Shown here: piece by piece, positions 1 through 64,000 of the stretch
Position numbering within the stretch: the first letter of the stretch is position 1
Layout of the letters: each line of letters opens with the position of its first letter
DNA from: an uncultured Bermanella sp.
GTDB lineage: Bacteria; Pseudomonadota; Gammaproteobacteria; Pseudomonadales; Oceanobacteraceae
Length of the DNA: 64,000 bases
Assembly: GCA_913058575.1 (NCBI GenBank)
Contig: CAJXRF010000005.1
Coordinates: forward strand, 52,103 to 116,102
Reading direction: 5' to 3'
The notes under the pieces: model-generated
The model's input: only the letters and a program-made list of their open reading frames with translations
What the model was told of the DNA's origin: nothing
Databases searched by the model: none
Translations under genes and position numbers: made by a program

Positions 1-173
1 AATTTCATTAACGCAAGAGACGTAACACTTTTACCGCAGCCAGATTCACCCACTAGGCCTAATGTTTTACCTGGGTAGAGATTGAATGAAACATGATCTA
101 AAACATTTAAAACACCATGTTCGGTTTCAAAGTCAACACATAAATCGCTAACCGTTAATAGGGCTTTACTCAC
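1..173 (-). CDS. yejF: YejF-type peptide ABC transporter ATPase, N-terminal part only
   Basis: Only the first 57 or so codons lie in the window; the rest runs off the left edge. Reading the minus strand from a GTG at 173 gives VSKALLTVSDLCVDFETE and then a Walker A box GESGCGKS, the usual start of an oligopeptide ABC transporter ATPase. The GTG shares its first base with the TAG stop of the solute-binding protein gene, so the two are translationally coupled. By family knowledge YejF is a double-length ATPase (two nucleotide-binding domains) that powers the YejBE permease in the inner membrane; the double length cannot be verified here. The ORF track omits it because it is short and truncated. 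Confidence 0.88.
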   Translation of the reverse strand, partial: MSKALLTVSDLCVDFETEHGVLNVLDHVSFNLYPGKTLGLVGESGCGKSVTSLALMK

Positions 174-1972
174 TAAGAATTAACCTTGTATTGATCGAAT
201 ACTTTATTGACTACAGGATATTTAGTGCTGCTTTTTCTGGCAGTTTTGGTTTCAATTTTTTGTTTATTATCGATCCAGAAAAGGCCCCCGTCTCCAAAGG
301 GAGAGTAGAGGTTACCCGTCGTTTTGCTACCAGGCACTTCAGGTAGTTTAAGCCAGCGCCAGTGAGCTCCGCGTGTATATGGCACATTAAAGTCGGGTAT
401 AAAGGCTGCTGACTCATGAATTATGCTGGCTAGTTCTTTGGATAGCTTAATACGTTTGTCTTTGTTGATTTCATTCCGGTATTGAATGATTAAGTCGTCC
501 ATTGTTTTATCATCGGTGTTGGTAATGTTGTTGGTTTGAGGCTTGTGGGCGTTATCACTGTGGAAGTGTTGCCAAAATGCAGGACGAAACCCCGTGCTCC
601 AGCCTAATGATGTAATCTGATGCTGCTTTTGCATGATGGTCTTGTAGTGTGAAGAAGAGTCTTGAAGCTTAAGGTTTAATTCAATGCCTGCTTTTATGGC
701 GTCCTGTTTTAAAATACTCCAGCGATCATTGTGTTCCTTACTGCCGTATACAAGGTTTAAGCTTAATCGTTGTCTTCCTTTAATTCTAATTCCATCGCCG
801 CCTCGAGTTTCCCAGCCATTGGAATCTAAAATTTTGTTGGCGGTATCTAGATCGAAATTGCGTGCTTTCAAAGAGTCGTTACTGTATTCGCCGTATCCCG
901 TATGAAATGTTTGTAGGCGCTCATAGTCGCCTCTTAAAACGGTTTTGATAACGCGATCAAAGTTTAATGCATGAGCGAGAGCCACTCGGATATGTTTGTC
1001 TTTTAGTATTTCATTGTCCTGGTTTAGAAAAAATCCTGAGCTGGATCTTGGTTTGTCATTATAAAAGACAAACTTTTCAATATATCCATTATCAAACAAT
1101 TTGCCTTTAGCTTTATTATGCCAAAACTCCGGTTGTACAAGTGTGAAGCTGTCAAGGTTGCCTTTTTCGAAGTGTTTATAAGCTATGTTGGGGTCTCTGA
1201 TAACTTTTATAATTACCTTGTTTACATTGAAGCGGCCTAAATTGTAACGATTATCTTTGGCCCACCAATTGTCCTTACGAATAAACTCTATTTGCTTACC
1301 CTTATTGATTTTTCCAATCTGATAAGGGCCTGTATTTGGCACAATTTTCCAGTTGTGTTTTTTAATGAAGTCGGTGTCTAATTTTTTATAAAAGTGCTTA
1401 GGGGTAGGTGCTAGGCCATAGTAATAGTGGAGTTCATCTTTAGGCCTAGCAACGGCCCCTGTAATGGAAATAGAGTGGTCATCATATTTCTTAACAGATG
1501 TTATTTGAGTAGAGTAATGGTTGTTATACCAAGGTGCTTGAATGTGTGTTGAGCGCATGAAATCTAGCGTGAATAAGAAATCGTCAGCAGTAACGCTTTC
1601 TCCGTCGCTCCAACGAGCATTTGGATTTAATTTGTAAAATACAGTTTTCCGATCCTTTCCATAGGCCCAGCTAGTGGCTATTTGGGGAATGATTTCCATG
1701 CTATCTGGGTGGAAACTGGTTAGTCCTAATTGGTTTGCATTTATGTAAGAGCGAAATGAGTTATTTGAATCTGGACCGACACTTCTCAATGTAGGTGGGA
1801 AGGCAAGCATGTAGCTTGAAAATACCCCACCTTTTTCTGCGCTTAAGTCAGCCCAAATGGGGGCGTCATTATTGGTGATCCAGATAAGATCACTAGGGAG
1901 AGACTCTGCATGAGCAGCGCTTGTGGAGAGCAGCCAGAAAAAGAGCGCAATTAAAATATTTGGTTTGAACAT
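173..1972 (-). CDS. yejA: Periplasmic oligopeptide-binding protein, YejA-like (SBP family 5)
   Basis: This 599-residue protein begins with a clear Sec signal peptide (MFKPNILIALFFWLLSTSAAHA, likely cleaved before ESLP). The body has the pattern of family 5 extracellular solute-binding proteins: a NARWSDGESVTADDFLFTL stretch near residue 120 and a NTGPYQIG stretch near 215. Length matches E. coli YejA (about 600 residues). It would capture oligopeptides in the periplasm and hand them to YejB/YejE. It lies 8 bp after yejE and overlaps yejF by one base. Its place between yejE and yejF differs from the E. coli yejABEF order. The exact peptide specificity cannot be told. Confidence 0.9.
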   Translation of the reverse strand: MFKPNILIALFFWLLSTSAAHAESLPSDLIWITNNDAPIWADLSAEKGGVFSSYMLAFPPTLRSVGPDSNNSFRSYINANQLGLTSFHPDSMEIIPQIATSWAYGKDRKTVFYKLNPNARWSDGESVTADDFLFTLDFMRSTHIQAPWYNNHYSTQITSVKKYDDHSISITGAVARPKDELHYYYGLAPTPKHFYKKLDTDFIKKHNWKIVPNTGPYQIGKINKGKQIEFIRKDNWWAKDNRYNLGRFNVNKVIIKVIRDPNIAYKHFEKGNLDSFTLVQPEFWHNKAKGKLFDNGYIEKFVFYNDKPRSSSGFFLNQDNEILKDKHIRVALAHALNFDRVIKTVLRGDYERLQTFHTGYGEYSNDSLKARNFDLDTANKILDSNGWETRGGDGIRIKGRQRLSLNLVYGSKEHNDRWSILKQDAIKAGIELNLKLQDSSSHYKTIMQKQHQITSLGWSTGFRPAFWQHFHSDNAHKPQTNNITNTDDKTMDDLIIQYRNEINKDKRIKLSKELASIIHESAAFIPDFNVPYTRGAHWRWLKLPEVPGSKTTGNLYSPFGDGGLFWIDNKQKIETKTARKSSTKYPVVNKVFDQYKVNS

Positions 1973-1980
1973 AAAAGTCC

Positions 1981-3027
1981 TTACTCGTAATAAGAATATT
2001 TTTTAGGGTCAAAGGCTTCGCGAATGGCTTCGCCAATAAAAGTAACCAGCGTTAAAACTATGCTTAAAGCAGCGACAGCAGACGCCGCTATCCACTGGTA
2101 TTCAAGGTTACTTGTCCCTTGTTGTAATAGCTCGCCCCAGCTGGGAGTAGGAGAGGGTAAGCCAAAGCCTAAATAGTCAAGGCTGGTTAATGCAGTGATT
2201 CCGCTCACCACAGAAAATGGGAAGAAGGTGACTAAAATGGATACGGAATTGGGCAGTATGTGTTTGAACATGATTCTTGTGTTACTGGCACCAATTGCCC
2301 TAGCAGCCAGAACATATTCACGGGTATTTTCACGGTAGGTTTCTGTTCGCATATACCAAGTAAGCCCCATCCAACTAAATGCCGCTAGAAGCAAGGCCAG
2401 TGTCCAAAAATTTGGAGTGATGATAGAGGCAACAATCATGATTATGTAAAGTATTGGCACATTCGATAATATCTCGATTATTCGCTGAAACACTAAGTCA
2501 AATGTTCCGCCCAAATAGCCCATGACGGCTCCTAGAGATACCCCAATGACGTAGGTTACCGTTAGCAGTAATAGCGAGAATAAAATGGCGATTCGAAAGC
2601 CATATATGAGTCTGGCAAGAATGTCTCTGCCTGCCATATCGGTTCCTAAATAATGTTTACTGGAGATTGATGGTGGATAAGGGGGGTATTCACCTTCAAT
2701 AAAGTTGTTTTCAAATGGGCTGAAAGGAACGATAGGCATGATCATCCAGTTTCCATTCTGACTTTTTACAAAGTCACTCTCTAATTTTTTGTAATTGGTT
2801 TCCCATTGGTAGTCGTACCCGAAGATAGTGCCAGGCAAAATATCGCCGTAAGTGGGGAAGTAAATCTGGTCATTGTACTGAACCACAAGAGGTCGGTTAT
2901 TTACGAATAGCTCTGCTACTAAGCTGAGTAAAATAAGCGAAATCATTAAAACGAACGAGTAATATCCTCGTTTTAATGATTTGAATTTTTGTAAACGTCT
3001 TTGTCCTTGAGGGGATAAAAAGTTCAT
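1981..3027 (-). CDS. yejE: Peptide ABC transporter permease YejE
   Basis: The 348-residue inner-membrane permease has an N-terminal membrane segment (YYSFVLMISLILLSLVAEL), a periplasmic loop holding the HYLGTDMAGRDILARLIYG signature of the OppC/DppC/YejE group, and then five further hydrophobic segments. The EAA cytoplasmic loop is visible as REYVLAARAIGASNTRIMFKHILPN, which contacts the ATPase. Length agrees with E. coli YejE (341). The start ATG overlaps the TGA stop of yejB (ATGA), a coupled arrangement. It pairs with YejB to form the channel for peptides delivered by the SBP at 173-1972. Confidence 0.93.
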   Translation of the reverse strand: MNFLSPQGQRRLQKFKSLKRGYYSFVLMISLILLSLVAELFVNNRPLVVQYNDQIYFPTYGDILPGTIFGYDYQWETNYKKLESDFVKSQNGNWMIMPIVPFSPFENNFIEGEYPPYPPSISSKHYLGTDMAGRDILARLIYGFRIAILFSLLLLTVTYVIGVSLGAVMGYLGGTFDLVFQRIIEILSNVPILYIIMIVASIITPNFWTLALLLAAFSWMGLTWYMRTETYRENTREYVLAARAIGASNTRIMFKHILPNSVSILVTFFPFSVVSGITALTSLDYLGFGLPSPTPSWGELLQQGTSNLEYQWIAASAVAALSIVLTLVTFIGEAIREAFDPKKYSYYE

Positions 3028-4052
3028 CGTTTTTCACCAAAGCGTATTCTTGGGTCAGCCCATGCCACACAAAGATCACTTAAAATATTGCCTATTAAAT
3101 ACAAAAGGGCTGAGATGACAAGAATGCCCATTACAACAGGGTAATCTCTTTCGACGAGAGCTTCATAACCTAATAGACCTATTCCATCTATATTAAAGAT
3201 TTTTTCAATAAGGAAGGAGCCGCTTAAAATGACACTGATATTTTGACCAAAGTGAGTGGCCAATGGAATGAGGCTGTTTCTAAGTGCGTGACGGGTGATG
3301 GCTTGTTTAAAGCTTAAGCCTTTTGCTGTGGCTGTTCTTACATAATCAGCAGATAGGTTTTCCATTAGTGAGTTTTTCATCATAAATGTCATAACAGCAA
3401 GGGAGCCGGCCATGTAAGCTATGAGAGGAAGGGTAGCATGGTGAAGAATGTCTATGATTTTATCCCAAGTGCTCAGGTATTCAAATTCATCTCCTACAAA
3501 GCCACCTAACGGAAACCATTCTAAATTGGCTGCAAAATAGGCGATGCAGGCGATGCCAATTACATACCCAGGAATCGCATAACTAATAAAGACGATGGCT
3601 GAACTTATATGATCGAACGGTGCCCCGTGTTTTAAGGCTTTGAATATGCCCAGCGGTATGCACAATAGATACGTTAGTATCATGGTGGTCACACCGTAAA
3701 AAATAGATATGGGCAGTCTTTCGGTTATGGTGTCCCAAACTGACTCACCATAACGAGTGGACTCCCCTAAATCTAGTTGAACCACTTTCCATAGCCATTG
3801 AAAATAACTAGTAATGATCGGTTGGTCGAAACCGTAGTAGGCTTTTAATTGGTCGAGTTGATCTTCGCTTAAACTTTGCGATCCAAACCCATCGCTGACG
3901 GAACTGGCTGTTCCTGAAGCCAATTGGGCTTCTGCCAGCATGCGCTCTATTGGGCCACCGGGTACTAATCGTGTTAAAACGAAAACCAATAAGGTGATAC
4001 CGATAAACGTAGGGATGGTCAGTAATAATCTTTGAGTAAAATAACCCTGCAT
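3024..4052 (-). CDS. yejB: Peptide ABC transporter permease YejB
   Basis: The 342-residue permease opens with the typical MQGYFTQRLLLTIPTFIGITLLVFVLTRLVPGGP segment of OppB/DppB/YejB proteins. It carries multiple membrane spans and an EAA loop (DYVRTATAKGLSFKQAITRHALRN). Slightly shorter than E. coli YejB (364). It is the first gene of the yejBEAF operon; a 90-bp gap separates it from mltD upstream. In Pseudomonas, as I recall, one or two SBP genes precede yejB at this locus; here none does, and the SBP lies downstream of yejE instead. Confidence 0.92.
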   Translation of the reverse strand: MQGYFTQRLLLTIPTFIGITLLVFVLTRLVPGGPIERMLAEAQLASGTASSVSDGFGSQSLSEDQLDQLKAYYGFDQPIITSYFQWLWKVVQLDLGESTRYGESVWDTITERLPISIFYGVTTMILTYLLCIPLGIFKALKHGAPFDHISSAIVFISYAIPGYVIGIACIAYFAANLEWFPLGGFVGDEFEYLSTWDKIIDILHHATLPLIAYMAGSLAVMTFMMKNSLMENLSADYVRTATAKGLSFKQAITRHALRNSLIPLATHFGQNISVILSGSFLIEKIFNIDGIGLLGYEALVERDYPVVMGILVISALLYLIGNILSDLCVAWADPRIRFGEKR

Positions 4053-4091
4053 GGGCGCTTCTTATTTTTATAGTGTCTTGAATTTAGCAGA

Positions 4092-4125
4092 AATGCAGTA
4101 TTTAACAAAGAGATGATACTGCATT
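4092..4125. other. Inverted repeat between mltD and yejB
   Basis: A perfect 10-bp inverted repeat, AATGCAGTAT ... ATACTGCATT, with a 14-nt loop sits in the 90-bp gap between mltD (stop at 4143) and yejB (start at 4052), both on the minus strand. On that strand it is not followed by a U-run, so it is a poor intrinsic terminator; it could be a partial terminator, an RNA processing hairpin or an operator for the yej operon. Function is not established. Confidence 0.4.
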
Positions 4126-4142
4126 ATTTTTAATGGGGCATG

Positions 4143-5723
4143 CTAGCTATTCTGTGTGACATCAACATAAAGGATGAGTTTATCGCCAGGTTGCAAATAC
4201 TTTTTCTTGTTTATTTGGTTCCAGCGTTTTATGTCTTTTACTTTTACATTAAATTTGTCCGCAATTCGATGCAGGCTATCCCCATTTCTTACGCGATAAT
4301 TTATTTTTCTAATAATTTCTCTATTTTGTTTGATCAATTGTGACTTTGACCAAATGACTAATTTTTGCCCTGGTTTTATGGGGTCTTTAGGCGCCATGCC
4401 GTTCCACTTTGCAATGCTGCGTGTAGAGACGTTATGTTTACGGGCTAGACTCCAAAATGAGTCACCATTTTGAACGGTGTGGTTAATTTTTTGTGAACCT
4501 TTTGAGCCTCGAGTATTCTTTTGCTTTTTATTCAGGCGATTATTTGCACTATAGGTGTAGCTACTTTGGTTTTTAAAAGCAGTTGGTATTAATAGTTTGT
4601 CGCCAATTCTTACTAGGCTACCTTGAACAGGATTAACCTGTTTTAGGGCGGCAGGAGTGGTGTGAAATTTATTAGCGATGGAAATTAATGAATCCCCTGA
4701 CATGACTTCGTAGCGTTGCCACTTTATTCGTTGCCCTGAAGGTAAGGCCTCGAGATTCTTCCTGATAATTTCCTGTTGAGTGAAAGGTACTAATATTTCA
4801 TGAGGCCCATTAGGACTTGTGGCCCATTGATTGTATTGCGGATTTAACTTATATATTTCTTCTAGGTCAATTTCAGCCATCTGTGCAGCTTGGCTTAAAT
4901 CCATTTGGCTGCCTGTTTCGATAACGGCAAAATAAGGTTTATTCTCAATGAAAGGAAGTGTGACAGAAAATTTCTCTGGGTTTTTAACTAAAGAAGCCAA
5001 TGCGAGTAATTTCGGCACATAAGCTTTGGTTTCTTTAGGCAGCGCTAGAGACCAGAAATCAGTGGGCTTGCCCTGCCTTTTGTTTTTCCTAATGGCTTTA
5101 CGAACCGTGCCAGCACCTGAGTTGTAGGCTGCCAGTGCCAGCATCCAATCTCCTTTAAATTCTCTTGAAAGTCCCCTTAAGAATTTAAGCGCAGCAATGG
5201 TTGATTGCCTTATATCGCGGCGTCCATCAAACCACCAATCTTGCTTGAGCCCATACATGTGTCCAGTGCTCGGAATGAACTGCCAAACTCCTGAAGCTCG
5301 GCCATGGCTGTATGCGAAAGGGTCAAATGCACTTTCTACTATAGGCAGTAAGGCGATTTCAGCGGGCATATCTCGAACTTCTATTTGCTGCATGATGAAA
5401 AACATATAGCGCTTTGAGCGTTCAGATACTCTATTTAGATAGCTTTGGTGGGATTTAAACCAATTTAGCTGTGATGTCATGCGCTGATTGCTGGGTGGTG
5501 TACCTAGCTTGTAATTGTCACGAATCCTATCCCATAGATTATCTCTTTTGGTATTGTCTATAGCGCTAGGTTGAGTGCCCTGAGCAGTGATTGGCTGGGC
5601 AACGTTCTCCAAAAGCAAAATAGGGGCTTCTGGAATAGGAGTAATTGGATCAACTGGCTTAATAGGGTTGCAGGCGCTTACCGCCAGTGCAAAAAATAGA
5701 CTAAAACTAATACGGAACAACAA
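4143..5723 (-). CDS. mltD: Membrane-bound lytic murein transglycosylase D with three LysM domains
   Basis: Lipoprotein that cleaves the glycan strands of peptidoglycan. In order: lipoprotein signal with lipobox LAVSAC; an SLT domain with the catalytic Glu in LPIVESAFDPFAYS and the supporting AAYNSGAGTV motif; then three C-terminal LysM peptidoglycan-binding repeats, each with the core NGDS or SGDS. The ORF extends to 5870 from a TTG, but that would put 66 residues before the lipid-modified Cys and overlap the divergent methyltransferase gene. I chose the TTG at 5723, which gives a compact lipoprotein signal (MLFRISFSLFFALAVSAC) and a 526-residue protein. No in-frame ATG or GTG is available near the lipobox. 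Start confidence is low, identity high. Confidence 0.88.
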   Translation of the reverse strand: MLFRISFSLFFALAVSACNPIKPVDPITPIPEAPILLLENVAQPITAQGTQPSAIDNTKRDNLWDRIRDNYKLGTPPSNQRMTSQLNWFKSHQSYLNRVSERSKRYMFFIMQQIEVRDMPAEIALLPIVESAFDPFAYSHGRASGVWQFIPSTGHMYGLKQDWWFDGRRDIRQSTIAALKFLRGLSREFKGDWMLALAAYNSGAGTVRKAIRKNKRQGKPTDFWSLALPKETKAYVPKLLALASLVKNPEKFSVTLPFIENKPYFAVIETGSQMDLSQAAQMAEIDLEEIYKLNPQYNQWATSPNGPHEILVPFTQQEIIRKNLEALPSGQRIKWQRYEVMSGDSLISIANKFHTTPAALKQVNPVQGSLVRIGDKLLIPTAFKNQSSYTYSANNRLNKKQKNTRGSKGSQKINHTVQNGDSFWSLARKHNVSTRSIAKWNGMAPKDPIKPGQKLVIWSKSQLIKQNREIIRKINYRVRNGDSLHRIADKFNVKVKDIKRWNQINKKKYLQPGDKLILYVDVTQNS

Positions 5724-5843
5724 TTTAGAACACCAGGATGTTACTTTGGGGTCGGCAGTGTAAGAATCGAAAGGCAGTGGGTCAAGAAGAGCTTGGCAGG
5801 AGTGCCAAGTGAATAATGAAATAAGCTTTCTAAAGAGTGAGAT

Positions 5844-6548
5844 ATGGACAGTAAATGGATGGAGGGCCAATTTGGCCGCTCCTTATTAAATGTAGAAATA
5901 AAGAAGCTAGCAGAAAGCCTTCCGGATCTACATGGACATTACTTATTGCAATATAGTGGGTTTAATATGCCTATCGTTCAGTCTACTACGCTAAGGCATC
6001 ATTTTTTTGCGTGCAATGACTCTCAAGGGCAGGTTTTAATGGATTATCAGCACCTACCCTTCAGAGACAACAGTTTAGATTGTGTTGTGACGCATCATGT
6101 TTTGGACTACGACCAAAACCCTCATCAATGTTTAAGAGAAGCTGCACGGGTAGTGGTGCCAAATGGTTATTTGGTGGTGGTGGGCTTTAACCCTTTAAGT
6201 GCTCTTGGTATTAGTAGGATGTTGCCCAGGTCATTAATTCCCAAGGGGGCAAGGCATCTAACCCCTCGAAGAGTCGTCGATTGGCTTACGCTACTGGGAT
6301 TTAGAATTGAGCAGCGAGAGTCTGCGCAGTTTCTGCCCCCTTTTGCGCTTAAATATGCGCCAGCTCTTTCAGCAAAACTCGATTCGTGGCTTAGTTACTT
6401 AACCAGTCCGTTTGGCGGCGTATATATACTGATCGCCCGCAAACTGGTTGCAGGAAGAACACCCATTCGTCCACAATGGCGCGTTTTAGCGGGTCGAAGA
6501 ATGCCTGTGCCGGTATCCAGTGCCAGAGGCATAAGAAGATCTCCTTAA
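5844..6548 (+). CDS. Class I SAM-dependent methyltransferase, YafS-like
   Basis: The 234-residue protein resembles Methyltransf_11 enzymes: QHLPFRDNSLDCVVTHHVLDYDQNPHQCLREAARVVVPNGYLVVVGFNP covers the post-I, motif II and motif III region of the Rossmann-like fold. The first SAM-binding glycine motif (E/DxGxGxG) is weak, as is common in this subgroup. The same kind of gene sits between gloB and rnhA in E. coli (yafS) and upstream of rnhA in Pseudomonas; gloB itself is absent here. The substrate is unknown. It is divergent from mltD and lies about 50 bp before the rnhA remnant, so it may share its transcript. Confidence 0.82.
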   Translation: MDSKWMEGQFGRSLLNVEIKKLAESLPDLHGHYLLQYSGFNMPIVQSTTLRHHFFACNDSQGQVLMDYQHLPFRDNSLDCVVTHHVLDYDQNPHQCLREAARVVVPNGYLVVVGFNPLSALGISRMLPRSLIPKGARHLTPRRVVDWLTLLGFRIEQRESAQFLPPFALKYAPALSAKLDSWLSYLTSPFGGVYILIARKLVAGRTPIRPQWRVLAGRRMPVPVSSARGIRRSP

Positions 6549-6600
6549 ATGCTCATGGGGGCATGATTAACATTGCGGTGCATTTAGTTTGATAGGCGGC

Positions 6601-7046
6601 TTGAAAAAAGTTGATATATTTACCAATGGCGCCTGCAAAGGGAGCCTTGGGCTGGGAGGTTGGGGTGCATCGCTGCGATTTGCTCCACTAAAGAAGGAAA
6701 TTTGCGGTGGGCAAGTCGATACCACAAATAATAGAATGGAACTTACCGCAGCAATGGTGAGTCTAGAGACGTTAACAGAATCAGGAGTGGTTAATCTCAC
6801 GACTGACTCCGAATATGTTAGAAAGGGCGTGTTAGAGTGGATTGAAAATTGTAAAAAAGGCATTGGCTAGCCGCCAATAAGAAACCCGTTAAAAATCAAT
6901 ATTTATGGAAAAGGCTGGATCTACAGCTTAAAAAGCATGAAGTTTCGAGGTTTTGGGTGAGCGGTCATAGCGGCCACCCTGGAAATGAACGCACTGATTG
7001 TTTAGCCAATTTAGGTGTGAAAATTTTAATAGAAAGTGAGGCATAA
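6601..7046 (+). pseudogene. rnhA: Ribonuclease HI, frameshifted and with a mutated catalytic residue
   Basis: Frame 1 from a TTG at 6601 reads [12 protein letters not shown] and continues to a stop at 6868-6870. A one-base gain in the A6 run at 6853-6858 would restore the frame and give [19 protein letters not shown], then [16 protein letters not shown] and a TAA at 7044-7046. The restored protein would be 148 residues, the normal RNase HI size. Besides the frameshift, the first catalytic Asp (E. coli D10, context FTDG) is Asn here (FTNG), and the following GNPGPGG loop is GSLGLGG. The other catalytic positions (MEL Glu, TDS Asp, the late His and Asp) are kept. The frameshift alone could be a sequencing error or slippage, but the active-site change is independent of it. 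dnaQ starts at the next base. Confidence 0.88.
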
Positions 7047-7751
7047 GTGCGCCAGATAGTTCTTGATACGGAAACCACCGGCATAGGGGAGGGGCACCGA
7101 ATAATTGAAATAGGGTGCTTAGAGCTTGTTAACAGAAAGTTTACGGGTCGACAGTATCATCAATACTTAAACCCTAATCGTTTAGTTGATCCTGAAGCCA
7201 TGGAAGTGCATGGCATAACAGATGAATTCTTACTGGATAAGCCCGTATTTGCTCAAGTGGCAACGGAGTTTATTGAGTTTATTTCGGGGGCTCAGCTAGT
7301 CATCCATAATGCACCTTTTGACGTAGGTTTTATGGATCGAGAGTTGGGTATGCTAACGGGGTATCCAAAAACAGCCGACATATGTACGATTTTGGATACT
7401 TTGGTTCTTGCAAGGAAGATGCATCCGGGGCAGCGAAACAGTCTGGATGCATTGTGCCGCCGATATGGCATAGATAATAGCCATCGGGAGCTTCACGGGG
7501 CTTTATTGGATTCCGAGATATTAGCAGATGTTTATTTGCTAATGACCGGTGGGCAAACGAACTTAATCTTAGATTCAGAAGCATCGCAAAAAGCGCAGGC
7601 CAACTTAGCGGCAGGCCACAAAATAACCATAGATCCTAGCCTTTCTTCACAGCTATTGAGGTGGGGAGTAAGCGATCTTGAAAAGTCTGAGCATGAAGCC
7701 TTACTTGATCTTTTGGACAAGAAGTCTGATGGTGCGTTGTGGTCTAAATGA
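7047..7751 (+). CDS. dnaQ: DNA polymerase III epsilon subunit (3'-5' proofreading exonuclease)
   Basis: The 234-residue DnaQ has all three exonuclease motifs: ExoI DTETTG near residue 7, ExoII with HNAPFDVGF near 92, and ExoIII with HGALLDSEILADVY near 150 (the HxAxxD type). The C-terminal tail would bind the alpha subunit. It starts with GTG directly after the TAA of the rnhA remnant (TAAGTG). The rnhA-dnaQ adjacency is widely conserved in gammaproteobacteria, although in E. coli the two are divergent. It edits replication errors in the polymerase III core. Confidence 0.96.
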   Translation: MRQIVLDTETTGIGEGHRIIEIGCLELVNRKFTGRQYHQYLNPNRLVDPEAMEVHGITDEFLLDKPVFAQVATEFIEFISGAQLVIHNAPFDVGFMDRELGMLTGYPKTADICTILDTLVLARKMHPGQRNSLDALCRRYGIDNSHRELHGALLDSEILADVYLLMTGGQTNLILDSEASQKAQANLAAGHKITIDPSLSSQLLRWGVSDLEKSEHEALLDLLDKKSDGALWSK

Positions 7752-7857
7752 TCTAAATTGTTGTGAAGTTTATCAATGAAATGATTTTCATTTAAGAATA
7801 CACTCGACGGTTAGTTAGAATTTTATTTTATCCTTAAAAATGAGTTAAGAAATTGGA

Positions 7858-9498
7858 ATGAATCAAGCCTCAAACGTTAGCATGTCCATTAATTTGGTAC
7901 GAAAGGAATTGGAAATAACTTTGCAAAAAGCGGAGGGGTATTTTTCAATTTACGCCGAAAAGCAAGATCCTTCTCAATTGAAGCTATTTGCTGACGAATT
8001 GAATCTTGCTCGTGGGACTTTTAAGTTGCTCGAGTTAGGGGGGCTTGAGGCGCTTAGTGCAGAAATGTTGTCGCTTATTGGTGACGGTACTGTGAGCTTC
8101 CCTACTAAATTAGAGGCATTAGGTAAAGCACTAATGAGCTTGTCTCATTACATTAGCCTATTGTTAGAGCATGAAAGGGACCGCCCTATACTGCTGATTC
8201 CAGCCATAAACCTTATTCGCAAGGCTGGCGGGCACAAAGTATTTTCCGAATCACATTTCTTTAATGTGAATTTAAGACCAAAACTACCCAGCATAGATAA
8301 GTCTAGCTTAGACATTATTCCTCACCTTCCGAGAATCCGCTTAATGTATCAGCTTGGATTGCTAAGAGTGTTGAGGGATTCGGATGCTCGGGTAGGAATG
8401 AAGCTGATTCAGAGATCGTTAACGCTCTTGGAGCTAGGCTTCAGAGGGGGCGTCCCTTGGCCTTTCTGGTGGAGTTGTAAGGCTGCTGTTTCGGTTATCA
8501 TTAATGAAGAGTACGAGCTTACTCAGGCGCGACGTGTATTATTGGCAAGAATTGATTCAATAATGCGCAGCATGATCAAAGAAGGTTTGATTGTGTTTAC
8601 CGCACAGCCAGCCAATGAGTTACATAAAGATTTACTGCACCTAGTGTCTTTGTCTGTGGATTCAGGCGGCATAGTAGGTGATATAAAGGACAGCTACAGA
8701 ATTAGCCAGAGTGTTCTGGAAAAAGACCTAAAAGTAGAGCGCAATCTCTTGTCAGGACCGGATGTGGGTGCCTATGAAAGTTTGTCTAAAGCGTTTAATG
8801 AAGAAATCGCCCACGTGAAAGAAGCGCTGGATTTAGCTGCTAAAAACAACCTTAGTGAAGAAGGCTTTGGTGCCTTAAGTGAGAAGCTTTCTCGATTAGC
8901 GGATATTTTGCAAGTCATTGATGAAAAGTCATTGGCTAAAAGACTAAAAGAGCAAAATAGTAATGTGATAGCTCTGGCAACCTTGGAAGAAGAAGAGCGT
9001 GTGAACGCTCTGGCCAGAATTGCAGATGACATGCTTCAGGTAGAGTTGGCCAGTTCCCACTTTGGGCGTAGTCAGCCTAAAACTGATGGCGAGAATATCG
9101 TTGTTACCGGTCACTATATAGAAGCAAGAATTATTCTATTTGATGAAATAGAGTCAGGGCTGGCCATGGCTAAGCGAGCCATTGGGTCATTTGTGGAGTC
9201 TGGAGATAAGCTTCACTTGGTGAATATTAGCGCTTCGCTTATTGGTGTACGTGGTGCGCTTATCTTTTTAGGGGAAGTCAGGGCTTCTGCAATTGTTGAT
9301 GCTACGATTAACTATCTAAATGATAAGGTACTTAATTCAGAAGACAGTGTTGATGAGGCTCGTCTAGAAATCTTAGCGGATGCATTGGCCAGTGTGGAGT
9401 ATCATGCTGAAAGATTGTCCCACTCCGATATCGTTAGTGCCGAAATTCTAGATAGGGCAGTTCGCAGTATGTCCCAACTTGGCTACAAGGTGTCTTAA
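7858..9498 (+). CDS. fimL: FimL-like protein (ChpA N-terminal homologue, degenerate Hpt domains)
   Basis: A 546-residue soluble, helical protein. Its start (INLVRKELEITLQKAEGYF ... ARGTFKLLELGGLEALSAEM) matches, as far as I can recall, the N-terminus of the Pseudomonas ChpA histidine kinase, and the length matches FimL (about 560 residues), which is a ChpA N-terminal homologue lacking kinase domains. FimL lies close to dnaQ in P. aeruginosa too. By family knowledge FimL acts at the cell pole with FimV and the Chp system and affects type IV pilus function and cAMP synthesis. No Hpt phospho-acceptor His is evident. The gene is followed by a membrane-protein gene overlapping by one base. No other pilus gene lies nearby. 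Confidence 0.75.
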   Translation: MNQASNVSMSINLVRKELEITLQKAEGYFSIYAEKQDPSQLKLFADELNLARGTFKLLELGGLEALSAEMLSLIGDGTVSFPTKLEALGKALMSLSHYISLLLEHERDRPILLIPAINLIRKAGGHKVFSESHFFNVNLRPKLPSIDKSSLDIIPHLPRIRLMYQLGLLRVLRDSDARVGMKLIQRSLTLLELGFRGGVPWPFWWSCKAAVSVIINEEYELTQARRVLLARIDSIMRSMIKEGLIVFTAQPANELHKDLLHLVSLSVDSGGIVGDIKDSYRISQSVLEKDLKVERNLLSGPDVGAYESLSKAFNEEIAHVKEALDLAAKNNLSEEGFGALSEKLSRLADILQVIDEKSLAKRLKEQNSNVIALATLEEEERVNALARIADDMLQVELASSHFGRSQPKTDGENIVVTGHYIEARIILFDEIESGLAMAKRAIGSFVESGDKLHLVNISASLIGVRGALIFLGEVRASAIVDATINYLNDKVLNSEDSVDEARLEILADALASVEYHAERLSHSDIVSAEILDRAVRSMSQLGYKVS

Positions 9499-10136
9499 TG
9501 GCCATACAAATTTTGGCTTCCAGCCTAATTATTGTTGTTTTGGTGCTGTTGTTGTTGGCTGCTAAAACTCTGTTTTCAGCAGGCTGGTTTGTCAAATGGC
9601 TCAAGGGGATGTTGGGGTTGATGGCACTTTCATCAGCTGTTTTTGGCACTGTTTTCGCGCTTGATTTGTTTAGCTATTCTAATTCAAAAGAAGGTGAAAC
9701 AATTGCGACCCTTAAATTCCACAAATTTGCTCATCAAGATTACGAGGTGGAATTCACGCCTCATAATGGTAATGCAAGATTTTATAAGCTGCGTGGAGAT
9801 TTGTGGCAGTTGGATGTTAGGCTCATTCAAACATTGGCTATGTTTGGTGATGATTTACCTTCTTATAAGATGGAGCGTTTAAGTGGGCGATATTTAACGC
9901 TTGAGGAAGAAAAGGCGCAAGAGCGCTCAGTTTACGGCTTCATAGATAGTCCAATTGTCGACACATGGCCGTGGCTTCATAAGCAGAGCTGGCTGCCAAT
10001 TGTTAAGGCTAGTCAGGGTTCGGCTGCTTATATGCCGATGGTAGATGGTGCAATTTATCAGGTAGCGTTGACGCAACAGGGTTTAAAAGCGTTACCCGTT
10101 AATAATCAGGCCAAGGTGTCAGCTGAATCTTGGTAG
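9498..10136 (+). CDS. Uncharacterised membrane protein co-transcribed with fimL
   Basis: I do not recognise a named family. The 212-residue protein has two N-terminal membrane segments (about residues 5-27 and 36-57: a run of V/L, then LMALSSAVFGTVFALDLF), then a soluble domain of roughly 150 residues with many aromatic residues (FHKFAHQDYEVEFTPHNG; DTWPWLHKQSWLP). Similar proteins are sometimes annotated loosely as cation/multidrug efflux proteins, but nothing here shows a transporter. Its ATG overlaps the fimL stop (TAATG), so the two are probably one operon and the products may act together at the inner membrane. The soluble part most likely faces the periplasm. Confidence 0.7.
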   Translation: MAIQILASSLIIVVLVLLLLAAKTLFSAGWFVKWLKGMLGLMALSSAVFGTVFALDLFSYSNSKEGETIATLKFHKFAHQDYEVEFTPHNGNARFYKLRGDLWQLDVRLIQTLAMFGDDLPSYKMERLSGRYLTLEEEKAQERSVYGFIDSPIVDTWPWLHKQSWLPIVKASQGSAAYMPMVDGAIYQVALTQQGLKALPVNNQAKVSAESW

Positions 10137-10178
10137 GCTAATTTTAGAGCCAGTTGATGTTAATCAGGGGCAAATCGT

Positions 10179-10221
10179 AAGCAATAAAAAAGGGAGCTAA
10201 TAGCTCCCTTTTTTATTGCTT
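10179..10221. terminator. Bidirectional intrinsic terminator
   Basis: A perfect 21-bp inverted repeat around a single central base: A-rich outer arms and a GGGAGCTA/TAGCTCCC core flanked by six A on one side and six T on the other. It lies between the convergent genes ending at 10136 (plus) and 10230 (minus), so it can stop transcription in both directions. Confidence 0.93.
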
Positions 10222-10229
10222 ATTACTAA

Positions 10230-10544
10230 TTACTGAGGGAAAAGTTCACCCAGTTTAGTCGCTAGCATCATGTCGCCTTCAGCACGTAGCTGGCCGGCCA
10301 TGAACGCTTGCATGCCGTCAGTTTCGCCAGTCATGATTCCAACTAGAGTTTCGCTGTTCATGATTAGAGTTACAGATGGGTCATCGTGAGAACCGTTGTC
10401 AATTTTGAAATCGCCGTCGTTGATTTCTAGGAAAAAATCATCGCCGTCTTCGATGCTGAATTGGAAAACGTTTTCCATTCCTGCAGCTGCATCAGCGTTA
10501 AACGCGCCTTTCATTTTTTCGATGATGTCAGAAACTGAAGTCAT
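10230..10544 (-). CDS. SCP2 sterol-binding domain protein
   Basis: The 104-residue protein is a single SCP2 (sterol carrier protein 2) fold: FQFSIEDGDDFFLEINDGDFKIDNGSHDDPSVTLIMNSETLVGIMTGETDGMQAFMAGQLRAEGDMMLATKLGELF contains the usual hydrophobic tunnel strands and the typical MQAFMAGQLRAEGDM ending. Such small proteins bind acyl chains or acyl-CoA. Promoter side faces sohB; a PsrA-like palindrome lies 126 bp upstream of its ATG, which fits a role in fatty acid metabolism. The in vivo ligand is unknown. Confidence 0.9.
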   Translation of the reverse strand: MTSVSDIIEKMKGAFNADAAAGMENVFQFSIEDGDDFFLEINDGDFKIDNGSHDDPSVTLIMNSETLVGIMTGETDGMQAFMAGQLRAEGDMMLATKLGELFPQ

Positions 10545-10669
10545 ATCGCTGTCCTTCTTACTAAGAGTTAGTGGGCTTTAAAATCAAGTACAAAAAACGT
10601 ACAAGCCGTTAATCTGGTAAAACCAGAGTCAGCAGATTAGGGGAGCATTCTTGAGGTGTCAATAGAAAA

Positions 10670-10685
10670 TCAAACGATTGTTTGA
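10670..10685. promoter_or_regulatory. PsrA-like palindrome TCAAAC-GATT-GTTTGA
   Basis: Perfect 6-bp inverted repeat with a 4-nt spacer in the 247-bp divergent region between the SCP2 gene and sohB. It fits the CAAAC-N(2-4)-GTTTG pattern known for the fatty-acid-sensing TetR regulator PsrA of Pseudomonas, and shares its core with the palindrome between the ETF genes at 43635. Binding is inferred. A second small inverted repeat (TCTGGT-AAA-ACCAGA) lies at 10613-10627 in the same region. Confidence 0.5.
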
Positions 10686-10791
10686 AATTGTCCTGTATGG
10701 TAGGAAAATAGGCCTGTTAAGTGCGATATATACTAGGTTATCACGCTTAAGAGGTTGTACACTACGCTCAACTTAATCAAGAGGAATTGAC

Positions 10792-11805
10792 GTGGAATTT
10801 TTATCTGAATACGGACTTTTTTTAGCCAAAGCAGTGACATTTTTAGTGGTAGTAGTTTTGATCGTTGGGGTAGTGGCCAGTGCTGGTCAAAAATCAAACC
10901 CTAGTAAAATTAAAGTTACCCATCTCAATAAAAAGTACGATTTATTGAAGAAGCATCTTCAGGAAGCGGTGCTGGATAAGAAAGAGCTTAAAAAACTGGC
11001 CAAAGCAGAAAAAAAATCCCTAAAAGAAGTGGAAAAGGACACTCCCAAAGAAAAAGTTTATGTCCTGAATTTTAATGGAGACATTAAAGCTTCCCAAAGC
11101 GAGCAAATGAAGGATGAGATAACCGCTTTGCTTAGCCTTGGTGAGGGAATTGATGAAGTGGTGGTAAATGTCGAGAGTGGCGGTGGCATGGTGCATCAGT
11201 ATGGGTTTGCAGCCTCACAATTAGAGCGTATTAAACAGGCCGGAATGCCACTAACAGTATGCGTTGACAAAGTAGCCGCCAGCGGTGGTTACATGATGGC
11301 GGTTGTGGCTGATAAAATTGTGGCCGCGCCCTTTGCCATTTTGGGATCTATAGGTGTAATTGCCCAGCTTCCAAATTTTAATAAATTGTTAAAGAAAAAT
11401 GACATTGATTTTGAAGTGCATACAGCTGGCGAATACAAAAGAACCCTAACGGTTTTTGGTGAAAATACAGATAAGGCCCGTGAAAAATTTCGCGAAGATT
11501 TGGCAGATGTGCATGTCATGTTTAAAGAGTTTGTAGGGGATAGGCGTCCTAGCGTTAATGTAGAAAAAGTAGCGAATGGGGATGTTTGGTACGGTCAAAA
11601 AGCCCTAGAAGTAAATTTGGTGGACGAATTAAAAACCAGTGATGAATACCTTCAGTTACGATGCAATTCTGCCGATGTTTACGTCATCAGCAGTGAAAAG
11701 AAAAAAAATGTGTTTGAAAAATTGGGGTTGGCTGCCCAATCTGGCATTAGTAAGGGCATTGAAAGCGCCGTTCAGAACATGAGTTTCCAAAAGTGGTTTG
11801 TATAG
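10792..11805 (+). CDS. sohB: Inner-membrane serine peptidase SohB (S49 family)
   Basis: The 337-residue protein has an N-terminal membrane segment (residues 8-29), a charged Lys/Glu-rich linker, then an S49 protease domain. The nucleophile Ser is in AASGGYMMA and the general-base Lys lies in the later NFNKLLKKNDIDFEVHTAGEYKRTL region; the GSIGVI strand between them is also typical. Family length in E. coli is 349. SohB is related to signal peptide peptidase SppA and probably degrades membrane-embedded or periplasmic peptides. GTG start with GAGG seven bases upstream. acuI-like gene follows immediately, so the two likely share a transcript. Confidence 0.93.
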   Translation: MEFLSEYGLFLAKAVTFLVVVVLIVGVVASAGQKSNPSKIKVTHLNKKYDLLKKHLQEAVLDKKELKKLAKAEKKSLKEVEKDTPKEKVYVLNFNGDIKASQSEQMKDEITALLSLGEGIDEVVVNVESGGGMVHQYGFAASQLERIKQAGMPLTVCVDKVAASGGYMMAVVADKIVAAPFAILGSIGVIAQLPNFNKLLKKNDIDFEVHTAGEYKRTLTVFGENTDKAREKFREDLADVHVMFKEFVGDRRPSVNVEKVANGDVWYGQKALEVNLVDELKTSDEYLQLRCNSADVYVISSEKKKNVFEKLGLAAQSGISKGIESAVQNMSFQKWFV

Positions 11806-11814
11806 GTGGCTAGC

Positions 11815-12807
11815 ATGGAATATCGCGCATTTGTTGTGAGTGAGCTGAACGATGGCGCCTTTAGTGGTGAGTTGAAAACGCTAAATCAGGAAAACCTGCC
11901 AGCAGGGGAAGTGACTATTAAGGTTGCTTACTCATCATTAAATTATAAAGATGCATTATCGTTCAGTGGTAATAAAGGGGTGACTCGCAACTTCCCCCAT
12001 ACTCCTGGGATTGATGCTGTGGGCGAGGTTATCCATTGTGAAGATGCTTCGTTTGTTGTGGGAGATAAGGTTTTAGTTATTGGGTATGACTTAGGCATGA
12101 ATACCCCTGGTGGTTTTGGCGAGATTATTCGCGTCCCGCAAAAATGGGTAATGAAGCTTCCAGCTGACATGTCAGAGAAGCACAGTATGGCTTGGGGGAC
12201 AGCAGGTTTTACTGCGGCCTTATGCATCAATAAGCTTATTCATAATGGCTTGCTGGCTGAGTCTGGGCCTGTCTTGGTTTCTGGAGCCAGTGGTGGTGTG
12301 GGCAGTATTGCTATCATGCTGTTAAGTAAATTAGGGTTTGAGGTTCATGCATTAACCAGAAAGGCAGATCAGGCTGAGTTTTTTAAGGATCTTGGTGCAA
12401 ATAAAGTGGTGGCACTGGATGAATTTTTAGATCAAGGAAAACGCCCCTTATTAAAACCTGTTTACAGTGCTGCAGTAGATGTCGCAGGAGGGGAGGTTTT
12501 AGCGACCATGTTGAAAGCCATCCAATATGGAGGATCCATAGCGTGCTGTGGGTTGGTTGACTCAACCTCCTTAAACACCACTGTTTTGCCATTTATACTA
12601 CGCGGTGTGAACTTGTTGGGTGTGGACTCTGTAGAGCTTCCGCTGGCCGATAAGCAGGAAGTGTGGGGAAAAATGGCCAGTAGCTGGTCGCTCCCTGGAC
12701 TGCTAGCACAATGTCAGGTGATTAAGCCTGAGCAGTTATCTGATTCCCTAAAGACAATTTTGGATGGAAAAGTAAAAGGGCGCTTTATATTGGAGCAAAA
12801 CAAATAA
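11815..12807 (+). CDS. acuI: Acrylyl-CoA reductase / YhdH-type quinone oxidoreductase
   Basis: This 330-residue protein belongs to the YhdH/AcuI branch of the medium-chain dehydrogenase family. NYKDAL and PGIDAVGEV near the N-terminus and the NADPH-binding SGASGGVGSIA motif near residue 155 support this. No structural-zinc Cys cluster is present, as expected. AcuI reduces acrylyl-CoA to propionyl-CoA with NADPH, a step relevant to DMSP breakdown in marine bacteria; YhdH in E. coli does the same. The ORF opens at a GTG abutting the sohB stop, but the ATG at 11815 has a better ribosome site (AGGTGG, five bases away), so I use it. Confidence 0.86.
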   Translation: MEYRAFVVSELNDGAFSGELKTLNQENLPAGEVTIKVAYSSLNYKDALSFSGNKGVTRNFPHTPGIDAVGEVIHCEDASFVVGDKVLVIGYDLGMNTPGGFGEIIRVPQKWVMKLPADMSEKHSMAWGTAGFTAALCINKLIHNGLLAESGPVLVSGASGGVGSIAIMLLSKLGFEVHALTRKADQAEFFKDLGANKVVALDEFLDQGKRPLLKPVYSAAVDVAGGEVLATMLKAIQYGGSIACCGLVDSTSLNTTVLPFILRGVNLLGVDSVELPLADKQEVWGKMASSWSLPGLLAQCQVIKPEQLSDSLKTILDGKVKGRFILEQNK

Positions 12808-12838
12808 CCCGAACTCTTTTTTCATTGATTCCCTATAC

Positions 12839-14005
12839 TCAATCTCGCCTTAGTTTATCTGAAGGTGAGATGGGGGTGGGGTATTTAAATATGACAATAT
12901 AAGTGGAAAATACAAATGTCAGCACTGCTGTAGCCTGAATGACATGGGCGGCCTGCTCACCAATAAGGCTTGAAGCTAAAGCCAAATAGGCGATCAGTAA
13001 TGAAAATTCACTGATCTGTCCAAGCCTAAACCCTAAGTCCCAAGCCAAACCGCTCTTTTCTGATTGTTGGGCCAGAAGCACTTTAAATGTAACCGGTTTT
13101 ATAACGATTACTAAGGCGCTTAGGATAAGTGCATAGAGCCAAATATCGGCTAAAATATGAATTTTAAAGCCTGCCCCTAGCGTAAAGAAAAATAACACTA
13201 AGAAGAAATCCCTGATGGGTTTTAATTTGTCGGTCATAAACTGTGCAACAGGGTGAGTGGCCAGCGTTATGCCTGCAATGAAAGCCCCCATTTCTTTTGA
13301 GAGCCCCATAAATTCTGCCAGTTCAGCAAGACCAAGGCACCAACCAATGGCCATTAAGAAAAGGTACTCATGGAACAAATCAAACTTCTCAAGCAGTGGA
13401 ATAATTATCCACTTCACCATCCCATAGGAAAATAGTATAAGAGAGGGCAGGGCAATAGCTGCCAGAAGCATGGCTTGGTTGCCATCACTTTCACTGGATG
13501 CGCTGCCAAGTACAAGTAGTACCACTATCGCGAGCATGTCTTGCAGTAGCAGAAGGCCTATCATGAGTTCGCCCATGTGCTTGTGATGGAGCACGGTGGT
13601 GGGAAGCAGTTTAATGCCAATAATGGTACTGGAGAACATTAATGCGGCCCCCATCACCAAATTTTCAGTGGTATTAAAGCCAAACGCTAAACCTGCGCAG
13701 AACCCTACTAAAAAGAAGGTGGCCGAGCTAATAATGGCTACCCAGCTGGCTTTCCTAAGTACGTGAATCAAGCTACTGGGTTGCATATCTAGACCCAACA
13801 AAAACAATAGAAATACAATGCCGATATGGGATATTTCACTGAGTAATTTAGGATCGCTGACCCATTGCATACCTGAAGGGCCTGAAATTACCCCTAGGGC
13901 CACATAAGCGATGATAATGGGTTGTCGCGTGTAGAGCGAAAAGGTAGCTAAAACCGCAGCGCCGGTGAATATAATAAAAAAAGAAAAGAAAAGGCTGTGG
14001 TCCAT
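12839..14005 (-). CDS. CPA2-family cation:proton antiporter (KefB-type membrane domain only)
   Basis: A 388-residue integral membrane protein with about twelve hydrophobic segments. The motifs LLFLLGLDMQPSSL, ALMFSSTIIGIKLL and GLLLLQDMLAIVVL match the Na+/H+ exchanger domain of KefB/KefC/YbaL-type antiporters, and the QDM Asp is the usual ion-coupling residue. The C-terminal TrkA-N (RCK) regulatory domain found in KefB/C is missing; the protein ends shortly after the last membrane span. It likely exchanges K+ or Na+ for H+ across the inner membrane. Convergent with acuI, with a 31-bp gap and no clear terminator. Confidence 0.85.
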   Translation of the reverse strand: MDHSLFFSFFIIFTGAAVLATFSLYTRQPIIIAYVALGVISGPSGMQWVSDPKLLSEISHIGIVFLLFLLGLDMQPSSLIHVLRKASWVAIISSATFFLVGFCAGLAFGFNTTENLVMGAALMFSSTIIGIKLLPTTVLHHKHMGELMIGLLLLQDMLAIVVLLVLGSASSESDGNQAMLLAAIALPSLILFSYGMVKWIIIPLLEKFDLFHEYLFLMAIGWCLGLAELAEFMGLSKEMGAFIAGITLATHPVAQFMTDKLKPIRDFFLVLFFFTLGAGFKIHILADIWLYALILSALVIVIKPVTFKVLLAQQSEKSGLAWDLGFRLGQISEFSLLIAYLALASSLIGEQAAHVIQATAVLTFVFSTYIVIFKYPTPISPSDKLRRD

Positions 14006-14110
14006 TTAGGTCTCCCAAATCGAAAAACCAGACTGATGCATTTTTGCTTGATAGTAAAGGGGAGGCTTACAGATGTGAAAAAGATCGTTTTCATGATGGA
14101 GGTGGGGGAG

Positions 14111-14133
14111 AGCCCTTAATTTAATTAAGGGCT
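14111..14133. other. Hairpin after the DEAD-box helicase gene
   Basis: AGCCCTTAAT-TTA-ATTAAGGGCT is a perfect 10-bp inverted repeat immediately after the helicase stop codon. The helicase transcript continues into CTCCCCC after it, not a U-run, so it is at best a weak or protein-dependent terminator, or a 3'-end stabilising hairpin. Confidence 0.5.
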
Positions 14134-14139
14134 GGGTGT

Positions 14140-15474
14140 TTACTGTTTCTTGGGTTTGAATGGAGCGCTACCATCTCCAAAGCGAGGGGTGGAGGGGCCT
14201 CTCGGTTTGCTTGAGGCTGCTTTTGGTTTATTGCTTTTTTTGGCGGCAGGCTTTTTAGCGCTTCCTTTGCTTGGGTCTTTTTTCTTTTTACCTACGGGTT
14301 TACCGTTAGATTTTAATTTCTTAGGGCCTTTATATTTACCTATTAAGGCTTTGATTTTTCTCACTTCAAGCTCTGTTTGTAAATAGCGCTCAATGGTGGA
14401 CTTTAAGTTCCACTCAAAATGATTAATCAATGAAACCGCAATGCCTTGCTCTCCCGCTCGGCCAGTTCGGCCAATGCGGTGAACATAATCATCAGCGCTT
14501 CTTGGTAGGTCGTAATTAATAACCAGGTCTATGTTTTTTACATCTAGGCCTCTAGACGCCACATCTGTGGCTACCAGTACACTGATGTGGCCCTGTTGCA
14601 TGCGGCTCATGATGTGATTTCTTTCATCTTGTGTCATGTCACCATGAAGAACGCCTACTTTGTGTTTATGAAAGCGTAAGAAGTGATAGATCTCATCGGT
14701 TTTAATCTTTGTGTTGCAAAATATTATGCACTGTCGGTAAGTCTCGTTAGCCAGCATCCAGGTCATGAGACGATCTTTATGTTGGTCGTCATCTGCTAGG
14801 ATCATTTGCTGGGTAATGCTGGCGTGCTTGTCTTTTATTTCATCAACCGAGATGACGACAGGTTCGTTAAGCACTTGTTTTATAATGTGCCTAATGCCTT
14901 TTTGATTCATTGTGGCTGAAAACAATAAAGTTTGGTGTTGTTTCTTACAGGCGTCGGCAATCCCGGTTACATCTTCGGCAAACCCCATGTCTAGCATTCG
15001 ATCGGCTTCATCTAGTATCAATACCTCAACATCCTCCATAAGGGTGGGCTTTCTACCTAGGTGATCAATCAGTCTTCCTGGAGTACTAATAATAATTTCT
15101 GGGTTTTTCCTGAATGTGGCTGCTTGAAACTTGAATGATTCACCACCGGTAATGAGGCCGGTTTGAATGCCAGTGAACTTGGCTAAAGCCTCACACTGTT
15201 TAAATAACTGTCTAGCGAGCTCTCTTGTTGGGGCAAGTACTAATGCTCGTGTACCGCTATTGGGCTGAGGGTTATTCATAAGATTGTGTAAGGTTGGCAA
15301 TATAAATGCCGCTGTTTTACCTGAACCCGTTTGAGCACATGCCATGATATCGTTGCCGGCCAGCGCTACAGGAATTGCCTGAGTTTGAACGGGTGTTGGA
15401 GTGGTAAACTCTAAAGCTTTAAGAGCTTTTTCTAGCAGGGGATTAAGATTAAATTCGGTAAACAAGCCTAGCAC
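14140..15474 (-). CDS. DEAD-box ATP-dependent RNA helicase (RhlE/SrmB type)
   Basis: All helicase motifs are present in order: Q motif (F..TPTPVQ), motif I AQTGSGKT, Ia PTRELA, Ib TPGRL, II DEAD, III SAT, V ATDVASRGLD, VI HRIGRTGR. The core covers about residues 1-360; the last 80 residues are a Lys/Pro/Ser-rich basic tail (KPVGKKKKDPSKGSAKKPA) that probably binds RNA nonspecifically. It would unwind structured RNA during ribosome assembly, decay or cold growth. The ORF opens with GTG at 15474; a TTG at 15465 (giving MFTEFNLNP, with AGGTG upstream) is an equally good start. Assignment to RhlE, SrmB or another subgroup needs a tree. Confidence 0.93.
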   Translation of the reverse strand: MLGLFTEFNLNPLLEKALKALEFTTPTPVQTQAIPVALAGNDIMACAQTGSGKTAAFILPTLHNLMNNPQPNSGTRALVLAPTRELARQLFKQCEALAKFTGIQTGLITGGESFKFQAATFRKNPEIIISTPGRLIDHLGRKPTLMEDVEVLILDEADRMLDMGFAEDVTGIADACKKQHQTLLFSATMNQKGIRHIIKQVLNEPVVISVDEIKDKHASITQQMILADDDQHKDRLMTWMLANETYRQCIIFCNTKIKTDEIYHFLRFHKHKVGVLHGDMTQDERNHIMSRMQQGHISVLVATDVASRGLDVKNIDLVINYDLPRSADDYVHRIGRTGRAGEQGIAVSLINHFEWNLKSTIERYLQTELEVRKIKALIGKYKGPKKLKSNGKPVGKKKKDPSKGSAKKPAAKKSNKPKAASSKPRGPSTPRFGDGSAPFKPKKQ

Positions 15475-15610
15475 CTAATGTGTGATTTGGGCGCATATTA
15501 GCAGAAAGCGCGCGCAGGAGAGAGGTGTTTTGCTAATACTCTTGAATGGTAGCGAATAACTGTCCAAATGACATGGGGTGGGTGGCAAAAGTGCTTTGCA
15601 GGGAAGATTT

Positions 15611-15643
15611 GAGCTATGCAAGTGCAGGGCACTTACATAGCTC
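15611..15643 (-). terminator. Probable terminator after cysI-DUF934
   Basis: A strong stem, GAGCTATG paired with CATAGCTC and, after one mismatch, AAGTGC paired with GCACTT, closing a 3-nt loop. It lies 7 bp after the DUF934 stop. On the minus strand it is followed by AAATCTTCCC, so the U-run is poor; termination is likely but may be partial. Confidence 0.55.
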
Positions 15644-15649
15644 AGTGCT

Positions 15650-16138
15650 CTAATCGGCTTTTCGGCGAAAAAGAGGGGTCGGCTGATCAAAAGCCAGCTG
15701 GTATGGGTCAGAAAAAGTCGCAAGATATTCAAGGGCCTTTTCTGCTGATAGTCCATCTTTTAATAAGAAAGAATCAAAACCACAGCGTTTCATGAAATAG
15801 ATTTGGTCAATTAAAACGTCTCCAATCGCTCTTAGCTCGCCCTTAAATTCACTGCGCTCTTTCACTAGGCGGGCTAGGCTGTAGCCTCGACCATTGGCGA
15901 AAGCGGGGAAGTTAATGGCTACTAATGGAAGGCTTTTGATTTCTTGAATAAATAATTCAGGCTCAGCGTCGCTGTCTAGCCAAATGCCAATGTCTTCACG
16001 ATTAGATAGGCTTTCTTTGTTCTCAAGCCAAAAGCTGCCAGGAATAATCACATTTCCAGCGGGCACAGTTGATTCAATGGACTCAACAAATGACCAGTTA
16101 TCTTCAAGGGTGCAGGTATGATTAATTAGCTTTTGCAT
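15650..16138 (-). CDS. DUF934 protein linked to sulfite reductase
   Basis: A 162-residue DUF934 protein. The family occurs next to ferredoxin-type sulfite reductase genes in Pseudomonas and relatives and is thought to aid sulfite reduction; the mechanism is unknown. Typical stretches seen are NFPAFANGRGYSLARLVKER and ELRAIGDVLIDQIYFMKRCGFDSF. Its first 17 bp overlap the 3' end of cysI, indicating coupling. The ORF begins at a GTG (16144), but the ATG at 16138 has AAGGAG seven bases upstream and is preferred. Confidence 0.88.
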   Translation of the reverse strand: MQKLINHTCTLEDNWSFVESIESTVPAGNVIIPGSFWLENKESLSNREDIGIWLDSDAEPELFIQEIKSLPLVAINFPAFANGRGYSLARLVKERSEFKGELRAIGDVLIDQIYFMKRCGFDSFLLKDGLSAEKALEYLATFSDPYQLAFDQPTPLFRRKAD

Positions 16139-17783
16139 ATGCACGCTCCTTAAATGGGGTTTGGCCTACGCGACGGTATGTATCAATAAAGCGTTCACCT
16201 TCGACTCTTTGCTCTACAAAGACCGATAAAATTTTCTCAATAACATTTGTCATTTCATCGCGAGCGAATGAAGGGCCTAATATCTTACCGATGCTGGCAT
16301 CAGGTCCGGAGTGGCCACCAAGAGATATTTGATAAAATTCAGCGCCTTTTTTATCAACCCCTAAGATGCCGATATGGCCAATATGGTGGTGGCCGCATGC
16401 GTTCATACAGCCTGAGATATTAAGATCTATCTCCCCTAGATCGTGAAGATAATCTAAGTTGTCAAAGCGCTCTTGAAGGGCCTCGGCAACTGGAATTGAT
16501 TTGGCGTTTGCTAAAGCACAGAAATCACCGCCTGGGCAGCAAATCATGTCTGTTAATAGGCCTAAGTTTGGAGTGGCGAAACCTGCTTGCTTAGCTTCTT
16601 GCCATAAGTTAAATAGCTCGCTTTGCTTAACATCGGCCAGTACTAAGTTTTGCTCGTGAGTGCTGCGGATTTCCGCAAAGCTATAGCGATCAGCGAGATC
16701 GGCAGCTACATCAAGCTGTTTATCGGTAATATCGCCAGGTGGCGTGCCCAACTTTTTAAGCGTTAAGGTGACAATGGCGTAGCCAGGCACTTTATGGGTG
16801 TTTACATTTCGGTTGTACCAGTTAGAGAAAGCTTTATTCTCAGCCAATTGCTGGGTAAAAGCAGCTTCATCGTTATTAAGTGTCTCGTAATTAGCCAATG
16901 TGAAATGGCCCTTAATGCGCGCAAGCTCTTCTGAAGTCAAAGTGCCGGGCCCATTTTTAAGGTGTTGCCATTCGTCCTCAACTAGCTTCGCAAAAGCGTC
17001 AACCCCTAGGGCTTTAACGAGAATCTTAATACGAGCCTTGTATTTGTTGTCACGTCGACCGTTTAGGTTATAAATGCGCAGTACGGCATCAAGGTAGGTT
17101 AAGAGGTCTTGTTCTGGTAAAAACTCTTTAACTAGGGTCGCAACAATAGGGGTTCGGCCTAAGCCGCCGCCTACGTATACTTGAAAGCCTAATTCGCCCG
17201 CTTCGTTGTGAACAATTTTAATACCAATATCGTGTAGTAGAGTGGCGGCGCGATCGTCTTTAGTATGGCTATTGACTGCAATTTTAAATTTGCGCGGCAG
17301 AAAGGCAAATTCCGGGTGGAATGTAGACCATTGGCGAATAATTTCGCAATAAGGTCTTGGATCCACAAGCTCATCAGGTACCACGCCAGCAAATTGATCT
17401 GTTGTGGTGTTGCGTATGCAGTTGCCACTGGTTTGGATGGCGTGCATTTGTACACTGGCTAACTCTGCAAGAATATCAGGTACTTGAGGTAGCTCAGGCC
17501 AGTTAAACTGAACGTTAGTTCGAGTGCTAATGTGTGCATAGCCTTTATCGTACGTGCGAGCTATATGGGCCAGCTTGCGTAGCTGAATGCTAGACATTAG
17601 TCCGTAAGGGACAGCCACACGTAACATGGGCGCATAGCGCTGAACGTATAGGCCATTTTGAAGGCGTAGGGGAAGAAACTGTTCTTCACTTAGCTCCCCT
17701 GAAAGGTAGCGCTCAGTTTGGTCTTTAAACTGAGTAACGCGTTCATCTACGATTCGTTGATCGTAACTATCATATTTATACAT
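16122..17783 (-). CDS. cysI: Sulfite reductase hemoprotein (nitrite/sulfite reductase family)
   Basis: A 553-residue siroheme/4Fe-4S enzyme that reduces sulfite to sulfide for cysteine synthesis. The two ferredoxin-like half domains and two siroheme domains are suggested by the RQ-rich N-terminus (GYAHISTRTNVQFNWP), IQTSGNCIRN, and the Cys pairs CCPGGDFC and GCMNACGHHH, which supply the cluster and siroheme thiolate. The length and the DUF934 partner match the Pseudomonas form, which takes electrons from a one-electron donor or a separate flavoprotein; no cysJ lies here. ORF start at 17795 is TTG; I chose the ATG at 17783 (MYKYDSYD), preceded by GGAAG. Confidence 0.93.
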   Translation of the reverse strand: MYKYDSYDQRIVDERVTQFKDQTERYLSGELSEEQFLPLRLQNGLYVQRYAPMLRVAVPYGLMSSIQLRKLAHIARTYDKGYAHISTRTNVQFNWPELPQVPDILAELASVQMHAIQTSGNCIRNTTTDQFAGVVPDELVDPRPYCEIIRQWSTFHPEFAFLPRKFKIAVNSHTKDDRAATLLHDIGIKIVHNEAGELGFQVYVGGGLGRTPIVATLVKEFLPEQDLLTYLDAVLRIYNLNGRRDNKYKARIKILVKALGVDAFAKLVEDEWQHLKNGPGTLTSEELARIKGHFTLANYETLNNDEAAFTQQLAENKAFSNWYNRNVNTHKVPGYAIVTLTLKKLGTPPGDITDKQLDVAADLADRYSFAEIRSTHEQNLVLADVKQSELFNLWQEAKQAGFATPNLGLLTDMICCPGGDFCALANAKSIPVAEALQERFDNLDYLHDLGEIDLNISGCMNACGHHHIGHIGILGVDKKGAEFYQISLGGHSGPDASIGKILGPSFARDEMTNVIEKILSVFVEQRVEGERFIDTYRRVGQTPFKERAYAKAN

Positions 17784-17882
17784 AAATGCTTCCAATCACC
17801 CTACGGCAAATTATAGCCATGAGCTAATTTCACTTTGCGCGCACAATAGCAAAAGATGCATATCGAGAAAATGATTTATTTC

Positions 17883-17910
17883 TTATAACGCTTATTAATT
17901 TACGTTATAA
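17883..17910. promoter_or_regulatory. Palindrome upstream of cysI (possible CysB-type operator)
   Basis: TTATAACG and CGTTATAA form a perfect 8-bp inverted repeat with a 12-nt AT-rich spacer, 100 bp upstream of the cysI ATG. The dyad geometry suits a LysR-type regulator, and cysB is encoded in this window, so CysB is the natural candidate. Binding is inferred only. Confidence 0.4.
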
Positions 17911-17961
17911 GGAGGTATTTACATTTTGCTGGTTACAGGGTGTGCAAATACCTACAAATAA

Positions 17962-17986
17962 ATACCCGACTAATAAACTAGGGATT
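17962..17986. promoter_or_regulatory. IscR type 1-like site upstream of nfuA
   Basis: The 25-bp stretch starting ATACCCGACTAATAAACTAG agrees at about 20 of 25 positions with the E. coli type 1 IscR consensus (ATASYYGACTRWWWYAGTCRRSTAT as I remember it). The left half is perfect; the right half is degenerate. It is 54 bp before the nfuA ATG, a plausible promoter position. IscR controls Fe-S cluster assembly genes, which fits. Confidence 0.55.
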
Positions 17987-18039
17987 GGTTTTTAGCTTGG
18001 AAATCAGTAAAATTGCGCAAAATCTATTGGAGTTGTTAC

Positions 18040-18618
18040 ATGCTAATCATTACTGATTCAGCTAAAGATTATTTAGTGGGTCTATTGGCAAAACAAAATT
18101 CGGCCGGCATGGCGGTGCGTGTCTTTATTACACAGCCTGGCACCCCATACGCTGAAACTTGTCTGGCATACTGTCGTCCAGATGAAGTGAATGAGAATGA
18201 CGAGATAATGGATCAAGATGATCTAAGGGTATATCTCGACAAGCAAAGCATTCTTTACATGGAGGATGCAAAAATTGATTTCGCGAAGGATAAAATGGGC
18301 GGCCAATTAACCATAAAAGCCCCTAATGCTAAAATGCCTAAAGTGACCAATGATAGTCCTTTAGAAGAGCAGATCACTTATATTTTATACAATGAGATCA
18401 ATCCTGGGTTGGCTTCTCATGGCGGCGAAGTGAAATTAGTGGAAGTGACGGAAGAAGGTCTGGCTATTCTTGAATTTGGAGGCGGTTGTCAGGGCTGCAG
18501 TGCTGTGGATGTGACGCTGAAAGAAGGTATTGAAAAGACGCTTTTGACTAAATTGCCGCAACTTTCAGGTGTGCGCGATGTGACAGATCACACTCAAGGC
18601 GATAACGCTTACATGTAA
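18040..18618 (+). CDS. nfuA: Fe-S biogenesis protein NfuA
   Basis: A 192-residue Fe-S cluster carrier. The N-terminal A-type-like (degenerate) domain includes [17 protein letters not shown], and the C-terminal Nfu domain holds the cluster-binding CxxC in [21 protein letters not shown]. Length matches E. coli NfuA (191). It passes 4Fe-4S clusters to target enzymes, especially under oxidative or iron stress. The ORF opens upstream at 18013, but the ATG at 18040 ([11 protein letters not shown]) aligns with the family and has GGAG seven bases before it. Confidence 0.96.
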
Positions 18619-18634
18619 GCGTTTGTGTTAATGG

Positions 18635-18660
18635 AAAAAAAGCCCCTAGGGGCTTTTTTT
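18635..18660. terminator. Bidirectional intrinsic terminator nfuA/purK
   Basis: AAAAAAAGCCCC directly followed by its complement, a perfect 26-bp palindrome with seven T at the plus-strand end and seven on the minus side. It serves the convergent nfuA and purK; the purK TAA stop codon overlaps the repeat. Confidence 0.9.
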
Positions 18661-19762
18661 ATCCGCACTCTTTGATAAATGCGCCTAGTTTTTTTATGGC
18701 CAGTTCCACTTCTGCATGGCTATTTCCCAATAGATTGATGTGCCCAAGCTTTCGATTTAGGCGCTCTTCCTTCCCGTACAGATGTAAATGTGCATTTGGG
18801 GTGCTTAATACGCTGTCTCGATCACCTGTCTTTCCAATGATGTTGATCATGGCAGCGGACTCTTGCTTGGGTGAAGTGTCACCCAGAGGCATGCCGCTAA
18901 TGGCTCTGACATGGTTTTCAAATTGACCGCAGTGACTGCCTTCCATGCTCCAGTGTCCGGAGTTGTGGACTCTGGGGGCCATCTCATTTACCACTAAGCC
19001 ATTATCACAGTCAAAGAGTTCTAGTGTTAGTACACCCACATGCTCTAAATGGTTCAGCATGGTGGTAATGTAATCTTGTGCTTGCTTTTGCTTTTCTGGG
19101 CTAAGCGCTTTTGCTGGAACTCTAGATATGCGAAGAATGCCTGCTTCATGATCATTCTCGGAGATGGGGTAAACCTTGGTGTTACCTTTTATATCTCGCA
19201 CGGCAATAACCGAGAGTTCTCGGGAGAAATTAACGAATGACTCGGCAATTAATTCATGTGCACCTAGTAACTCCCATGCACCATTAATATCGTCTTCTGT
19301 TTTAACCACTGCCTGGCCTTTTCCGTCGTAGCCCATGGTGGTGGTTTTAAGAACGATAGGCAGGCCAAGTTGCTTGGCCGCATCCAATAAGTCTTCTTTA
19401 CTAGCGACCCTTAAAAAGTTTGCAGTATTTAAACCCAGATCACGAAAGGTGTTTTTCTCTGTTAGGCGGTGCTGGCTTTTACTTAAGGAGGCTTCGCCTG
19501 GGTAAACTGGTTTAATTTGGTTTAATTTTCTAACCAATTCCAAGTTAGTGTTTTCACTTTCGTAAGTAATGACATCAACCGAATCGGCAAATTGTTCAAA
19601 GCTGCCTTGCTCACTTGGGAAAATGCATTTCCCTAAATTACAGCTAGGGGATACCCTTGCCTCATCGTAAAACACAAATTCCACATCTAGTGGAGTTCCA
19701 GCCAGGGCTAGCATGCGGCCAAGTTGTCCTGAGCCAATTACACCAATGCGTTTGAAACTCAT
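18659..19762 (-). CDS. purK: N5-carboxyaminoimidazole ribonucleotide synthase (PurK)
   Basis: A 367-residue ATP-grasp enzyme of purine synthesis that uses ATP and bicarbonate to make N5-CAIR from AIR. Visible features: N-terminal IGVIGSGQLGRMLALAG, the ATP-binding LPIVLKTTTMGYDGKGQ loop, and EMAPRVHNSGHWSMEG near the C-terminal active site. Length is typical (E. coli 355). It starts directly after the purE stop codon, so the two form an operon in the conserved order purE-purK. Confidence 0.97.
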   Translation of the reverse strand: MSFKRIGVIGSGQLGRMLALAGTPLDVEFVFYDEARVSPSCNLGKCIFPSEQGSFEQFADSVDVITYESENTNLELVRKLNQIKPVYPGEASLSKSQHRLTEKNTFRDLGLNTANFLRVASKEDLLDAAKQLGLPIVLKTTTMGYDGKGQAVVKTEDDINGAWELLGAHELIAESFVNFSRELSVIAVRDIKGNTKVYPISENDHEAGILRISRVPAKALSPEKQKQAQDYITTMLNHLEHVGVLTLELFDCDNGLVVNEMAPRVHNSGHWSMEGSHCGQFENHVRAISGMPLGDTSPKQESAAMINIIGKTGDRDSVLSTPNAHLHLYGKEERLNRKLGHINLLGNSHAEVELAIKKLGAFIKECG

Positions 19763-20257
19763 TTAAAGGTCTCTTGGGTCAGGAATGGAGAGTACTTTTT
19801 CGGTTTGCTTGGCTCTGAATTCAATTAGCTTACTGCGGACTTCTTCGTTATGAAGGGCAATCGTTTGAGCAGCAAGAATGCCAGCATTAGCGGCACCAGC
19901 AGGGCCAATTGCAAGGGTGCCAACGGCGATACCTGCAGGCATTTGGGCAATGGAAAGCAATGAATCGATGCCGTTTAGTGCTTTGCTTTTTACGGGTACA
20001 CCTAAGACTGGCAAGTGAGTTTTGGCTGCCACCATGCCGGGTAGGTGGGCGGCGCCGCCAGCGCCAGCAATAATGATCTGTAAGCCCCTGTCGGCAGCTG
20101 TTTCGGCGTATTCAAATAGTAGGTCTGGTGTGCGGTGGGCAGAAACAACTTTTACTTCGTAGCTAACACCAAACTTTATTAGCATTTCTTCGGCTTTTTC
20201 CATAGTGGGCCAGTCAGATGTTGACCCCATAATTATGCCGACCTGCGGACGATTCAT
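19763..20257 (-). CDS. purE: N5-carboxyaminoimidazole ribonucleotide mutase (PurE)
   Basis: A 164-residue class I PurE, which converts N5-CAIR to CAIR. Motifs: [21 protein letters not shown] and the loop [17 protein letters not shown], all of the active-site region of this octameric enzyme. It is upstream of purK with no gap. The upstream 79-bp gap contains the terminator of the DAHP synthase gene, so purEK must have its own promoter or depend on readthrough. Confidence 0.97.
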
Positions 20258-20304
20258 TGTGGACTACTCAAGGTTGGAAATGGCGAATTCTAACATAAAA
20301 ATGA

Positions 20305-20329
20305 AAAGGGGCTATGATTCAGCCCCTTT
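20305..20329 (-). terminator. Intrinsic terminator after DAHP synthase gene
   Basis: AAAGGGGCT-ATGATTC-AGCCCCTTT, a perfect 9-bp stem, 8 bp after the stop of the 20337-21404 gene. On the minus strand it is followed by TCATTTTTATG, a fair U-run. Confidence 0.85.
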
Positions 20330-20336
20330 AAATAGG

Positions 20337-21404
20337 CTAGCGATTTGGAAGGATGTCTTTTAGCTTGTCGTGCATCTTTAGAATGGCTTCTTCGGTTTGG
20401 GACCAAGAAATACAGCCATCAGTAACAGATTGACCATAAACGAGATCGTCTAGGTTAGCTGGGATGCTTTGATTACCAAATTCTAAGTGGGACTCAACCA
20501 TTAAGCCCACGATAGATTTATTGCCTTCTAATATTTGATTGGTTGCATTGTCCATGACTAAAGGCTGCAGAGCAGGGTCCTTGTTGGAATTAGCGTGGCT
20601 ACAATCAATCATGATGTTATTTGCGATGCCAGCCTTCTCAATCTCTTGCTCGCATAGTGCAATGCTGACCGAGTCGTAATTTGGTTTGCCACCTCCGCCG
20701 CGAAGTACAATGTGTCCGTTAGAGTTGCCTTTGGTTTGAACAACGGATACTTGTCCGTCACCATTAATACCCAGAAAACGATGGCTACTAGCAACAGACT
20801 GTAGGGCATTGATGGCCACGGTTAAATTGCCATCGGTTCCATTTTTAAAGCCCACAGCTGAGGATAGGCCGCTCGCCATTTCTCGGTGTGTCTGGCTTTC
20901 AGTAGTTCGTGCTCCAATGGCTGACCAGCTGATTAAATCTTGCAGGTATTGTGGTGAAATTGGGTCAAGTGCCTCAGTGCTTAGTGGTAAGCCTGTGTTG
21001 GCAAGGTCGATAAGTAGCTTACGAGAAATAGTTAAGCCATCTTCTATCTTAAATGTGTCATTTAAGTAAGGGTCGTTTATAAGGCCTTTCCAGCCCACCG
21101 TAGTGCGAGGCTTTTCAAAGTAAACGCGCATAACCAGTAAAATGGTATCGTCTACTTTCTCACTTAAGGTTTTTAAACGCTCGGCGTATTCTTTGGCAGC
21201 TTTTACATCATGAATAGAGCAGGGCCCGATAACCACAAAGAGACGATGATCCTTGCGGTCTAAAATGTCACGAATAGCATTTCGACCGGCTTCAACTGAT
21301 TCTTGAACAGCTTTGTCTACAGGTAATTGCGCTTTTAATTGCTCGGGTGTGATGAGCGGAGCGTTGTTTTCAATGTTTAAATCTTCAAGATGCTTGTTTG
21401 TCAT
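20337..21404 (-). CDS. 3-deoxy-7-phosphoheptulonate (DAHP) synthase, class I
   Basis: A 355-residue AroF/AroG/AroH-type enzyme that joins PEP and erythrose 4-phosphate in the first step of aromatic amino acid synthesis. Seen: VVIGPCSIHD, YFEKPRTTVGWKGLINDP, STEALDPISPQYLQDLISWSAIGARTTESQ and IMIDCSHANS. Length matches the E. coli isoenzymes (350-356), so it should be of the feedback-inhibited type, but whether Phe, Tyr or Trp is the effector cannot be read with certainty. A small TTCCG-AAA-CGGAA stem lies just upstream of its start in the leader. Confidence 0.95.
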   Translation of the reverse strand: MTNKHLEDLNIENNAPLITPEQLKAQLPVDKAVQESVEAGRNAIRDILDRKDHRLFVVIGPCSIHDVKAAKEYAERLKTLSEKVDDTILLVMRVYFEKPRTTVGWKGLINDPYLNDTFKIEDGLTISRKLLIDLANTGLPLSTEALDPISPQYLQDLISWSAIGARTTESQTHREMASGLSSAVGFKNGTDGNLTVAINALQSVASSHRFLGINGDGQVSVVQTKGNSNGHIVLRGGGGKPNYDSVSIALCEQEIEKAGIANNIMIDCSHANSNKDPALQPLVMDNATNQILEGNKSIVGLMVESHLEFGNQSIPANLDDLVYGQSVTDGCISWSQTEEAILKMHDKLKDILPNR

Positions 21405-21555
21405 TGTGCTTACTTTTCCGAAACGGAAGACTGATTTTTTATTAAGGGCTAATCATAGTGTACTTAAGGGGGCTTCTGAAGGGCTTTGTTGGTGTTAAGG
21501 GTAAGAAAGTTGGATATTTAAGGGGAGGCTCGCAGTATGTGGCAAGCCTTGATGG

Positions 21556-21735
21556 TTATTTGGTCAGGCGGTCATTAATTTCTTTGTATTTTAGAACATC
21601 GTCCTCAGGGAATAGGATGTCCTTACCACTCTTGACGCTTTTTAGTAGGTGCTCCCTAGCCCAGCGTTTAACGGTCACCTCACTCACGTTAAGTATCGAA
21701 CAGGCCTCGCCAATGTTTAGCATTTTGTCTGACAT
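21556..21735 (-). CDS. Small helix-turn-helix protein (MerR/excisionase-like)
   Basis: A 59-residue protein with one winged-helix HTH of the HTH_17/excisionase type: MLNIGEACSILNVSEVTVKRWAREHLLKSVKSGKDILFPEDDVLKYK. The ORF track begins at 21762, but the ATG at 21735 has AAGGAG seven bases upstream and is clearly the start. It is divergent from the universal stress protein gene across 87 bp, so it may regulate that gene and itself. Such small proteins often come from mobile elements, but no integrase or phage gene adjoins it. Confidence 0.75.
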   Translation of the reverse strand: MSDKMLNIGEACSILNVSEVTVKRWAREHLLKSVKSGKDILFPEDDVLKYKEINDRLTK

Positions 21736-21822
21736 GTTTAATCTCCTTGAATTCATGTTCAAAGTATAGACAGTAATTTCAAACTGCTATGCTTAATATG
21801 AAGTTGGCAGGGTGTAGTCATT

Positions 21823-22320
21823 ATGATTAACCGGATATTGTATGCCACGGATTTAGGTTTATATGGCCCATATTTAATAGAGCAAGTGGCTGTACTGGTA
21901 CAAAGTACGGGTGCAGTGGTTGATTTACTTCATGTGGTGGAACCCATGGGCTTGTTTGCTGAATCAGTTATAGACAGTTTCATGCCTGAAAAAGAGAAGG
22001 AGTATCTAAGGAATAAGGGATTAACAGAGATAATTGAGAAAATCCGATTACAGGTGATTGATACGCTTAAATCTGAATACGCGAACTCATTAAAATTAAT
22101 TAATTTGGATAAGGTGATCATTGAAGTAGGTGAGCCTTCAAAAGTTATTTTGCAGCAATCGGTAGTGGCGCACTATAGTTTAATTATTATAGCGGGCCAC
22201 AGTCAGCATGACTGTGGCGGTGGGGTATTAGGGATTGTGGCTGAAAGGGTGTTGAAAGAGTCAAAAATCCCTGTGTATGTGTTACCAAGAGTGAGCCTTG
22301 ATGATATTGATAGAGGCTAA
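21823..22320 (+). CDS. Universal stress protein (UspA family)
   Basis: A 165-residue single-domain Usp. The N-terminal RILYATDL strand and the C-terminal AGHSQHDCGGGVLGIVAERVLKESKIPVYVLP region match the ATP-binding Usp fold (pattern G2xG9xG[S/T]), although the last glycine step is loose. Usp proteins bind ATP or AMP and aid survival in stress or stationary phase; the target is unknown. It faces the HTH gene at 21735 and is followed after 10 bp by a convergent permease gene. Confidence 0.88.
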   Translation: MINRILYATDLGLYGPYLIEQVAVLVQSTGAVVDLLHVVEPMGLFAESVIDSFMPEKEKEYLRNKGLTEIIEKIRLQVIDTLKSEYANSLKLINLDKVIIEVGEPSKVILQQSVVAHYSLIIIAGHSQHDCGGGVLGIVAERVLKESKIPVYVLPRVSLDDIDRG

Positions 22321-22330
22321 TGGTTAGTGA

Positions 22331-23116
22331 TTAAAATATGATGTATTTGAGTCCTAAGGCCATTAATAGGCTGGCCAGTGCTGCCCTTAATATGTTTTCT
22401 GGTAGGCGTGATCCTAATTTACTGCCGAGATGGATGGCTGGAATGGAGCCAACTAATAAAGCGCCTAATAAAGAATAATCCACATTGCCCAGGGATAGAT
22501 GTACTAACCCTCCGATCAAGGTTAGAGGAACGGCGTGAGCGATGTCGGTTCCAATGACATTGATGGAACGTAAATGAGGGTACAACACGATAAGTATGGC
22601 GGTTCCAATGGCGCCAGCGCCTACAGATGAAAGGGTGACCAGAACACCTAACACAGCCCCCATAATAACTGTAATGATGGCTTTGTTTTTTTGTATCCAG
22701 CTTTTTTGTTTTAAATCGGATTGATGTTTGGCGAAAAGCTGTAGTTTTTTCCTAAACAGAAGCAGAGTAGCAGTTAACACAAGCATAACCCCGAGGCACG
22801 TGGTTATGACCCCTGTATACTCTTTATAATCCTCAAAATGGGATTGCAGGATCATTCCTGTAATAATAGCGCTAGGGATGCTTCCCAAAGCTAATAGGCC
22901 TGTTATAGCCCAGCGAATATTATTTTGCTTGTAGTGAGCCACGACTCCGCTAGCCTTAGTGATGGAGGCATAAAGCAAATCAGTGCCTACGGCGATGTGG
23001 GGGGGGATACCAAACATCAAAAGTAGAGGGGTCATTAGTGAGCCGCCACCAATGCCAGTTAGTCCGACAATAAGGCCAACGAGTGCCCCTGCCATTACAT
23101 ATAACAGAAATTCCAT
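22331..23116 (-). CDS. TauE/SafE family anion (sulfite/organosulfonate) permease
   Basis: A 261-residue inner-membrane protein with about eight hydrophobic segments. The repeat-like motifs GLIVGLTGIGGGSLMTPLLLMFGIPPHIAVGTDLLYASITK and GAVLGVLVTLSSVGAGAIGTAILIVLYPHL are the two halves of the TauE/SafE domain. Members export sulfite, sulfolactate or related anions. Its position next to cysB, reading away from it, is consistent with a sulfur-related role, but the substrate is inferred. Confidence 0.9.
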   Translation of the reverse strand: MEFLLYVMAGALVGLIVGLTGIGGGSLMTPLLLMFGIPPHIAVGTDLLYASITKASGVVAHYKQNNIRWAITGLLALGSIPSAIITGMILQSHFEDYKEYTGVITTCLGVMLVLTATLLLFRKKLQLFAKHQSDLKQKSWIQKNKAIITVIMGAVLGVLVTLSSVGAGAIGTAILIVLYPHLRSINVIGTDIAHAVPLTLIGGLVHLSLGNVDYSLLGALLVGSIPAIHLGSKLGSRLPENILRAALASLLMALGLKYIIF

Positions 23117-23180
23117 GAATATAGTCTAAGCTTATTAAATACGATCTAAGAGATAGATGGTAAATGTAGCCATTTCCTTC

Positions 23181-23197
23181 TATTCTGGAAAAGAATA
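23181..23197. promoter_or_regulatory. Inverted repeat upstream of cysB
   Basis: TATTCT-GGAAA-AGAATA, a perfect 6-bp dyad 60 bp upstream of the cysB ATG. It could be an autoregulatory CysB site, since CysB represses itself in enteric bacteria, but this is inference from position only. Confidence 0.35.
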
Positions 23198-23227
23198 TTT
23201 ACTTCTATTTTTATAACCTTTCGTTAG

Positions 23228-24232
<1,005 letters not shown>

Positions 24233-24246
24233 GCTGGGTATTGATT

Positions 24247-24981
24247 TCAGCTTTTTGAAATAATATTTGTAGCGTGTAGGCCGCATTCTTTGCCGCCTTC
24301 ATTTTCCCACCACCAGCGTCCTTCTCGTTCATGCTGATTAGGAAGTACCGGGCGAGTACATGGTTGGCAGCCTATGCTGATGAAGCCAGTTTGGTGCAAA
24401 GGGTTATAAGGCACATCAAACATTTTTATGTAATTCCATACATCCTCAGAGCTCCAATTAGCTAACGGGTTGAATTTGTATAGGGCTTCGTCGATTCCTT
24501 TAAAGGCCGTATCTTGTTGGAAAACAGGGATTGATTGACGAGTGCCAGGGCTTTGATCCTTGCGTTGTCCAGTGATCCAAGCCTGGGCGGTGGACAATTT
24601 ACGTTTGAGTGGTTCAATTTTACGAACGCCGCAGCATTCTGTGTGGCCATCTTCAAAGAAGCTAAACAAACCTTTCTCTTTAACAAATGGCTCCAGTAAT
24701 TCTGCTTTTGGGCTGACCAATTCAATGTCTATATTGTAGTGCTTTCTGACGGTTTCAATGAATGCGTAAGTTTCAGGGTGCAAGCGGCCGGTGTCCAAGC
24801 TGAAAACATGAATGTCCTTTTTGGCCTTTAAAGCGAGGTCAATTAACACAACATCCTCAGCGCCACTGAAAGAAATGGCGATGTTGTCAAACTTATCAAG
24901 GGCATACTTGATGATTTGCTTGGGTTGTTTAGTGTTTAATTCTTGGTCAATTGCAGATATCTCATCTGTATTTATCAGCAT
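24247..24981 (-). CDS. cysH: Assimilatory APS reductase (CysH, Fe-S type)
   Basis: A 244-residue member of the PAPS/APS reductase family. The PP-loop is seen as [15 protein letters not shown]. Two cysteine pairs, [11 protein letters not shown] and GCQPCTRPV, would hold a 4Fe-4S cluster and mark it as an adenylylsulfate (APS) reductase as in Pseudomonas and plants, unlike the E. coli PAPS reductase, which lacks them. The C-terminal GGKECGLH holds the catalytic Cys that carries the sulfite intermediate. It makes sulfite for CysI (16122-17783). Confidence 0.95.
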
Positions 24982-25151
24982 GTGGCTAACCTTGTTGTAA
25001 TTTATGCAGACAATACCAGAACTTAATTAAGCAAAAAATAAGTAACGGGAATATTTTAAGAATGATTGGCTATGAACTTTTTAATTGTTGTTATTGATGC
25101 AAGCAGTCATTACGGCTACAGTAGCGCCTTTTTATGCCTTAGGAGTATACC

Positions 25152-25769
25152 GTGGAGCTAGCTTGTCTTGATTTGGAAGGGGTGTTGATTCCTGAAATAT
25201 GGATTGAATTTGCCAATAAAACGGGTATTGAAGAGCTAAAGGCCACTACTCGCGATATTCCTGATTATGATGTTCTGATGAAGCAGCGTTTAGCGATCTT
25301 GAAAGAGCACGGTTTAAAGCTTGATGATATTCAAGAGGTTATCGCTACTTTGTCGCCCTTGGAAGGTGCTAAAGAGTTTGTTGATTGGCTACGAGAGCGT
25401 TTTCAGGTGGTTATTTTATCTGACACTTTCTATGAATTTGCTCAGCCACTTATGAGGCAATTAGGATTTCCAACACTGCTTTGCCATAAACTTGAAGTAA
25501 GTGAGGAAGGGTATATAACCGACTACAAGCTAAGGCAAGTAGATCCTAAGCGTCAGTCTATTAAGGCGTTTCATAGTCTAAATTACAGATGCATTGCGGC
25601 GGGTGATTCTTATAACGATACAACCATGTTATCGGAAGCAGAAGCTGGTATTTTGTTTAAATCACCTAAAAATGTTATTGAAGAATTTCCGCAGTTTCCT
25701 GCGGTGCACGAATATGATGATCTTAAGCGTGAGTTTTTAAAGGCTAGTAATCGAGATTTAAGTCTGTAG
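25152..25769 (+). CDS. thrH: ThrH bifunctional phosphoserine phosphatase/homoserine phosphotransferase
   Basis: A 205-residue HAD-superfamily enzyme. Motif I is DLEGVL (second Asp of the usual DxDxT replaced by Glu, as in ThrH), motif II is ILSDTF, and the motif III/IV region is AAGDSYNDTTMLSEA. ThrH in P. aeruginosa, about the same length and next to cysH, dephosphorylates phosphoserine and can move the phosphate to homoserine. The GTG start has TAGGAG six bases upstream. It is convergent with pabB with no gap. Confidence 0.95.
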   Translation: MELACLDLEGVLIPEIWIEFANKTGIEELKATTRDIPDYDVLMKQRLAILKEHGLKLDDIQEVIATLSPLEGAKEFVDWLRERFQVVILSDTFYEFAQPLMRQLGFPTLLCHKLEVSEEGYITDYKLRQVDPKRQSIKAFHSLNYRCIAAGDSYNDTTMLSEAEAGILFKSPKNVIEEFPQFPAVHEYDDLKREFLKASNRDLSL

Positions 25770-27089
25770 TTAGTTATTTAGGCACTCCATGAGCTTGGAA
25801 ATTTTGTCCAAGCTCTCTTGGAGTTCTAGTTCCCATATCGAGTCACTTATAATCCCTCCCCCTGACCAGCAAGTTACTTTTCCTTCTTCAAACATAAAGC
25901 TTCGAATTAAAATATTAGAGTTAAATTTATCGTTTGCCGAATGGTAGAAGGCACTGCCACAATAAAACCCCCGAGGAGTGGCTTCTAACTCATTAATTAC
26001 CTCCATGGCGCGTTTTTTAGGTGCGCCTGTTATGGATCCTCCTGGGAAGGCATCTAAGAAAAGTTTCAATGGACTAATTGTATTGGGTAGGCTCGCTGTT
26101 ACGGTGCTCACAAGATGGTGGACGGTTTCAAATGTTTCAACGTTAAAGAGAGAGGGTACTTTTACATTCGTGGCATTTTTACTAATGTCATTTCTTAGCA
26201 GATCGACAATCATTAGGTTTTCAGCTTGATCTTTCTTACTGTTTTTCAGTTGATCCGCTTGTAGCTTATCCTCTTGAGTTGAGGTTTTTCTGGGTAAGGT
26301 GCCTTTAATTGGTTTGGTTGTGACTGCACCTCGGTCAGTGCTGATAAAGAGCTCTGGCGATGCACTGGCAAAACAAAACTGCTTGTAATTAAAGAAGGAA
26401 GCGAAGGGAACACTGGCGAATTTCTTTAATTTTTCATAGCCATAAATTGGATTGCCTGTGTATTGGCTTGAGAATGATTGCGCCAAATTTACCTGATATA
26501 CATCCCCTGCATTAATGTATGAATGAATGGATTGAATGTTTTCTTGGTATTTCTTTTTAGTCCAGATTGGCTGAAAAGGCTCTTTAATTTCGAACTGTGT
26601 GGCTGTTTGTGGGTGGTCTTTGGCTTTGTTAAAAAGGAGTATTAGATCCTCTTTAGACGTTTTTGATAATTCAGCTAAATAAACAAAGATTGTGCAATTT
26701 TTTAAGTGATCGATTAGGAAAGCCCAGGTGTAAAGTCCGGCGATAAGCGTGGGCAGTGAAGAGTGTGTTGATTGGACAGCAGCCTTGTTGCTTGTAATGC
26801 CTAAATCGTAACTGGCGTGTCCAATGATGCCTCCGGTAAAAGGCAGGTCAGAATCGTTAGCAGGAATTTTGTTGAATAAACAAGAAAGTTCATTTGTTAA
26901 GTCTTGATTGTTTACTTTCCCAAAGGTGACCACTGTATCTGCTGGCTCGGCGCTTATAATGCTCCATCTTCCATTTTCATGATTAGCAAGAGAGCTCTCT
27001 AGCGCAACCAATCCTCCTTTTGGTTGTAATTCATTCAATAGGGTTGAGGAGTTATCAAGATAAGGGAGTTTAGTAATTTCTAATTTCAT
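25770..27089 (-). CDS. pabB: Aminodeoxychorismate synthase component I (PabB)
   Basis: A 439-residue chorismate-binding enzyme for folate synthesis, making aminodeoxychorismate with ammonia from PabA. The PIKGTLPR motif has the Lys that distinguishes ADC synthase from anthranilate synthase (PIAGTRPR type). Also seen are DLLRNDISKNATNVKV and PGGSITGAPKKRAMEVI, typical of the chorismate-utilising fold. Length agrees with E. coli PabB (453). The order cysB-cysH-thrH-pabB matches Pseudomonas from memory. Its stop codon abuts that of thrH. Confidence 0.94.
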   Translation of the reverse strand: MKLEITKLPYLDNSSTLLNELQPKGGLVALESSLANHENGRWSIISAEPADTVVTFGKVNNQDLTNELSCLFNKIPANDSDLPFTGGIIGHASYDLGITSNKAAVQSTHSSLPTLIAGLYTWAFLIDHLKNCTIFVYLAELSKTSKEDLILLFNKAKDHPQTATQFEIKEPFQPIWTKKKYQENIQSIHSYINAGDVYQVNLAQSFSSQYTGNPIYGYEKLKKFASVPFASFFNYKQFCFASASPELFISTDRGAVTTKPIKGTLPRKTSTQEDKLQADQLKNSKKDQAENLMIVDLLRNDISKNATNVKVPSLFNVETFETVHHLVSTVTASLPNTISPLKLFLDAFPGGSITGAPKKRAMEVINELEATPRGFYCGSAFYHSANDKFNSNILIRSFMFEEGKVTCWSGGGIISDSIWELELQESLDKISKLMECLNN

Positions 27090-27297
27090 AATGCACCAAG
27101 ACTAAGTTAGCTATTTTATCCTGTGTGGCATTAATAGTGTAGTTTTGTCTGGCATGAGGATTGGTTGCTACTTGCACAATTACTTAGTACGTAGGTTCTG
27201 AGTTGTCTTGTGAAACGCACAGATAAGTGGAAATGTTCTCACTAGGGGGGATTGCTAGCCCATTAAAGCTTGGCGGGAAAGGGCAATAGATGTAACA

Positions 27298-28254
27298 ATG
27301 CGTAACCGCGTGTATAGCGGAAAAAATAAAAATAACAAAGTTCATGGCAAAAAAATGTTGGTTTTACTGTTAGCATCATTAATTGGTTATAATTTAATCA
27401 CAGAATTTGTAGAAATTGAGCCTCAACCCAAGGGTGTGGTGTATTTCAATACAGGGTTTGGTGATGGTGCATTGACGCACTTTGAAAATATCGAGCCATT
27501 AACAGAATACAAATACAATAATGTTGTTCGTCAAGCCTATGATTATAGTTGCGGTTCTGCAGCGCTTACCACCTTGCTCGATTTTTACCTAGGAAGAAAC
27601 TTCCAAGAGCGTCAAGTAATGGAAGGGCTCTTACAGTTTGGTGATACTGAAAAGATAGTGGCTCGACGAGGTTTTTCATTGCTAGATATGAAGAGATTGG
27701 TAACCGCATTGGGTCACCCATCTGGCGGATTTAGGGCAGCCGAAGAAGATTTAATAAAATTAGATCACCCAGCCATTGCGCCCATAGAGTACGCAGGCTT
27801 CAAGCATTTTGTTGTGGTTCGCGCGGTAAAAGATAGCCATGTTTATGTGGCAGATCCAGCTCTTGGTAATATAAGTTTTACTCTATCTCGCTTTATGGAA
27901 ATTTGGGATAGAAATGTGCTCTTCATTGTATTTCCGAATGGTCATAAACCGGTAGGAGGATTGGAGGTTAGAGATGAAGACTTAAGGGTGATTGATGAAA
28001 GGACTTTTACTCAAACGGCTTATCGTGACTTTAAAGATGTGTTTCCAGTGGATCACATGAATCTTCCTGCAAGTTATTATAATTCAATTGCTAAAAATAA
28101 AAATAATGCTTATTGGGATGAGGGCGAAGACCCTGCTGACCCAGATGACGATGTACTAATTACAGAGGGTGATGCTGCGTATGACCCTAACTTGGCGAAT
28201 GTTGTTAACACGCCAACTGTTGTAACCAAACAGATTAGATACAGAAGAAAATAA
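27298..28254 (+). CDS. C39 family cysteine peptidase, membrane-anchored
   Basis: A 318-residue protein. A basic N-terminus (MRNRVYSGKNKNNKVHGKK) is followed by a single membrane segment or uncleaved signal (MLVLLLASLIGYNLI). The C39 domain has the oxyanion Gln and nucleophile Cys in RQAYDYSCGSAALTTLL (about residues 78-94), and the later His and Asp in KHFVVVRAVKDSHVYVADPALG, so it should be active. C39 peptidases usually cut double-glycine leaders, but here there is no ABC transporter; free-standing C39 proteins such as FapD act in envelope fibre systems. The last 60 residues are acidic and proline-rich. First gene of a four-gene operon with gaps of 19, 14 and 0 bp. I do not know its substrate. 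Confidence 0.85.
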   Translation: MRNRVYSGKNKNNKVHGKKMLVLLLASLIGYNLITEFVEIEPQPKGVVYFNTGFGDGALTHFENIEPLTEYKYNNVVRQAYDYSCGSAALTTLLDFYLGRNFQERQVMEGLLQFGDTEKIVARRGFSLLDMKRLVTALGHPSGGFRAAEEDLIKLDHPAIAPIEYAGFKHFVVVRAVKDSHVYVADPALGNISFTLSRFMEIWDRNVLFIVFPNGHKPVGGLEVRDEDLRVIDERTFTQTAYRDFKDVFPVDHMNLPASYYNSIAKNKNNAYWDEGEDPADPDDDVLITEGDAAYDPNLANVVNTPTVVTKQIRYRRK

Positions 28255-28273
28255 TAATAAAAGGATTTGCTAC

Positions 28274-29284
28274 ATGCGCTTGTTTTCATTTTCCACCATT
28301 TTTTTATGCTTGTATGGCGCGAATGTGGCTGCAGATGTCTCTGATGCTCGAGAAGCGCTAACAAAAAGTGATAATGATGCCAGTCAGGAAAAAAGTCTTG
28401 AGGAAGTGTTTGAGGCCACTGAAAACAATTACTCGTTAATGAAGAAAGGGCAAACCTCTCTAAACTATAGTCTTAGTTATAGCTATATGGCGGATCAGCG
28501 GATTGAGCTAGAAGTAGTTAATAGTACTATTCGTGCATTTGATGTAAATGCTTCTGCAACCCATAATTTAACAAATAATTTTTCATTTGATTTTGGGTAT
28601 TTAGATAACTTAACACTTGGTTTATCTGTGCCATTGGCGAGCAAGTATGATACGGCTGAGTCAAATAGTAATGCAGGGCTAGGAGACGTTTCCATAAATG
28701 CCAGATGGCAGCCGTACGCTTATGTCCCTGGGGAATTAAGCAGAACAGTTACCGGATCCTTTAAAACAAAAACAGGCGACAGTCCATTTCGAACAATCTC
28801 GGATAAGCGATTACCTACAGGTAGTGGTTATTATACTATTTCTGGAGGCATGTCCGTTAATAAAGTGGTTGATCCTGTAATGCTTTTTGGATCTGGAAGT
28901 GTTAGTTATGGCATTCCAGAAACTGGGATAAATCAGGTGAACGGTTCACTGGTATTAAGTGAGGTTCGTCCCGGTGTGTCCACAGCATTTTCTGGTGGAT
29001 TCGCTTATTCCTTATCTTATGATGTGTCGCTTACAATGTCCTTCCAGGGTTCATATACCGATAAAGCTAAATATATTTTTCGAACAGGAGAAGAAGTTGA
29101 GACATCTTCAGTGATGTCAGGTGTGCTCAATTTTAGTTTAGGTGTGAGGATGTCACCTAAAACTATTACCAATGTTGGGGTGGGTTTTGGTATGACGGAA
29201 GACTCGCCAGATATATTATTGTCTTTATCTATGCCAATTAATATGAACGGTTTAAAAGCCAAATTTTTACCAGCTTCTTCATAG
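28274..29284 (+). CDS. Outer-membrane beta-barrel protein with short N-terminal helical region
   Basis: A 336-residue exported protein. After a signal peptide (MRLFSFSTIFLCLYGANVAA) comes a charged, helix-prone stretch of about 40 residues (SDAREALTKSDNDASQEKSLEEVFEATENNY), then alternating amphipathic beta strands to the end, as in transporter-like barrels (Phenol_MetA_deg type). FapF, the outer-membrane channel of the Pseudomonas Fap amyloid system, also has an N-terminal helical region before a barrel and pairs with a C39 protein, so a similar role is plausible. That analogy is inferred from layout, not sequence similarity that I can measure. Confidence 0.75.
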   Translation: MRLFSFSTIFLCLYGANVAADVSDAREALTKSDNDASQEKSLEEVFEATENNYSLMKKGQTSLNYSLSYSYMADQRIELEVVNSTIRAFDVNASATHNLTNNFSFDFGYLDNLTLGLSVPLASKYDTAESNSNAGLGDVSINARWQPYAYVPGELSRTVTGSFKTKTGDSPFRTISDKRLPTGSGYYTISGGMSVNKVVDPVMLFGSGSVSYGIPETGINQVNGSLVLSEVRPGVSTAFSGGFAYSLSYDVSLTMSFQGSYTDKAKYIFRTGEEVETSSVMSGVLNFSLGVRMSPKTITNVGVGFGMTEDSPDILLSLSMPINMNGLKAKFLPASS

Positions 29285-29298
29285 CGAGTAATACAAAG

Positions 29299-30915
29299 AT
29301 GAAGAAGTTAATAATTTATACTATTGGTTTGTTATTTAGTTCTGAGTTGTATGCACAAATGGCTCAGTCACTCCTGATTGACCCTAAGGCATTATCTTTA
29401 GGGAATGCAGTTACGGCTGACCCCCCTGGTTTGGCTTCAATACACTACAATCCAGCAGGCCTTACCAAGCTAGATGGGCGCCAATTAAGCGTTACGCTAT
29501 TCAACGTGATATTGAAGGTTGGAACTGAATATAGTCTTCCCGAGGGCTATGCTGAGGATGAAGCCGGTCAGGAGGAGGATCCTGGTTTGCTAGATTTTCG
29601 TGATGATCCTGTATTGGATGAAGAAGGTGAGGCGCACCCAGGGTTATATATTCCCAGTATCGGTCCCATACCTTTGCATTTGCCCGTAGCAACACTGCCG
29701 GCAGGTGGTTTTTCTATCACACCTCCAGGCTCCAAATTTACCTTTGCAACGCTGTCTTATATACCGATGGCAGGGACACTTATCAAAGAAGATGATGACC
29801 CAGGTCGGTATCAGGGGAAGCAAGTGGCCATGCAACGTCTTACCTATTTATCCCCTTCCTTTGGCTATAAAGTGAGTGATGAACTCTCCGTTGGTTTTGG
29901 AGTGTTATTGTCGCATCAGGCCTTTGCGATATCTCAAGATGTTAGGGCGGTAAATATATTGATGGCAGCAGGAGAAATGCTTCAGGAGGCTTTTGGTTGT
30001 GAAGAAGGCGGTGGGGGTAGCGATCCACTAGTGCCGTTTATTTCTATGTGTGGAGGCTTAATTGGCCCCTATAGGGATATCGGGAACTTAACCATGCAGT
30101 TTGAAAAAAGTATGTCATTTACCTATCACATGGGAGTGTTATGGGAGCCTAGTGATTGGTTTGCATGGGGGGCTAGTTATCAAAGTGAAGCGAAAGAGGA
30201 TATGACCGGAGAGTTTGAATTTGATTATTCTCGAGATTTCTCTGGTTTTTTTAGTGGATTTAGAGGGTCTGTTTTCGGGGCGATAATAGGTGCAATGTTT
30301 CAACTACCAACCGGTGTTAGTAAAGAAACAGGTTATGTGAGTACGGAGTTTACCTATCCTCAGCATTTTCAAACGGGCTTTAAATTTCGTTTTATGGATA
30401 AATTTCAATTTAATGTGGATGCTGGTTGGACTGACTATGATGAGTGGGAAAGCTTTCAGTTTCAATTCGACAGGCAATTGGATTTCTTGAATGCAGCAAA
30501 AATATTAGCGCCGGGCGAAATTACAAGTACTACTTTAGAGCAAAAATTAGAATATAAAAGCCATTGGAACTTTGGTTTTGGATTTGAATACCAATTAAGT
30601 TCACGATTAAAGGCCCGATTGGGCTTTGAGCCTAGATCTTCTTCTATTCCTGATGGGCAGCGCAATGTTATGGCGCCATTTGGGTCTGCGAATATATATG
30701 CCATGGGTTTTGGCTATCAATGGGACCTTGATACGGTGGTGGATATATCGCTTTCCTATATGAAAAGTGAAGAAGAAATACTAGCATCAGACCCAAGTGC
30801 GAGCCTGAATACGGATTGCCTAACCTGTGTGGCATCAAATCCTTATCCAGGGCTTGATATAAAAACCTCTCTTTCAGTTGCGGCTGCAGGTATTTCCTTC
30901 AGAACGAAATTTTAA
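29299..30915 (+). CDS. FadL/OMPP1-family outer-membrane protein
   Basis: A 538-residue barrel. The signal peptide (MKKLIIYTIGLLFSSELYAQ) is followed by ALSLGNAVTADPPGLASIHYNPAGLTKLDG, the N-terminal hatch region with the NPAG motif of the FadL/TodX family. An acidic insertion (AEDEAGQEEDPGLLDF) and two Cys pairs (FGCEEG ... SMCGG; TDCLTC) are unusual. It ends in SFRTKF, with the terminal Phe expected for barrel insertion. FadL proteins admit hydrophobic substrates such as long-chain fatty acids. It sits third in the C39 operon. Confidence 0.88.
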   Translation: MKKLIIYTIGLLFSSELYAQMAQSLLIDPKALSLGNAVTADPPGLASIHYNPAGLTKLDGRQLSVTLFNVILKVGTEYSLPEGYAEDEAGQEEDPGLLDFRDDPVLDEEGEAHPGLYIPSIGPIPLHLPVATLPAGGFSITPPGSKFTFATLSYIPMAGTLIKEDDDPGRYQGKQVAMQRLTYLSPSFGYKVSDELSVGFGVLLSHQAFAISQDVRAVNILMAAGEMLQEAFGCEEGGGGSDPLVPFISMCGGLIGPYRDIGNLTMQFEKSMSFTYHMGVLWEPSDWFAWGASYQSEAKEDMTGEFEFDYSRDFSGFFSGFRGSVFGAIIGAMFQLPTGVSKETGYVSTEFTYPQHFQTGFKFRFMDKFQFNVDAGWTDYDEWESFQFQFDRQLDFLNAAKILAPGEITSTTLEQKLEYKSHWNFGFGFEYQLSSRLKARLGFEPRSSSIPDGQRNVMAPFGSANIYAMGFGYQWDLDTVVDISLSYMKSEEEILASDPSASLNTDCLTCVASNPYPGLDIKTSLSVAAAGISFRTKF

Positions 30916-31752
30916 ATGAAACATATTGTCTTAATTTTTAGTCTTTTTATTCTAGGTTGCTCAACTTCTGGCAATCAGGATGGGGGCTTTTACACTTGGG
31001 TAGATGCCAGTGGAAACGTTCATACGGAGCGCCGTTTAGAAAAAAAAGAGCCTGTTGTAGTGGAAGATGAAGTCCCAAAAAAGGTATTAAAAGGTGAGTA
31101 CCAGCAACCCAAAGTAATGGCTTCTGTAACCCCTAATGAAGACCATTACTTTAACCCTGATGACTTTCAATCTTCTGAGGAAATAGACAAGCAGTTAGCC
31201 CCTAAGCGTCTTTATAGTTGGCAGGATCAAGGGGCGCAAATCACCCAAGAGCTAAGTTCCAGTGAGGGGGCAAGGGATAGTCAGGAGGGGCTAGTAGAAA
31301 TAAGCTTGCTTCAAGATAGGTTGAATTACGAGTACCTAGCCCAAGGCAAGATTTTTTACTTTAATGAAGTGAAGGGTAAGGAATTAATATTGGAGAGTAT
31401 TTACCTATTCAATAGACAGTTAGGTAAGGATTATATCCTCATTGAATTGCCTAGAGAGGGTGTGGCTGAAAGGGCATTGTTTAAGAGTTTTATTAAAAAA
31501 AGTAAGATTGCTTTACCTAATTTAGTTTTTCTATCCGACCGATTCGATGCAATGTCACTTCCAGCCCTGCCATTTTCTCACCATGTTGAGGAAACATGGA
31601 GCGCCCATGGTTTTATGCAGGGTGTTGTTGAAATACCATCTAGGGCAAGCTATATATTAGTTCTTTCCAATCCTAGCTCTGGAGTTTTAGAATTGGGAGG
31701 AAAGAATGTAAAAGCGGTTGATCTGGGCAGTATACTGCTGGATAGCTACTGA
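30916..31752 (+). CDS. MalM-like lipoprotein with DUF4124-like N-terminus
   Basis: A 278-residue lipoprotein with lipobox ILGC (lipidated Cys at about 15). Directly after it comes FYTWVDASGNVHTE, a DUF4124-like motif, repeated weakly as RLYSWQDQGAQIT. The C-terminal half (ESIYLFNRQLGKDYILIELP ... RASYILVLSNPSSG) resembles the MalM family of periplasmic proteins, though only loosely. Its ATG follows the FadL-family stop with no gap. It could serve as an outer-membrane accessory for the two barrels. Function is not known. Confidence 0.7.
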   Translation: MKHIVLIFSLFILGCSTSGNQDGGFYTWVDASGNVHTERRLEKKEPVVVEDEVPKKVLKGEYQQPKVMASVTPNEDHYFNPDDFQSSEEIDKQLAPKRLYSWQDQGAQITQELSSSEGARDSQEGLVEISLLQDRLNYEYLAQGKIFYFNEVKGKELILESIYLFNRQLGKDYILIELPREGVAERALFKSFIKKSKIALPNLVFLSDRFDAMSLPALPFSHHVEETWSAHGFMQGVVEIPSRASYILVLSNPSSGVLELGGKNVKAVDLGSILLDSY

Positions 31753-31764
31753 TAATTACTGGCT

Positions 31765-32580
31765 TCAAGCCAATCGCTTGAGATCTGCTTCTAGCATAAT
31801 TCTGGTGGATATTTCCTCTACAGATAGGTCGGTGGTGCTTAGGTACGAAATACTCTCTTGTTGATAAAGAAACTCAACCTCTTCTACTTCGTAGTGACAC
31901 TGATTAATTGAAGCGTAGCGGCTATTTGATTTTCTTTCGTTTCTGATGGCCGCTAAGCGTTCAGGGTCAATCGTTAAGCCAAAGAGTTTTTTCTTAAATG
32001 GCTTTAACACATCGGGCAGCATCATCTCCCCTAAGTCCTCTTCGGTGAGGGGGTAGTTGGCTGCTTTAATGCCAAACTGCAATGCCATATAAAGGCATGT
32101 GGGCGTTTTACCCGAACGGGATACGCCAACTAATATGATGTCTGCTTGGTCAAAGTGTTTAATTTTGCTGCCATCGTCATTATCTAGCGCAAAATTGACC
32201 GCATCAATACGAGCCTTGTAGCCTTCGTTATCCCCGCCAGCATGTGATTTTCCTACAGTGTATGAAGAGTGAATTTGAAGTTCTTTTTCTAGTGGCGCAA
32301 GAAAGGTTGAAAATATATCCACTTTGAAGACTTGTGCTTTTGAAATAATGTCCCGAATGCTTTGATTTACAATGGTGTCAAATACAATTGGCATGACACC
32401 GCTGTGCTCGGTGATTTTGTTTAGTTTTCGTACTATTTCTAGTGCTTTCTCGTTTGTATCAATATAAGGCAGGGTAGTCTGTTCAAACTCTATACTTTCA
32501 AATTGTGTTAATAGGCTATGGCCTAAAGTTTCGGCTGTAATACCTGTGCCATCCGATATGAAAAATGCTTGGCGCTTCAT
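31765..32580 (-). CDS. ppsR: PEP synthase regulatory protein (kinase-phosphorylase PpsR)
   Basis: A 271-residue DUF299/PpsR protein, which inactivates PEP synthase by ADP-dependent phosphorylation of a Thr and reactivates it by phosphate-dependent removal. The start ([22 protein letters not shown]) and the P-loop [15 protein letters not shown] are diagnostic. It is divergent from ppsA across 84 bp, the standard arrangement for this pair, and convergent with the C39 operon. Confidence 0.96.
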
Positions 32581-32664
32581 CTTTAGTCAACAACCTTATG
32601 AATACAATCTAGAATTATAGTATTATACCGCACCCTATACACTCGGTTAAAGCAGGAGCCACCT

Positions 32665-35028
32665 TTGAGTAGTCACGTTATTTGGTTTAGTGAATTAAGT
32701 ATTGCTGATGAAGATAAGGTAGGGGGGAAAAATGCCTCCCTGGGGGAATTGACCAATAAGCTAGTTCATGCCGGTATTCGTTCTCCCATGGGTTTTGCAA
32801 TAACAGTGCCCGCCTACCATCAATTTTTGTCTCAGAACAAACTAGGATCTAAAGTATCCTCATTGATAAATTCTATAGATAAAAGCGACCTCTCATCGGT
32901 AAAAGGGGCGTCAATAGCAATTCAAGAGTTGATTAAATCCGTATCATTGCCATCCACCCTAGTTACAGAAATCAAGCAGGGGCTTAATACGCTTCAGGGT
33001 GATGCGCCTTTTCTATCGGTTGCAGTAAGATCATCAGCGCTTCAAGAAGATTCTGATCAGTCGTCATTTGCAGGGCAGCAAAAAAGTTTTTTGAATGTTT
33101 GTGGGCTTGATGATGTTCTTGATTCTATCATTGAAGTATATGCTTCAATGTTTAGTGAAAGAGCATTAAGTTACAGGCTTCACCAAGGCTTGGATTTGAA
33201 TGATGCTGCTATGTCAGTGGGTATTCAAAAGATGGTTCGCAGTGAAACGGGGTCAGCAGGCGTTATGTTTACGCTGGATACAGAATCTGGTTTTGACAAA
33301 GTTGTTTTTGTAACCAGTGCCTTTGGATTAGGGGAGACGGTTGTACAAGGCGCCGTTAACCCAGATGAATTTTACGTCCATAAGGCATCTTTAAAGGCGG
33401 GTAAGCCTGCGATTCTAAGGCGAAGTCTTGGGGCGAAGGCCATAAAAATGGTACACCTTGTAGATGGTGAAGAATTAGCAGCTGTCGAGACAATTCGTGT
33501 TGATAGGGTCCAAAGATTAACCTTTAGCATCACAGACGAAGACATTAACCTCTTAGCCAGCCAGGCCATGGCGATCGAAAATCATTATAAAAAAGCCATG
33601 GATATTGAATGGGCTAAGGATGGTGAGAGCGGTGAAATTTTTATCGTTCAAGCAAGACCTGAAACAGTAAAAAATCTGACCAGTAAAAACTCTATGGAGC
33701 GTTACTTATTAAAAGAAACAGGGACACTTTTATGTGAGGGTCGATCGGTAGGTCATAAGATAGGCAGTGGCCCTGTGAAGGTGCTAGATCATAAAAGCCA
33801 GATATTAGACATTAAACAAGGAGATGTTTTGGTGGCTGAGTTGACGGATCCCGATTGGGAGCCGGCAATGAGGAAAGCCAGTGCCATCATTACTAATCGT
33901 GGCGGACGTACATGTCATGCTGCGATCATTGCGCGAGAAATAGGAATACCCGCGGTTGTAGGCTGTGGAGATGCGACTGACATGTTGAAAGACGACCAGT
34001 TGGTAACGGTGTCATGCGCTGAAGGGGATACTGGTTTTATCTATGGTGGCTCTTTGAATTTCGAACAAAAATCCAATACTAGTAATATGCCCGAACTCCC
34101 ATTTAAGCTTATGATGAATGTGGGGAATCCAGATAGGGCATTTGATTTTCAGGGGTTGCCCAATGAAGGTGTTGGCTTGGCTCGGTTGGAATTTATCATT
34201 AACCGAATGATTGGTGTCCACCCAAAAGCATTGCTAAACTTCGAAACATTACCTCCTGAAATAAAAACCACAGTAGAAAGGCGAATCGCAGGTTACCCTG
34301 ATCCTGTAGCATTTTATGTGGAGAAATTGGTTGAGGGAATCAGTACGCTTGCAGCTGCGTTCACACCCAAAAAAGTTATCGTAAGGCTTTCTGATTTTAA
34401 ATCTAATGAATACGCGAATCTAATTGGCGGACGTATTTATGAGCCAGAAGAAGAGAATCCGATGCTGGGTTTTCGTGGAGCGGCTCGCTATATCAGTAAA
34501 TCATTTCGTGATTGTTTTGAGCTAGAGTGTCGAGCCATAAAAAAAGTTCGCAATGAAATGGGGTTTACCAATATAGAGCTCATGGTGCCGTTTGTAAGAA
34601 CGGTTGGCGAGGCGAAGCAAGTCGTCGACCTTCTTGCAGAAAATGGTTTGGTAAGGGGTGAAAATGGTTTGCGCATCATAATGATGTGTGAGTTGCCAGC
34701 TAACGCCTTACTAGCAGAAGAATTTTTAGAGCACTTTGATGGATTTTCCATTGGCTCAAATGATTTAACTCAGCTTACCTTAGGGTTAGATCGTGATTCA
34801 GGGGTGATTGCTCATTTATTTGATGAGGGCAACGATGCCATTCGTCAACTCATGCACATGGCCATATCGGCTTGTAAAAAACAAAATAAGTATATTGGTA
34901 TATGTGGTCAAGGGCCTAGCGATCACCCTGACTTTGCTAAGTGGTTGATGGAGGAGGGGGTGGATAGCGTGTCACTTAACCCTGATTCAGTTTTTGATAC
35001 ATGGTTTTACCTAGCAGAAAACTCTTAA
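32665..35028 (+). CDS. ppsA: Phosphoenolpyruvate synthase
   Basis: A 787-residue gluconeogenic enzyme, making PEP from pyruvate and ATP. Three parts are visible: N-terminal ATP-grasp domain (VGGKNASLGEL; AVRSSALQEDSDQSSFAGQQ), central phosphohistidine domain (RGGRTCHAAIIAREIGIPAVVGCG) and C-terminal PEP/pyruvate barrel (MCELPANALLAEEFLEHFDGFSIGSNDLTQLTLG; GICGQGPSDHPDFAKWL). Length matches E. coli (792). The start is TTG with AGGAG six bases before it. Likely regulated by PpsR encoded divergently. Confidence 0.97.
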   Translation: MSSHVIWFSELSIADEDKVGGKNASLGELTNKLVHAGIRSPMGFAITVPAYHQFLSQNKLGSKVSSLINSIDKSDLSSVKGASIAIQELIKSVSLPSTLVTEIKQGLNTLQGDAPFLSVAVRSSALQEDSDQSSFAGQQKSFLNVCGLDDVLDSIIEVYASMFSERALSYRLHQGLDLNDAAMSVGIQKMVRSETGSAGVMFTLDTESGFDKVVFVTSAFGLGETVVQGAVNPDEFYVHKASLKAGKPAILRRSLGAKAIKMVHLVDGEELAAVETIRVDRVQRLTFSITDEDINLLASQAMAIENHYKKAMDIEWAKDGESGEIFIVQARPETVKNLTSKNSMERYLLKETGTLLCEGRSVGHKIGSGPVKVLDHKSQILDIKQGDVLVAELTDPDWEPAMRKASAIITNRGGRTCHAAIIAREIGIPAVVGCGDATDMLKDDQLVTVSCAEGDTGFIYGGSLNFEQKSNTSNMPELPFKLMMNVGNPDRAFDFQGLPNEGVGLARLEFIINRMIGVHPKALLNFETLPPEIKTTVERRIAGYPDPVAFYVEKLVEGISTLAAAFTPKKVIVRLSDFKSNEYANLIGGRIYEPEEENPMLGFRGAARYISKSFRDCFELECRAIKKVRNEMGFTNIELMVPFVRTVGEAKQVVDLLAENGLVRGENGLRIIMMCELPANALLAEEFLEHFDGFSIGSNDLTQLTLGLDRDSGVIAHLFDEGNDAIRQLMHMAISACKKQNKYIGICGQGPSDHPDFAKWLMEEGVDSVSLNPDSVFDTWFYLAENS

Positions 35029-35044
35029 TAGGCTTTAAAATTAA

Positions 35045-35998
35045 ATGAAAAGCAGTAGTGCATTGTTTCCAGTGACTCTATTAAGGGCTGATTTAGTGGC
35101 CGATAGTTTTATTGAAGATACGTATTTGTTAAAACCCAATAATAGTTCGGACAGTTCAGTTCAAATTGCAGTGACTCGCCTAGGGTTTCATCTAGAGTCA
35201 AATGATGAACGCGGTGTTCCGGTTATATTGTTTCACGGCAGTTTTTCTAATCGCAGTTTTTGGTTTTCAGGTGGCGGCAAGGGTTTTGCCAAGTTTTTGT
35301 TGGAGGCAGGGTTTGATCCGTGGATGGTTGAGGCGCGCGGTCACGGAGATAGCCCAGAAAATAATCACTATTTAAATAATAATGTCGAAAATTATGCTCA
35401 ATATGATGCCCCAGCTGTGCAGGATTTTATATTTGAGCAAACGGGTAAGAAGGCATTTTGGGTGGGGCATTCGTTGGGTGGCGTCACTGTGGCCACAGCC
35501 ATCGCAGGAAATTACATAGAGGACAGCCGAATTCAGGGGGTGGTTTTATTTGGTGCTCAGGTGAGTCGTTATCCTATTCTGCTAAGAATGCCTTTTGTAC
35601 GGGCTGTAACAAGACTGATATTACTGGTTAAAAAACGTGTATCAGGTAAAGGCATTGGCCCAGAACAAGAGCCTATTGGCATTGCTCGTGAGTTTGTTCG
35701 ATGGGCAGGCTTGTTCACAGGGTGGCGCTCTAGTAAGGGCGTTTCATATTGGGCTGAAATGGAAAATAAAAATATACCCGCCTTAGCATTTGGTGCCCAA
35801 AAAGATAAAGGGGATCCTGCAAAATCCTGTGACAAATTAATTAAGGCCTTTGGTGAGAAATCCCAGTTTCATTTATTATCAAAAAAAAATGGCTACAAAC
35901 AAGATTACAATCATGTGGACATGGTGGTAAGTAAACCCGCCGAAGAAGAAGTTTGGCCAAAGGCCATAGAGTGGATGAGTTTTACCTTTAACCAATAA
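35045..35998 (+). CDS. Alpha/beta hydrolase
   Basis: A 317-residue alpha/beta hydrolase. The oxyanion region is VILFHGSFSNRSFW, the nucleophile elbow is WVGHSLGGVTVA, and the late HVDMV supplies the catalytic His. In Pseudomonas a lipase/esterase gene also sits between ppsA and rraA. No signal peptide is evident, so it is probably cytoplasmic or loosely membrane-bound. The substrate is unknown. It starts 17 bp after ppsA and is probably in the same operon. Confidence 0.87.
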   Translation: MKSSSALFPVTLLRADLVADSFIEDTYLLKPNNSSDSSVQIAVTRLGFHLESNDERGVPVILFHGSFSNRSFWFSGGGKGFAKFLLEAGFDPWMVEARGHGDSPENNHYLNNNVENYAQYDAPAVQDFIFEQTGKKAFWVGHSLGGVTVATAIAGNYIEDSRIQGVVLFGAQVSRYPILLRMPFVRAVTRLILLVKKRVSGKGIGPEQEPIGIAREFVRWAGLFTGWRSSKGVSYWAEMENKNIPALAFGAQKDKGDPAKSCDKLIKAFGEKSQFHLLSKKNGYKQDYNHVDMVVSKPAEEEVWPKAIEWMSFTFNQ

Positions 35999-36012
35999 AG
36001 TAGGAGAAAATA

Positions 36013-36498
36013 ATGCAGTACGTAACACCCGATTTATGCGATGAATATCCAGAAGTAGAAGTGCTAGAACCTATTTTTAACAACTATGGTGCTAAAGAGT
36101 CTTTTGGTGGTGAAGTGGTGACCATTAAATGCCATGAAGATAATTCTCTGGTGAAGCAGCAGGTTGATTTACCAGGGCATGGTAAGGTGATGGTAGTTGA
36201 TGGTGGTGGTTCATTAAGGAATGCGCTTCTAGGTGATATGTTGGCAGAGAAAGCTGCTAAAAATGGTTGGGAAGGTTTGGTTATTTTTGGCTGTATCCGC
36301 GACGTGGATATCATTATGGAGACAGAGTTGGGTGTGCAGGCTTTAGGGGTTGTTCCTAGAAAAACTGAAAAGAAAGGGATTGGTGAAATGAATGTGCCGG
36401 TTAAGTTTGCAGGTGTGCAAATTAATCAGGGAATGTACATTTATGCTGACAATAATGGCATTATTGTCTCCGAAAAAGAATTAAAAATGCCTAGCTAA
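36013..36498 (+). CDS. rraA: Ribonuclease E activity regulator RraA
   Basis: A 161-residue trimeric RraA (formerly called MenG). [37 protein letters not shown] is the family signature; E. coli RraA is also 161 residues. It binds RNase E and lowers RNA decay. Some homologues act as 4-hydroxy-4-methyl-2-oxoglutarate aldolases, which share this fold. GGAG lies close upstream of the ATG (AGGAGAAAATA). Confidence 0.95.
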
Positions 36499-36504
36499 AA
36501 AGTT

Positions 36505-36528
36505 ACCCCTAAACAAATGTTTAGGGGT
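36505..36528 (-). terminator. Intrinsic terminator between rraA and rapA
   Basis: ACCCCTAAACA-AA-TGTTTAGGGGT, an 11-bp perfect stem between the convergent rraA and rapA. On the minus strand it is followed by AACTTTTTAGC (a U-run), so it best terminates rapA; for rraA no T-run follows. Confidence 0.8.
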
Positions 36529-36536
36529 GTGAATCT

Positions 36537-39233
36537 CTACTGTATGAAGTTCACCCAAACGCAAAGACCCATTAATTTGGGCTTGGCTGCTTGAAGATAA
36601 GTAGCCGACTCTTTGGCATTTTGGGTAAGGGTGTCTATTTCACTTTGGTAGCTGCCCGCTTCAATTTCCAATGATTTATATCGAGCTAACTCACCTTTTG
36701 TTTTGCTAAGCATTTTTGTAACAGAGTCTTCAATGCTCTCTTTTGATGTGTGAGCTGCAAGCTTCTCACTTAAGCTAACGGCTTTTACAATATCAGGCCA
36801 TTTCATCTTAATGATTTCTTGAGCCATGTCCTTTTTAATAAATTCATTGTTTTCGCGCATGTTAGCAAGGTCAATCACCTTGGTCATATTCTTTAACTCA
36901 TCACTTATGGTGTAGTGACGAGTTTCAGGGGCTAGATAGCGATTAAGCTCTAAGCGCCCAGGGCCATCTGCTTTAATCTGATAAAAGGTTTCTACGAATA
37001 CTTGGCCGTTTTTATATTTTTTATCTTTAAATAAAGAGCAAGATGTGAATGCATTTCCTGAGGCTTCTAGGTCATCTACGATGTCTTTGACCCATGGGTG
37101 ATCCCAAGAGATAAACTCTAAATCTTCCCGTAAAGCAGCTTGTTGGCGATCAAAGGTAATTGTAGCTCGATCGTCTCTTAAGCTATTGATAAACGAAAAA
37201 GGGCAGCTTTCTTGAGGGCTAATAATTATATTGTTAGCACTGGTGGGCTCGGTTTCAATATGGCTATTATCAAATATATTAAGCAGTGAATGCTTAAGTT
37301 CATCTTGTGCATCGTCAGAGGCTTGAATGGCGCTAATTAAGGGCTCTATTCGCTGCTCTGAGAAAGAATGCTGCTCAAGTAATCGATCTCGACCTTGTTC
37401 AATTTCAGTTAAAAGTTGAATGCTGGCTTGCTGGCATTGAGTGATTATGGCTTCAGCTTGATCACCTGTTTCCAGCATCTCGTCAATCTCAATGTTGTAA
37501 GCTTCATAAATAGGCGAAGCTGCCGGGTTAGGTTTGGTGAACATGTCAAAGCCGTGATGATAAAGCGCAGCCATTCTGGATTGCGCGCTTCCTGACTGCA
37601 AAGGCACATGTATATAAATGTCACTGCCTTGACCAATTCTATCTAGGCGTCCTATTCGTTGATCCACTAAATCTGGGTGACTAGGAAGATCAAACAATAC
37701 CAAGTGCTGGGCGTGTTGGAAGTTTCTGCCTTCACCGCCTATTTCGCTGCACACGAGCACTTGAACGCCATCGTCTTCTACAAATTGCGCTGCGATGCGG
37801 TCTCGTTCAATTAGGTCATGGTGTTCATGGAAAGCGCCTGCCAAGATAATGGTTTTAGCATTGATTTGTTCAGTGATTAGTTGAGCATCTTCTGCTGTCT
37901 GGCATATTAAAAGAACTTTCTTATCGGCCTGTTGAGGGAGCCATTCCAATAGCCACTCTAAATTAGTTTGCTCTTTTAAGTGGTAGAACTGGCTGTGGCG
38001 TTCAGGAAAACCCGCGATGCTTCGTCTTGTATTGCGGTAAACCATGCGGCCAGTGCCGTAGCGATCGGCCATCCAATCTATAAATTCATTTTCATCTTGG
38101 TTGTTTGCGATGGTGTCTTCGGCAAATTGCAGTAATTTGTCGTCACCAAGTTTTTCTATTTGAGAAAGAGATGCATCTAGACCATCAAATTCAATAGAAT
38201 CAACTATTTGGCTTACCAATCCATATTGCTGTTCTTCATTTAAAAATTGGTCTAAATTTGAAAAGCGCAGCGGATCTAGCATGTGCAGTCGGGCGAAGTG
38301 GCTTTCTACCCCTAGTTGCTCTGGTGTGGCTGTAAGCAATAGAACCCCGGTGCTGATTTTTGATAGCTCCATGGCACTTTGATAGGCTTTTGACTGCCAT
38401 TGAAGGCGATGACTTTCATCAACTACCATCATATCCCATTGTGTATCTAAGGCTTGATCCATGTATTTACTGTGGGTTAGCCAGTCGAAATTACACAAGG
38501 CCACTTGAATTTGTTCAAAAGGATTATCCCCTTGTTGCTCTGCACAGAATTCATCATCAATCAGTGTGCAGTCGAGATTAAACTTGCGTTTCATTTCAAC
38601 CAGCCATTGGTTGACGAGTGAAGCGGGAACGCAAATTAAAATACGCTGAGCTCTGCCGGTCATAATGAGTTGATGTATGACCAAGCCGGCTTCTATGGTT
38701 TTACCTAGGCCCACTTCATCAGCCAGCAATGCGCGAGGCAAAGGCATTTTGAGTATTTGCTGCGCAACATCATATTGATGAGGAATGATATTAATTTTGG
38801 GGCCGACAAAGCCGTGAGATAACTTCCCCTGATGCTCGATGGAAGACTGTAAAAAATCGCGGTAAAGATTAAACCACTTAAAGCTGCCAATTTGGCCGGC
38901 TTGAAGCCTTTCAAGTGGAGATACCTTGCCTTGATTGTGGGCCAGATCTGTTTCACTTATCCAAGTACTGGGGTTTACTTGGTAAAATAGTATGCCGTTT
39001 CTTTCTTGTGAGTCAGAAATGTTTTCCGATGCACCATTAAGTACCTTTATTCGATCACCTGGGTTAAAGCGGCAGCGTATAAGCGGAGTTGTGCCAATAG
39101 AATATAGTCGGCTGCTTTCTGCATGGGGGAATTCTATGGTTACTCGACGGTACTCGCACTCGCTTACAATACCCAAACCTAGCTCAGGCTCTGCTAAGCT
39201 AATCCAGCGCTGCCCATTTACAAACTGACTCAT
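36537..39233 (-). CDS. rapA: RNA polymerase-associated ATPase RapA (HepA)
   Basis: An 898-residue SWI2/SNF2 protein that recycles RNA polymerase. The N-terminus FVNGQRWISLAEPELGLGIV matches the RapA Tudor-like region. Helicase motifs: ADEVGLGKTIEAGLV (I), VVDESHRL (II), LLLTATPEQL (III), EIGGEGRNFQHAQHLVLFD (V) and DQRIGRLDRIGQ (VI). Somewhat shorter than E. coli RapA (968). Of the two ATGs (39245 and 39233), the second has GGGGGG just upstream and gives MSQFVNGQRW, closer to the family. Confidence 0.94.
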   Translation of the reverse strand: MSQFVNGQRWISLAEPELGLGIVSECEYRRVTIEFPHAESSRLYSIGTTPLIRCRFNPGDRIKVLNGASENISDSQERNGILFYQVNPSTWISETDLAHNQGKVSPLERLQAGQIGSFKWFNLYRDFLQSSIEHQGKLSHGFVGPKINIIPHQYDVAQQILKMPLPRALLADEVGLGKTIEAGLVIHQLIMTGRAQRILICVPASLVNQWLVEMKRKFNLDCTLIDDEFCAEQQGDNPFEQIQVALCNFDWLTHSKYMDQALDTQWDMMVVDESHRLQWQSKAYQSAMELSKISTGVLLLTATPEQLGVESHFARLHMLDPLRFSNLDQFLNEEQQYGLVSQIVDSIEFDGLDASLSQIEKLGDDKLLQFAEDTIANNQDENEFIDWMADRYGTGRMVYRNTRRSIAGFPERHSQFYHLKEQTNLEWLLEWLPQQADKKVLLICQTAEDAQLITEQINAKTIILAGAFHEHHDLIERDRIAAQFVEDDGVQVLVCSEIGGEGRNFQHAQHLVLFDLPSHPDLVDQRIGRLDRIGQGSDIYIHVPLQSGSAQSRMAALYHHGFDMFTKPNPAASPIYEAYNIEIDEMLETGDQAEAIITQCQQASIQLLTEIEQGRDRLLEQHSFSEQRIEPLISAIQASDDAQDELKHSLLNIFDNSHIETEPTSANNIIISPQESCPFSFINSLRDDRATITFDRQQAALREDLEFISWDHPWVKDIVDDLEASGNAFTSCSLFKDKKYKNGQVFVETFYQIKADGPGRLELNRYLAPETRHYTISDELKNMTKVIDLANMRENNEFIKKDMAQEIIKMKWPDIVKAVSLSEKLAAHTSKESIEDSVTKMLSKTKGELARYKSLEIEAGSYQSEIDTLTQNAKESATYLQAAKPKLMGLCVWVNFIQ

Positions 39234-39282
39234 ATATCCCCCCATAATCGAGGGCGGATTTTATCACTTACTGTTACATGTC

Positions 39283-40119
39283 TCAGCTTTTAATTTCAGC
39301 GATTTTCTTTTTAATGCCTACTTCAAAACGCCTGTACATGCCTTCTGTCATCTTAAGTTGGTCAAAGATGGGTTCTTTAATTTTCTCCCATTCATGATTG
39401 TGTACACATTGTGCTAAATACCCTGGGAGCCGAGATATTTGTTCGGCTATTTTTAAGACTAATAGAAGCTCTCCAGCTTCATCCCCTTTATCAATTGAGG
39501 TGATTATTTTATCTGGGTCGTGATGCTGAAAAATACATTTACTTATGGCACCACTTAAGCCCCAGTTAGTGGCTAGTTGGGAGCTTAGGGCGGCGTGAGA
39601 ATGATTGAAGTGGTTGGTTTCATAAAGGCTGATGTGGCTATCTTCTTCAAAATAGGCTGCTTTAATGGCCTTGGGGTATTCGGGGTTTACCTGATTCAGT
39701 AAAGCCATGCCGGCATTGTGAAATACAGCCGTTGTATAGCTTTCGTCTGTGGCAGCTTTATCTAATTCTTTGCTAACTAAAACGGAAGTGACCGCTACTT
39801 TTATGCTGGTTTTCCAAAGGTCTAATAAAAGTTTGTGCTTCCCTGAGAAAATGGTGGTGCGCAATAAACGGCCAGTAGTTAGATTAATGATTCTATTCAT
39901 GCCTAGCATGCGAACGGCTTCATCTACGCTTTTTATTTCCCTTACTAGGCTAAAATAAGGAGCGTTAATGGTGTCCAATACCTCTTTGGCCAGCTCCTTG
40001 TGACCAATAATGGCTTTCCCTATGGCATTGAGGTCATTTTTAGCTTCTTTTATCTCAATGAGAATACTGGGTGTGCTCGGGAATTCGATGGTTGGCGCCG
40101 AGGTCGCGGTTTCCGCCAT
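39283..40119 (-). CDS. HDOD domain protein
   Basis: A 278-residue protein formed almost wholly by an HDOD domain (PSTPSILIEIKEAKND ... DEAVRMLGMNRIINLTTG ... HNAGMALLNQVNPEYP). HDOD proteins are a degenerate relative of HD phosphohydrolases and act as signalling scaffolds; the metal-binding HD pair is absent here (HNAG). No output or receiver domain is attached. AAGGAG lies eight bases before the ATG. Divergent from the radical SAM gene. Confidence 0.85.
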   Translation of the reverse strand: MAETATSAPTIEFPSTPSILIEIKEAKNDLNAIGKAIIGHKELAKEVLDTINAPYFSLVREIKSVDEAVRMLGMNRIINLTTGRLLRTTIFSGKHKLLLDLWKTSIKVAVTSVLVSKELDKAATDESYTTAVFHNAGMALLNQVNPEYPKAIKAAYFEEDSHISLYETNHFNHSHAALSSQLATNWGLSGAISKCIFQHHDPDKIITSIDKGDEAGELLLVLKIAEQISRLPGYLAQCVHNHEWEKIKEPIFDQLKMTEGMYRRFEVGIKKKIAEIKS

Positions 40120-40215
40120 AACTTTATCTCCTTATATATCTGTATATCAGTATAGGGTATTTGGAGAAAACGGAAGGTCGTGAGAAAATAAAACCTAAAT
40201 TTATGGTTGGTAATT

Positions 40216-41100
40216 ATGCTTTCTTATATTGAGCCCGTTTTTAGGCCTCCTAGTGAGGCTCGTTCTCTCATTCTTCAGGTAACGAATGGTTGTTCTTGGA
40301 ATAACTGCACGTTTTGCGAAATGTACACCCAAGAGCAAAAGAAGTTTAGAGCGCGTAAAGAAGAAGAGATTTTTAATGATATTTTACAAGCATCCAGATC
40401 AGTGGTGCCATTTGAAAAAGTGTTTCTGGCAGATGGTGACGCCATGGTTTTGCCTATGCGCAAACTGGTCGCCATATTAACTGAAATACGCCAAAAAATG
40501 CCTTGGGTAAAGCGGGTTACTTCATATTGCTTGCCGCGAAATTTAAATAAAAAGTCTGTTGAAGATTTGAAAGCACTAAAAGCGTTAGGCTTGGATATCC
40601 TGTATGTAGGATGTGAGTCTGGTGACGATGAAGTGTTAGAAAAAGTAAATAAAGGGGAGACTTACGAAACCCAAAAACAGGCTTTGCTTAAAATACGTGA
40701 AAGCGGCTTGCGCTCTTCGGTTATGATATTAAATGGCTTGGGAGGTGTGAAATATTCTGAGCAACATGCACTTAATTCAGCCAAGCTAATGAATGAGTGC
40801 CAGCCTGACTACTTATCTACTTTGGTGGTGAGCTTTCCTGTGGGAGAAGAGCGCTTTCAAGAGGGTTTTGATGGAGGGTGGCAAGGGTTGGATCAAACCG
40901 CTTTGTTCTTAGAGTTGCGCTACTTTATTAGTAACTTAAAGTTAAATAAAACCATTTTTAGAAGTGATCATGCCTCTAATTATTTACCTTTAAAGGGTAA
41001 TTTAGGGGCCGATAAAGACAGTATGTTAGCCCAGCTAGATAAAGCGCTGTACCAGCCAGATCAAGTTCATTTGCGTCAAGAGTGGCAAAGGGGGCTTTAA
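40216..41100 (+). CDS. Radical SAM protein with CxxxxCxxC cluster motif
   Basis: A 294-residue radical SAM enzyme. The cluster motif is GCSWNNCTFCEMY, with four residues between the first two Cys (CX4CX2C) rather than the classic three, a form seen in a COG1032-like subgroup. LADGDAMVLPM is the GGE-like SAM-binding strand, and YVGCESGDDEVLEKVNKG also matches that group. No B12-binding domain precedes it. The reaction is not known. The ATG at 40216 (MLSYIEPVFRPPSEA) is preferred over TTG 40207. It overlaps the DUF1285 gene by one base. Confidence 0.88.
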   Translation: MLSYIEPVFRPPSEARSLILQVTNGCSWNNCTFCEMYTQEQKKFRARKEEEIFNDILQASRSVVPFEKVFLADGDAMVLPMRKLVAILTEIRQKMPWVKRVTSYCLPRNLNKKSVEDLKALKALGLDILYVGCESGDDEVLEKVNKGETYETQKQALLKIRESGLRSSVMILNGLGGVKYSEQHALNSAKLMNECQPDYLSTLVVSFPVGEERFQEGFDGGWQGLDQTALFLELRYFISNLKLNKTIFRSDHASNYLPLKGNLGADKDSMLAQLDKALYQPDQVHLRQEWQRGL

Positions 41101-41639
41101 TGACAGACACTTCGAATATCTCCTCACTTACAGCGCAATTGGGTAAGTTTGATGAGGTAATTAATGCGCTCCCGCCCATATCTGATTGGAATCCTGAGTT
41201 ATCAGGGGTCATGGATATGAGAATTAAAAAAGATGGAGGGTGGTGGCACGAAGGAGAGTTAATAAAAAGAGATAAGCTTACTCGTTTATTTAGCTCAATT
41301 TTAAAGAAAGAAGAGGATGAATATTTTTTAGTCACTCCAGTCGAAAAATGGCAAATTCAAGTGGATGATAAGCCGTTTGTGGTGCAGTTGGCGGAGGTGG
41401 TAGAGAAGGGTGGGCAAAAAGTGATTACCCTAATGACGAATGTTGGAGATGTAATTGAGCTAAACTCGGTCAATAGGTTATACCTTGATAATGAGGGGTT
41501 GCCCTTTGTCGAAGTAAGGAGTGGCTTGATGGCTCGGTTACACAGAAATGTTTATTACCAGTTGGCTGAATTTGCGATTGAAAACGAGCAAGGGCAGTTT
41601 GTTGTAAATAGTGCAGGGGAAAATCACACACTGGGCTAG
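41100..41639 (+). CDS. DUF1285 protein
   Basis: A 179-residue protein of the DUF1285 family, recognised by WNPELSGVMDMRIKKDGGWWHEGELIKRDKLTRLFSSILKKEEDEYFLVTPVEKWQIQV. Members occur widely in proteobacteria; function unknown. The ORF track begins at 41082, but the ATG at 41100 is part of a TAATG overlap with the radical SAM stop and has AGGGG upstream, so it is the better start. The coupling suggests a link with the radical SAM protein. Confidence 0.88.
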   Translation: MTDTSNISSLTAQLGKFDEVINALPPISDWNPELSGVMDMRIKKDGGWWHEGELIKRDKLTRLFSSILKKEEDEYFLVTPVEKWQIQVDDKPFVVQLAEVVEKGGQKVITLMTNVGDVIELNSVNRLYLDNEGLPFVEVRSGLMARLHRNVYYQLAEFAIENEQGQFVVNSAGENHTLG

Positions 41640-41651
41640 TTGGTTAAAAAA

Positions 41652-41667
41652 TGTTCCACGGGGAACA
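41652..41667. promoter_or_regulatory. parS-like 16-mer (one mismatch)
   Basis: TGTTCCACGGGGAACA, 12 bp after the DUF1285 stop, differs at one central base from TGTTCCACGTGGAACA, the Pseudomonas-type parS site bound by the chromosome partitioning protein ParB. It may be a degenerate ParB site or chance. Confidence 0.4.
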
Positions 41668-41725
41668 AATATTAAACAGTTTGGTATTGGCCCGTTGATA
41701 TAACTATTGTTATTACCCAGCTAAT

Positions 41726-41753
41726 AAAAAAGGAGCCAAGCGGCTCCTTTTTT
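41726..41753. terminator. Bidirectional intrinsic terminator
   Basis: AAAAAAGGAGCC-AAGC-GGCTCCTTTTTT lies between the convergent DUF1285 and ETF-QO genes. It has U-runs in both directions and a second T-run (GTTTTTG) on the plus side. Confidence 0.93.
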
Positions 41754-41799
41754 GTTTTTGCACTACCAATCCAATTACAGTCTTGGTATTTACTGCTCT

Positions 41800-43440
41800 T
41801 TACATATTTGGATAGTTAGGTCCGCCGGCACCTTCTGGTGTTACCCAGGTAATGTTTTGGGCGGGATCTTTAATATCGCAAGTCTTACAATGCACGCAGT
41901 TTTGAGAGTTGATCTGGAAGCGCTTCCCAGCTTCATCTTCAATAATCTCATAAACGCCAGCAGGGCAGTAACGCTGAGCTGGCTCGTCATATAGAGGAAG
42001 GTTTTTCTCTAAAGGTATGCTCGCATCGGCCAGTTTTAGGTGGCAAGGCTGATCTTCTGCATGGTTAACGTTACCGATAAATACCGAATCTAGTTTAGCA
42101 AAGCTAAGAACGCCATCAGGTTTAGGGTAGTTAATCTTTTTGCTTTCAGAGGCAGGCTTAAGGGTAGCGTGATCCGGGGTTGTGTCATGCAATGTGAACG
42201 GCAAAGGCATAATATTGTGATGAATGTAGTTGAATGCACTGCCAGCAAATAAACCGAATTTGTGCATGGCAGGGCCGAAGTTGCGGCTGTTATGTAAATC
42301 CTTATGAACCCAAGATGCTTCAAAAGCAGCTGTAAATTCAGTGATTTCATCGTTTGCACGGCCAGAGTCGATAGCAGTCATAATTTGCTCTGCTGCAATC
42401 ATGCCGCTCTTCATAGCTGTGTGTGTGCCTTTAATCTTGGCAAAGTCTAGGGTGCCTGCATCACAGCCAACCACTAAACCACCAGGAAAGGTCATTTTGG
42501 GTAAGCAGTTAAGGCCGCCTTTAGTGATGGCGCGGGCTCCGTATGATGCGCGCTTTCCGCCTTCAAGGTGTTGCTTTAGAACAGGGTGGTGCTTAAGGCG
42601 TTGAAACTCATCAAATGGACTAACGTGTGGGTTGTGGTAAGACAAATCAGTGATTAATCCAACTACAACTTGATTGTTCTCGCCGTGGTAAAGGAAGAAA
42701 CCACCGGTTGAGCCTGATTCTGTTAAAGGCCAGCCAGTACCGTGAATAACTAAGCCTTCTTGGTGTTTGGCAGGGTCAATATCCCAAAGTTCTTTTATGC
42801 CAATGCCGTAATGCTGGACATCTTTACCTTCATTAAGGTTGAATTCTTCCATTAGCTGCTTGCCAAGGTGCCCACGACAACCTTCTGCGAAAACAGTGTA
42901 TTTACCACGAAGCTCCATGCCTGGCATGTAGCTGTCTTTTTGCTCGCCAGCTTCACTCAAGCCCATGTCGCCAGTTATTATGCCTTTAACGGCACCGTCT
43001 TCAACAATGTATTCGTGAGCAGTGAAACCAGGGTAAATTTCAACTCCAATGGCTTCTGCTTGCTCGCCTAACCAGCGAACTACGTTGCCTAAGCTAACAA
43101 CGTAGTTGCCATCGTTATGCATAGGTTTGGGAATCATCCAGTTTGGCGTTTTAATGCCTTTTTCGGCGCCGGTTAAAAAGTACACTTCATCCTTTTTAAC
43201 TTCAGTGTTCAAAGGAGCGCCAAGCTCTTTGTAATTTGGGAATAATTCAAGTAGTGCGCGGTCTTCAATAACGGCACCCGATAAAGTGTGTGCGCCAACC
43301 TCGGAGCCCTTTTCTACAAGGCATACACTTAGTTCTTGGCCTTTTTCTTCAGCAATTTGTTTTAAACGTATCGCTGTCGATAAGCCAGACGGTCCGCCGC
43401 CAACTACAACGACATCATATTCCATCGCTTCGCGTTCCAT
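41800..43440 (-). CDS. Electron transfer flavoprotein-ubiquinone oxidoreductase
   Basis: A 546-residue inner-membrane ETF-QO. N-terminal FAD dinucleotide fold VVVVGGGPSGLSTAIRLKQ, a mid-region LVVGCDAGTLDFAKIKGTHTAMKSGMIAAE, and the C-terminal 4Fe-4S ligands CVHCKTCDIKDP all fit. It passes electrons from reduced ETF (products of etfB and etfA, divergent here) to ubiquinone during fatty acid and amino acid oxidation. The ORF starts at 43461, but the ATG at 43440 has GAGGAG six bases upstream. The promoter region contains a PsrA-like palindrome. Confidence 0.95.
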   Translation of the reverse strand: MEREAMEYDVVVVGGGPSGLSTAIRLKQIAEEKGQELSVCLVEKGSEVGAHTLSGAVIEDRALLELFPNYKELGAPLNTEVKKDEVYFLTGAEKGIKTPNWMIPKPMHNDGNYVVSLGNVVRWLGEQAEAIGVEIYPGFTAHEYIVEDGAVKGIITGDMGLSEAGEQKDSYMPGMELRGKYTVFAEGCRGHLGKQLMEEFNLNEGKDVQHYGIGIKELWDIDPAKHQEGLVIHGTGWPLTESGSTGGFFLYHGENNQVVVGLITDLSYHNPHVSPFDEFQRLKHHPVLKQHLEGGKRASYGARAITKGGLNCLPKMTFPGGLVVGCDAGTLDFAKIKGTHTAMKSGMIAAEQIMTAIDSGRANDEITEFTAAFEASWVHKDLHNSRNFGPAMHKFGLFAGSAFNYIHHNIMPLPFTLHDTTPDHATLKPASESKKINYPKPDGVLSFAKLDSVFIGNVNHAEDQPCHLKLADASIPLEKNLPLYDEPAQRYCPAGVYEIIEDEAGKRFQINSQNCVHCKTCDIKDPAQNITWVTPEGAGGPNYPNM

Positions 43441-43634
43441 TGAAATCTCCTCAAAGTTCAAGCTAAGCTAACCCTATACTGGGTTATGTATCAATTTAGG
43501 CCATATCAGCCAAAAAGTGCGCGTAGTATACTGATTTCGCTGTATTTGGCCAAACACAATATATCTAGCCAAATCCAGTACTTATCCGCACAGCTATGTA
43601 AAAAATAATGTAAATTCTCAGGTGCAAGACTAGC

Positions 43635-43654
43635 ATTCAAACGCGCGTTTGAAT
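43635..43654. promoter_or_regulatory. PsrA-like palindrome in the etf divergent promoter region
   Basis: ATTCAAACGCGCGTTTGAAT is a perfect 20-bp palindrome with the CAAAC-N4-GTTTG core, almost midway in the 411-bp region between ETF-QO (start 43440) and etfB (start 43852). Nothing else of note is visible in that region apart from AT-rich promoter-like DNA. PsrA, a fatty-acid-responsive repressor, is the best candidate, as ETF genes belong to fatty acid oxidation. Confidence 0.65.
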
Positions 43655-43851
43655 AGAATTCAGCACACAAATGTTAGCTAAGCAGAAATTGTAACGATTT
43701 TAGGTGTTAGCTGCCCACTCGGCGCATATTGACCTTGTCTATATTTAAGTTCAATATATTGCGCCGTTAAGAGCGACGGGCACGTCTAGTTTCTATTTCC
43801 TTTGCAATGCCTGTCTTGCTTTATAAATCCACTCAATTTGACGGAGAATCT

Positions 43852-44601
43852 ATGAAGGTTCTTGTTGCTGTTAAGCGTGTCATTGACTACAACGTAAAAG
43901 TACGCGTTAAAGCCGATAACTCTGATGTAGATCTAGCCAACGTTAAAATGGCTATGAATCCATTCTGTGAAATCGCGGTTGAAGAAGCGGTTCGCCTAAA
44001 AGAAAAAGGCGTAGCCACTGAAATCGTTGTTGTTTCTATAGGCCCTAAAGTTGCTCAAGAGCAAATTCGTACTTCACTAGCCCTAGGTGCAGACCGCGGT
44101 ATTCTAGTTGAGACCGAAGAAAAGCTTGAATCACTAAGTGTGGCAAAAATTCTTAAAGGTATCGTTGATAAAGAACAGCCACAATTGGTTATTCTTGGTA
44201 AGCAGTCTATCGACAACGATAACAACCAAACTGGTCAAATGCTGGGTGCATTAACTGGCTTGCCTCAAGGTACATTCGCTTCTGAAGTGACTGTTGAAGG
44301 CGACAAAGTTAACGTTACTCGTGAAATTGACAGTGGTCTACGTACGGTTGGTTTGACTTTGCCTGCCATCGTAACCAGTGACTTGCGCTTAAACGAGCCT
44401 CGTTATGCATCTTTGCCTAACATCATGAAGGCCAAGCGTAAGCCATTAGAAGTGGTAACGCCTAGTGATCTTGGTGTTGAAGTTAAATCCACTCAGACTC
44501 TTGTTAAAGTAACTCCTCCTGCAGAGCGTTCTGCTGGAATCAAGGTTGCTAGCGTAGATGAGCTAGTTGAGAAACTTAAAAACGAAGCGAAGGTACTGTA
44601 A
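43852..44601 (+). CDS. etfB: Electron transfer flavoprotein beta subunit
   Basis: A 249-residue ETF beta ([14 protein letters not shown] ... [19 protein letters not shown] ... [32 protein letters not shown]), normal length. It binds AMP and, with EtfA, carries electrons from acyl-CoA dehydrogenases. The ORF track begins at 43807, but ATG 43852 with GGAG five bases before it is the conserved start. Its stop overlaps the etfA ATG by one base. Confidence 0.97.
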
Positions 44602-45530
44602 TGAGCATATTAGTTATTGCAGAACACGATAATAGCGCCATTAACGGTGCTACTTTAAACACCATTTCTGCTGCCAAAGCCATCGGTGGCGACATCGATC
44701 TTTTGGTTGCTGGTGAAGCTTGTGGCGCAGCAGCTGAAGCTGCTGCAAAAATCGAAGGCGTGACTAAAGTTTTAGTAGCCGACGATGCTGCATACAAATA
44801 CCAGTTAGCTGAATCTATGGGTGACCTAGTAGCTGAGCTTGGTAAAGGTTATAGCCATATTTTGGCGCCTGCTACCACTACTGGTAAAGATTTCCTACCT
44901 CGCGCTGCAGCATTGCTAGACGTGAACATGGTTTCTGAAATCGTTAAAGTTGAATCTGCCGATACTTTCTTGCGTCCTATTTACGCAGGCAACGCTATCG
45001 CAACCGTTCAATCTAACGATGCAATTAAAGTAATTACTGTTCGTGCAACTGGTTTTGATGCCGTTGCAAGTGAAGGTGGTTCTGCGTCAGTTGAATCTGT
45101 ATCGGCTATTGCAGACAAAGGTGTTTCTACTTTTGTTGGTGAAGAGCTAGCTAAATCTGATCGTCCTGAGCTAACAGCTGCAAGCATTGTTATCTCTGGT
45201 GGTCGCGGTATGCAGAACGGCGATAACTTTGAAATGCTTTATAAAGTTGCCGATAAGCTTGGCGCTGCTGTAGGTGCATCTCGTGCCGCTGTTGATGCGG
45301 GCTTCGTACCAAACGATATGCAAGTTGGTCAAACGGGTAAAATTGTTGCTCCTGACTTGTACGTTGCCGTTGGTATCTCTGGTGCCATTCAGCATCTTGC
45401 TGGTATGAAAGATTCTAAAGTGATCGTTGCGATCAACAAAGATGAGGAAGCGCCTATCTTCCAAGTTGCCGACTACGGTTTAGTGGCTGACTTGTTTGAA
45501 GCGATTCCAGAGTTGGAAAGCAAGCTTTAA
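44601..45530 (+). CDS. etfA: Electron transfer flavoprotein alpha subunit
   Basis: A 309-residue ETF alpha. The C-terminal FAD-binding domain holds SGGRGMQNGDNF, VDAGFVPNDMQVGQTGKIVAPDLYVAVGISGAIQHLAGM and INKDEEAPIFQVADYGLVADLFEAIPEL, all diagnostic. It forms the FAD-carrying half of ETF with EtfB. The start is coupled to etfB. A strong terminator follows, so this ends the operon. Confidence 0.97.
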   Translation: MSILVIAEHDNSAINGATLNTISAAKAIGGDIDLLVAGEACGAAAEAAAKIEGVTKVLVADDAAYKYQLAESMGDLVAELGKGYSHILAPATTTGKDFLPRAAALLDVNMVSEIVKVESADTFLRPIYAGNAIATVQSNDAIKVITVRATGFDAVASEGGSASVESVSAIADKGVSTFVGEELAKSDRPELTAASIVISGGRGMQNGDNFEMLYKVADKLGAAVGASRAAVDAGFVPNDMQVGQTGKIVAPDLYVAVGISGAIQHLAGMKDSKVIVAINKDEEAPIFQVADYGLVADLFEAIPELESKL

Positions 45531-45549
45531 ATAGCTGATTTTTTGCTCA

Positions 45550-45576
45550 AAGCCTGGCTATGCCAGGCTTTTTTTT
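45550..45576 (+). terminator. Intrinsic terminator after etfA
   Basis: AAGCCTGGC-TAT-GCCAGGCTT followed by a run of eight T, 19 bp after the etfA stop. It separates the ETF operon from the type II secretion genes. Confidence 0.95.
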
Positions 45577-45699
45577 GCTCAAAATAAATTTAATTGTTAG
45601 TAAAGTCACTGTTTTTGCACCAGTCGTTTTAAATATAGGAAACTACTAGGTACACTGAGAGTCTATCTAGATAACAATAACAACGGATACAGGTACTGA

Positions 45700-47187
45700 G
45701 TGGACGCAATCGAACAAACCTCCTCAAATTCTCGTTTACCCTATGGTTTTGCTAAACGCTTTGGTTTAGCGGCAGATTACTCTGCAGAATCGGGATACCT
45801 AGCTTGGTATAAAGACGATACACCTGTACAGGCCATACTCGAATGCATGCGCATTTTAGGGTCTAACGTAAAGTTTCAGGCCGCCACCGAAGAAGACTTT
45901 AATATTCAGTTGGCTCGAATATATCAAGAGTCAGGTGACAGTCGAGAGGCCATGGAAGAATTAGGCGATGATATGGACTTAGCCAGTCTTGCCAATATGA
46001 TTCAAGAAACCGAAGACTTATTAGAACAACAGGATGATGCACCGATTGTTCGTCTTATTAATGGCATTTTAACCGATGCTGTCAAACGCAACGCCTCAGA
46101 TATTCACATAGAAACATTCGAAAAACGCCTTGTTGTGCGTTCTCGCGTAGATGGCATATTACAAGAAGTGTTAGAGCCTAAGAGGGCGCTAGCTCCTTTG
46201 TTGGTTAGCCGTATTAAAGTTATGTCTAAATTAGACATTGCAGAAAAAAGAATCCCACAGGATGGCCGTATTGCATTACGACTCGCCGGTCGAGAAGTAG
46301 ATGTGCGAGTTTCTACCATGCCCTCAACCCATGGTGAGCGAGTGGTAATGCGTTTACTGGATAAACAAGCAGGGCGTTTGAACTTAAAGCAGCTCGGCAT
46401 GAAAGGCGATAATCTAAAAGACCTGTTAAACATTATTAGTAAGCCTCACGGCATTATGCTGGTCACGGGACCAACCGGTTCCGGTAAAACCACCACGTTG
46501 TATGCTGCATTAAGTGAATTAAATGACAGCTCCAGAAACATTCTTACGGTTGAAGATCCAGTAGAGTACAGTCTGCCCGGTATAGGGCAAACCCAGGTTA
46601 GCAATAAAGTAGACATGACCTTTGCCCGAGGCTTAAGAGCCATATTAAGGCAAGACCCTGATGTAGTGATGATTGGGGAGATTCGAGATTTAGAAACTGT
46701 AGAAATTGCGGTTCAAGCATCACTTACGGGTCACTTAGTATTATCTACGCTTCATACAAATACTGCCGTGGGCGCCGTTACCCGTTTGCAAGATATGGGC
46801 ATTGAGCCATTTTTATTGGCATCTAGTTTAGTCGGGGTCGTGGCACAGCGTTTAGTGCGAACTCTATGTCCAGATTGTCGTGCTGAATACCAAGCGGATG
46901 AAGCTGAAAAAGCATTGTTTAGCATGGAGCCTCATGAAGACTTAACTCTATATCATGCTAAAGGCTGCACTAATTGCAGTGGCACAGGCTACAAAGGCCG
47001 ACGCGGTATCTACGAAATAATTGAAGTGGATGATGGTCTTAAAACACTTATTCATAATGGTGCAGGTGAGCTGGAACTTAATAAGTACGCCCGTGGTCGC
47101 AGTAAGAGCATTCAACAGGACGGATTACAAAAAGTGCTCATAGGTGAAACGACACTCGAAGAAGTACTAAGGGTAAGCAAGGCATAA
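45700..47187 (+). CDS. gspE: Type II secretion ATPase GspE
   Basis: A 495-residue hexameric ATPase that drives pseudopilus assembly from the cytoplasmic side. Seen: Walker A TGPTGSGKTTTLY, Asp box ILTVEDPVEY, Walker B-like DPDVVMIGEIRD, His box GHLVLSTLHTN and a zinc-binding CPDC ... CTNC pair. Length matches GspE (about 500). The start is a GTG. First gene of gspE-M, 169 bp after etfA and behind its terminator. No gspC or gspD precedes it. Confidence 0.95.
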   Translation: MDAIEQTSSNSRLPYGFAKRFGLAADYSAESGYLAWYKDDTPVQAILECMRILGSNVKFQAATEEDFNIQLARIYQESGDSREAMEELGDDMDLASLANMIQETEDLLEQQDDAPIVRLINGILTDAVKRNASDIHIETFEKRLVVRSRVDGILQEVLEPKRALAPLLVSRIKVMSKLDIAEKRIPQDGRIALRLAGREVDVRVSTMPSTHGERVVMRLLDKQAGRLNLKQLGMKGDNLKDLLNIISKPHGIMLVTGPTGSGKTTTLYAALSELNDSSRNILTVEDPVEYSLPGIGQTQVSNKVDMTFARGLRAILRQDPDVVMIGEIRDLETVEIAVQASLTGHLVLSTLHTNTAVGAVTRLQDMGIEPFLLASSLVGVVAQRLVRTLCPDCRAEYQADEAEKALFSMEPHEDLTLYHAKGCTNCSGTGYKGRRGIYEIIEVDDGLKTLIHNGAGELELNKYARGRSKSIQQDGLQKVLIGETTLEEVLRVSKA

Positions 47188-47190
47188 TTC

Positions 47191-48405
47191 ATGGCAGTTT
47201 TCGAGTACGTTGCTCTTAATGATAAGGGCAAGCAAAAGAAGGGCATTATCGAGGCCGATAGTCCTCGCCAGGTTCGCCAGCAATTGCGCGATAAAGCCTG
47301 GATGCCGCTTTCAGTTGAAGCCACTGAAGTAAAGGATGCTAAAAACCCTCTTTCCGGTTTGTTTAAACGCGGCATAAGCACGCCAGATTTGGCCATGCTT
47401 ACACGCCAGCTATCTACACTGATCTCTGCAGGGCTGCCCATTGAAGAAACGTTAAGGGCCACCGCTCAGCAAACTGAAAAAAAACACATTAAGTCTATGA
47501 TTTTAGATATCCGTTCTCGGGTATTGGAAGGGCACAGTCTGGCGGCTGCCCTTGATGATTTTGATCATGCATTCCCAAAGCTATATCGAGCGACCGTGGC
47601 CGCAGGTGAACACGCCGGCCACCTTGATACTGTGTTAAATCGCCTCGCCGATTACATGGAAAGCAGCCAAGTGAATCAGCAAAAAATTAAGTTAGCCGCC
47701 GTTTACCCCATTATTTTGTGCATAGTGGCAGTGTCCATTGTGGTCGGGCTTTTAACCTATGTAGTGCCCGATATTGTTGAAGTGTTTGTAAAAAACGGTC
47801 AAGAACTTCCACCTTTAACGCAAATTATGATCACCTCCAGTGACTTTTTAAAAGCTCACGGGTTTAAACTGGGTTTTGTTGTTGCAGCCATTATCATTGG
47901 TTTCAAATGGGCTGTAAGACGGGAAAAAATTAAATACCGTTATCATGAAATCATGTTAAGCATGCCCTTTTTTGGAAAAATGATAAAAAGTTTTAATACC
48001 TCAAGCTTTGTAAGTACTTTAGCCATTTTAAACTCAAGTGGTGTGCCCTTAGTAGAGGCCATGAAAATCGCTGCCCAAGTAGTCGGAAATGTGGTTATAG
48101 AGGAGCGTCTTGGCATTGCCTCACAGCAAGTGACAGAAGGGGGCAGTTTGCACAAGGCACTAGAAGAGACCAAAGTATTCCCACCCATGATGATGCACAT
48201 GATCGCCAGTGGTGAAGTCAGTGGTGAATTAGACAGCATGCTTGAAAAAACCTCTAAAAACCAAGAAGCCGATTTGCAAAATACCATCACGACTTTGGTC
48301 AGTATGTTTGAGCCTATTATGTTGTTGGCTATGGGCGGCATCGTGGTGTTGATTGTAATAGCGATCATGCTGCCAATACTTAACATGAACCAAATGATTT
48401 CCTAA
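47191..48405 (+). CDS. gspF: Type II secretion inner-membrane platform protein GspF
   Basis: A 404-residue platform protein with two GspF domains and three membrane segments (YPIILCIVAVSIVVGLLTYVV; GFVVAAIIIGF; LLAMGGIVVLIVIAIMLPIL). The N-terminal AVFEYVALNDKGKQKKGIIEADSPRQVRQQLRD start and the SSGVPLVEAMKIAA motif are typical. It binds GspE and GspL. It begins 3 bp after gspE. Confidence 0.95.
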   Translation: MAVFEYVALNDKGKQKKGIIEADSPRQVRQQLRDKAWMPLSVEATEVKDAKNPLSGLFKRGISTPDLAMLTRQLSTLISAGLPIEETLRATAQQTEKKHIKSMILDIRSRVLEGHSLAAALDDFDHAFPKLYRATVAAGEHAGHLDTVLNRLADYMESSQVNQQKIKLAAVYPIILCIVAVSIVVGLLTYVVPDIVEVFVKNGQELPPLTQIMITSSDFLKAHGFKLGFVVAAIIIGFKWAVRREKIKYRYHEIMLSMPFFGKMIKSFNTSSFVSTLAILNSSGVPLVEAMKIAAQVVGNVVIEERLGIASQQVTEGGSLHKALEETKVFPPMMMHMIASGEVSGELDSMLEKTSKNQEADLQNTITTLVSMFEPIMLLAMGGIVVLIVIAIMLPILNMNQMIS

Positions 48406-48462
48406 GCGTCATCCAACTTAAATAAAAACATAAAAATTTAACAAATACTTAAAGGAGTAAAT

Positions 48463-48876
48463 ATGAAAAATCAAAAGGGCTTTACCCTAATAGAAATTAT
48501 GGTTGTACTGGCTATTTTAGCCGGGTTAATCGCCATGGTTGCACCGAACATTATTGGTGAAGCTGGTGCTGCGAGAGTGAAAACAGCTAAAGCCGAAATG
48601 GCCAATATTGCTTTGGCACTGGATATGTACAAATTAGATAACTTTACATATCCATCCACTTCACAAGGCATTGAAGCATTGGCAAGCAAGCCATCGGGTT
48701 CTCCTGAGCCTAAAAATTATAAGTCTGGTGGTTATATGAAAAAAATGCCAACCGACCCTTGGGGCAACCCGTATGTATATTTCTCTAAAAAAAGTTCATA
48801 TGAAATTGTCTCTTACGGTGCTGACGGCGAAGAGGGTGGCGAAGAAGACGCTGCCGATATTAGCAGTAACGATTAA
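48463..48876 (+). CDS. gspG: Type II secretion major pseudopilin GspG
   Basis: A 137-residue major pseudopilin. The prepilin peptidase site is KG|FTLIEIMVVLAILAGLIAMVAP, with the conserved Glu at position 5 of the mature protein. The C-terminal domain has the calcium-loop-like PTDPWGNPY and YGADGEEGGE. The tail is acidic. It would form the pseudopilus shaft. GGAG lies a few bases upstream of the ATG. Confidence 0.96.
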   Translation: MKNQKGFTLIEIMVVLAILAGLIAMVAPNIIGEAGAARVKTAKAEMANIALALDMYKLDNFTYPSTSQGIEALASKPSGSPEPKNYKSGGYMKKMPTDPWGNPYVYFSKKSSYEIVSYGADGEEGGEEDAADISSND

Positions 48877-48883
48877 ATAACTT

Positions 48884-49462
48884 ATGAAGACACAACGCGG
48901 ATTCACATTAATAGAAGTTTTAGTAGTGCTGGTGATTATCGCCATGCTGGTATCTATGGCAGCTATTAATACCGGTGGTGATCCGCGTAAAGACCATCTT
49001 ATAACTGAGGCTGAACGTTTAAAGTTCTTTCTAGAAGCAGTTTCTGATGAGGCTTTATTTCAAAATAAAGACTTGGGTTTCGTAGTCACTAAATCAAATC
49101 TTACTCCATATTCCTATGAAGACGTAGTCGACCCCAATGCGACCAATAATGGTGTAGCGACTAATGTAACGCCACAAACTAAAAAGGAGTGGTCTCCCTA
49201 TAAAGGACGTTTCACCGATGTCTTTGAGTTACCCTCCGAAGAAATGCAATTTAATTTAAAAGTAGATGGGCAAGAAGTGATTTTGGGGTATTCACAAGAG
49301 AAAAAAGAAGATGAAGAGGCGAAGCCCCAAATTCACTTGTTAAGTTCTGGGGAGCAAAGTGTATCTTCGATTGAAATTTATTTTGATGATTTAGACTTTT
49401 CAACCACCACTCGCGGCACGGGTGTGGGGCGCTATTATGTGGATATGAATAATAATGAGTAG
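48884..49462 (+). CDS. gspH: Type II secretion minor pseudopilin GspH
   Basis: A 192-residue pseudopilin with cleavage site RG|FTLIEVLVVLVIIAMLVSMAA. The rest is variable, as usual for GspH, with a Lys/Glu-rich stretch (SQEKKEDEEAKPQIH). It starts 7 bp after gspG and overlaps gspI by 8 bp. Assigned GspH chiefly by order and the N-terminal motif. Confidence 0.88.
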   Translation: MKTQRGFTLIEVLVVLVIIAMLVSMAAINTGGDPRKDHLITEAERLKFFLEAVSDEALFQNKDLGFVVTKSNLTPYSYEDVVDPNATNNGVATNVTPQTKKEWSPYKGRFTDVFELPSEEMQFNLKVDGQEVILGYSQEKKEDEEAKPQIHLLSSGEQSVSSIEIYFDDLDFSTTTRGTGVGRYYVDMNNNE

Positions 49463-49838
49463 GCAGTCCGGGTTTACATTATTGGAAGTAATGATTGCCA
49501 TTACTATATTCGCCATGCTGGCTACAACAGTGTCCCAAGTGGCTTCGGTAACGGTAGATAACCAGATTCATCTTGAAAAAAAGATGTTGGCTACTTGGAT
49601 TGCCGAAAATAAAATCATTGAGATGCGCACCCTTGAGTGGGATAAAGTTAAAAAAGGTAAGGAAGACATTAAAATGTCAGACCGTGAATGGATCATAACT
49701 ACTACGGTTAAAGAAAAAAAGAAGTTTGGAGTACTACCTATTCCGTTAGATTTAAAGGAAATTACTGTGTCAGTTGCGCTAAAAGAAATGTCTGATGCAC
49801 CTCTTCAATCCTTCATATCCTATATTGCTAATGATTAA
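49455..49838 (+). CDS. gspI: Type II secretion minor pseudopilin GspI
   Basis: A 127-residue pseudopilin with cleavage site SG|FTLLEVMIAITIFAMLATTV and the GspI-typical LATWIAENKIIEMR segment that follows. Length is normal (about 125). It forms the pseudopilus tip with GspJ and GspK. It overlaps both neighbours. Confidence 0.92.
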   Translation: MSRQSGFTLLEVMIAITIFAMLATTVSQVASVTVDNQIHLEKKMLATWIAENKIIEMRTLEWDKVKKGKEDIKMSDREWIITTTVKEKKKFGVLPIPLDLKEITVSVALKEMSDAPLQSFISYIAND

Positions 49839-50565
49839 ATCAGCCCAGGCACAAAATGGCTTTACCTTATTAGAAGTTTTATTGGCGGTAGCCATTACAG
49901 CTCTAATAGGCATAGGTGCAAGCCAGCTACTGTCTAGTATTAGTAATACCAGCATAACTACCAATGAGCGGGCATTGCAACTGCGCACCATTCAGCGCAT
50001 GGATCTATGGGTGAAAAGAGATTTGTGGCAAGTAGCAGGGCGTGAAGTACTTGATCTAAATGGAAATCCTAGAGAGTCACTTACTAATGACAGTGACTAT
50101 CTATTGGAGTTTACACATTCTGGGCAAGCTAATTCGCCCTTTGAAGATGAAACATTCAAGCGTTCCAACCTACAAAGAGTTGCCTATGCAGTGCGCAGTC
50201 ATGACAGTGACTATTGTATGGATGCAGATAAAAAAACAGATGAAGAAGGTGAGGGTGGTAATTGTTTCGTGAGACTGTTCTGGCCTGTATTGGACTTGGC
50301 ACCTAATAGTGAAGGCCCTGTTATCCAAGTTTTAATCGATAATATTCTTGAGGCAAAATTCTACTTTAAAGGGCAAGCATTAGACCTAACTAACAGTAAT
50401 AATAATATAGTCACTAAAGACTGGGAAGAAAACTGGCCATCGCCATTTATGTCACCAGGAATGATTTCAGATTTAGCCAAGGTTAAGCTTGTGTATTCAG
50501 TGGAAAAATTGGGTGAAATAGAGCGCATTTATGAGGTACCGCGTTATGCGTTCATTCGTGAATAA
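49831..50565 (+). CDS. gspJ: Type II secretion minor pseudopilin GspJ
   Basis: A 244-residue pseudopilin with cleavage site NG|FTLLEVLLAVAITALIGIGA, then QLRTIQRMDLWVKRDLWQVAGRE, typical of GspJ. The ORF opens at 49795, but the ATG at 49831, overlapping the gspI stop, places the cleavage motif at the usual distance. It overlaps gspK by about 20 bp. Confidence 0.92.
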   Translation: MIKSAQAQNGFTLLEVLLAVAITALIGIGASQLLSSISNTSITTNERALQLRTIQRMDLWVKRDLWQVAGREVLDLNGNPRESLTNDSDYLLEFTHSGQANSPFEDETFKRSNLQRVAYAVRSHDSDYCMDADKKTDEEGEGGNCFVRLFWPVLDLAPNSEGPVIQVLIDNILEAKFYFKGQALDLTNSNNNIVTKDWEENWPSPFMSPGMISDLAKVKLVYSVEKLGEIERIYEVPRYAFIRE

Positions 50566-51577
50566 GCAACAAGGCTTAGCCTTAATTACAGTGTTATTTA
50601 TTTTCGCATTGGTATCGCTATTAGCTATCTCTATGCAAACACGCCAGAAAATGAGCATGGCACAGGCAAGTGCATCCATTAATTTAACGCAGGCTCAGTT
50701 ACTGGCCTTAAGTGTTGAAGATGTCGCTAAAGCAGGGCTTGTTTTTGAAGAAACTAATAGTCCAGATAAGTGGGATACATCAGCTGAACAATGGAATCAA
50801 CTTCCACCTTTAGAAGAAGCTGGTGCTACCATAGAAATACATATTAGAGATTTGCAGGGCCTATTTAATTTAAACTCTCTATCACCAAAGGGGGCAAATG
50901 CTGAAGCGGCAAGACTTAGGTTTAAAAACCTGTTAGATGAGTTAGGTGTAATAAATAGCAGCGCAATTGCAAGCCAGGTTAAAGATTGGTTAGATCCCAA
51001 AAGTAGTGCCAGTACCATTTACCAAAATATGGAGCCACCTTATAGTGCTTCGGGTGTTGAATTCTCACATCCGTCAGAATTATTGCTCATTGACGGTATG
51101 GATAAAGACATCTACCACCAATTAGAACCTTTGGTAACTGCTTTACCCCCTAAAACTCCACTTAACATCAATACTACAGACCCCAGAATATTTACCTCTT
51201 GGGATACAAACTTAGATATTGGTGCTGCCAAAACCATAGTAAACAAAACTCATCCAGGCTCCTGTGGCCCTAGTGTAAGAAATGCCAATGTTATTAAGGA
51301 TATTGAAAATGAACTCTGGACAGAAACCGATCTTACAGCGCTAATCAAGGCCAGCGGCACCTCAGGGGCCACAGGAACGTGGGAACCCGCTGATTTTAGC
51401 GTAAACACTCAATACTTTAGCCTACTGATTAGAGTTCAAATTAATGGCCAAGATATGATGTTAGAATCTATTATCAAAAGAGATATGACTCCAGAAACTG
51501 GTTTTGTGGGTGTGGTGTATCGAGACTTTTCTCGTAAGCCAGCGGACATAGACAGACTAAAAATAAATAAGTGCTGA
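50546..51577 (+). CDS. gspK: Type II secretion minor pseudopilin GspK
   Basis: A 343-residue pseudopilin, large as usual for GspK. N-terminal QQG|LALITVLFIFALVSLLAISMQ lacks the Glu at position 5 present in other pseudopilins, a known GspK property. LFNLNSL and the INTTDPRIF region fit the helical SAM-like insertions. The ORF starts at 50531; the ATG at 50546 has GAGG upstream and is my choice, but both are possible. Confidence 0.92.
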   Translation: MRSFVNKQQGLALITVLFIFALVSLLAISMQTRQKMSMAQASASINLTQAQLLALSVEDVAKAGLVFEETNSPDKWDTSAEQWNQLPPLEEAGATIEIHIRDLQGLFNLNSLSPKGANAEAARLRFKNLLDELGVINSSAIASQVKDWLDPKSSASTIYQNMEPPYSASGVEFSHPSELLLIDGMDKDIYHQLEPLVTALPPKTPLNINTTDPRIFTSWDTNLDIGAAKTIVNKTHPGSCGPSVRNANVIKDIENELWTETDLTALIKASGTSGATGTWEPADFSVNTQYFSLLIRVQINGQDMMLESIIKRDMTPETGFVGVVYRDFSRKPADIDRLKINKC

Positions 51578-52746
51578 TGAATATGAATTTAGTATTGATA
51601 GAAAATATTGATCTACCCGTTAAGGCACTGCATGAAGATGGCAGCATAGAAAGCCTAAACGAAGAAGCGATGAGTGAGCTATTAAATCCCATTGCACTAT
51701 TTATAGGTGGGGGGATCAATGTCATTAACACTCTAATGCCCATTAAGCAGGCAAGGCAAATCGTAAAAGCACTGCCTTTTGCTTTAGAGGAACAGTTAGC
51801 TAATGATGTAGAAAGTAATCATTTGCAGTATATCGGTCGTAATAACGGTAAAGCTTATGCAGTTACCTTAAGACACGACATTATGAAGCGTATTGTAGAA
51901 CAGTGTGCGCCGAGCAAATTGTATTTTCTACCATTATTGTTGCCTGTTGTATCTGAAACCATCTCAGTGCTGGTAATCGAAGGTTACGCTTGCGTGCGTT
52001 TAAGTGATTTATCCGCTTTTAGCATACCTGTTGATTTGCTGCCGTTAACCATAGAAAAATATTTGGTTGACGATGCTAGTTTGCAAAATATTCAAATTAG
52101 TTACGCCGAAGAGGAAGTGGATTTATTAGAGCTTCAGTTAGAGAATATGGGCTTAGAGATAACACAGGTCCCATACTCAGACTTGCAAAAACACATTCGT
52201 ACTCAGGCGCTATTAAATCCTAATAATCTATTGACCGGTGATTATCAGGTTAAAATCAGCGATGACAATAAATCCCAATCTAAATTTAATTCAGCCTTAT
52301 CCTTAGCCGCTTGTTTATTAATTGTCATACTGGGCATTAATTTAGTCAGTGCCTCACAACAAAATAACTTGGCTGGTCTGGTTAAAAATGCTTCGAAAGA
52401 GTTTTATTTAAAACTCTTTCCTGGGGAAAGAATTCGCGGCATTAAAAGGCAGTTCTCTGAAAAACTGGAGGCAACTTCTTCCTCAGGCTCTAGTGATGCT
52501 TACTTTACGGGGATTCTCGCCCAAGCGGCCAGTGAAATTAAGAAAAGCAAAAATGCTCAAATACATTCGGTTAGATTCACTTCAAAAAAAGGCGTGTTAG
52601 AGGTAAGTGTTTTAACCGATAACGTCGCTCAGCTTGATGGCATTAAGAAAAACTTAGAAAAAAACAGTTTAACGGTGGAAATTGCGTCAGCCAATAATGA
52701 TGGCAATAAAATAAAAGGGTTATTGAAGGTGTCTCAAAATGGCTGA
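51577..52746 (+). CDS. gspL: Type II secretion inner-membrane protein GspL
   Basis: A 389-residue bitopic protein: an actin-like cytoplasmic domain (IKQARQIVKALPFALEEQLANDVE near residue 50, the GspE-binding part), one membrane segment (SLAACLLIVILGINLV near 245) and a periplasmic ferredoxin-like domain. It links GspE to GspM. The ATG at 51577 shares a base with the gspK stop (TGATG). It overlaps gspM by 8 bp. Confidence 0.9.
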   Translation: MNMNLVLIENIDLPVKALHEDGSIESLNEEAMSELLNPIALFIGGGINVINTLMPIKQARQIVKALPFALEEQLANDVESNHLQYIGRNNGKAYAVTLRHDIMKRIVEQCAPSKLYFLPLLLPVVSETISVLVIEGYACVRLSDLSAFSIPVDLLPLTIEKYLVDDASLQNIQISYAEEEVDLLELQLENMGLEITQVPYSDLQKHIRTQALLNPNNLLTGDYQVKISDDNKSQSKFNSALSLAACLLIVILGINLVSASQQNNLAGLVKNASKEFYLKLFPGERIRGIKRQFSEKLEATSSSGSSDAYFTGILAQAASEIKKSKNAQIHSVRFTSKKGVLEVSVLTDNVAQLDGIKKNLEKNSLTVEIASANNDGNKIKGLLKVSQNG

Positions 52747-53272
52747 GTTTATCGAACGCATAAAAGAGCAGGGCAAGCAGCAATTGTTGTCTTCTAGCTT
52801 GTATCAGAACGGTGTTTCCTGGTATGCCGGTTTAGCCTCACGTGACCAGTTTATGGTGAAAGGGTTGTCCGCAATAGTGGTTATTGCGCTTTTGTTTGTT
52901 TGGATATGGCAACCCAGTATTGATGCCAATAAAAAGGCCAGTCAAAAATTTCAAAGTGAATTGTCTTTTCATAATAAGCTAAAAGAAAATGCTTTTCTTT
53001 TTTCTACGGGCAAAGTGATCAGCTCGTCATCGCCTAGCGGATCGATTCTCAGCATTGTTAATAACTCGGCTAAAGCAAAAAACATTGTTTTAAAACGCTT
53101 TGAGCCAGAAGGGCAAGACGGTCTTCGTGTCTGGTTAGATAAAGCGAATTTCAATTCGGTGATTGACTGGTTAGAGATTCTGGAATCACAAAAGGGCATT
53201 AATATAGAGCAAATCTCTATTGATAAAGTTAGCCCTGGTTTAGTGAATTTACGTGCCGTTTTAAAATCTTAA
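52739..53272 (+). CDS. gspM: Type II secretion protein GspM
   Basis: A 177-residue protein with a short cytoplasmic tail, one membrane segment (GLSAIVVIALLFVWIWQPS) and a periplasmic domain (LKRFEPEGQDGLRVWLDKANFNSVIDWLEILESQKGINIEQI) that fits GspM. It stabilises GspL. It is the last gene of the gsp run; gspN is not present, and gor follows after 11 bp. Confidence 0.9.
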   Translation: MAEFIERIKEQGKQQLLSSSLYQNGVSWYAGLASRDQFMVKGLSAIVVIALLFVWIWQPSIDANKKASQKFQSELSFHNKLKENAFLFSTGKVISSSSPSGSILSIVNNSAKAKNIVLKRFEPEGQDGLRVWLDKANFNSVIDWLEILESQKGINIEQISIDKVSPGLVNLRAVLKS

Positions 53273-53283
53273 AGGATACCAAT

Positions 53284-54627
53284 ATGGATTTTGATTTATT
53301 TATTATAGGTGCAGGGTCAGCCGGTGTTCGTGCAGGTCGCATGGCAGCAGGAATGGGCAAAAAGGTCGCTGTAGCAGAGTCTCGTTACTTAGGTGGTACC
53401 TGTGTCAATGTTGGCTGTGTGCCTAAAAAACTATTTGTGTACGCCAGTGAATTTCCTCATGTTCAAGCTGAAGCGAAAGGATTTGGGTTGGATATTCAGC
53501 TTAATCAATTCCACTGGCCAACACTTAGAGACAATAAAACAAAAGAGATAGAGCGCCTTAATGGTATCTATAAAAATTTGTTAGATAATTCCGGTGTGAC
53601 TACCCTATGGGGCCACGCCAAATTAGTTGGGCCCAACTCCGTTGAGGTGGATGGCACCGTCTACAGCAGTGAAAAAATATTGCTGGCCACAGGCGGCTGG
53701 CCCACTAAACCGGATATCCCAGGTAAAGAGCATTTACTTACCAGTAATGAACTTTTCTATTTAGATCAATTTCCCGCTTCAGCAGTGGTGATTGGTAGCG
53801 GTTACATTGCAGTTGAATTTGCCGGTATTTTAAATGGATTAGGATGTGACACCCAAATAGCGTCACGCTCCGGAAGACTTCTAAGGGGCTTTGATGAATC
53901 CACTCGCAGCATCGCACAACGGGAGATTCTTAAAAAAGGCTTGAACCTAATCGCTGAACAACCCAGTGCCGTTGTTAAAAATGACAATGGTTTTGAAGTT
54001 CAGTTTGCATCGGGTCTTAAAACGCAAGTTGAGCTTGTGGTATGCGCTACGGGGCGAACTCCTAATATTGAAAACTTGGGCATACAAGAGCAAGGAATTA
54101 GCTTAGACAGTAAAGGTTTCATTGCCGTAAACGAGCAATACCAAACCAATGTTGAAAGCGTTTATGCCATGGGGGACCTGATCGATACAGCGCAGTTAAC
54201 GCCAGTGGCCCTTGAGGAAGCGATGACGTTTTTACGTCAACAATATCAAGGGGATACATCAGCTTTAAACTATGACAATATTCCCACGGCCATTTTCTCT
54301 CAACCTTGTATGGCAACAGTCGGTTTAAGTGAAGAAAGTGCATTGCAAAATGGAATGGATATTGATGTTTACGAAAGTGAATTCAAAGCACTTAAGCATA
54401 CCTTAAGTGGGTCTGATGAACGTACCTATATGAAACTGATCGTTGATAAAAAAACCGATCTTGTTGTGGGCGCTCATATGCTTGGTGAACACGCCAGTGA
54501 AATTCTACAAGGCATTGCCATTGCTATTAAGGCAGGCGCCACAAAAGCTCATTTTGATGCCACTATTGGAATTCACCCAAGTTCGGCTGAAGAATTTGTC
54601 ACCATGAGAACCCCAGTAAAGCGCTAG
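53284..54627 (+). CDS. gor: Glutathione-disulfide reductase
   Basis: A 447-residue flavoenzyme that keeps glutathione reduced with NADPH. FAD motif GAGSAGVRAGRMAA, redox-active GGTCVNVGCVPKK, NADPH-binding GSGYIAVEFAGI followed by SRSGRLLRGFD, second FAD motif YAMGDLID, and C-terminal His-Glu in GIHPSSAEEFVTM. Length matches E. coli Gor (450). The 11-bp gap suggests that it may be co-transcribed with gspM, although the functions are unrelated. Confidence 0.93.
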   Translation: MDFDLFIIGAGSAGVRAGRMAAGMGKKVAVAESRYLGGTCVNVGCVPKKLFVYASEFPHVQAEAKGFGLDIQLNQFHWPTLRDNKTKEIERLNGIYKNLLDNSGVTTLWGHAKLVGPNSVEVDGTVYSSEKILLATGGWPTKPDIPGKEHLLTSNELFYLDQFPASAVVIGSGYIAVEFAGILNGLGCDTQIASRSGRLLRGFDESTRSIAQREILKKGLNLIAEQPSAVVKNDNGFEVQFASGLKTQVELVVCATGRTPNIENLGIQEQGISLDSKGFIAVNEQYQTNVESVYAMGDLIDTAQLTPVALEEAMTFLRQQYQGDTSALNYDNIPTAIFSQPCMATVGLSEESALQNGMDIDVYESEFKALKHTLSGSDERTYMKLIVDKKTDLVVGAHMLGEHASEILQGIAIAIKAGATKAHFDATIGIHPSSAEEFVTMRTPVKR

Positions 54628-54655
54628 TGATAAATTTTACTGGCAGGGTTAAAGC

Positions 54656-55507
54656 CTAGGCATTTGACCCTGTAAACATTCTCCAGTCCAATAGTACGCA
54701 AGGAGGCGTGTCTTCCTTGTTTTCTAAATACCCACAAAAAAAGCTAAGGCTGTTTAGTTGTTCATTATCATCTACATCAGCTTGGGTAGTGAAGTCGGCA
54801 ATATTGTAAGTCACAATATCGCTAATAGCGTTTAGACGAACCGCAATCATTTTGTGGCCAGTGTCGATATATAAAAGAATAGGGCGGGTAATATTCTCTA
54901 GGCGATCCCGAGCGGCGCCAAATAAATTAACCAACTTGCCAAATGTTTTACCTCGTTCCATTTCTAATGCCGCAATGGCTTTTTTCACATGACCCTCATC
55001 TCTGAGGGTGATTAACTCATCGGCGAGGGCATGTAGCCTTTTATGTGGTGTATCAAAGTCGTCTAAGATATCGGCTAGTAGTTCATCCTCAGCTTCAAAC
55101 CCCGAGTACCATTTTCCAAACTCGCAAAGGTTAGGGTCTCTGGGATGGTTGAAAGAATCCCCAGAACGAAGGCTGGCTTCTAATGCGCTTAACCAGTCTT
55201 GGTGTTCTTTTTCTTGATCCTTGAGTATCTTAAGCAACGCGATGTTGGCGGTATATTCTGCCTGACAACCCATTAGGTTAGCCAAATCGTAAATAGGAAC
55301 GGGTTTTCCTTGATAACTGGTCACTTCAGCGCCAACCTTTTCATTAACTTCAATACGGGTGGTTTTACGTTTGTCCTGCTCTATATAGCGAACTTCACTC
55401 ACCGGTGTAGCATATTGTGTTGGCCCCACGTAAAAGGTAATGACTTCCAAGGTGTCACCCTGATTAAAAATAGACGTTAATTGCTGTGGTTGTGTAGCGG
55501 CTTCCAT
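54656..55507 (-). CDS. CheW-like protein with an inserted CZB zinc-binding domain
   Basis: A 283-residue cytoplasmic protein. Residues 18-90 look like the first half of a CheW domain (LEVITFYVGPTQYATPVSEVRYIEQ ... GKPVPIYDLANLMG). Residues about 100-165 are a CZB (chemoreceptor zinc-binding) domain, with the expected ligands His102 (EHQDW), Cys128 (DPNLCEFGKWY), His155 and His159 (TPHKRLH). Residues 206-280 resume as the second CheW half (ILLYIDTGHKMIAVRLNAISDIV ... CVLLDWRMF). CZB domains sense zinc or hypochlorous acid. No che gene lies nearby, so it is an orphan adapter or sensor. Confidence 0.85.
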   Translation of the reverse strand: MEAATQPQQLTSIFNQGDTLEVITFYVGPTQYATPVSEVRYIEQDKRKTTRIEVNEKVGAEVTSYQGKPVPIYDLANLMGCQAEYTANIALLKILKDQEKEHQDWLSALEASLRSGDSFNHPRDPNLCEFGKWYSGFEAEDELLADILDDFDTPHKRLHALADELITLRDEGHVKKAIAALEMERGKTFGKLVNLFGAARDRLENITRPILLYIDTGHKMIAVRLNAISDIVTYNIADFTTQADVDDNEQLNSLSFFCGYLENKEDTPPCVLLDWRMFTGSNA

Positions 55508-55556
55508 AATTCACTCGGGTGTTGAGATTTACTTTAAGAGTAGCCAAAGAATAACC

Positions 55557-55598
55557 TTATACAATTTCCGATAAATGTTATTATCGGAAATTGTATAA
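55557..55598. repeat. 18-bp perfect inverted repeat
   Basis: TTATACAATTTCCGATAA and its exact complement are separated by 6 bases. It lies 50 bp upstream of the CheW-CZB gene in the 315-bp region before pyrC. There is no T-run beyond it, so it is more likely an operator or a mobile-type palindrome than a terminator. The 13-mer TTATCGGAAATTG from its right arm recurs inside pyrC at 56180-56192. Confidence 0.7.
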
Positions 55599-55676
55599 AT
55601 GCCTATCTAGCCCCGTTATGTACTGAAAATGTTTAACTAGGATGCCTCTTTTCTAATATGTAGCTTGCAGCTAACT

Positions 55677-55685
55677 TGCTATAAT
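55677..55685 (+). promoter_or_regulatory. Extended -10 promoter candidate for pyrC
   Basis: TGCTATAAT has the TGn plus TATAAT of an extended -10 promoter. No good -35 is seen 17 bp upstream. It would give a leader of roughly 130 nt before pyrC, containing a small ORF. Confidence 0.5.
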
Positions 55686-55706
55686 CCCTACATTCTTTGG
55701 CTTTTA

Positions 55707-55811
55707 ATGATGATGCGTTATTTTCAGGCATTACCATTCAACCCTAATATCGATGCTTTGCACATAGTTCACACCTCTGCTGCTGGTTATAAGCAAAGCG
55801 ACAACCTCTAA
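55707..55811 (+). CDS. Possible 34-residue leader peptide before pyrC
   Basis: Three ATGs in a row open a 34-codon frame ([14 protein letters not shown]...) that ends 11 bp before the pyrC ATG. No strong ribosome site precedes it, and I do not recognise the peptide. Within it a 7-bp stem, GCTTTGC/GCAAAGC (55755-55799), can form. It may be a leader peptide for pyrimidine control or chance. Confidence 0.3.
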
Positions 55812-55822
55812 GGCTTAAAAAC

Positions 55823-56857
55823 ATGTCTCAACAAATCACCATAACACGTCCTGACGATTGGCATTTACATCTGCGTGACGGCGCCTTGCTAGAAAACACG
55901 GTACCCGCAACAGCCCGTATTATGGGGCGTGCCATCATCATGCCTAATTTGCAGCCGCCGGTTATGAATGCTCAGCAGGCACTTGAATATCGTTCGCGTA
56001 TTTTGGCGCAAAGCCAAGGCTATCCAAACTTTCAGCCTTTAATGGTGATTTATCTTACCGATAACACCACGCCTGAAATGATCGCCGAAGCTGCCCAATC
56101 AGGCCATGTTGTTGCTGCTAAGTTGTATCCTGCTGGTGCCACCACCAACTCAAGTTCAGGGGTAACGGACTTAACTAAATTATCGGAAATTGCCTCAGTG
56201 ATGGCTGACCATAATATGCCCCTACTAGTACATGGCGAAGTAACGGACCCTAGCGTTGATATCTTTGATCGTGAAAAACGCTTTTTAGATGAAATCCTTA
56301 GTGGTCTTGTGTCTAAAGTGCCTAATTTAAGGTTAGTCGTTGAGCATATAACCACCAAGGAAGCCGCTGACTTTGTGCAAAGTCATTCTAAGAATGTTGG
56401 CGCTACCATTACACCACAACACTTGGCTTATAATCGTAATCACATGTTAGTGGGCGGTATTAAGCCACACTATTATTGCCTGCCTATTCTTAAGCGCAAT
56501 ACGCACCAAAAAGCCCTGTGTGATGTGGTAGCCAGTGGCGATAATCGTTTCTTTTTAGGCACCGACTCCGCGCCTCACATTAAGTCTGCTAAAGAGAATG
56601 CCTGTGGCTGTGCTGGCTGCTTTACCTCTTATGCCGCCATTGAGCTGTATGCAGAAATATTTGAAGATTTAGGAGCCCTGAGTCACTTAGAGCCATTTGC
56701 CAGTTTCAATGGCCCTGATTTTTACCAAATGCCTAGAAACTCCGACACCGTCACCTTGATTAAAGAAGACTGGGTAGCCCCTAACGAAATGCAATTTGGT
56801 AAAGAGGTAATTGTACCTCTGCGTGCCGGTGAAACTTTGCGCTGGAAACTTAAGTAA
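55823..56857 (+). CDS. pyrC: Dihydroorotase (PyrC, type II)
   Basis: A 344-residue zinc enzyme of pyrimidine synthesis, closing carbamoyl-aspartate to dihydroorotate. The metal motif HLHLRDG is near residue 16, the carbamylated Lys is in [17 protein letters not shown] near 100, and [12 protein letters not shown] and GTDSAPH are also present. Length matches E. coli (348). The AAGG ribosome site is nine bases before the ATG. A tyrosine recombinase gene follows after 3 bp. Confidence 0.96.
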
Positions 56858-56860
56858 TCT

Positions 56861-58108
56861 ATGCCAGCCCCCTACTCTCCTATTGCGATTATAGATAATT
56901 TAGATCACTTGCCCGACCCTTTTCGGGAAGGGCCGCAGGATATGGGGGCACTCTTAAAAAATGATGCTCAGCGTTTAGATTTCTATTATGTGCTTAGGTA
57001 TCTATGTAGCTATAAAGGCAGTAGTGCAACATTTAATGCTTATCGCAGGGAAGTAGAGCGCTTACTCCAGTGGCTTTGGCACAATCAAGATATGTCATTG
57101 CTAGATGTACGCCGAGAGCATATCGAGCAATTCATGGAGTTTTGTATAGGGCCGCCTAAGCACTGGATAGGCCTTAAGAACGTTGCCCGATTCAAAAACG
57201 TAAGGGGTGAACGAGTGGCTAATCCAGAGTGGCGGCCTTTTGTGGTGCCTGTTAATAAGGCCTCTGGGTTGCCTCCTAAAATTTCTGACTACAACCCTTC
57301 TCAAAAAGCCATTCAATCTTCTTTTGCTATTCTAAGCTCCTTTTTTAACTTTTTAATTCAAGAAGAGTTTTTAAGCGCTAACCCCGTCGCTTTAGTGCGA
57401 CAAAGAAGCCGTTTTATTCAAAAGGCGCAAAATCGCCCTCAAGTAAGGCGCATCAGTAATTATCAATGGGATGAAGTAATCCGAGTGGCTGAAGACAAAG
57501 CCCAAAATGATCCTCAGCAACATGAAAGAACGGTGTTTATCCTGAACTGCTTGCTTGGCATGTATTTGCGAATATCTGAATTGGTAGCGGATGAACGCTC
57601 TACCCCTGTTATGGGTGATTTTAGAATGGATTCAGACCGTCATTGGTGGTTTCATGTGGTGGGTAAAGGGAATAAGAGCCGTGTTATTACCGTATCGAAT
57701 GACATGTTGGCAGCGCTGCAGCGGTATCGTAACTGGTTAGACTTACCTTCACTTCCCCACCCTGGTGAGCCTACAGCACTCATTACAAAAATACACGGTA
57801 CAGGCCCAGTGACCAGTACTCGGCAAATACGAAACCTGGTGCAGGAGTGTTTTGATGGTGCTTATCAAAATTTGGCTGCTAAGGGTCAAGCAGAAGAAGC
57901 AACCGAGTTAAAAGCCGCTACCGTGCATTGGCTTAGGCATACTGGAATATCGGAAGATGTGAAAATAAGACCAAGAGAACATGTAAAAGAAGATGCTGGG
58001 CACTCAAGCATGGCCACCACTGACAAGTACATAGATAGTGAGCTAAGAGAGCGTCATGCCAGTGCGATTAACAAAAAGATCACGCGCCCCGCTACAGATG
58101 AAACCTAG
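56861..58108 (+). CDS. Tyrosine-type site-specific recombinase
   Basis: A 415-residue integrase. The N-terminal SAM-like domain covers about residues 35-175 (TFNAYRREVERLLQWLWHNQDMSLLDVRREHIEQF). The catalytic domain has Arg in MYLRISELV, Lys in VVGKGNKSR, His-x-x-Arg in HWLRHTG, His in DAGHSSMATT and Tyr in TDKYID, so all catalytic residues are there. It is longer than XerC/D (about 300), with an insertion between Arg and Lys. It starts 3 bp after pyrC, with no attachment repeat, tRNA or phage gene nearby. Confidence 0.9.
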   Translation: MPAPYSPIAIIDNLDHLPDPFREGPQDMGALLKNDAQRLDFYYVLRYLCSYKGSSATFNAYRREVERLLQWLWHNQDMSLLDVRREHIEQFMEFCIGPPKHWIGLKNVARFKNVRGERVANPEWRPFVVPVNKASGLPPKISDYNPSQKAIQSSFAILSSFFNFLIQEEFLSANPVALVRQRSRFIQKAQNRPQVRRISNYQWDEVIRVAEDKAQNDPQQHERTVFILNCLLGMYLRISELVADERSTPVMGDFRMDSDRHWWFHVVGKGNKSRVITVSNDMLAALQRYRNWLDLPSLPHPGEPTALITKIHGTGPVTSTRQIRNLVQECFDGAYQNLAAKGQAEEATELKAATVHWLRHTGISEDVKIRPREHVKEDAGHSSMATTDKYIDSELRERHASAINKKITRPATDET

Positions 58109-58149
58109 GATGCTGCCTTGCAGTATTTTACCAATAGCGGTTTTTATTT

Positions 58150-58158
58150 TGGTATAAT
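58150..58158 (+). promoter_or_regulatory. Extended -10 promoter of thiI
   Basis: TGGTATAAT, a perfect extended -10 element 30 bp upstream of the thiI ATG, with no convincing -35. It gives thiI its own short-leader promoter. Confidence 0.6.
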
Positions 58159-58187
58159 CCCGCTTTTGCTCGGCGTTGATCTATACC

Positions 58188-59636
58188 ATGAAGTTTGCCA
58201 TCAAGCTATTCCCTGAAATCACCCTCAAGTCGCGTCCTGTTCGCAAGCAGTTCATTAATCAGCTGCGTCGAAATATTAAGAACTCTCTCAAATACAACGA
58301 TATTGAGTGCCAGGTTCAGGGCCAGTGGGACAGCATTGAAGTGACCATGGAGGGTGATGAATTAGAGTTGCCTGCCAGAGCTTGCATGCAGCGTATCCCT
58401 GGTATCGATAAAATTCTTACGGTTAAAGAGCATAATTTTCAAACTTTTGATGACATTCTAGATATAGCCGAGAAAATATACACCCCTGAAATCACCGGTA
58501 AAACCTTCTGTGTACGAGTAAAGCGTACAGGCGAGCATGACTTTCGATCCATTGATGTAGAGCGGTATGTGGGCGGTGGTTTACGTCAGCGAGTAGAAAA
58601 CTCAAGCGTTAAGCTTAAAAACCCCGACTACACCGTTAAAATGGAAATACGTAAACAACGCTTATTAACCATTTCGGCCATAGACAAGGGCATGGGCGGT
58701 TACCCTCACGGCTGTTTAGACGGAGTTTTATCGTTAATGTCTGGTGGCTTTGACTCAACCGTAGCCAGCTATCTCATGTCGAGACGTGGCCTTTTAACCC
58801 ACTTTGTTTTTTTTAATCTGGGCGGCACAGCCCATGAGGTGGGCGTTAAGCAGGCTGCGCATTACCTATGGAAGCAATATGCAATTTCCCATGGGGTTAA
58901 ATTTGTCACCGTGCCATTTGAAGATGTAGTAACTGAAATTTTAAAAAATGTCGATAATTCTCAAATGGGCGTCATATTGAAACGAATGATGCTCAGGGCT
59001 GCCAGCAAAGTAGCAGAAGACTTAGGCATTGAAACCTTAGTGACTGGCGAGTGCATAGCACAGGTGTCTAGCCAAACTCTGCGTAACCTAAATGTTATAG
59101 ATGGGGTAACCGACACTCTGGTTCTTAGGCCGTTAATTTGTATGGATAAACCTGAAATTATCAATATTTCGCGACAAATCGGCGCTTACGATTTTGCCGC
59201 TAGGATGCCAGAATATTGTGGTGTTATTTCCGTTAAACCCACAACAAGGGCCAAGCCTGAAAAAATTGAAAGAGAAGAGTCGAAATTCGACTTTAGTGTG
59301 CTTGATGCGGCCATAGAAAGTAGCCGTGTAGAGCATATTAAAGATGTATTATCGAGCAGTGAAGGCATTATGGATGTGGACTTAGTGCAAATCCCCACTG
59401 CAGATGCTGTGGTAATCGACATTCGTGCTCCACAAGAAGAAGAGCTAAACCCGCTGCATTTAACTAATAATGAAATTCTTAAGATTCCATTTTATGAGTT
59501 AATGTCCCATCTTGAGAGCTTACCTAAAGATAAGGATGTTCTGTTGTACTGTGCTAAAGGCACCATGAGTCAAATGCACGCCCAGCAACTTAAACAGTCT
59601 GGTATCGAGCGCGCTAAAGTGTTTAAACCCTCTTAA
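58188..59636 (+). CDS. thiI: tRNA 4-thiouridine sulfurtransferase ThiI
   Basis: A 482-residue protein, the same length as E. coli ThiI. Order: N-terminal ferredoxin-like and THUMP domains (FCVRVKRTGEHDFRSIDVERYVGGGL), PP-loop SLMSGGFDSTVASYL, and a C-terminal rhodanese domain with the persulfide Cys in VLLYCAKGTMS. The EYCGVIS Cys that forms a disulfide with it is also present. It makes s4U8 in tRNA and, in many bacteria, supplies thiazole sulfur. ORF starts at a TTG; the ATG at 58188 matches the family start MKFxIKLFPEIT. Confidence 0.97.
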   Translation: MKFAIKLFPEITLKSRPVRKQFINQLRRNIKNSLKYNDIECQVQGQWDSIEVTMEGDELELPARACMQRIPGIDKILTVKEHNFQTFDDILDIAEKIYTPEITGKTFCVRVKRTGEHDFRSIDVERYVGGGLRQRVENSSVKLKNPDYTVKMEIRKQRLLTISAIDKGMGGYPHGCLDGVLSLMSGGFDSTVASYLMSRRGLLTHFVFFNLGGTAHEVGVKQAAHYLWKQYAISHGVKFVTVPFEDVVTEILKNVDNSQMGVILKRMMLRAASKVAEDLGIETLVTGECIAQVSSQTLRNLNVIDGVTDTLVLRPLICMDKPEIINISRQIGAYDFAARMPEYCGVISVKPTTRAKPEKIEREESKFDFSVLDAAIESSRVEHIKDVLSSSEGIMDVDLVQIPTADAVVIDIRAPQEEELNPLHLTNNEILKIPFYELMSHLESLPKDKDVLLYCAKGTMSQMHAQQLKQSGIERAKVFKPS

Positions 59637-59648
59637 GGTAACTTGGTT

Positions 59649-59679
59649 AAACTAAAGGGGCTTTACAGCCCTTTAGTTT
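59649..59679 (+). terminator. Intrinsic terminator after thiI
   Basis: AAACTAAAGGGGCT pairs with AGCCCTTTAGTTT (one bulged G) around a 4-nt loop, followed by TAATTTTATC. It lies between the convergent thiI and the DUF350-like gene. Confidence 0.8.
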
Positions 59680-59683
59680 AATT

Positions 59684-60520
59684 TTATCCCGCCAAGGCTG
59701 GCAGTAAAAACCCCCACCCCACGAAAATAGCGCCTTCTAGAATGGGCCGTCCCCCTTCGTATATTTCCCCTTTGGGCAAAATAATCCGTATACATAATTC
59801 TGATAACGCTAAGTAAATCAGTAAAAATAATACTGAACTTACTAGCCAAGCCAATACGGCCAATTCTAGTTGATACTCTATGGAAGACGCAAAATGTGCG
59901 CTGCCACTAATGGCCAGTGCGGCACCGATGTGTTGAGCAGCAGCTTTTATGGCGGTTGGGTTAGATTTTTTATCTACTGCATTGATTAAGTCATTGCTGC
60001 CCCAAGCGATTCTTAAGCGAGTTTCCAAAGACAATAAACATTGAGAAATAATAAAACCAAATAACAAAGCCATGATGCCTAAGTTTGCATCTTGATTAGT
60101 CCATTGCATGGCACTTCTAATGACTATGGCGGTGCCAATTAAGTGGGCCCCTGTAATGAGCGCTGCGGCCGTGTTTCCCTGCTGAGCGGCGTGATTCAAA
60201 TTCATGGCAGGCAACACCAATTTATCTTGTACCCAAGCGCCTAGCCTTAATAAGCACAATGCAAAAATACCGTAGCCTGTGATGAGGCTCCACTCTTGGA
60301 AAATGCTCAGGCTGAATTGCCCTGTTGTCACCCCGGTTAACGCAATCATCAGTGCGATCACCGCTGCAGCCGTTTCTATATTACTGGCTTCAGAATGCTG
60401 AGTAACAGGTTTGACTAAAAAGCGGCTTAACCATCGCATGGCTGCCACTAAACTGAAAATTGCTATTAGATCCACCGCTAAGAAAATAACGTATGACGGA
60501 TCAGCCAAAAGCCACTCCAT
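59684..60520 (-). CDS. DUF350-like inner-membrane protein (tandem)
   Basis: A 278-residue membrane protein with about seven or eight hydrophobic segments. The internal pattern (EASNIETAAAVIALMIALTGV and later AAQQGNTAAALITGAHLIGTAIVIRSAM) suggests two copies of a DUF350-type unit, like YjfL but doubled. The function of DUF350 proteins is not known; some are linked to glutathionylspermidine genes, not present here. Assignment is moderate. It is divergent from xth. Confidence 0.65.
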   Translation of the reverse strand: MEWLLADPSYVIFLAVDLIAIFSLVAAMRWLSRFLVKPVTQHSEASNIETAAAVIALMIALTGVTTGQFSLSIFQEWSLITGYGIFALCLLRLGAWVQDKLVLPAMNLNHAAQQGNTAAALITGAHLIGTAIVIRSAMQWTNQDANLGIMALLFGFIISQCLLSLETRLRIAWGSNDLINAVDKKSNPTAIKAAAQHIGAALAISGSAHFASSIEYQLELAVLAWLVSSVLFLLIYLALSELCIRIILPKGEIYEGGRPILEGAIFVGWGFLLPALAG

Positions 60521-60592
60521 AAAACTACCCTTTTGGATTATTCTGTATGGAGTTTATAATGCCGAGATTAAAATTAAAGTCACGGCTTAATC

Positions 60593-61408
60593 ATGAAAAT
60601 TGTTTCTTTTAATGTAAATGGAATACGCGCTCGCCAACATCAAGTGGAAGCTATCAAAACCCAGTTGAAGGCAAATATTATTGGTATGCAGGAAGTGAAA
60701 GCGACCCCTGATCAATTCCCCGAACAATGGGCTACGGATATTGGCTATCATTCAGCTGTACACAGCCAAAAAGCGCACTATGGAGTGGCTACCCTAAGCG
60801 ATGAAGCATTTGTGGCTGTTGAAAAAGGCTACCCAAATGATGATGAAGAGAGCCAAAAGCGTTTTATTCATACGAGCCACACTCTCTCTGGTGGTGGAAT
60901 ACTTCATGTTCTAAATGGTTACTTCCCGCAAGGGGAAAATCGTAGCCATGAAACCAAGTTTCCAGCTAAGCAAAAATACTACGCAGACTTGCTTACGTAT
61001 TTAAACGATAACTTTAAAGTAACCGACAATATTATTGTTATGGGCGACATTAATGTGGCCCCTCATGATAGCGATATTGGCATAGGTGAGAACAACCAAA
61101 AGCGCTGGCTTAAAACAGGTAAGTGCGCTTTTCTACCTGAAGAGCGTGAATGGGTAGATAAACTTTTAGACTGGGGACTTGAGGATAGCTACCGGATTTT
61201 AAACCCTAATGTTAATGATCGTTTTAGCTGGTTTGATTACCGTAGTCGCGGATTTGAAGATACTCCTAAGCGAGGCCTAAGAATCGATTTAATAATGATT
61301 AGTAAACCATTGGTTTCAAAGCTGGTGAATGCAGGAATAGATTACGACATTCGGGGCATGGAAAAACCCAGCGATCACGCCCCAATATTCATTGAGTTGG
61401 AAGATTGA
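60593..61408 (+). CDS. xthA: Exodeoxyribonuclease III
   Basis: A 271-residue AP endonuclease and 3'-5' exonuclease for base excision repair. Active-site motifs: FNVNGIRAR, GMQEVKA (metal Glu), VMGDINVAPHDSDIG, GLRIDLIMIS (Asp) and SDHAPIFIEL (His). Length matches E. coli XthA (268). Confidence 0.95.
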   Translation: MKIVSFNVNGIRARQHQVEAIKTQLKANIIGMQEVKATPDQFPEQWATDIGYHSAVHSQKAHYGVATLSDEAFVAVEKGYPNDDEESQKRFIHTSHTLSGGGILHVLNGYFPQGENRSHETKFPAKQKYYADLLTYLNDNFKVTDNIIVMGDINVAPHDSDIGIGENNQKRWLKTGKCAFLPEEREWVDKLLDWGLEDSYRILNPNVNDRFSWFDYRSRGFEDTPKRGLRIDLIMISKPLVSKLVNAGIDYDIRGMEKPSDHAPIFIELED

Positions 61409-61410
61409 TT

Positions 61411-62625
61411 TTAACTTTCCGTCATTTGCTTAATGAAACTCATCCAGCCTTTTGCTTGGCTGGATGATGATGGAATGGCAGCGGCTTTACTGAGGGTTGT
61501 TAAGGCTTGTCGAGACTGCCCTAAATTAAATTGACTGATGCCATTCAATACAAATACTTTGCCTCTTTGTTTTTCGGTTAATTTCAGTGAAAACATTGAA
61601 TTAGCCACCTCTATGGTTTGTTTCCATTTCTCTGAATCGGCCAATAATTGCATCAACCTCAAACCGCGCTTAGGTGTTGGATGACTTTCAAATAGTTTTG
61701 CCAATACAGCTTGGCCTTTATGAATTTCTTTAGATTGCATCCAAGCTTGTTGCAGTAGATTGAGGACTTTTTCATTTTCTTCTATGTTCCCATTATTTAG
61801 TGCACTTTCTAACAGGCTGGCCACCTTATAAGGGTCTCCCTGAGTGGCCAGTAACTGGGACAAATTAATGAACTCAGCTTCCTTTTCAATAAAGCCTTTT
61901 TTAAAGGCTAAATCAGAAGCAATGGCGGCTCCTTGATAATTCTCCATCAATTGATGAAGACCTGCTTTTTGGCGCCAATAATCTTTTTTATCTGGGTAAT
62001 TCAATACCAATAGATTGCTGTAGGTTAATGCCGATTGATAATCTTTTTTATGATAGGATCCTGAAAAAGCCATTTGCAACCAAGGTTCTTTTGGTTTTTG
62101 GGCAAGTTCAATGGCTTTAACAATATGTGGCAAACCTAGTTCAAAGTTATTTAAATAGTAATAACTGGCTGCCAACAGCGCATAAACAGGGGCGGATATT
62201 TTATATTCTTTATTGTTTACCGCAGCCTCAAGTAATTGGCTAATTTCCTGATATTTTTCTAAAGATAAATACACTTGTGCTAAAAAAAGTGTTAATTGCA
62301 ATTGTGTGGCACTGTCTAAATCCTGTTGTGAAATGGCTTTTTGTAGCAATTGAGAAGCCTGATTGTATTGCTCTAGTTTAACTTTTAACTGAGCGTGAGT
62401 TTGATAGGTTAACGCCATACCCAAGGCGTTACCGTCTAGGTCTTCGGCTAACTCTATTAGGCTGGCCTCAATTTCTTCTATGGTGCTTTTATCCTTCACG
62501 GGTGAAACTTCATTAATACTTTCTTGTATGTCATTTAACTTGTTAAATGTTCTGGGGCTTAATAGCGCGCTAAACGCTTGGGCGCTCACAAGTAAAAAAA
62601 TGACGCCCGCGAGAATTGTTCTCAT
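61411..62625 (-). CDS. TPR-repeat periplasmic protein of the TonB cluster
   Basis: A 404-residue protein with a signal peptide (MRTILAGVIFLLVSAQAFSA) and helical pairs of TPR type through most of the rest (for example YNQASQLLQKAISQQDLDSATQLQLTLFLAQVYLSLEKYQE). TPR proteins like this follow the TonB2-type operons of many gammaproteobacteria and are thought to assist TonB at the periplasmic side. The ORF opens at 62649 inside tonB; ATG 62625 is 1 bp after the tonB stop, gives a clean signal peptide, and is preferred. Confidence 0.85.
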   Translation of the reverse strand: MRTILAGVIFLLVSAQAFSALLSPRTFNKLNDIQESINEVSPVKDKSTIEEIEASLIELAEDLDGNALGMALTYQTHAQLKVKLEQYNQASQLLQKAISQQDLDSATQLQLTLFLAQVYLSLEKYQEISQLLEAAVNNKEYKISAPVYALLAASYYYLNNFELGLPHIVKAIELAQKPKEPWLQMAFSGSYHKKDYQSALTYSNLLVLNYPDKKDYWRQKAGLHQLMENYQGAAIASDLAFKKGFIEKEAEFINLSQLLATQGDPYKVASLLESALNNGNIEENEKVLNLLQQAWMQSKEIHKGQAVLAKLFESHPTPKRGLRLMQLLADSEKWKQTIEVANSMFSLKLTEKQRGKVFVLNGISQFNLGQSRQALTTLSKAAAIPSSSSQAKGWMSFIKQMTES

Positions 62626-62626
62626 T

Positions 62627-63238
62627 CTATTTTTCCAAGCTGAATTCAAATGTTTTGGTGGCTTGTTGAGGTACGGGTTTTCCGTCCGCTAATTTGGGTT
62701 TAAAGCGGTAGCGATAAGCTGCCCTCATTACTTCCCTTTCAAAAATGCCTTTGGGCTTAGCGTCTATCACTTCTACGTTTTCAACGGAGCCTTCTTTGGA
62801 TATGGCAAGGCGTACCACCACATAGCCTTCAATTTTACGAGACTTGGCTTGAGCTGGATATCTAGGCTGCACCTCTACAAGAGGGATCACGTCACTGTCC
62901 CCTACGCCATAGCCAGATAACATACTGCCCATGGCATCACCTTTAAAACTGCTTAAAGATGAATTGATGTTTGGCATGGATAGCTCTAATTGTTTTGAAG
63001 TTGCTTGTTGAAGTTGTGGTACTTCAAGAACCGGCGGCATTTTGGGTTTGGGGGGCTCTTTGTCATTACGTTGTTTGCTTTCGCTATTGGAATCTTTTAA
63101 TGCGCGAATAAAATCCACCATCGCCACTTCATCTCCACGATTTTTCTTTTCTACGCTGGGAGAAATCATCCATTGCATGGCCCAAAAAACCAGTAATGCG
63201 ATAACGATACCGATAGGCGTCACTAATACTAATCGCAT
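62627..63238 (-). CDS. TonB-family energy transducer
   Basis: A 203-residue TonB: a single N-terminal membrane segment (VLVTPIGIVIALLVFWAMQWMI), a short Pro-rich stretch (KEPPKPKMPPVLEVPQ), and a TonB C-terminal domain (VQPRYPAQAKSRKIEGYVVVRLAISKEGSVENVEVIDAKPKGIFEREVMRAAYRYRFKP). It is short, as in TonB2-type proteins, and lies 1 bp after exbD. It transmits proton-motive force to outer-membrane receptors; the receptors are not in this window. Confidence 0.92.
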   Translation of the reverse strand: MRLVLVTPIGIVIALLVFWAMQWMISPSVEKKNRGDEVAMVDFIRALKDSNSESKQRNDKEPPKPKMPPVLEVPQLQQATSKQLELSMPNINSSLSSFKGDAMGSMLSGYGVGDSDVIPLVEVQPRYPAQAKSRKIEGYVVVRLAISKEGSVENVEVIDAKPKGIFEREVMRAAYRYRFKPKLADGKPVPQQATKTFEFSLEK

Positions 63239-63239
63239 G

Positions 63240-63647
63240 TTACCTACCAGGGTCTGCTGCTATGGAAATACTGGATATGCCTGCCAAGCGCACTTGATCC
63301 ATGACCTGCACTAATAAGCCGGTTCTTGCATCGGTATCAGCTTGAATAACAACGCCGCTTTCTGGGCTTTCAGCTTTAAGTTTTTCAATGTTTGCCCTGA
63401 CGGAGCGGACATCAATGGCACGTTTATCGACCCAAATTTCACCATTGGGTTTGATCGCAACCATGATGTTGCCATTCTTGTCTTCACTGGCTGTAGAAGC
63501 AGAGGGACGACTCACACTGACACCACTTTCTTTTACAAAAGAGGTGGTTACAATAAAAAATATCAACATTATAAAAACGATATCGAGCATAGGCGTCATA
63601 TCAATGGTGGAGTCTTCTGCCTCCATGCTTACATGTTGCTTTCTCAT
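63240..63647 (-). CDS. ExbD-type biopolymer transport protein
   Basis: A 135-residue ExbD with one membrane segment, DMTPMLDIVFIMLIFFIVTTSFV, holding the essential Asp, and a periplasmic domain (GVVIQADTDARTGLLVQVMDQVRLAGISSISIAA). It forms the proton channel with the ExbB-type protein upstream and drives TonB downstream. Confidence 0.94.
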   Translation of the reverse strand: MRKQHVSMEAEDSTIDMTPMLDIVFIMLIFFIVTTSFVKESGVSVSRPSASTASEDKNGNIMVAIKPNGEIWVDKRAIDVRSVRANIEKLKAESPESGVVIQADTDARTGLLVQVMDQVRLAGISSISIAADPGR

Positions 63648-63661
63648 AACTTAATTCCTAA

Positions 63662-64000
63662 TTACTTAAGCAGTCTGTCCTGGAATATTTCCAGTTGTTT
63701 TTTAGCCAAACCATCAAAGCGAGTTTTAAAATACAAACCTATCAGCGAAACCACCATGCCTGCCATGGTCGGTACAGTTGCTTTAGATATTCCCGATGCC
63801 ATGGCTCTGGCATTGCCGGTTCCCGTCACTGCCATTACATCAAATACGGTGATCATTCCGGTCACTGTTCCTAAAAGTCCCAGTAAAGGGCAGATCATGA
63901 CCAGAAGCTGAATAATAGATCGATAACGCTGAAATTCGATGGCCACTTTAGAGATAATACTTTGGCGAATTTTTCGAGCATGCCAAGTATTGTGGTTATC
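63662..64000 (-). CDS. ExbB/TolQ/MotA-type proton channel, C-terminal part
   Basis: The frame is open to the right edge of the window, so the 63946 start in the ORF track is only an internal GTG. About 113 residues are visible, with membrane segments SIIQLLVMICPLLGLLGTVTGMITVFDVMA and TVPTMAGMVVSLIGLYF, and the ExbB pattern GLLGTVTGMI. The N-terminal part is missing. First gene seen of the exbB-exbD-tonB-TPR run; more genes of this kind could lie beyond the edge. Confidence 0.92.
   Translation of the reverse strand, partial: DNHNTWHARKIRQSIISKVAIEFQRYRSIIQLLVMICPLLGLLGTVTGMITVFDVMAVTGTGNARAMASGISKATVPTMAGMVVSLIGLYFKTRFDGLAKKQLEIFQDRLLK

Follow-up and report, generated by a model that had tools for sequence, protein, structure and literature searches.

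A conserved Fil-type operon with split layout in a Bermanella-type genome, and its probable part in building pilus-like fibres from leader-bearing subunits

Fil fibres are little-studied structures known from the surface of Acinetobacter, and the original paper on them is that of Hori (2011, J Biosci Bioeng 111:31). On cells of Acinetobacter sp. Tol 5 grown on triacylglycerol they appear as long curved fibres, from which FilA was identified by Edman degradation (PMC3498257), and Fil fimbriae with a FilA subunit have also been described in Tol 5 elsewhere (PMC11784438). In A. baumannii the fil operon is reported to consist of six genes, with filF as the sixth (PMC4751259), and both FilC and FilF are increased in biofilm (PMC8792954). 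FilF has even been tried as a vaccine antigen, whereas no mechanism of fibre assembly is described in the literature that we found.

Two other systems share parts with Fil. The C39 peptidases fused to ABC transporters for bacteriocin export act on substrates with double-glycine leaders, which are hydrophobic at positions P4, P7, P12 and P15. In the Fap system of Pseudomonas (FapD, FapF, FapE), the gene of a periplasmic C39 peptidase adjoins that of a 12-strand-type barrel with N-terminal helices; the target of FapD was described as unclear, and FapE was the one Fap protein whose N-terminus was found fully processed (PMC5557850).

The fil locus and its conservation

The window studied here is a stretch of 64,000 nucleotides from a genome of a Bermanella-type genus, with Bermanella sp. 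as the nearest named records. A preliminary description had singled out four genes for exported proteins, and the open reading frames agree with it, all on the + strand and with gaps of 19, 14 and 0 bp:

27090..27297, no strand: intergenic region, the site of filA (DUF6160) in related genera, with none here
27298..28254, +: filB, membrane-anchored or signal-peptide-bearing periplasmic C39 cysteine peptidase, 318 aa (Peptidase_C39, E = 7e-17; FilB, 260 bits)
27532..27534, +: filB codon of Gln79, the oxyanion-hole Gln of C39 (invariant in 19/19 FilB)
27550..27552, +: filB codon of Cys85, catalytic Cys (19/19)
27805..27807, +: filB codon of His170, catalytic His (19/19)
27853..27855, +: filB codon of Asp186, catalytic Asp (19/19)
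28274..29284, +: filC, FapF-like outer-membrane barrel and proposed export channel, 336 aa (FilC, 347 bits; AlphaFold and Foldseek)
28337..28432, +: filC N-terminal periplasmic helices, residues 22-53 (low-confidence prediction; strongly conserved segment)
29299..30915, +: filD, FadL/OmpP1-family barrel, accessory, 538 aa (Toluene_X, E = 6.7e-60; FilD, 478 bits)
30916..31752, +: filE, lipoprotein with DUF4124-like motif and MalM-like C-terminal region, accessory, 278 aa (domains of homologues; FilE, 20.6 bits)

The NCBIfam names of the four products and their order are those of the Acinetobacter operon filABCDEF (A. baumannii, Tol 5), which makes Fil, a kinship already suggested in the preliminary description, their true closest relative. 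All the matches stay under the NCBIfam thresholds, in fact far below them, because the Fil models are of the "exception" type, with very high cut-offs set for Acinetobacter. The layout also differs, since filA lies here on another contig among dispersed subunit genes and no filF stands beside the operon: none of the ORFs of the window is a filA upstream of filB, and the locus has no ORF between filE and ppsR. The ORF that follows filE in relatives was considered as FilF and rejected, as it encodes an alpha/beta hydrolase in Thalassolituus and others. A divergent pabB-like gene precedes filBCDE, and a convergent kinase/pyrophosphorylase gene (ppsR type) and a PEP synthase gene follow it; scans for promoters and terminators gave signals no higher than those of shuffled sequences.

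This is a real, conserved Fil-type operon with a split layout. filBCDE occur in the same order in other Bermanella-type genomes and in Thalassolituus, Oleispira, Bacterioplanes, Marinobacter and Hahella, so that the cluster is not a product of chance and the linkage on which the preliminary description had staked its case is widely conserved across genera. The placement between pabB and ppsR/ppsA is kept in the examined loci of Bermanella, Thalassolituus, Oleispira and Bacterioplanes, incomplete contigs excepted, and the set sits in different neighbourhoods in Marinobacter, Tamilnaduibacter and Hahella. Beyond the genus, 20 genomes of the family carry FilC, and 18 of these have a DUF6160 gene no more than 4 kb upstream of filC, against none of the nine Bermanella-type genomes. 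Since Marinobacter and Hahella also lack filA upstream of filB, we treat the unlinked filA as a layout variant that does not define the system. In the most distant loci (family f165), filB and filC stand together, filD and filE are not beside them, and the leaders described below persist; as only these two genes are kept together there, filB and filC look like the core, and FilD and FilE would be accessory parts.

The C39 peptidase had been described as apparently active and free of an ABC transporter. Its Gln79-Cys85-His170-Asp186 set is kept in all FilB sequences compared, which come from a wide range of families, and no ABC ATPase is fused to or adjoins filBCDE among the window ORFs by Pfam or NCBIfam. 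No Pfam family matches FilC. The AlphaFold model of the protein (mean pLDDT 67) has a beta-barrel and, with low confidence, N-terminal helices at residues 22-30 and 36-53, and the best 18 Foldseek matches of this model in the PDB are all FapF chains (top E 1e-15), in keeping with the FapF-like barrel with a helical N-terminal region that had been predicted. The Fap likeness nevertheless has its limits: FilB reaches 121 bits against the NCBIfam FapD model (cut-off 330) and FilC 50 bits against that of FapF (cut-off 700), and no amyloid-type gene or FapB/FapC-like repeat protein was found beside the operon, as already remarked in the preliminary description.

FilD is a FadL-type barrel, as first proposed, with a Toluene_X score of 203 bits against a Pfam cut-off of 29.7. 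FilE carries a lipobox, LGC, at residues 13-15 as read from its sequence; it is only weakly similar to Acinetobacter FilE, and its DUF4124 match is weak. Among 22 homologues, DUF4124 is found in 21, MalM in 17 (best E 5e-20) and Pfam FilE_C in three, so the initial MalM/DUF4124 reading holds across the family even though the window copy has diverged. One guess is that FilE might link the subunits with the barrel.

Partner proteins, their leader and a solved filament

In those 18 relatives outside the genus, the gene directly upstream of filB encodes a DUF6160 protein (PF19657), which also matches NCBIfam pilus_FilA. FilC and DUF6160 are found in identical sets of genomes, 32 of 56 relatives and 41 of 295 genomes of the order, the latter with FilC called at 221 bits or more and DUF6160 above its cut-off; the next FilC-profile matches in the order are FapF-like and reach at most 100 bits. 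Across the class the two share the same six of 276 genomes, one of them with a sub-cutoff DUF6160 only. Fisher values are 2e-16, 3e-51 and 2e-12 for the 56, 295 and 276 genomes, to be read with the non-independence of related genomes and a slight overlap of the three sets in mind, and we regard as more telling that within families f1, f20 and f21 the two proteins are either both present or both absent. Genomes with a FapF-like barrel only, which serve as a natural control, have no DUF6160, and a single genome (G088) has one sub-cutoff DUF6160 match without FilC. The substrates of the machine are thus probably FilA/DUF6160 proteins encoded elsewhere in the genome; that the substrate lies elsewhere had been anticipated, and above the cut-off this co-occurrence has no exception.

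In the Bermanella-type genome, a FilA-like protein is encoded on contig C34 (L158:7353-8390); it ends in IYGH and scores 96 bits for DUF6160 and 43.5 bits for pilus_FilA. About seven candidate substrates of very different lengths are dispersed over the contigs, among them a cluster on C110 (391, 201, 820, 329 and 328 aa), a protein of 310 aa on C17 and another of 503 aa on C13, with a tail resembling a GlyGly-CTERM signal. Several of them are under the DUF6160 cut-off, and their assignment rests on the leader. On C34, the gene before filA codes for a small exported protein. Homologues of it stand before filA in other Bermanella-type genomes and at two f20 loci as well, and immediately before filB in two more lineages (L039, L085), which bridges the filA and filB loci.

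FilA-type proteins begin with a signal peptide, followed by about 16 residues that end in Gly-Gln and then by A/S/D/N-G-V/I; the propeptide of the main subunit of this genome is EMVAIDDSMLSDMTGQ. P4, P7, P12 and P15 are hydrophobic, with interspersed Asp or Glu, which is the pattern of double-glycine leaders. The same leader is found on 21 unrelated small proteins of three distant genomes (G438, G537 and G325), and G438 and G537 have 15-17 leader matches on short unrelated proteins. The search pattern imposed P12, P7 and P2, opened P1 to seven residues and left P15 and P4 free; even so, P15 is Leu, Met or Ile and P4 is Val, Ile or Thr in all 21, and P1 is Gln in 19 and Glu in two. Conservation drops to about 1 bit from P2' on, and because it falls past GQ on unrelated cargos, the simplest reading is a sorting signal that ends at GQ. 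Three small f165 cargos gave no NCBIfam match to known bacteriocin leaders.

The mature start suggested by this pattern agrees with other sources. An AlphaFold model of the genome's own FilA has a short helix in the propeptide and its first strand directly after GQA, and in proteins related to FilA that lack the propeptide, a segment like a signal peptide is followed at once by AGVxIEL (L161:4085-5596, L039:3165-7790, L085:4523-7384), which would fit the same mature start. A profile of 33 FilA proteins found one significant match in the PDB, 9xfv (E=3.4e-11), an environmental filament deposited as "bacteria pilus (like)" with 25 chains of 173 residues; our literature search found no publication on it. 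Its residues 1-7 are DGVSIAG, and since the alignment pairs residue 2 with the Gly of P2', residue 1 corresponds to the residue after GQ; GQ|DG is also seen in FilA proteins from other families, and the C-termini of 9xfv and of the FilA family are aligned as well. As the subunit is a FilA homologue whose chain begins after GQ, a relative of FilA, identified by profile, appears to build a pilus-like filament without the propeptide, with the reserve that the deposited start may reflect visible density rather than processing. A phmmer search of the PDB with the single Bermanella FilA gave no match, and Foldseek with the FilA model returned 9xfv only (E 3.6e-3) with a poor overlay, so that the sequence profile is decisive here.

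A proposed route and its rivals

We consider it probable that filBCDE belong to a split Fil pilus system in which Sec, FilB and FilC act in succession to yield a fibre. What the comparisons show is the gene set, its co-occurrence with DUF6160, the build of the leader and the kinship of FilA with a solved filament that lacks it; from these we infer cleavage by FilB, export by FilC and the order of the steps. FilA-type subunits, encoded elsewhere, would pass through Sec and lose their signal peptide to signal peptidase, keeping a propeptide of about 16 residues; FilB would bind this leader in the periplasm and cut after GQ, giving a mature N-terminus of A/S/D-G-V/I. The periplasmic helices of FilC may then receive the subunit, as proposed for FapF, the barrel would carry it through the outer membrane, and the subunits would polymerise outside the cell into a pilus-like fibre. 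Removal of the FilA leader by FilB after GQ is the most likely reading of the leader's anatomy, although Gln is an unusual P1 residue for a C39 enzyme, which counts against it. Compared with the C39 ABC transporters, with which Fil shares the C39 fold and the hydrophobic leader positions, there is no ATPase, GQ takes the place of GG, and the leader lies behind a signal peptide, so that FilB is proposed to act after Sec. The cleavage logic, the dispersed substrates and the split layout appear to be new with respect to the known Acinetobacter Fil fimbriae.

The nearest competitor, plausible if somewhat short of an even chance, is that the machine secretes several unrelated leader-bearing proteins, with the pilus as one job among others and the 820-aa and 310-391-aa proteins as the possible main cargo in Bermanella. 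The very different lengths of the genome's own candidates and the many leader matches on short proteins in G438 and G537 speak for it; on the other side, Bermanella does have a FilA-like subunit that keeps the YGH conserved at the C-terminus, and the gene that travels with the operon is filA. Uptake of hydrophobic compounds, with FilD as the key component and the remainder supporting lipid or alkane import, is in our view improbable. Many host genera of the operon are known for oil degradation, FilD is a true FadL-family protein and Fil fibres were seen on triacylglycerol-grown cells (PMC3498257), yet the f165 loci keep the leaders without filD or filE beside filB-filC, and it is secreted subunits, and no lipid enzymes, that co-occur with the machine. 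Of the function first suggested, a dedicated FapD/FapF-like machine for export and processing stands, and hydrophobic uptake as the main role does not, given DUF6160/FilA substrates and their pilus-like match in the PDB. We give slightly less credit still to FilA being a cross-beta amyloid exported as in Fap: FilB and FilC are homologous to FapD and FapF, but the low scores of the Fap models, the lack of a FapB/FapC-like neighbour and the kinship of FilA with a pilus-like filament of folded, beta-rich subunits, instead of a Fap-repeat amyloid, all argue otherwise.

Whereas the substrate family of fil is DUF6160, the Fap loci may still share its leader. In most of the Fap-type loci fetched, an exported protein beside FapD carries a stretch like LKDQELAQLRGK, LSDDTLDTLRGG or VSDPVLAQMRGK, that is, the pattern of the Fil leader ending in GK, GR or GG. 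With a position matrix built from Fil leaders only, a gene near FapD ranks first in about 14 of 25 such loci of some 30 ORFs each; the top-ranked gene is elsewhere in several cases, and many scores come close to the 99% shuffle level, so we take the ranking as support and not as proof. A Fil-like leader on FapE-type proteins next to FapD is a strong lead short of proof. Whether a periplasmic C39 peptidase and a FapF-like barrel form a general leader-directed secretion route, with Sec delivery, propeptide sorting, C39 cleavage and barrel export of cargos such as FilA, FapE and, in some lineages, dozens of unrelated small proteins, seems to us evenly balanced.

Significance for Fil and Fap

For this class of enzyme, the proteins handled and the likeliest cut site were unknown before and can now be proposed. 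The analysis supplies a substrate family, a cut site at residue level and a simple signal for sorting, and points to a solved filament that matches; with these named, both the assembly of Fil fibres and the target of FapD become directly testable. DUF6160 gains a likely function, and the environmental filament 9xfv a likely family.

Genes neighbouring filA, filB and filE

A small exported protein is encoded beside filA in the locus carrying the FilA-like gene of a Bermanella-type genome (L158:6659-7270), with homologues, beside filA or filB, in the loci L121, L122, L124, L135, L143-L145, L163, L167, L039 and L085; it has no match in Pfam, and is possibly a chaperone or partner of the Fil system. 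Other exported proteins start with AGVxIEL immediately behind a signal-peptide-like segment, their genes lying between filD and filE in L039 and L085, and the one from L039 carries choice-of-anchor U domains and a GlyGly-CTERM tail near threshold. Upstream of filA, genomes of family f21 encode a conserved 907-aa protein resembling, as judged from the sequence start only, a MalT/LuxR-type regulator; those of family f43 encode a protein of about 530 aa between filA and filB. An alpha/beta hydrolase gene follows filE in Thalassolituus-type and two Bermanella-type genomes, and is absent from the window.

L161:4085-5596; L039:3165-7790; L085:4523-7384, AGVxIEL-start exported proteins
L219:2244-4967; L220:8856-11579; L222:3337-6060; L224:9328-12051, MalT/LuxR-like protein
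L221:5638-7227; L223:15131-16726, ~530-aa protein
L025:6300-7139; L029:12974-13852; L030:13098-13946, alpha/beta hydrolase

Leaders and DUF6160 beyond the Fil loci

In Fap-type loci (L227-L251), the FapE-like proteins adjoining the C39 peptidase FapD (e.g., L227:8149-9009; L250:5877-6710) bear LxDxELxxLRG[GRK] leaders, similar to the Fil leader, as a candidate FapD cleavage site. A single DUF6160 match, below the cut-off, in a genome without FilC (G088) is the sole apparent exception to the co-occurrence of FilC and DUF6160.

Leader-rich genomes

Two members of one distant family, G438 (L187-L199) and G537 (L207-L218), each encode 15-17 DUF6160-type leaders, carried chiefly by short exported proteins with mature parts unrelated to one another, which may constitute an unexplored secretome.

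What the first reader, a model, noticed from the sequence alone, without database searches (positions are those of the whole stretch)
54656..55507. CheW domain split by an inserted CZB zinc sensor
A CZB domain with all four expected ligands (His102, Cys128, His155, His159) sits inside a CheW fold whose halves flank it. Zinc or hypochlorite sensing could thus act directly on chemotaxis array coupling, without a receptor. No che genes lie near, so the partner array is unknown.
Basis: partly seen in the sequence, partly recalled or inferred. Interest (0 to 1): 0.52.

Follow-up and report, generated by a model that had tools for sequence, protein, structure and literature searches.

The report
CheW coupling protein with inserted zinc sensor
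A marine bacterium carries a chemotaxis adaptor protein with a zinc- and oxidant-sensing domain spliced into its middle; the architecture is real and widespread but already catalogued, and the new point is that the gammaproteobacterial branch has lost the salt bridge that ordinary adaptors use to couple receptor to kinase.

Summary
The 283-aa ORF at 54656-55507 (-) is one CheW domain (residues ~18-83 and ~207-276) interrupted by a complete CZB helical domain (84-206) with ligands H102, C128, H155 and H159. CheW-CZB as a class was already named in 2021 (1.4% of CZB proteins); I found no functional study. What I add: (1) the insertion topology is shared by relatives in many phyla; (2) in a Verrucomicrobia contig the gene lies inside a cheA-cheW-MCP-cheR-cheB-cheY operon; (3) the gammaproteobacterial members form one clade (support 100/98) of stand-alone genes that lost the Glu38-Arg62 salt bridge of CheW (0 of 63, against 23 of 35 elsewhere and 6 of 6 ordinary CheW/CheV/PilI); (4) in the window's family presence tracks a second che system (Fisher p 0.001, phylogeny not corrected). 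Most likely it is a zinc/redox-tuned accessory array component; whether it couples or antagonises is open. Separately, the palindrome upstream of the gene is not its operator but a single-copy dif-like site at the replication terminus, near a Xer-like recombinase, in a family without XerD.

The parts
54656..55507 (-). CheW-CZB gene, 283 aa
   Evidence: orthologues 61-73% identical in eight other genomes of the genus; dN/dS ~0.1 or below
55259..55456 (-). CheW first half, residues 18-83
   Evidence: Pfam CheW profile 1-65; model strands 19-74; hhalign to own CheW
54890..55258 (-). inserted CZB helical domain, residues 84-206
   Evidence: Pfam CZB 102-166; helices 84-115, 129-134, 142-149, 152-170, 174-206; Foldseek to 3t9o
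54680..54889 (-). CheW second half, residues 207-276
   Evidence: hhalign, PDB CheW second stretches, spliced Pfam test, model strands 210-273
55202..55204 (-). zinc ligand H102
   Evidence: His in 69 of 70
55124..55126 (-). zinc ligand C128 (CEFGKW motif)
   Evidence: Cys in 69 of 70
55043..55045 (-). zinc ligand H155
   Evidence: 70 of 70
55031..55033 (-). zinc ligand H159
   Evidence: 70 of 70
55385..55387 (-). Tyr41, in the place of E. coli CheW Glu38
   Evidence: 0 of 63 in the gammaproteobacterial set have Glu
55310..55312 (-). Gln66, in the place of E. coli CheW Arg62
   Evidence: Arg in 2 of 63, never paired with Glu38

Best explanation
It is a cytoplasmic CheW-type array protein whose two subdomains are joined through a zinc-binding CZB domain instead of a short loop. 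Shown: one CheW fold split at the inter-subdomain loop; a complete CZB with all ligands; long helices (84-115 and 174-206) running from the CZB into the CheW strands at block-mean pLDDT above 90; strong purifying selection; relatives with the same topology, one of them inside a che operon. Inferred: it docks into chemoreceptor arrays, in this family probably that of the second che system. Zinc occupancy, lowered by zinc depletion or by oxidation of C128, shifts the CZB helices and so the relative position of the two CheW halves, changing kinase control from inside the array. CZB dimerisation would tie two CheW units together. Because the clade lacks the Glu38-Arg62 latch, the protein is more likely an accessory modulator beside the canonical CheW than a replacement for it.
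For: Fold and topology. Ligands. Selection. Same topology in a multi-phylum sister group that keeps Gly57, Arg62 and Arg72 of CheW. Che-operon context in L091 (cheA - this - cheW - MCP - cheR - cheB - cheY) and a cheA ~4 kb away in L116. Co-occurrence with the second CheA in 44 family genomes: 26 of 35 with it have the gene, 1 of 9 without (p 0.001; 23 of 30 against 0 of 6 among genomes at least 90% complete). Zinc and redox sensing by other CZB proteins: PMC8262984, PMC13370339.
Against: In this clade the CheW coupling pair is gone. No gammaproteobacterial locus shows a cheA, cheW, MCP, cheR or cheB within its flank; the only che-type hit there is a weak receiver-domain match in L057. No sigma-28 promoter enrichment upstream. 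Co-occurrence is not corrected for phylogeny, and 9 genomes have the second CheA without the gene. Zinc binding, dimerisation and array binding are untested.
Confidence: 0.5

Rival explanations
1. Array antagonist: it binds receptors or CheA through the CheW fold but cannot transmit, so it competes with true CheW. Zinc state sets how much competes, acting as a gain control on the array.
For: Loss of both Glu38 and Arg62, and mostly of Gly57 and Arg72, in the gammaproteobacterial clade with the fold retained; E. coli R62A binds both partners but does not support chemotaxis; stand-alone genes.
Against: Glu38 mutations reduce receptor binding in E. coli, so array binding itself may be lost; no direct data.
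Confidence: 0.22
2. Repurposed CheW fold: the gammaproteobacterial clade no longer works in chemosensory arrays and carries zinc/redox state to another partner.
For: Coupling residues lost in one clade; neighbours are housekeeping genes that differ between genera.
Against: Presence tracks a che system across family genomes; all 44 genomes encode CheA.
Confidence: 0.2
3. Decaying gene fusion without function.
For: The second CheW half is divergent enough to escape Pfam.
Against: dN/dS ~0.1 or below, ligands nearly invariant, genus-wide orthologues.
Confidence: 0.02

Closest known systems
CheW-CZB class (Perkins et al. 2021, PMC8262984; cited in PMC10653840)
   Same: CheW and CZB in one cytosolic chain; 3His/1Cys site; the residue after the Cys is variable or Ala, as described for this class
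   Different: The passages read give no insertion topology and no function (figures are not held). The clade here lacks the Glu38-Arg62 pair.
E. coli CheW (2ho9, 8c5v)
   Same: Fold and order of both halves
   Different: ~120-residue insert in the inter-subdomain loop; Glu38, Gly57, Arg62 and Arg72 replaced
CZB domains of DgcZ and TlpD/McpA
   Same: Ligand set, C-x-F-G-x-W motif, helical fold
   Different: There the CZB is at an end of the chain next to a GGDEF or receptor domain; here it is inside a fold
CheV and spirochete CheWS
   Same: CheW fused to a second signalling domain
   Different: The fusion is terminal, to a receiver or CheR-like domain

Membership tests
CheW-like domain (PF01584) | two-subdomain CheW fold | tested here: met
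CheW-like domain (PF01584) | Glu38-Arg62 salt bridge (invariant in class F7; Glu not at this position in Thermotoga CheW) | tested here: not met
   Tyr41/Gln66 here; 0 of 63 in the set. It marks class F7 CheW, not the fold family as a whole
CheW-like domain (PF01584) | binds CheA P5 and receptor tip | not testable with these tools
   needs binding assays
CZB (PF13682) | 3His/1Cys ligand set | tested here: met
   H102, C128, H155, H159; all four in 68 of 70
CZB (PF13682) | zinc binding and HOCl- or zinc-dependent signalling | not testable with these tools
   needs purified protein
CheW-CZB class | both domains in one chain | tested here: met
   no long hydrophobic stretch seen in the sequence
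CheW-CZB class | membership of a chemosensory system | tested here: inconclusive
   che operon in L091; only co-occurrence in this family

The most novel reading that the evidence does not exclude
In the gammaproteobacterial clade the inserted CZB has taken over the job of the lost Glu38-Arg62 latch: zinc occupancy itself sets the geometry between receptor- and kinase-binding faces, making the adaptor a metal-gated switch inside the array.
Probability: 0.15. Interest if true: 0.68.

Novelty: new variant of a known kind. Interest (0 to 1): 0.42.

Why it matters
It would place a metal/redox sensor inside the adaptor layer of chemoreceptor arrays, so that one cytosolic protein could tune the output of many receptors at once. 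It also offers a natural experiment on the Glu38-Arg62 salt bridge, held to be essential for E. coli-type CheW function: a large clade has dropped it while carrying an insert in the loop between the subdomains.

Tried and rejected
The first genome-contig scan with the single protein found nothing, so an alignment was used. Sigma-28 promoter search upstream of 32 gammaproteobacterial members: no enrichment (11.58 against 11.47 in controls). Conserved neighbours: gor lies next to the gene in the congeners checked but not in other genera; it is convergent, so no operon is claimed. The palindrome upstream was first taken for an operator and rejected: it occurs about once per genome, with or without the gene, in 40 of 44 family genomes. 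Rfam gave nothing above threshold. Pseudogene rejected by dN/dS. Presence of CheA as such was uninformative, since all 44 genomes have it. Class-wide sampling: 9 of 274 genomes (own included) carry a long CheW-CZB match, so it is rare in the class.

Full report
Observation. The ORF at 54656-55507 (-) encodes 283 aa. Pfam detects the first half of CheW (21-86) and a complete CZB (102-166). Removing the insert extends the CheW match from profile 1-65 to 1-107 and from 33.0 to 42.7 bits. Distant relatives scanned whole show two CheW stretches. A 61-member profile aligns to this genome's own CheW in one hit that jumps the insert and to solved CheW structures in two flanking stretches. The AlphaFold2 model (pLDDT 89.4, pTM 0.80) puts strands 19-74 and 210-273 around a helical insert, and Foldseek matches the first and last parts to CheW across ~260 columns and the insert to the DgcZ CZB.

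Distribution. The family profile found 80 loci in GTDB genomes. Of 70 proteins (own included), 68 keep all four ligands and nearly all keep CheW-length sequence on both sides of the CZB. They come from Gammaproteobacteria, Verrucomicrobiota, Planctomycetota, Nitrospinota, Thermodesulfobacteriota, Bacillota (Acetobacterium), Armatimonadota, Ignavibacteriota and others. The set was gathered with this topology as query, so it does not show that other CheW-CZB topologies are absent. In the window's family 28 of 45 genomes have a long match; in a sample of the class 9 of 274, own included. The window's genus is Bermanella-like, judged from the nearest named contigs.

Two clades. A maximum-likelihood tree of 65 proteins puts the 30 gammaproteobacterial members labelled as such on one side of a branch with support 100/98 (its bootstrap had not fully settled; one further gammaproteobacterial sequence, L111 of Competibacteraceae, falls outside). 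Mapping E. coli CheW positions shows that the multi-phylum group keeps Gly57 (35 of 35), Arg72 (34 of 35), Arg62 (32 of 35) and often Glu38 (23 of 35), while the gammaproteobacterial set has no Glu38-Arg62 pair in 63 sequences (some of these are near-duplicates from two collections, and one, L133, resembles L111 and may belong to the other group). CheW, CheV and PilI of this same genome keep the pair. Ortega et al. (PMC3828127) showed that this salt bridge keeps receptor and kinase sites aligned; R62A binds but does not function. The loss is essentially one event on the tree, so the counts are not independent. A small indel sits just after position 38, but the V-x-E/Y-I and L/Y-R/Q-G contexts fix the alignment.

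Partner. The genome holds a flagellar che cluster (cheY-cheZ-cheA-cheB, ParA-like, CheW), a second cluster (STAS-cheY-cheA-cheW-MCP-cheR-cheD-cheB), a Pil-Chp system, two CheV and 26 MCP matches, one a CZB receptor (gene names by my reading of the sequences). In 44 family genomes CheW-CZB is found in 26 of 35 with the second CheA and in 1 of 9 without. The assignment of CheA types rests on HMM score and frame length, and relatedness is not corrected. In a Verrucomicrobia contig the gene sits between cheA and cheW in a full che operon, which is the best evidence that the architecture belongs to chemosensory systems in general.

Mechanism. Shown: fold, site, selection, context in one distant lineage. 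Inferred: zinc release or C128 oxidation moves the helices that lead straight into both CheW halves. CZB proteins elsewhere respond to HOCl or to zinc depletion (PMC8262984; PMC13370339). Because the latch is missing in this clade I hold an accessory or antagonistic role more likely than plain coupling.

Known or new. CheW-CZB was listed as 1.4% of 10,140 CZB proteins in 2021 and cited in 2023. Library searches found no functional study; figures and most subscription papers were not available. The insertion topology and the loss of the salt bridge in a whole clade were not found described.

Side finding. The inverted repeat 55557-55574/55581-55598 is not tied to this gene's function. Its core TTCCGATAA-N6-TTATCGGAA occurs in 40 of 44 family genomes, once in nearly all of them, with the reversed control matching in one. 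In six single-contig genomes it lies at about 47-51% of the contig, which is the terminus if contigs start at the origin (positions, rounded genome sizes). GC skew in the window falls to about zero near it. XerD reaches its cut-off in 0 of 44 genomes, against 4 of 14 control genomes, and the classical gammaproteobacterial dif is not above control. A 415-aa Xer-like tyrosine recombinase (56861-58108; candidate catalytic residues R237, K269, H356, R359, H381, Y390) lies 1.3 kb away here, and homologues lie next to the site in several other genera. This resembles the single-recombinase dif/XerL system described in Legionellales, which also has perfectly symmetric arms (PMC9765430). It deserves its own study.

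Noticed in passing
55557-55598 and 56861-58108: Single-copy dif-like palindrome (18-bp perfect arms, 6-bp spacer; core TTCCGATAA-N6-TTATCGGAA) with a Xer-like 415-aa tyrosine recombinase 1.3 kb away. The core occurs in 40 of 44 family genomes, near mid-contig in the single-contig ones, while XerD reaches its cut-off in none and classical dif is not above control: probably a single-recombinase chromosome dimer resolution system like XerL of Legionellales, outside that order.
   Followed up: yes
53284-54627: A glutathione reductase gene lies next to the CheW-CZB gene in the congeners checked, tail to tail, but not in other genera; may only reflect genus synteny.
   Followed up: partly
G000 contig C52, 25321-25521 (L126): Second CZB protein of the genome: a soluble TlpD-like chemoreceptor of about 384-405 aa, a possible array neighbour of CheW-CZB.
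   Followed up: no
G000 contigs C36, C110, C80 (L190, L191, L192): Three separate integron integrases (TIGR02249, 368-389 bits) in one genome, plus a similar copy broken into two frames on C152.
   Followed up: no
loci L161-L189: A RapA/HepA-like helicase gene is a frequent neighbour of the dif-like palindrome in other genera of the family; the window has one at 36537-39245.
   Followed up: no
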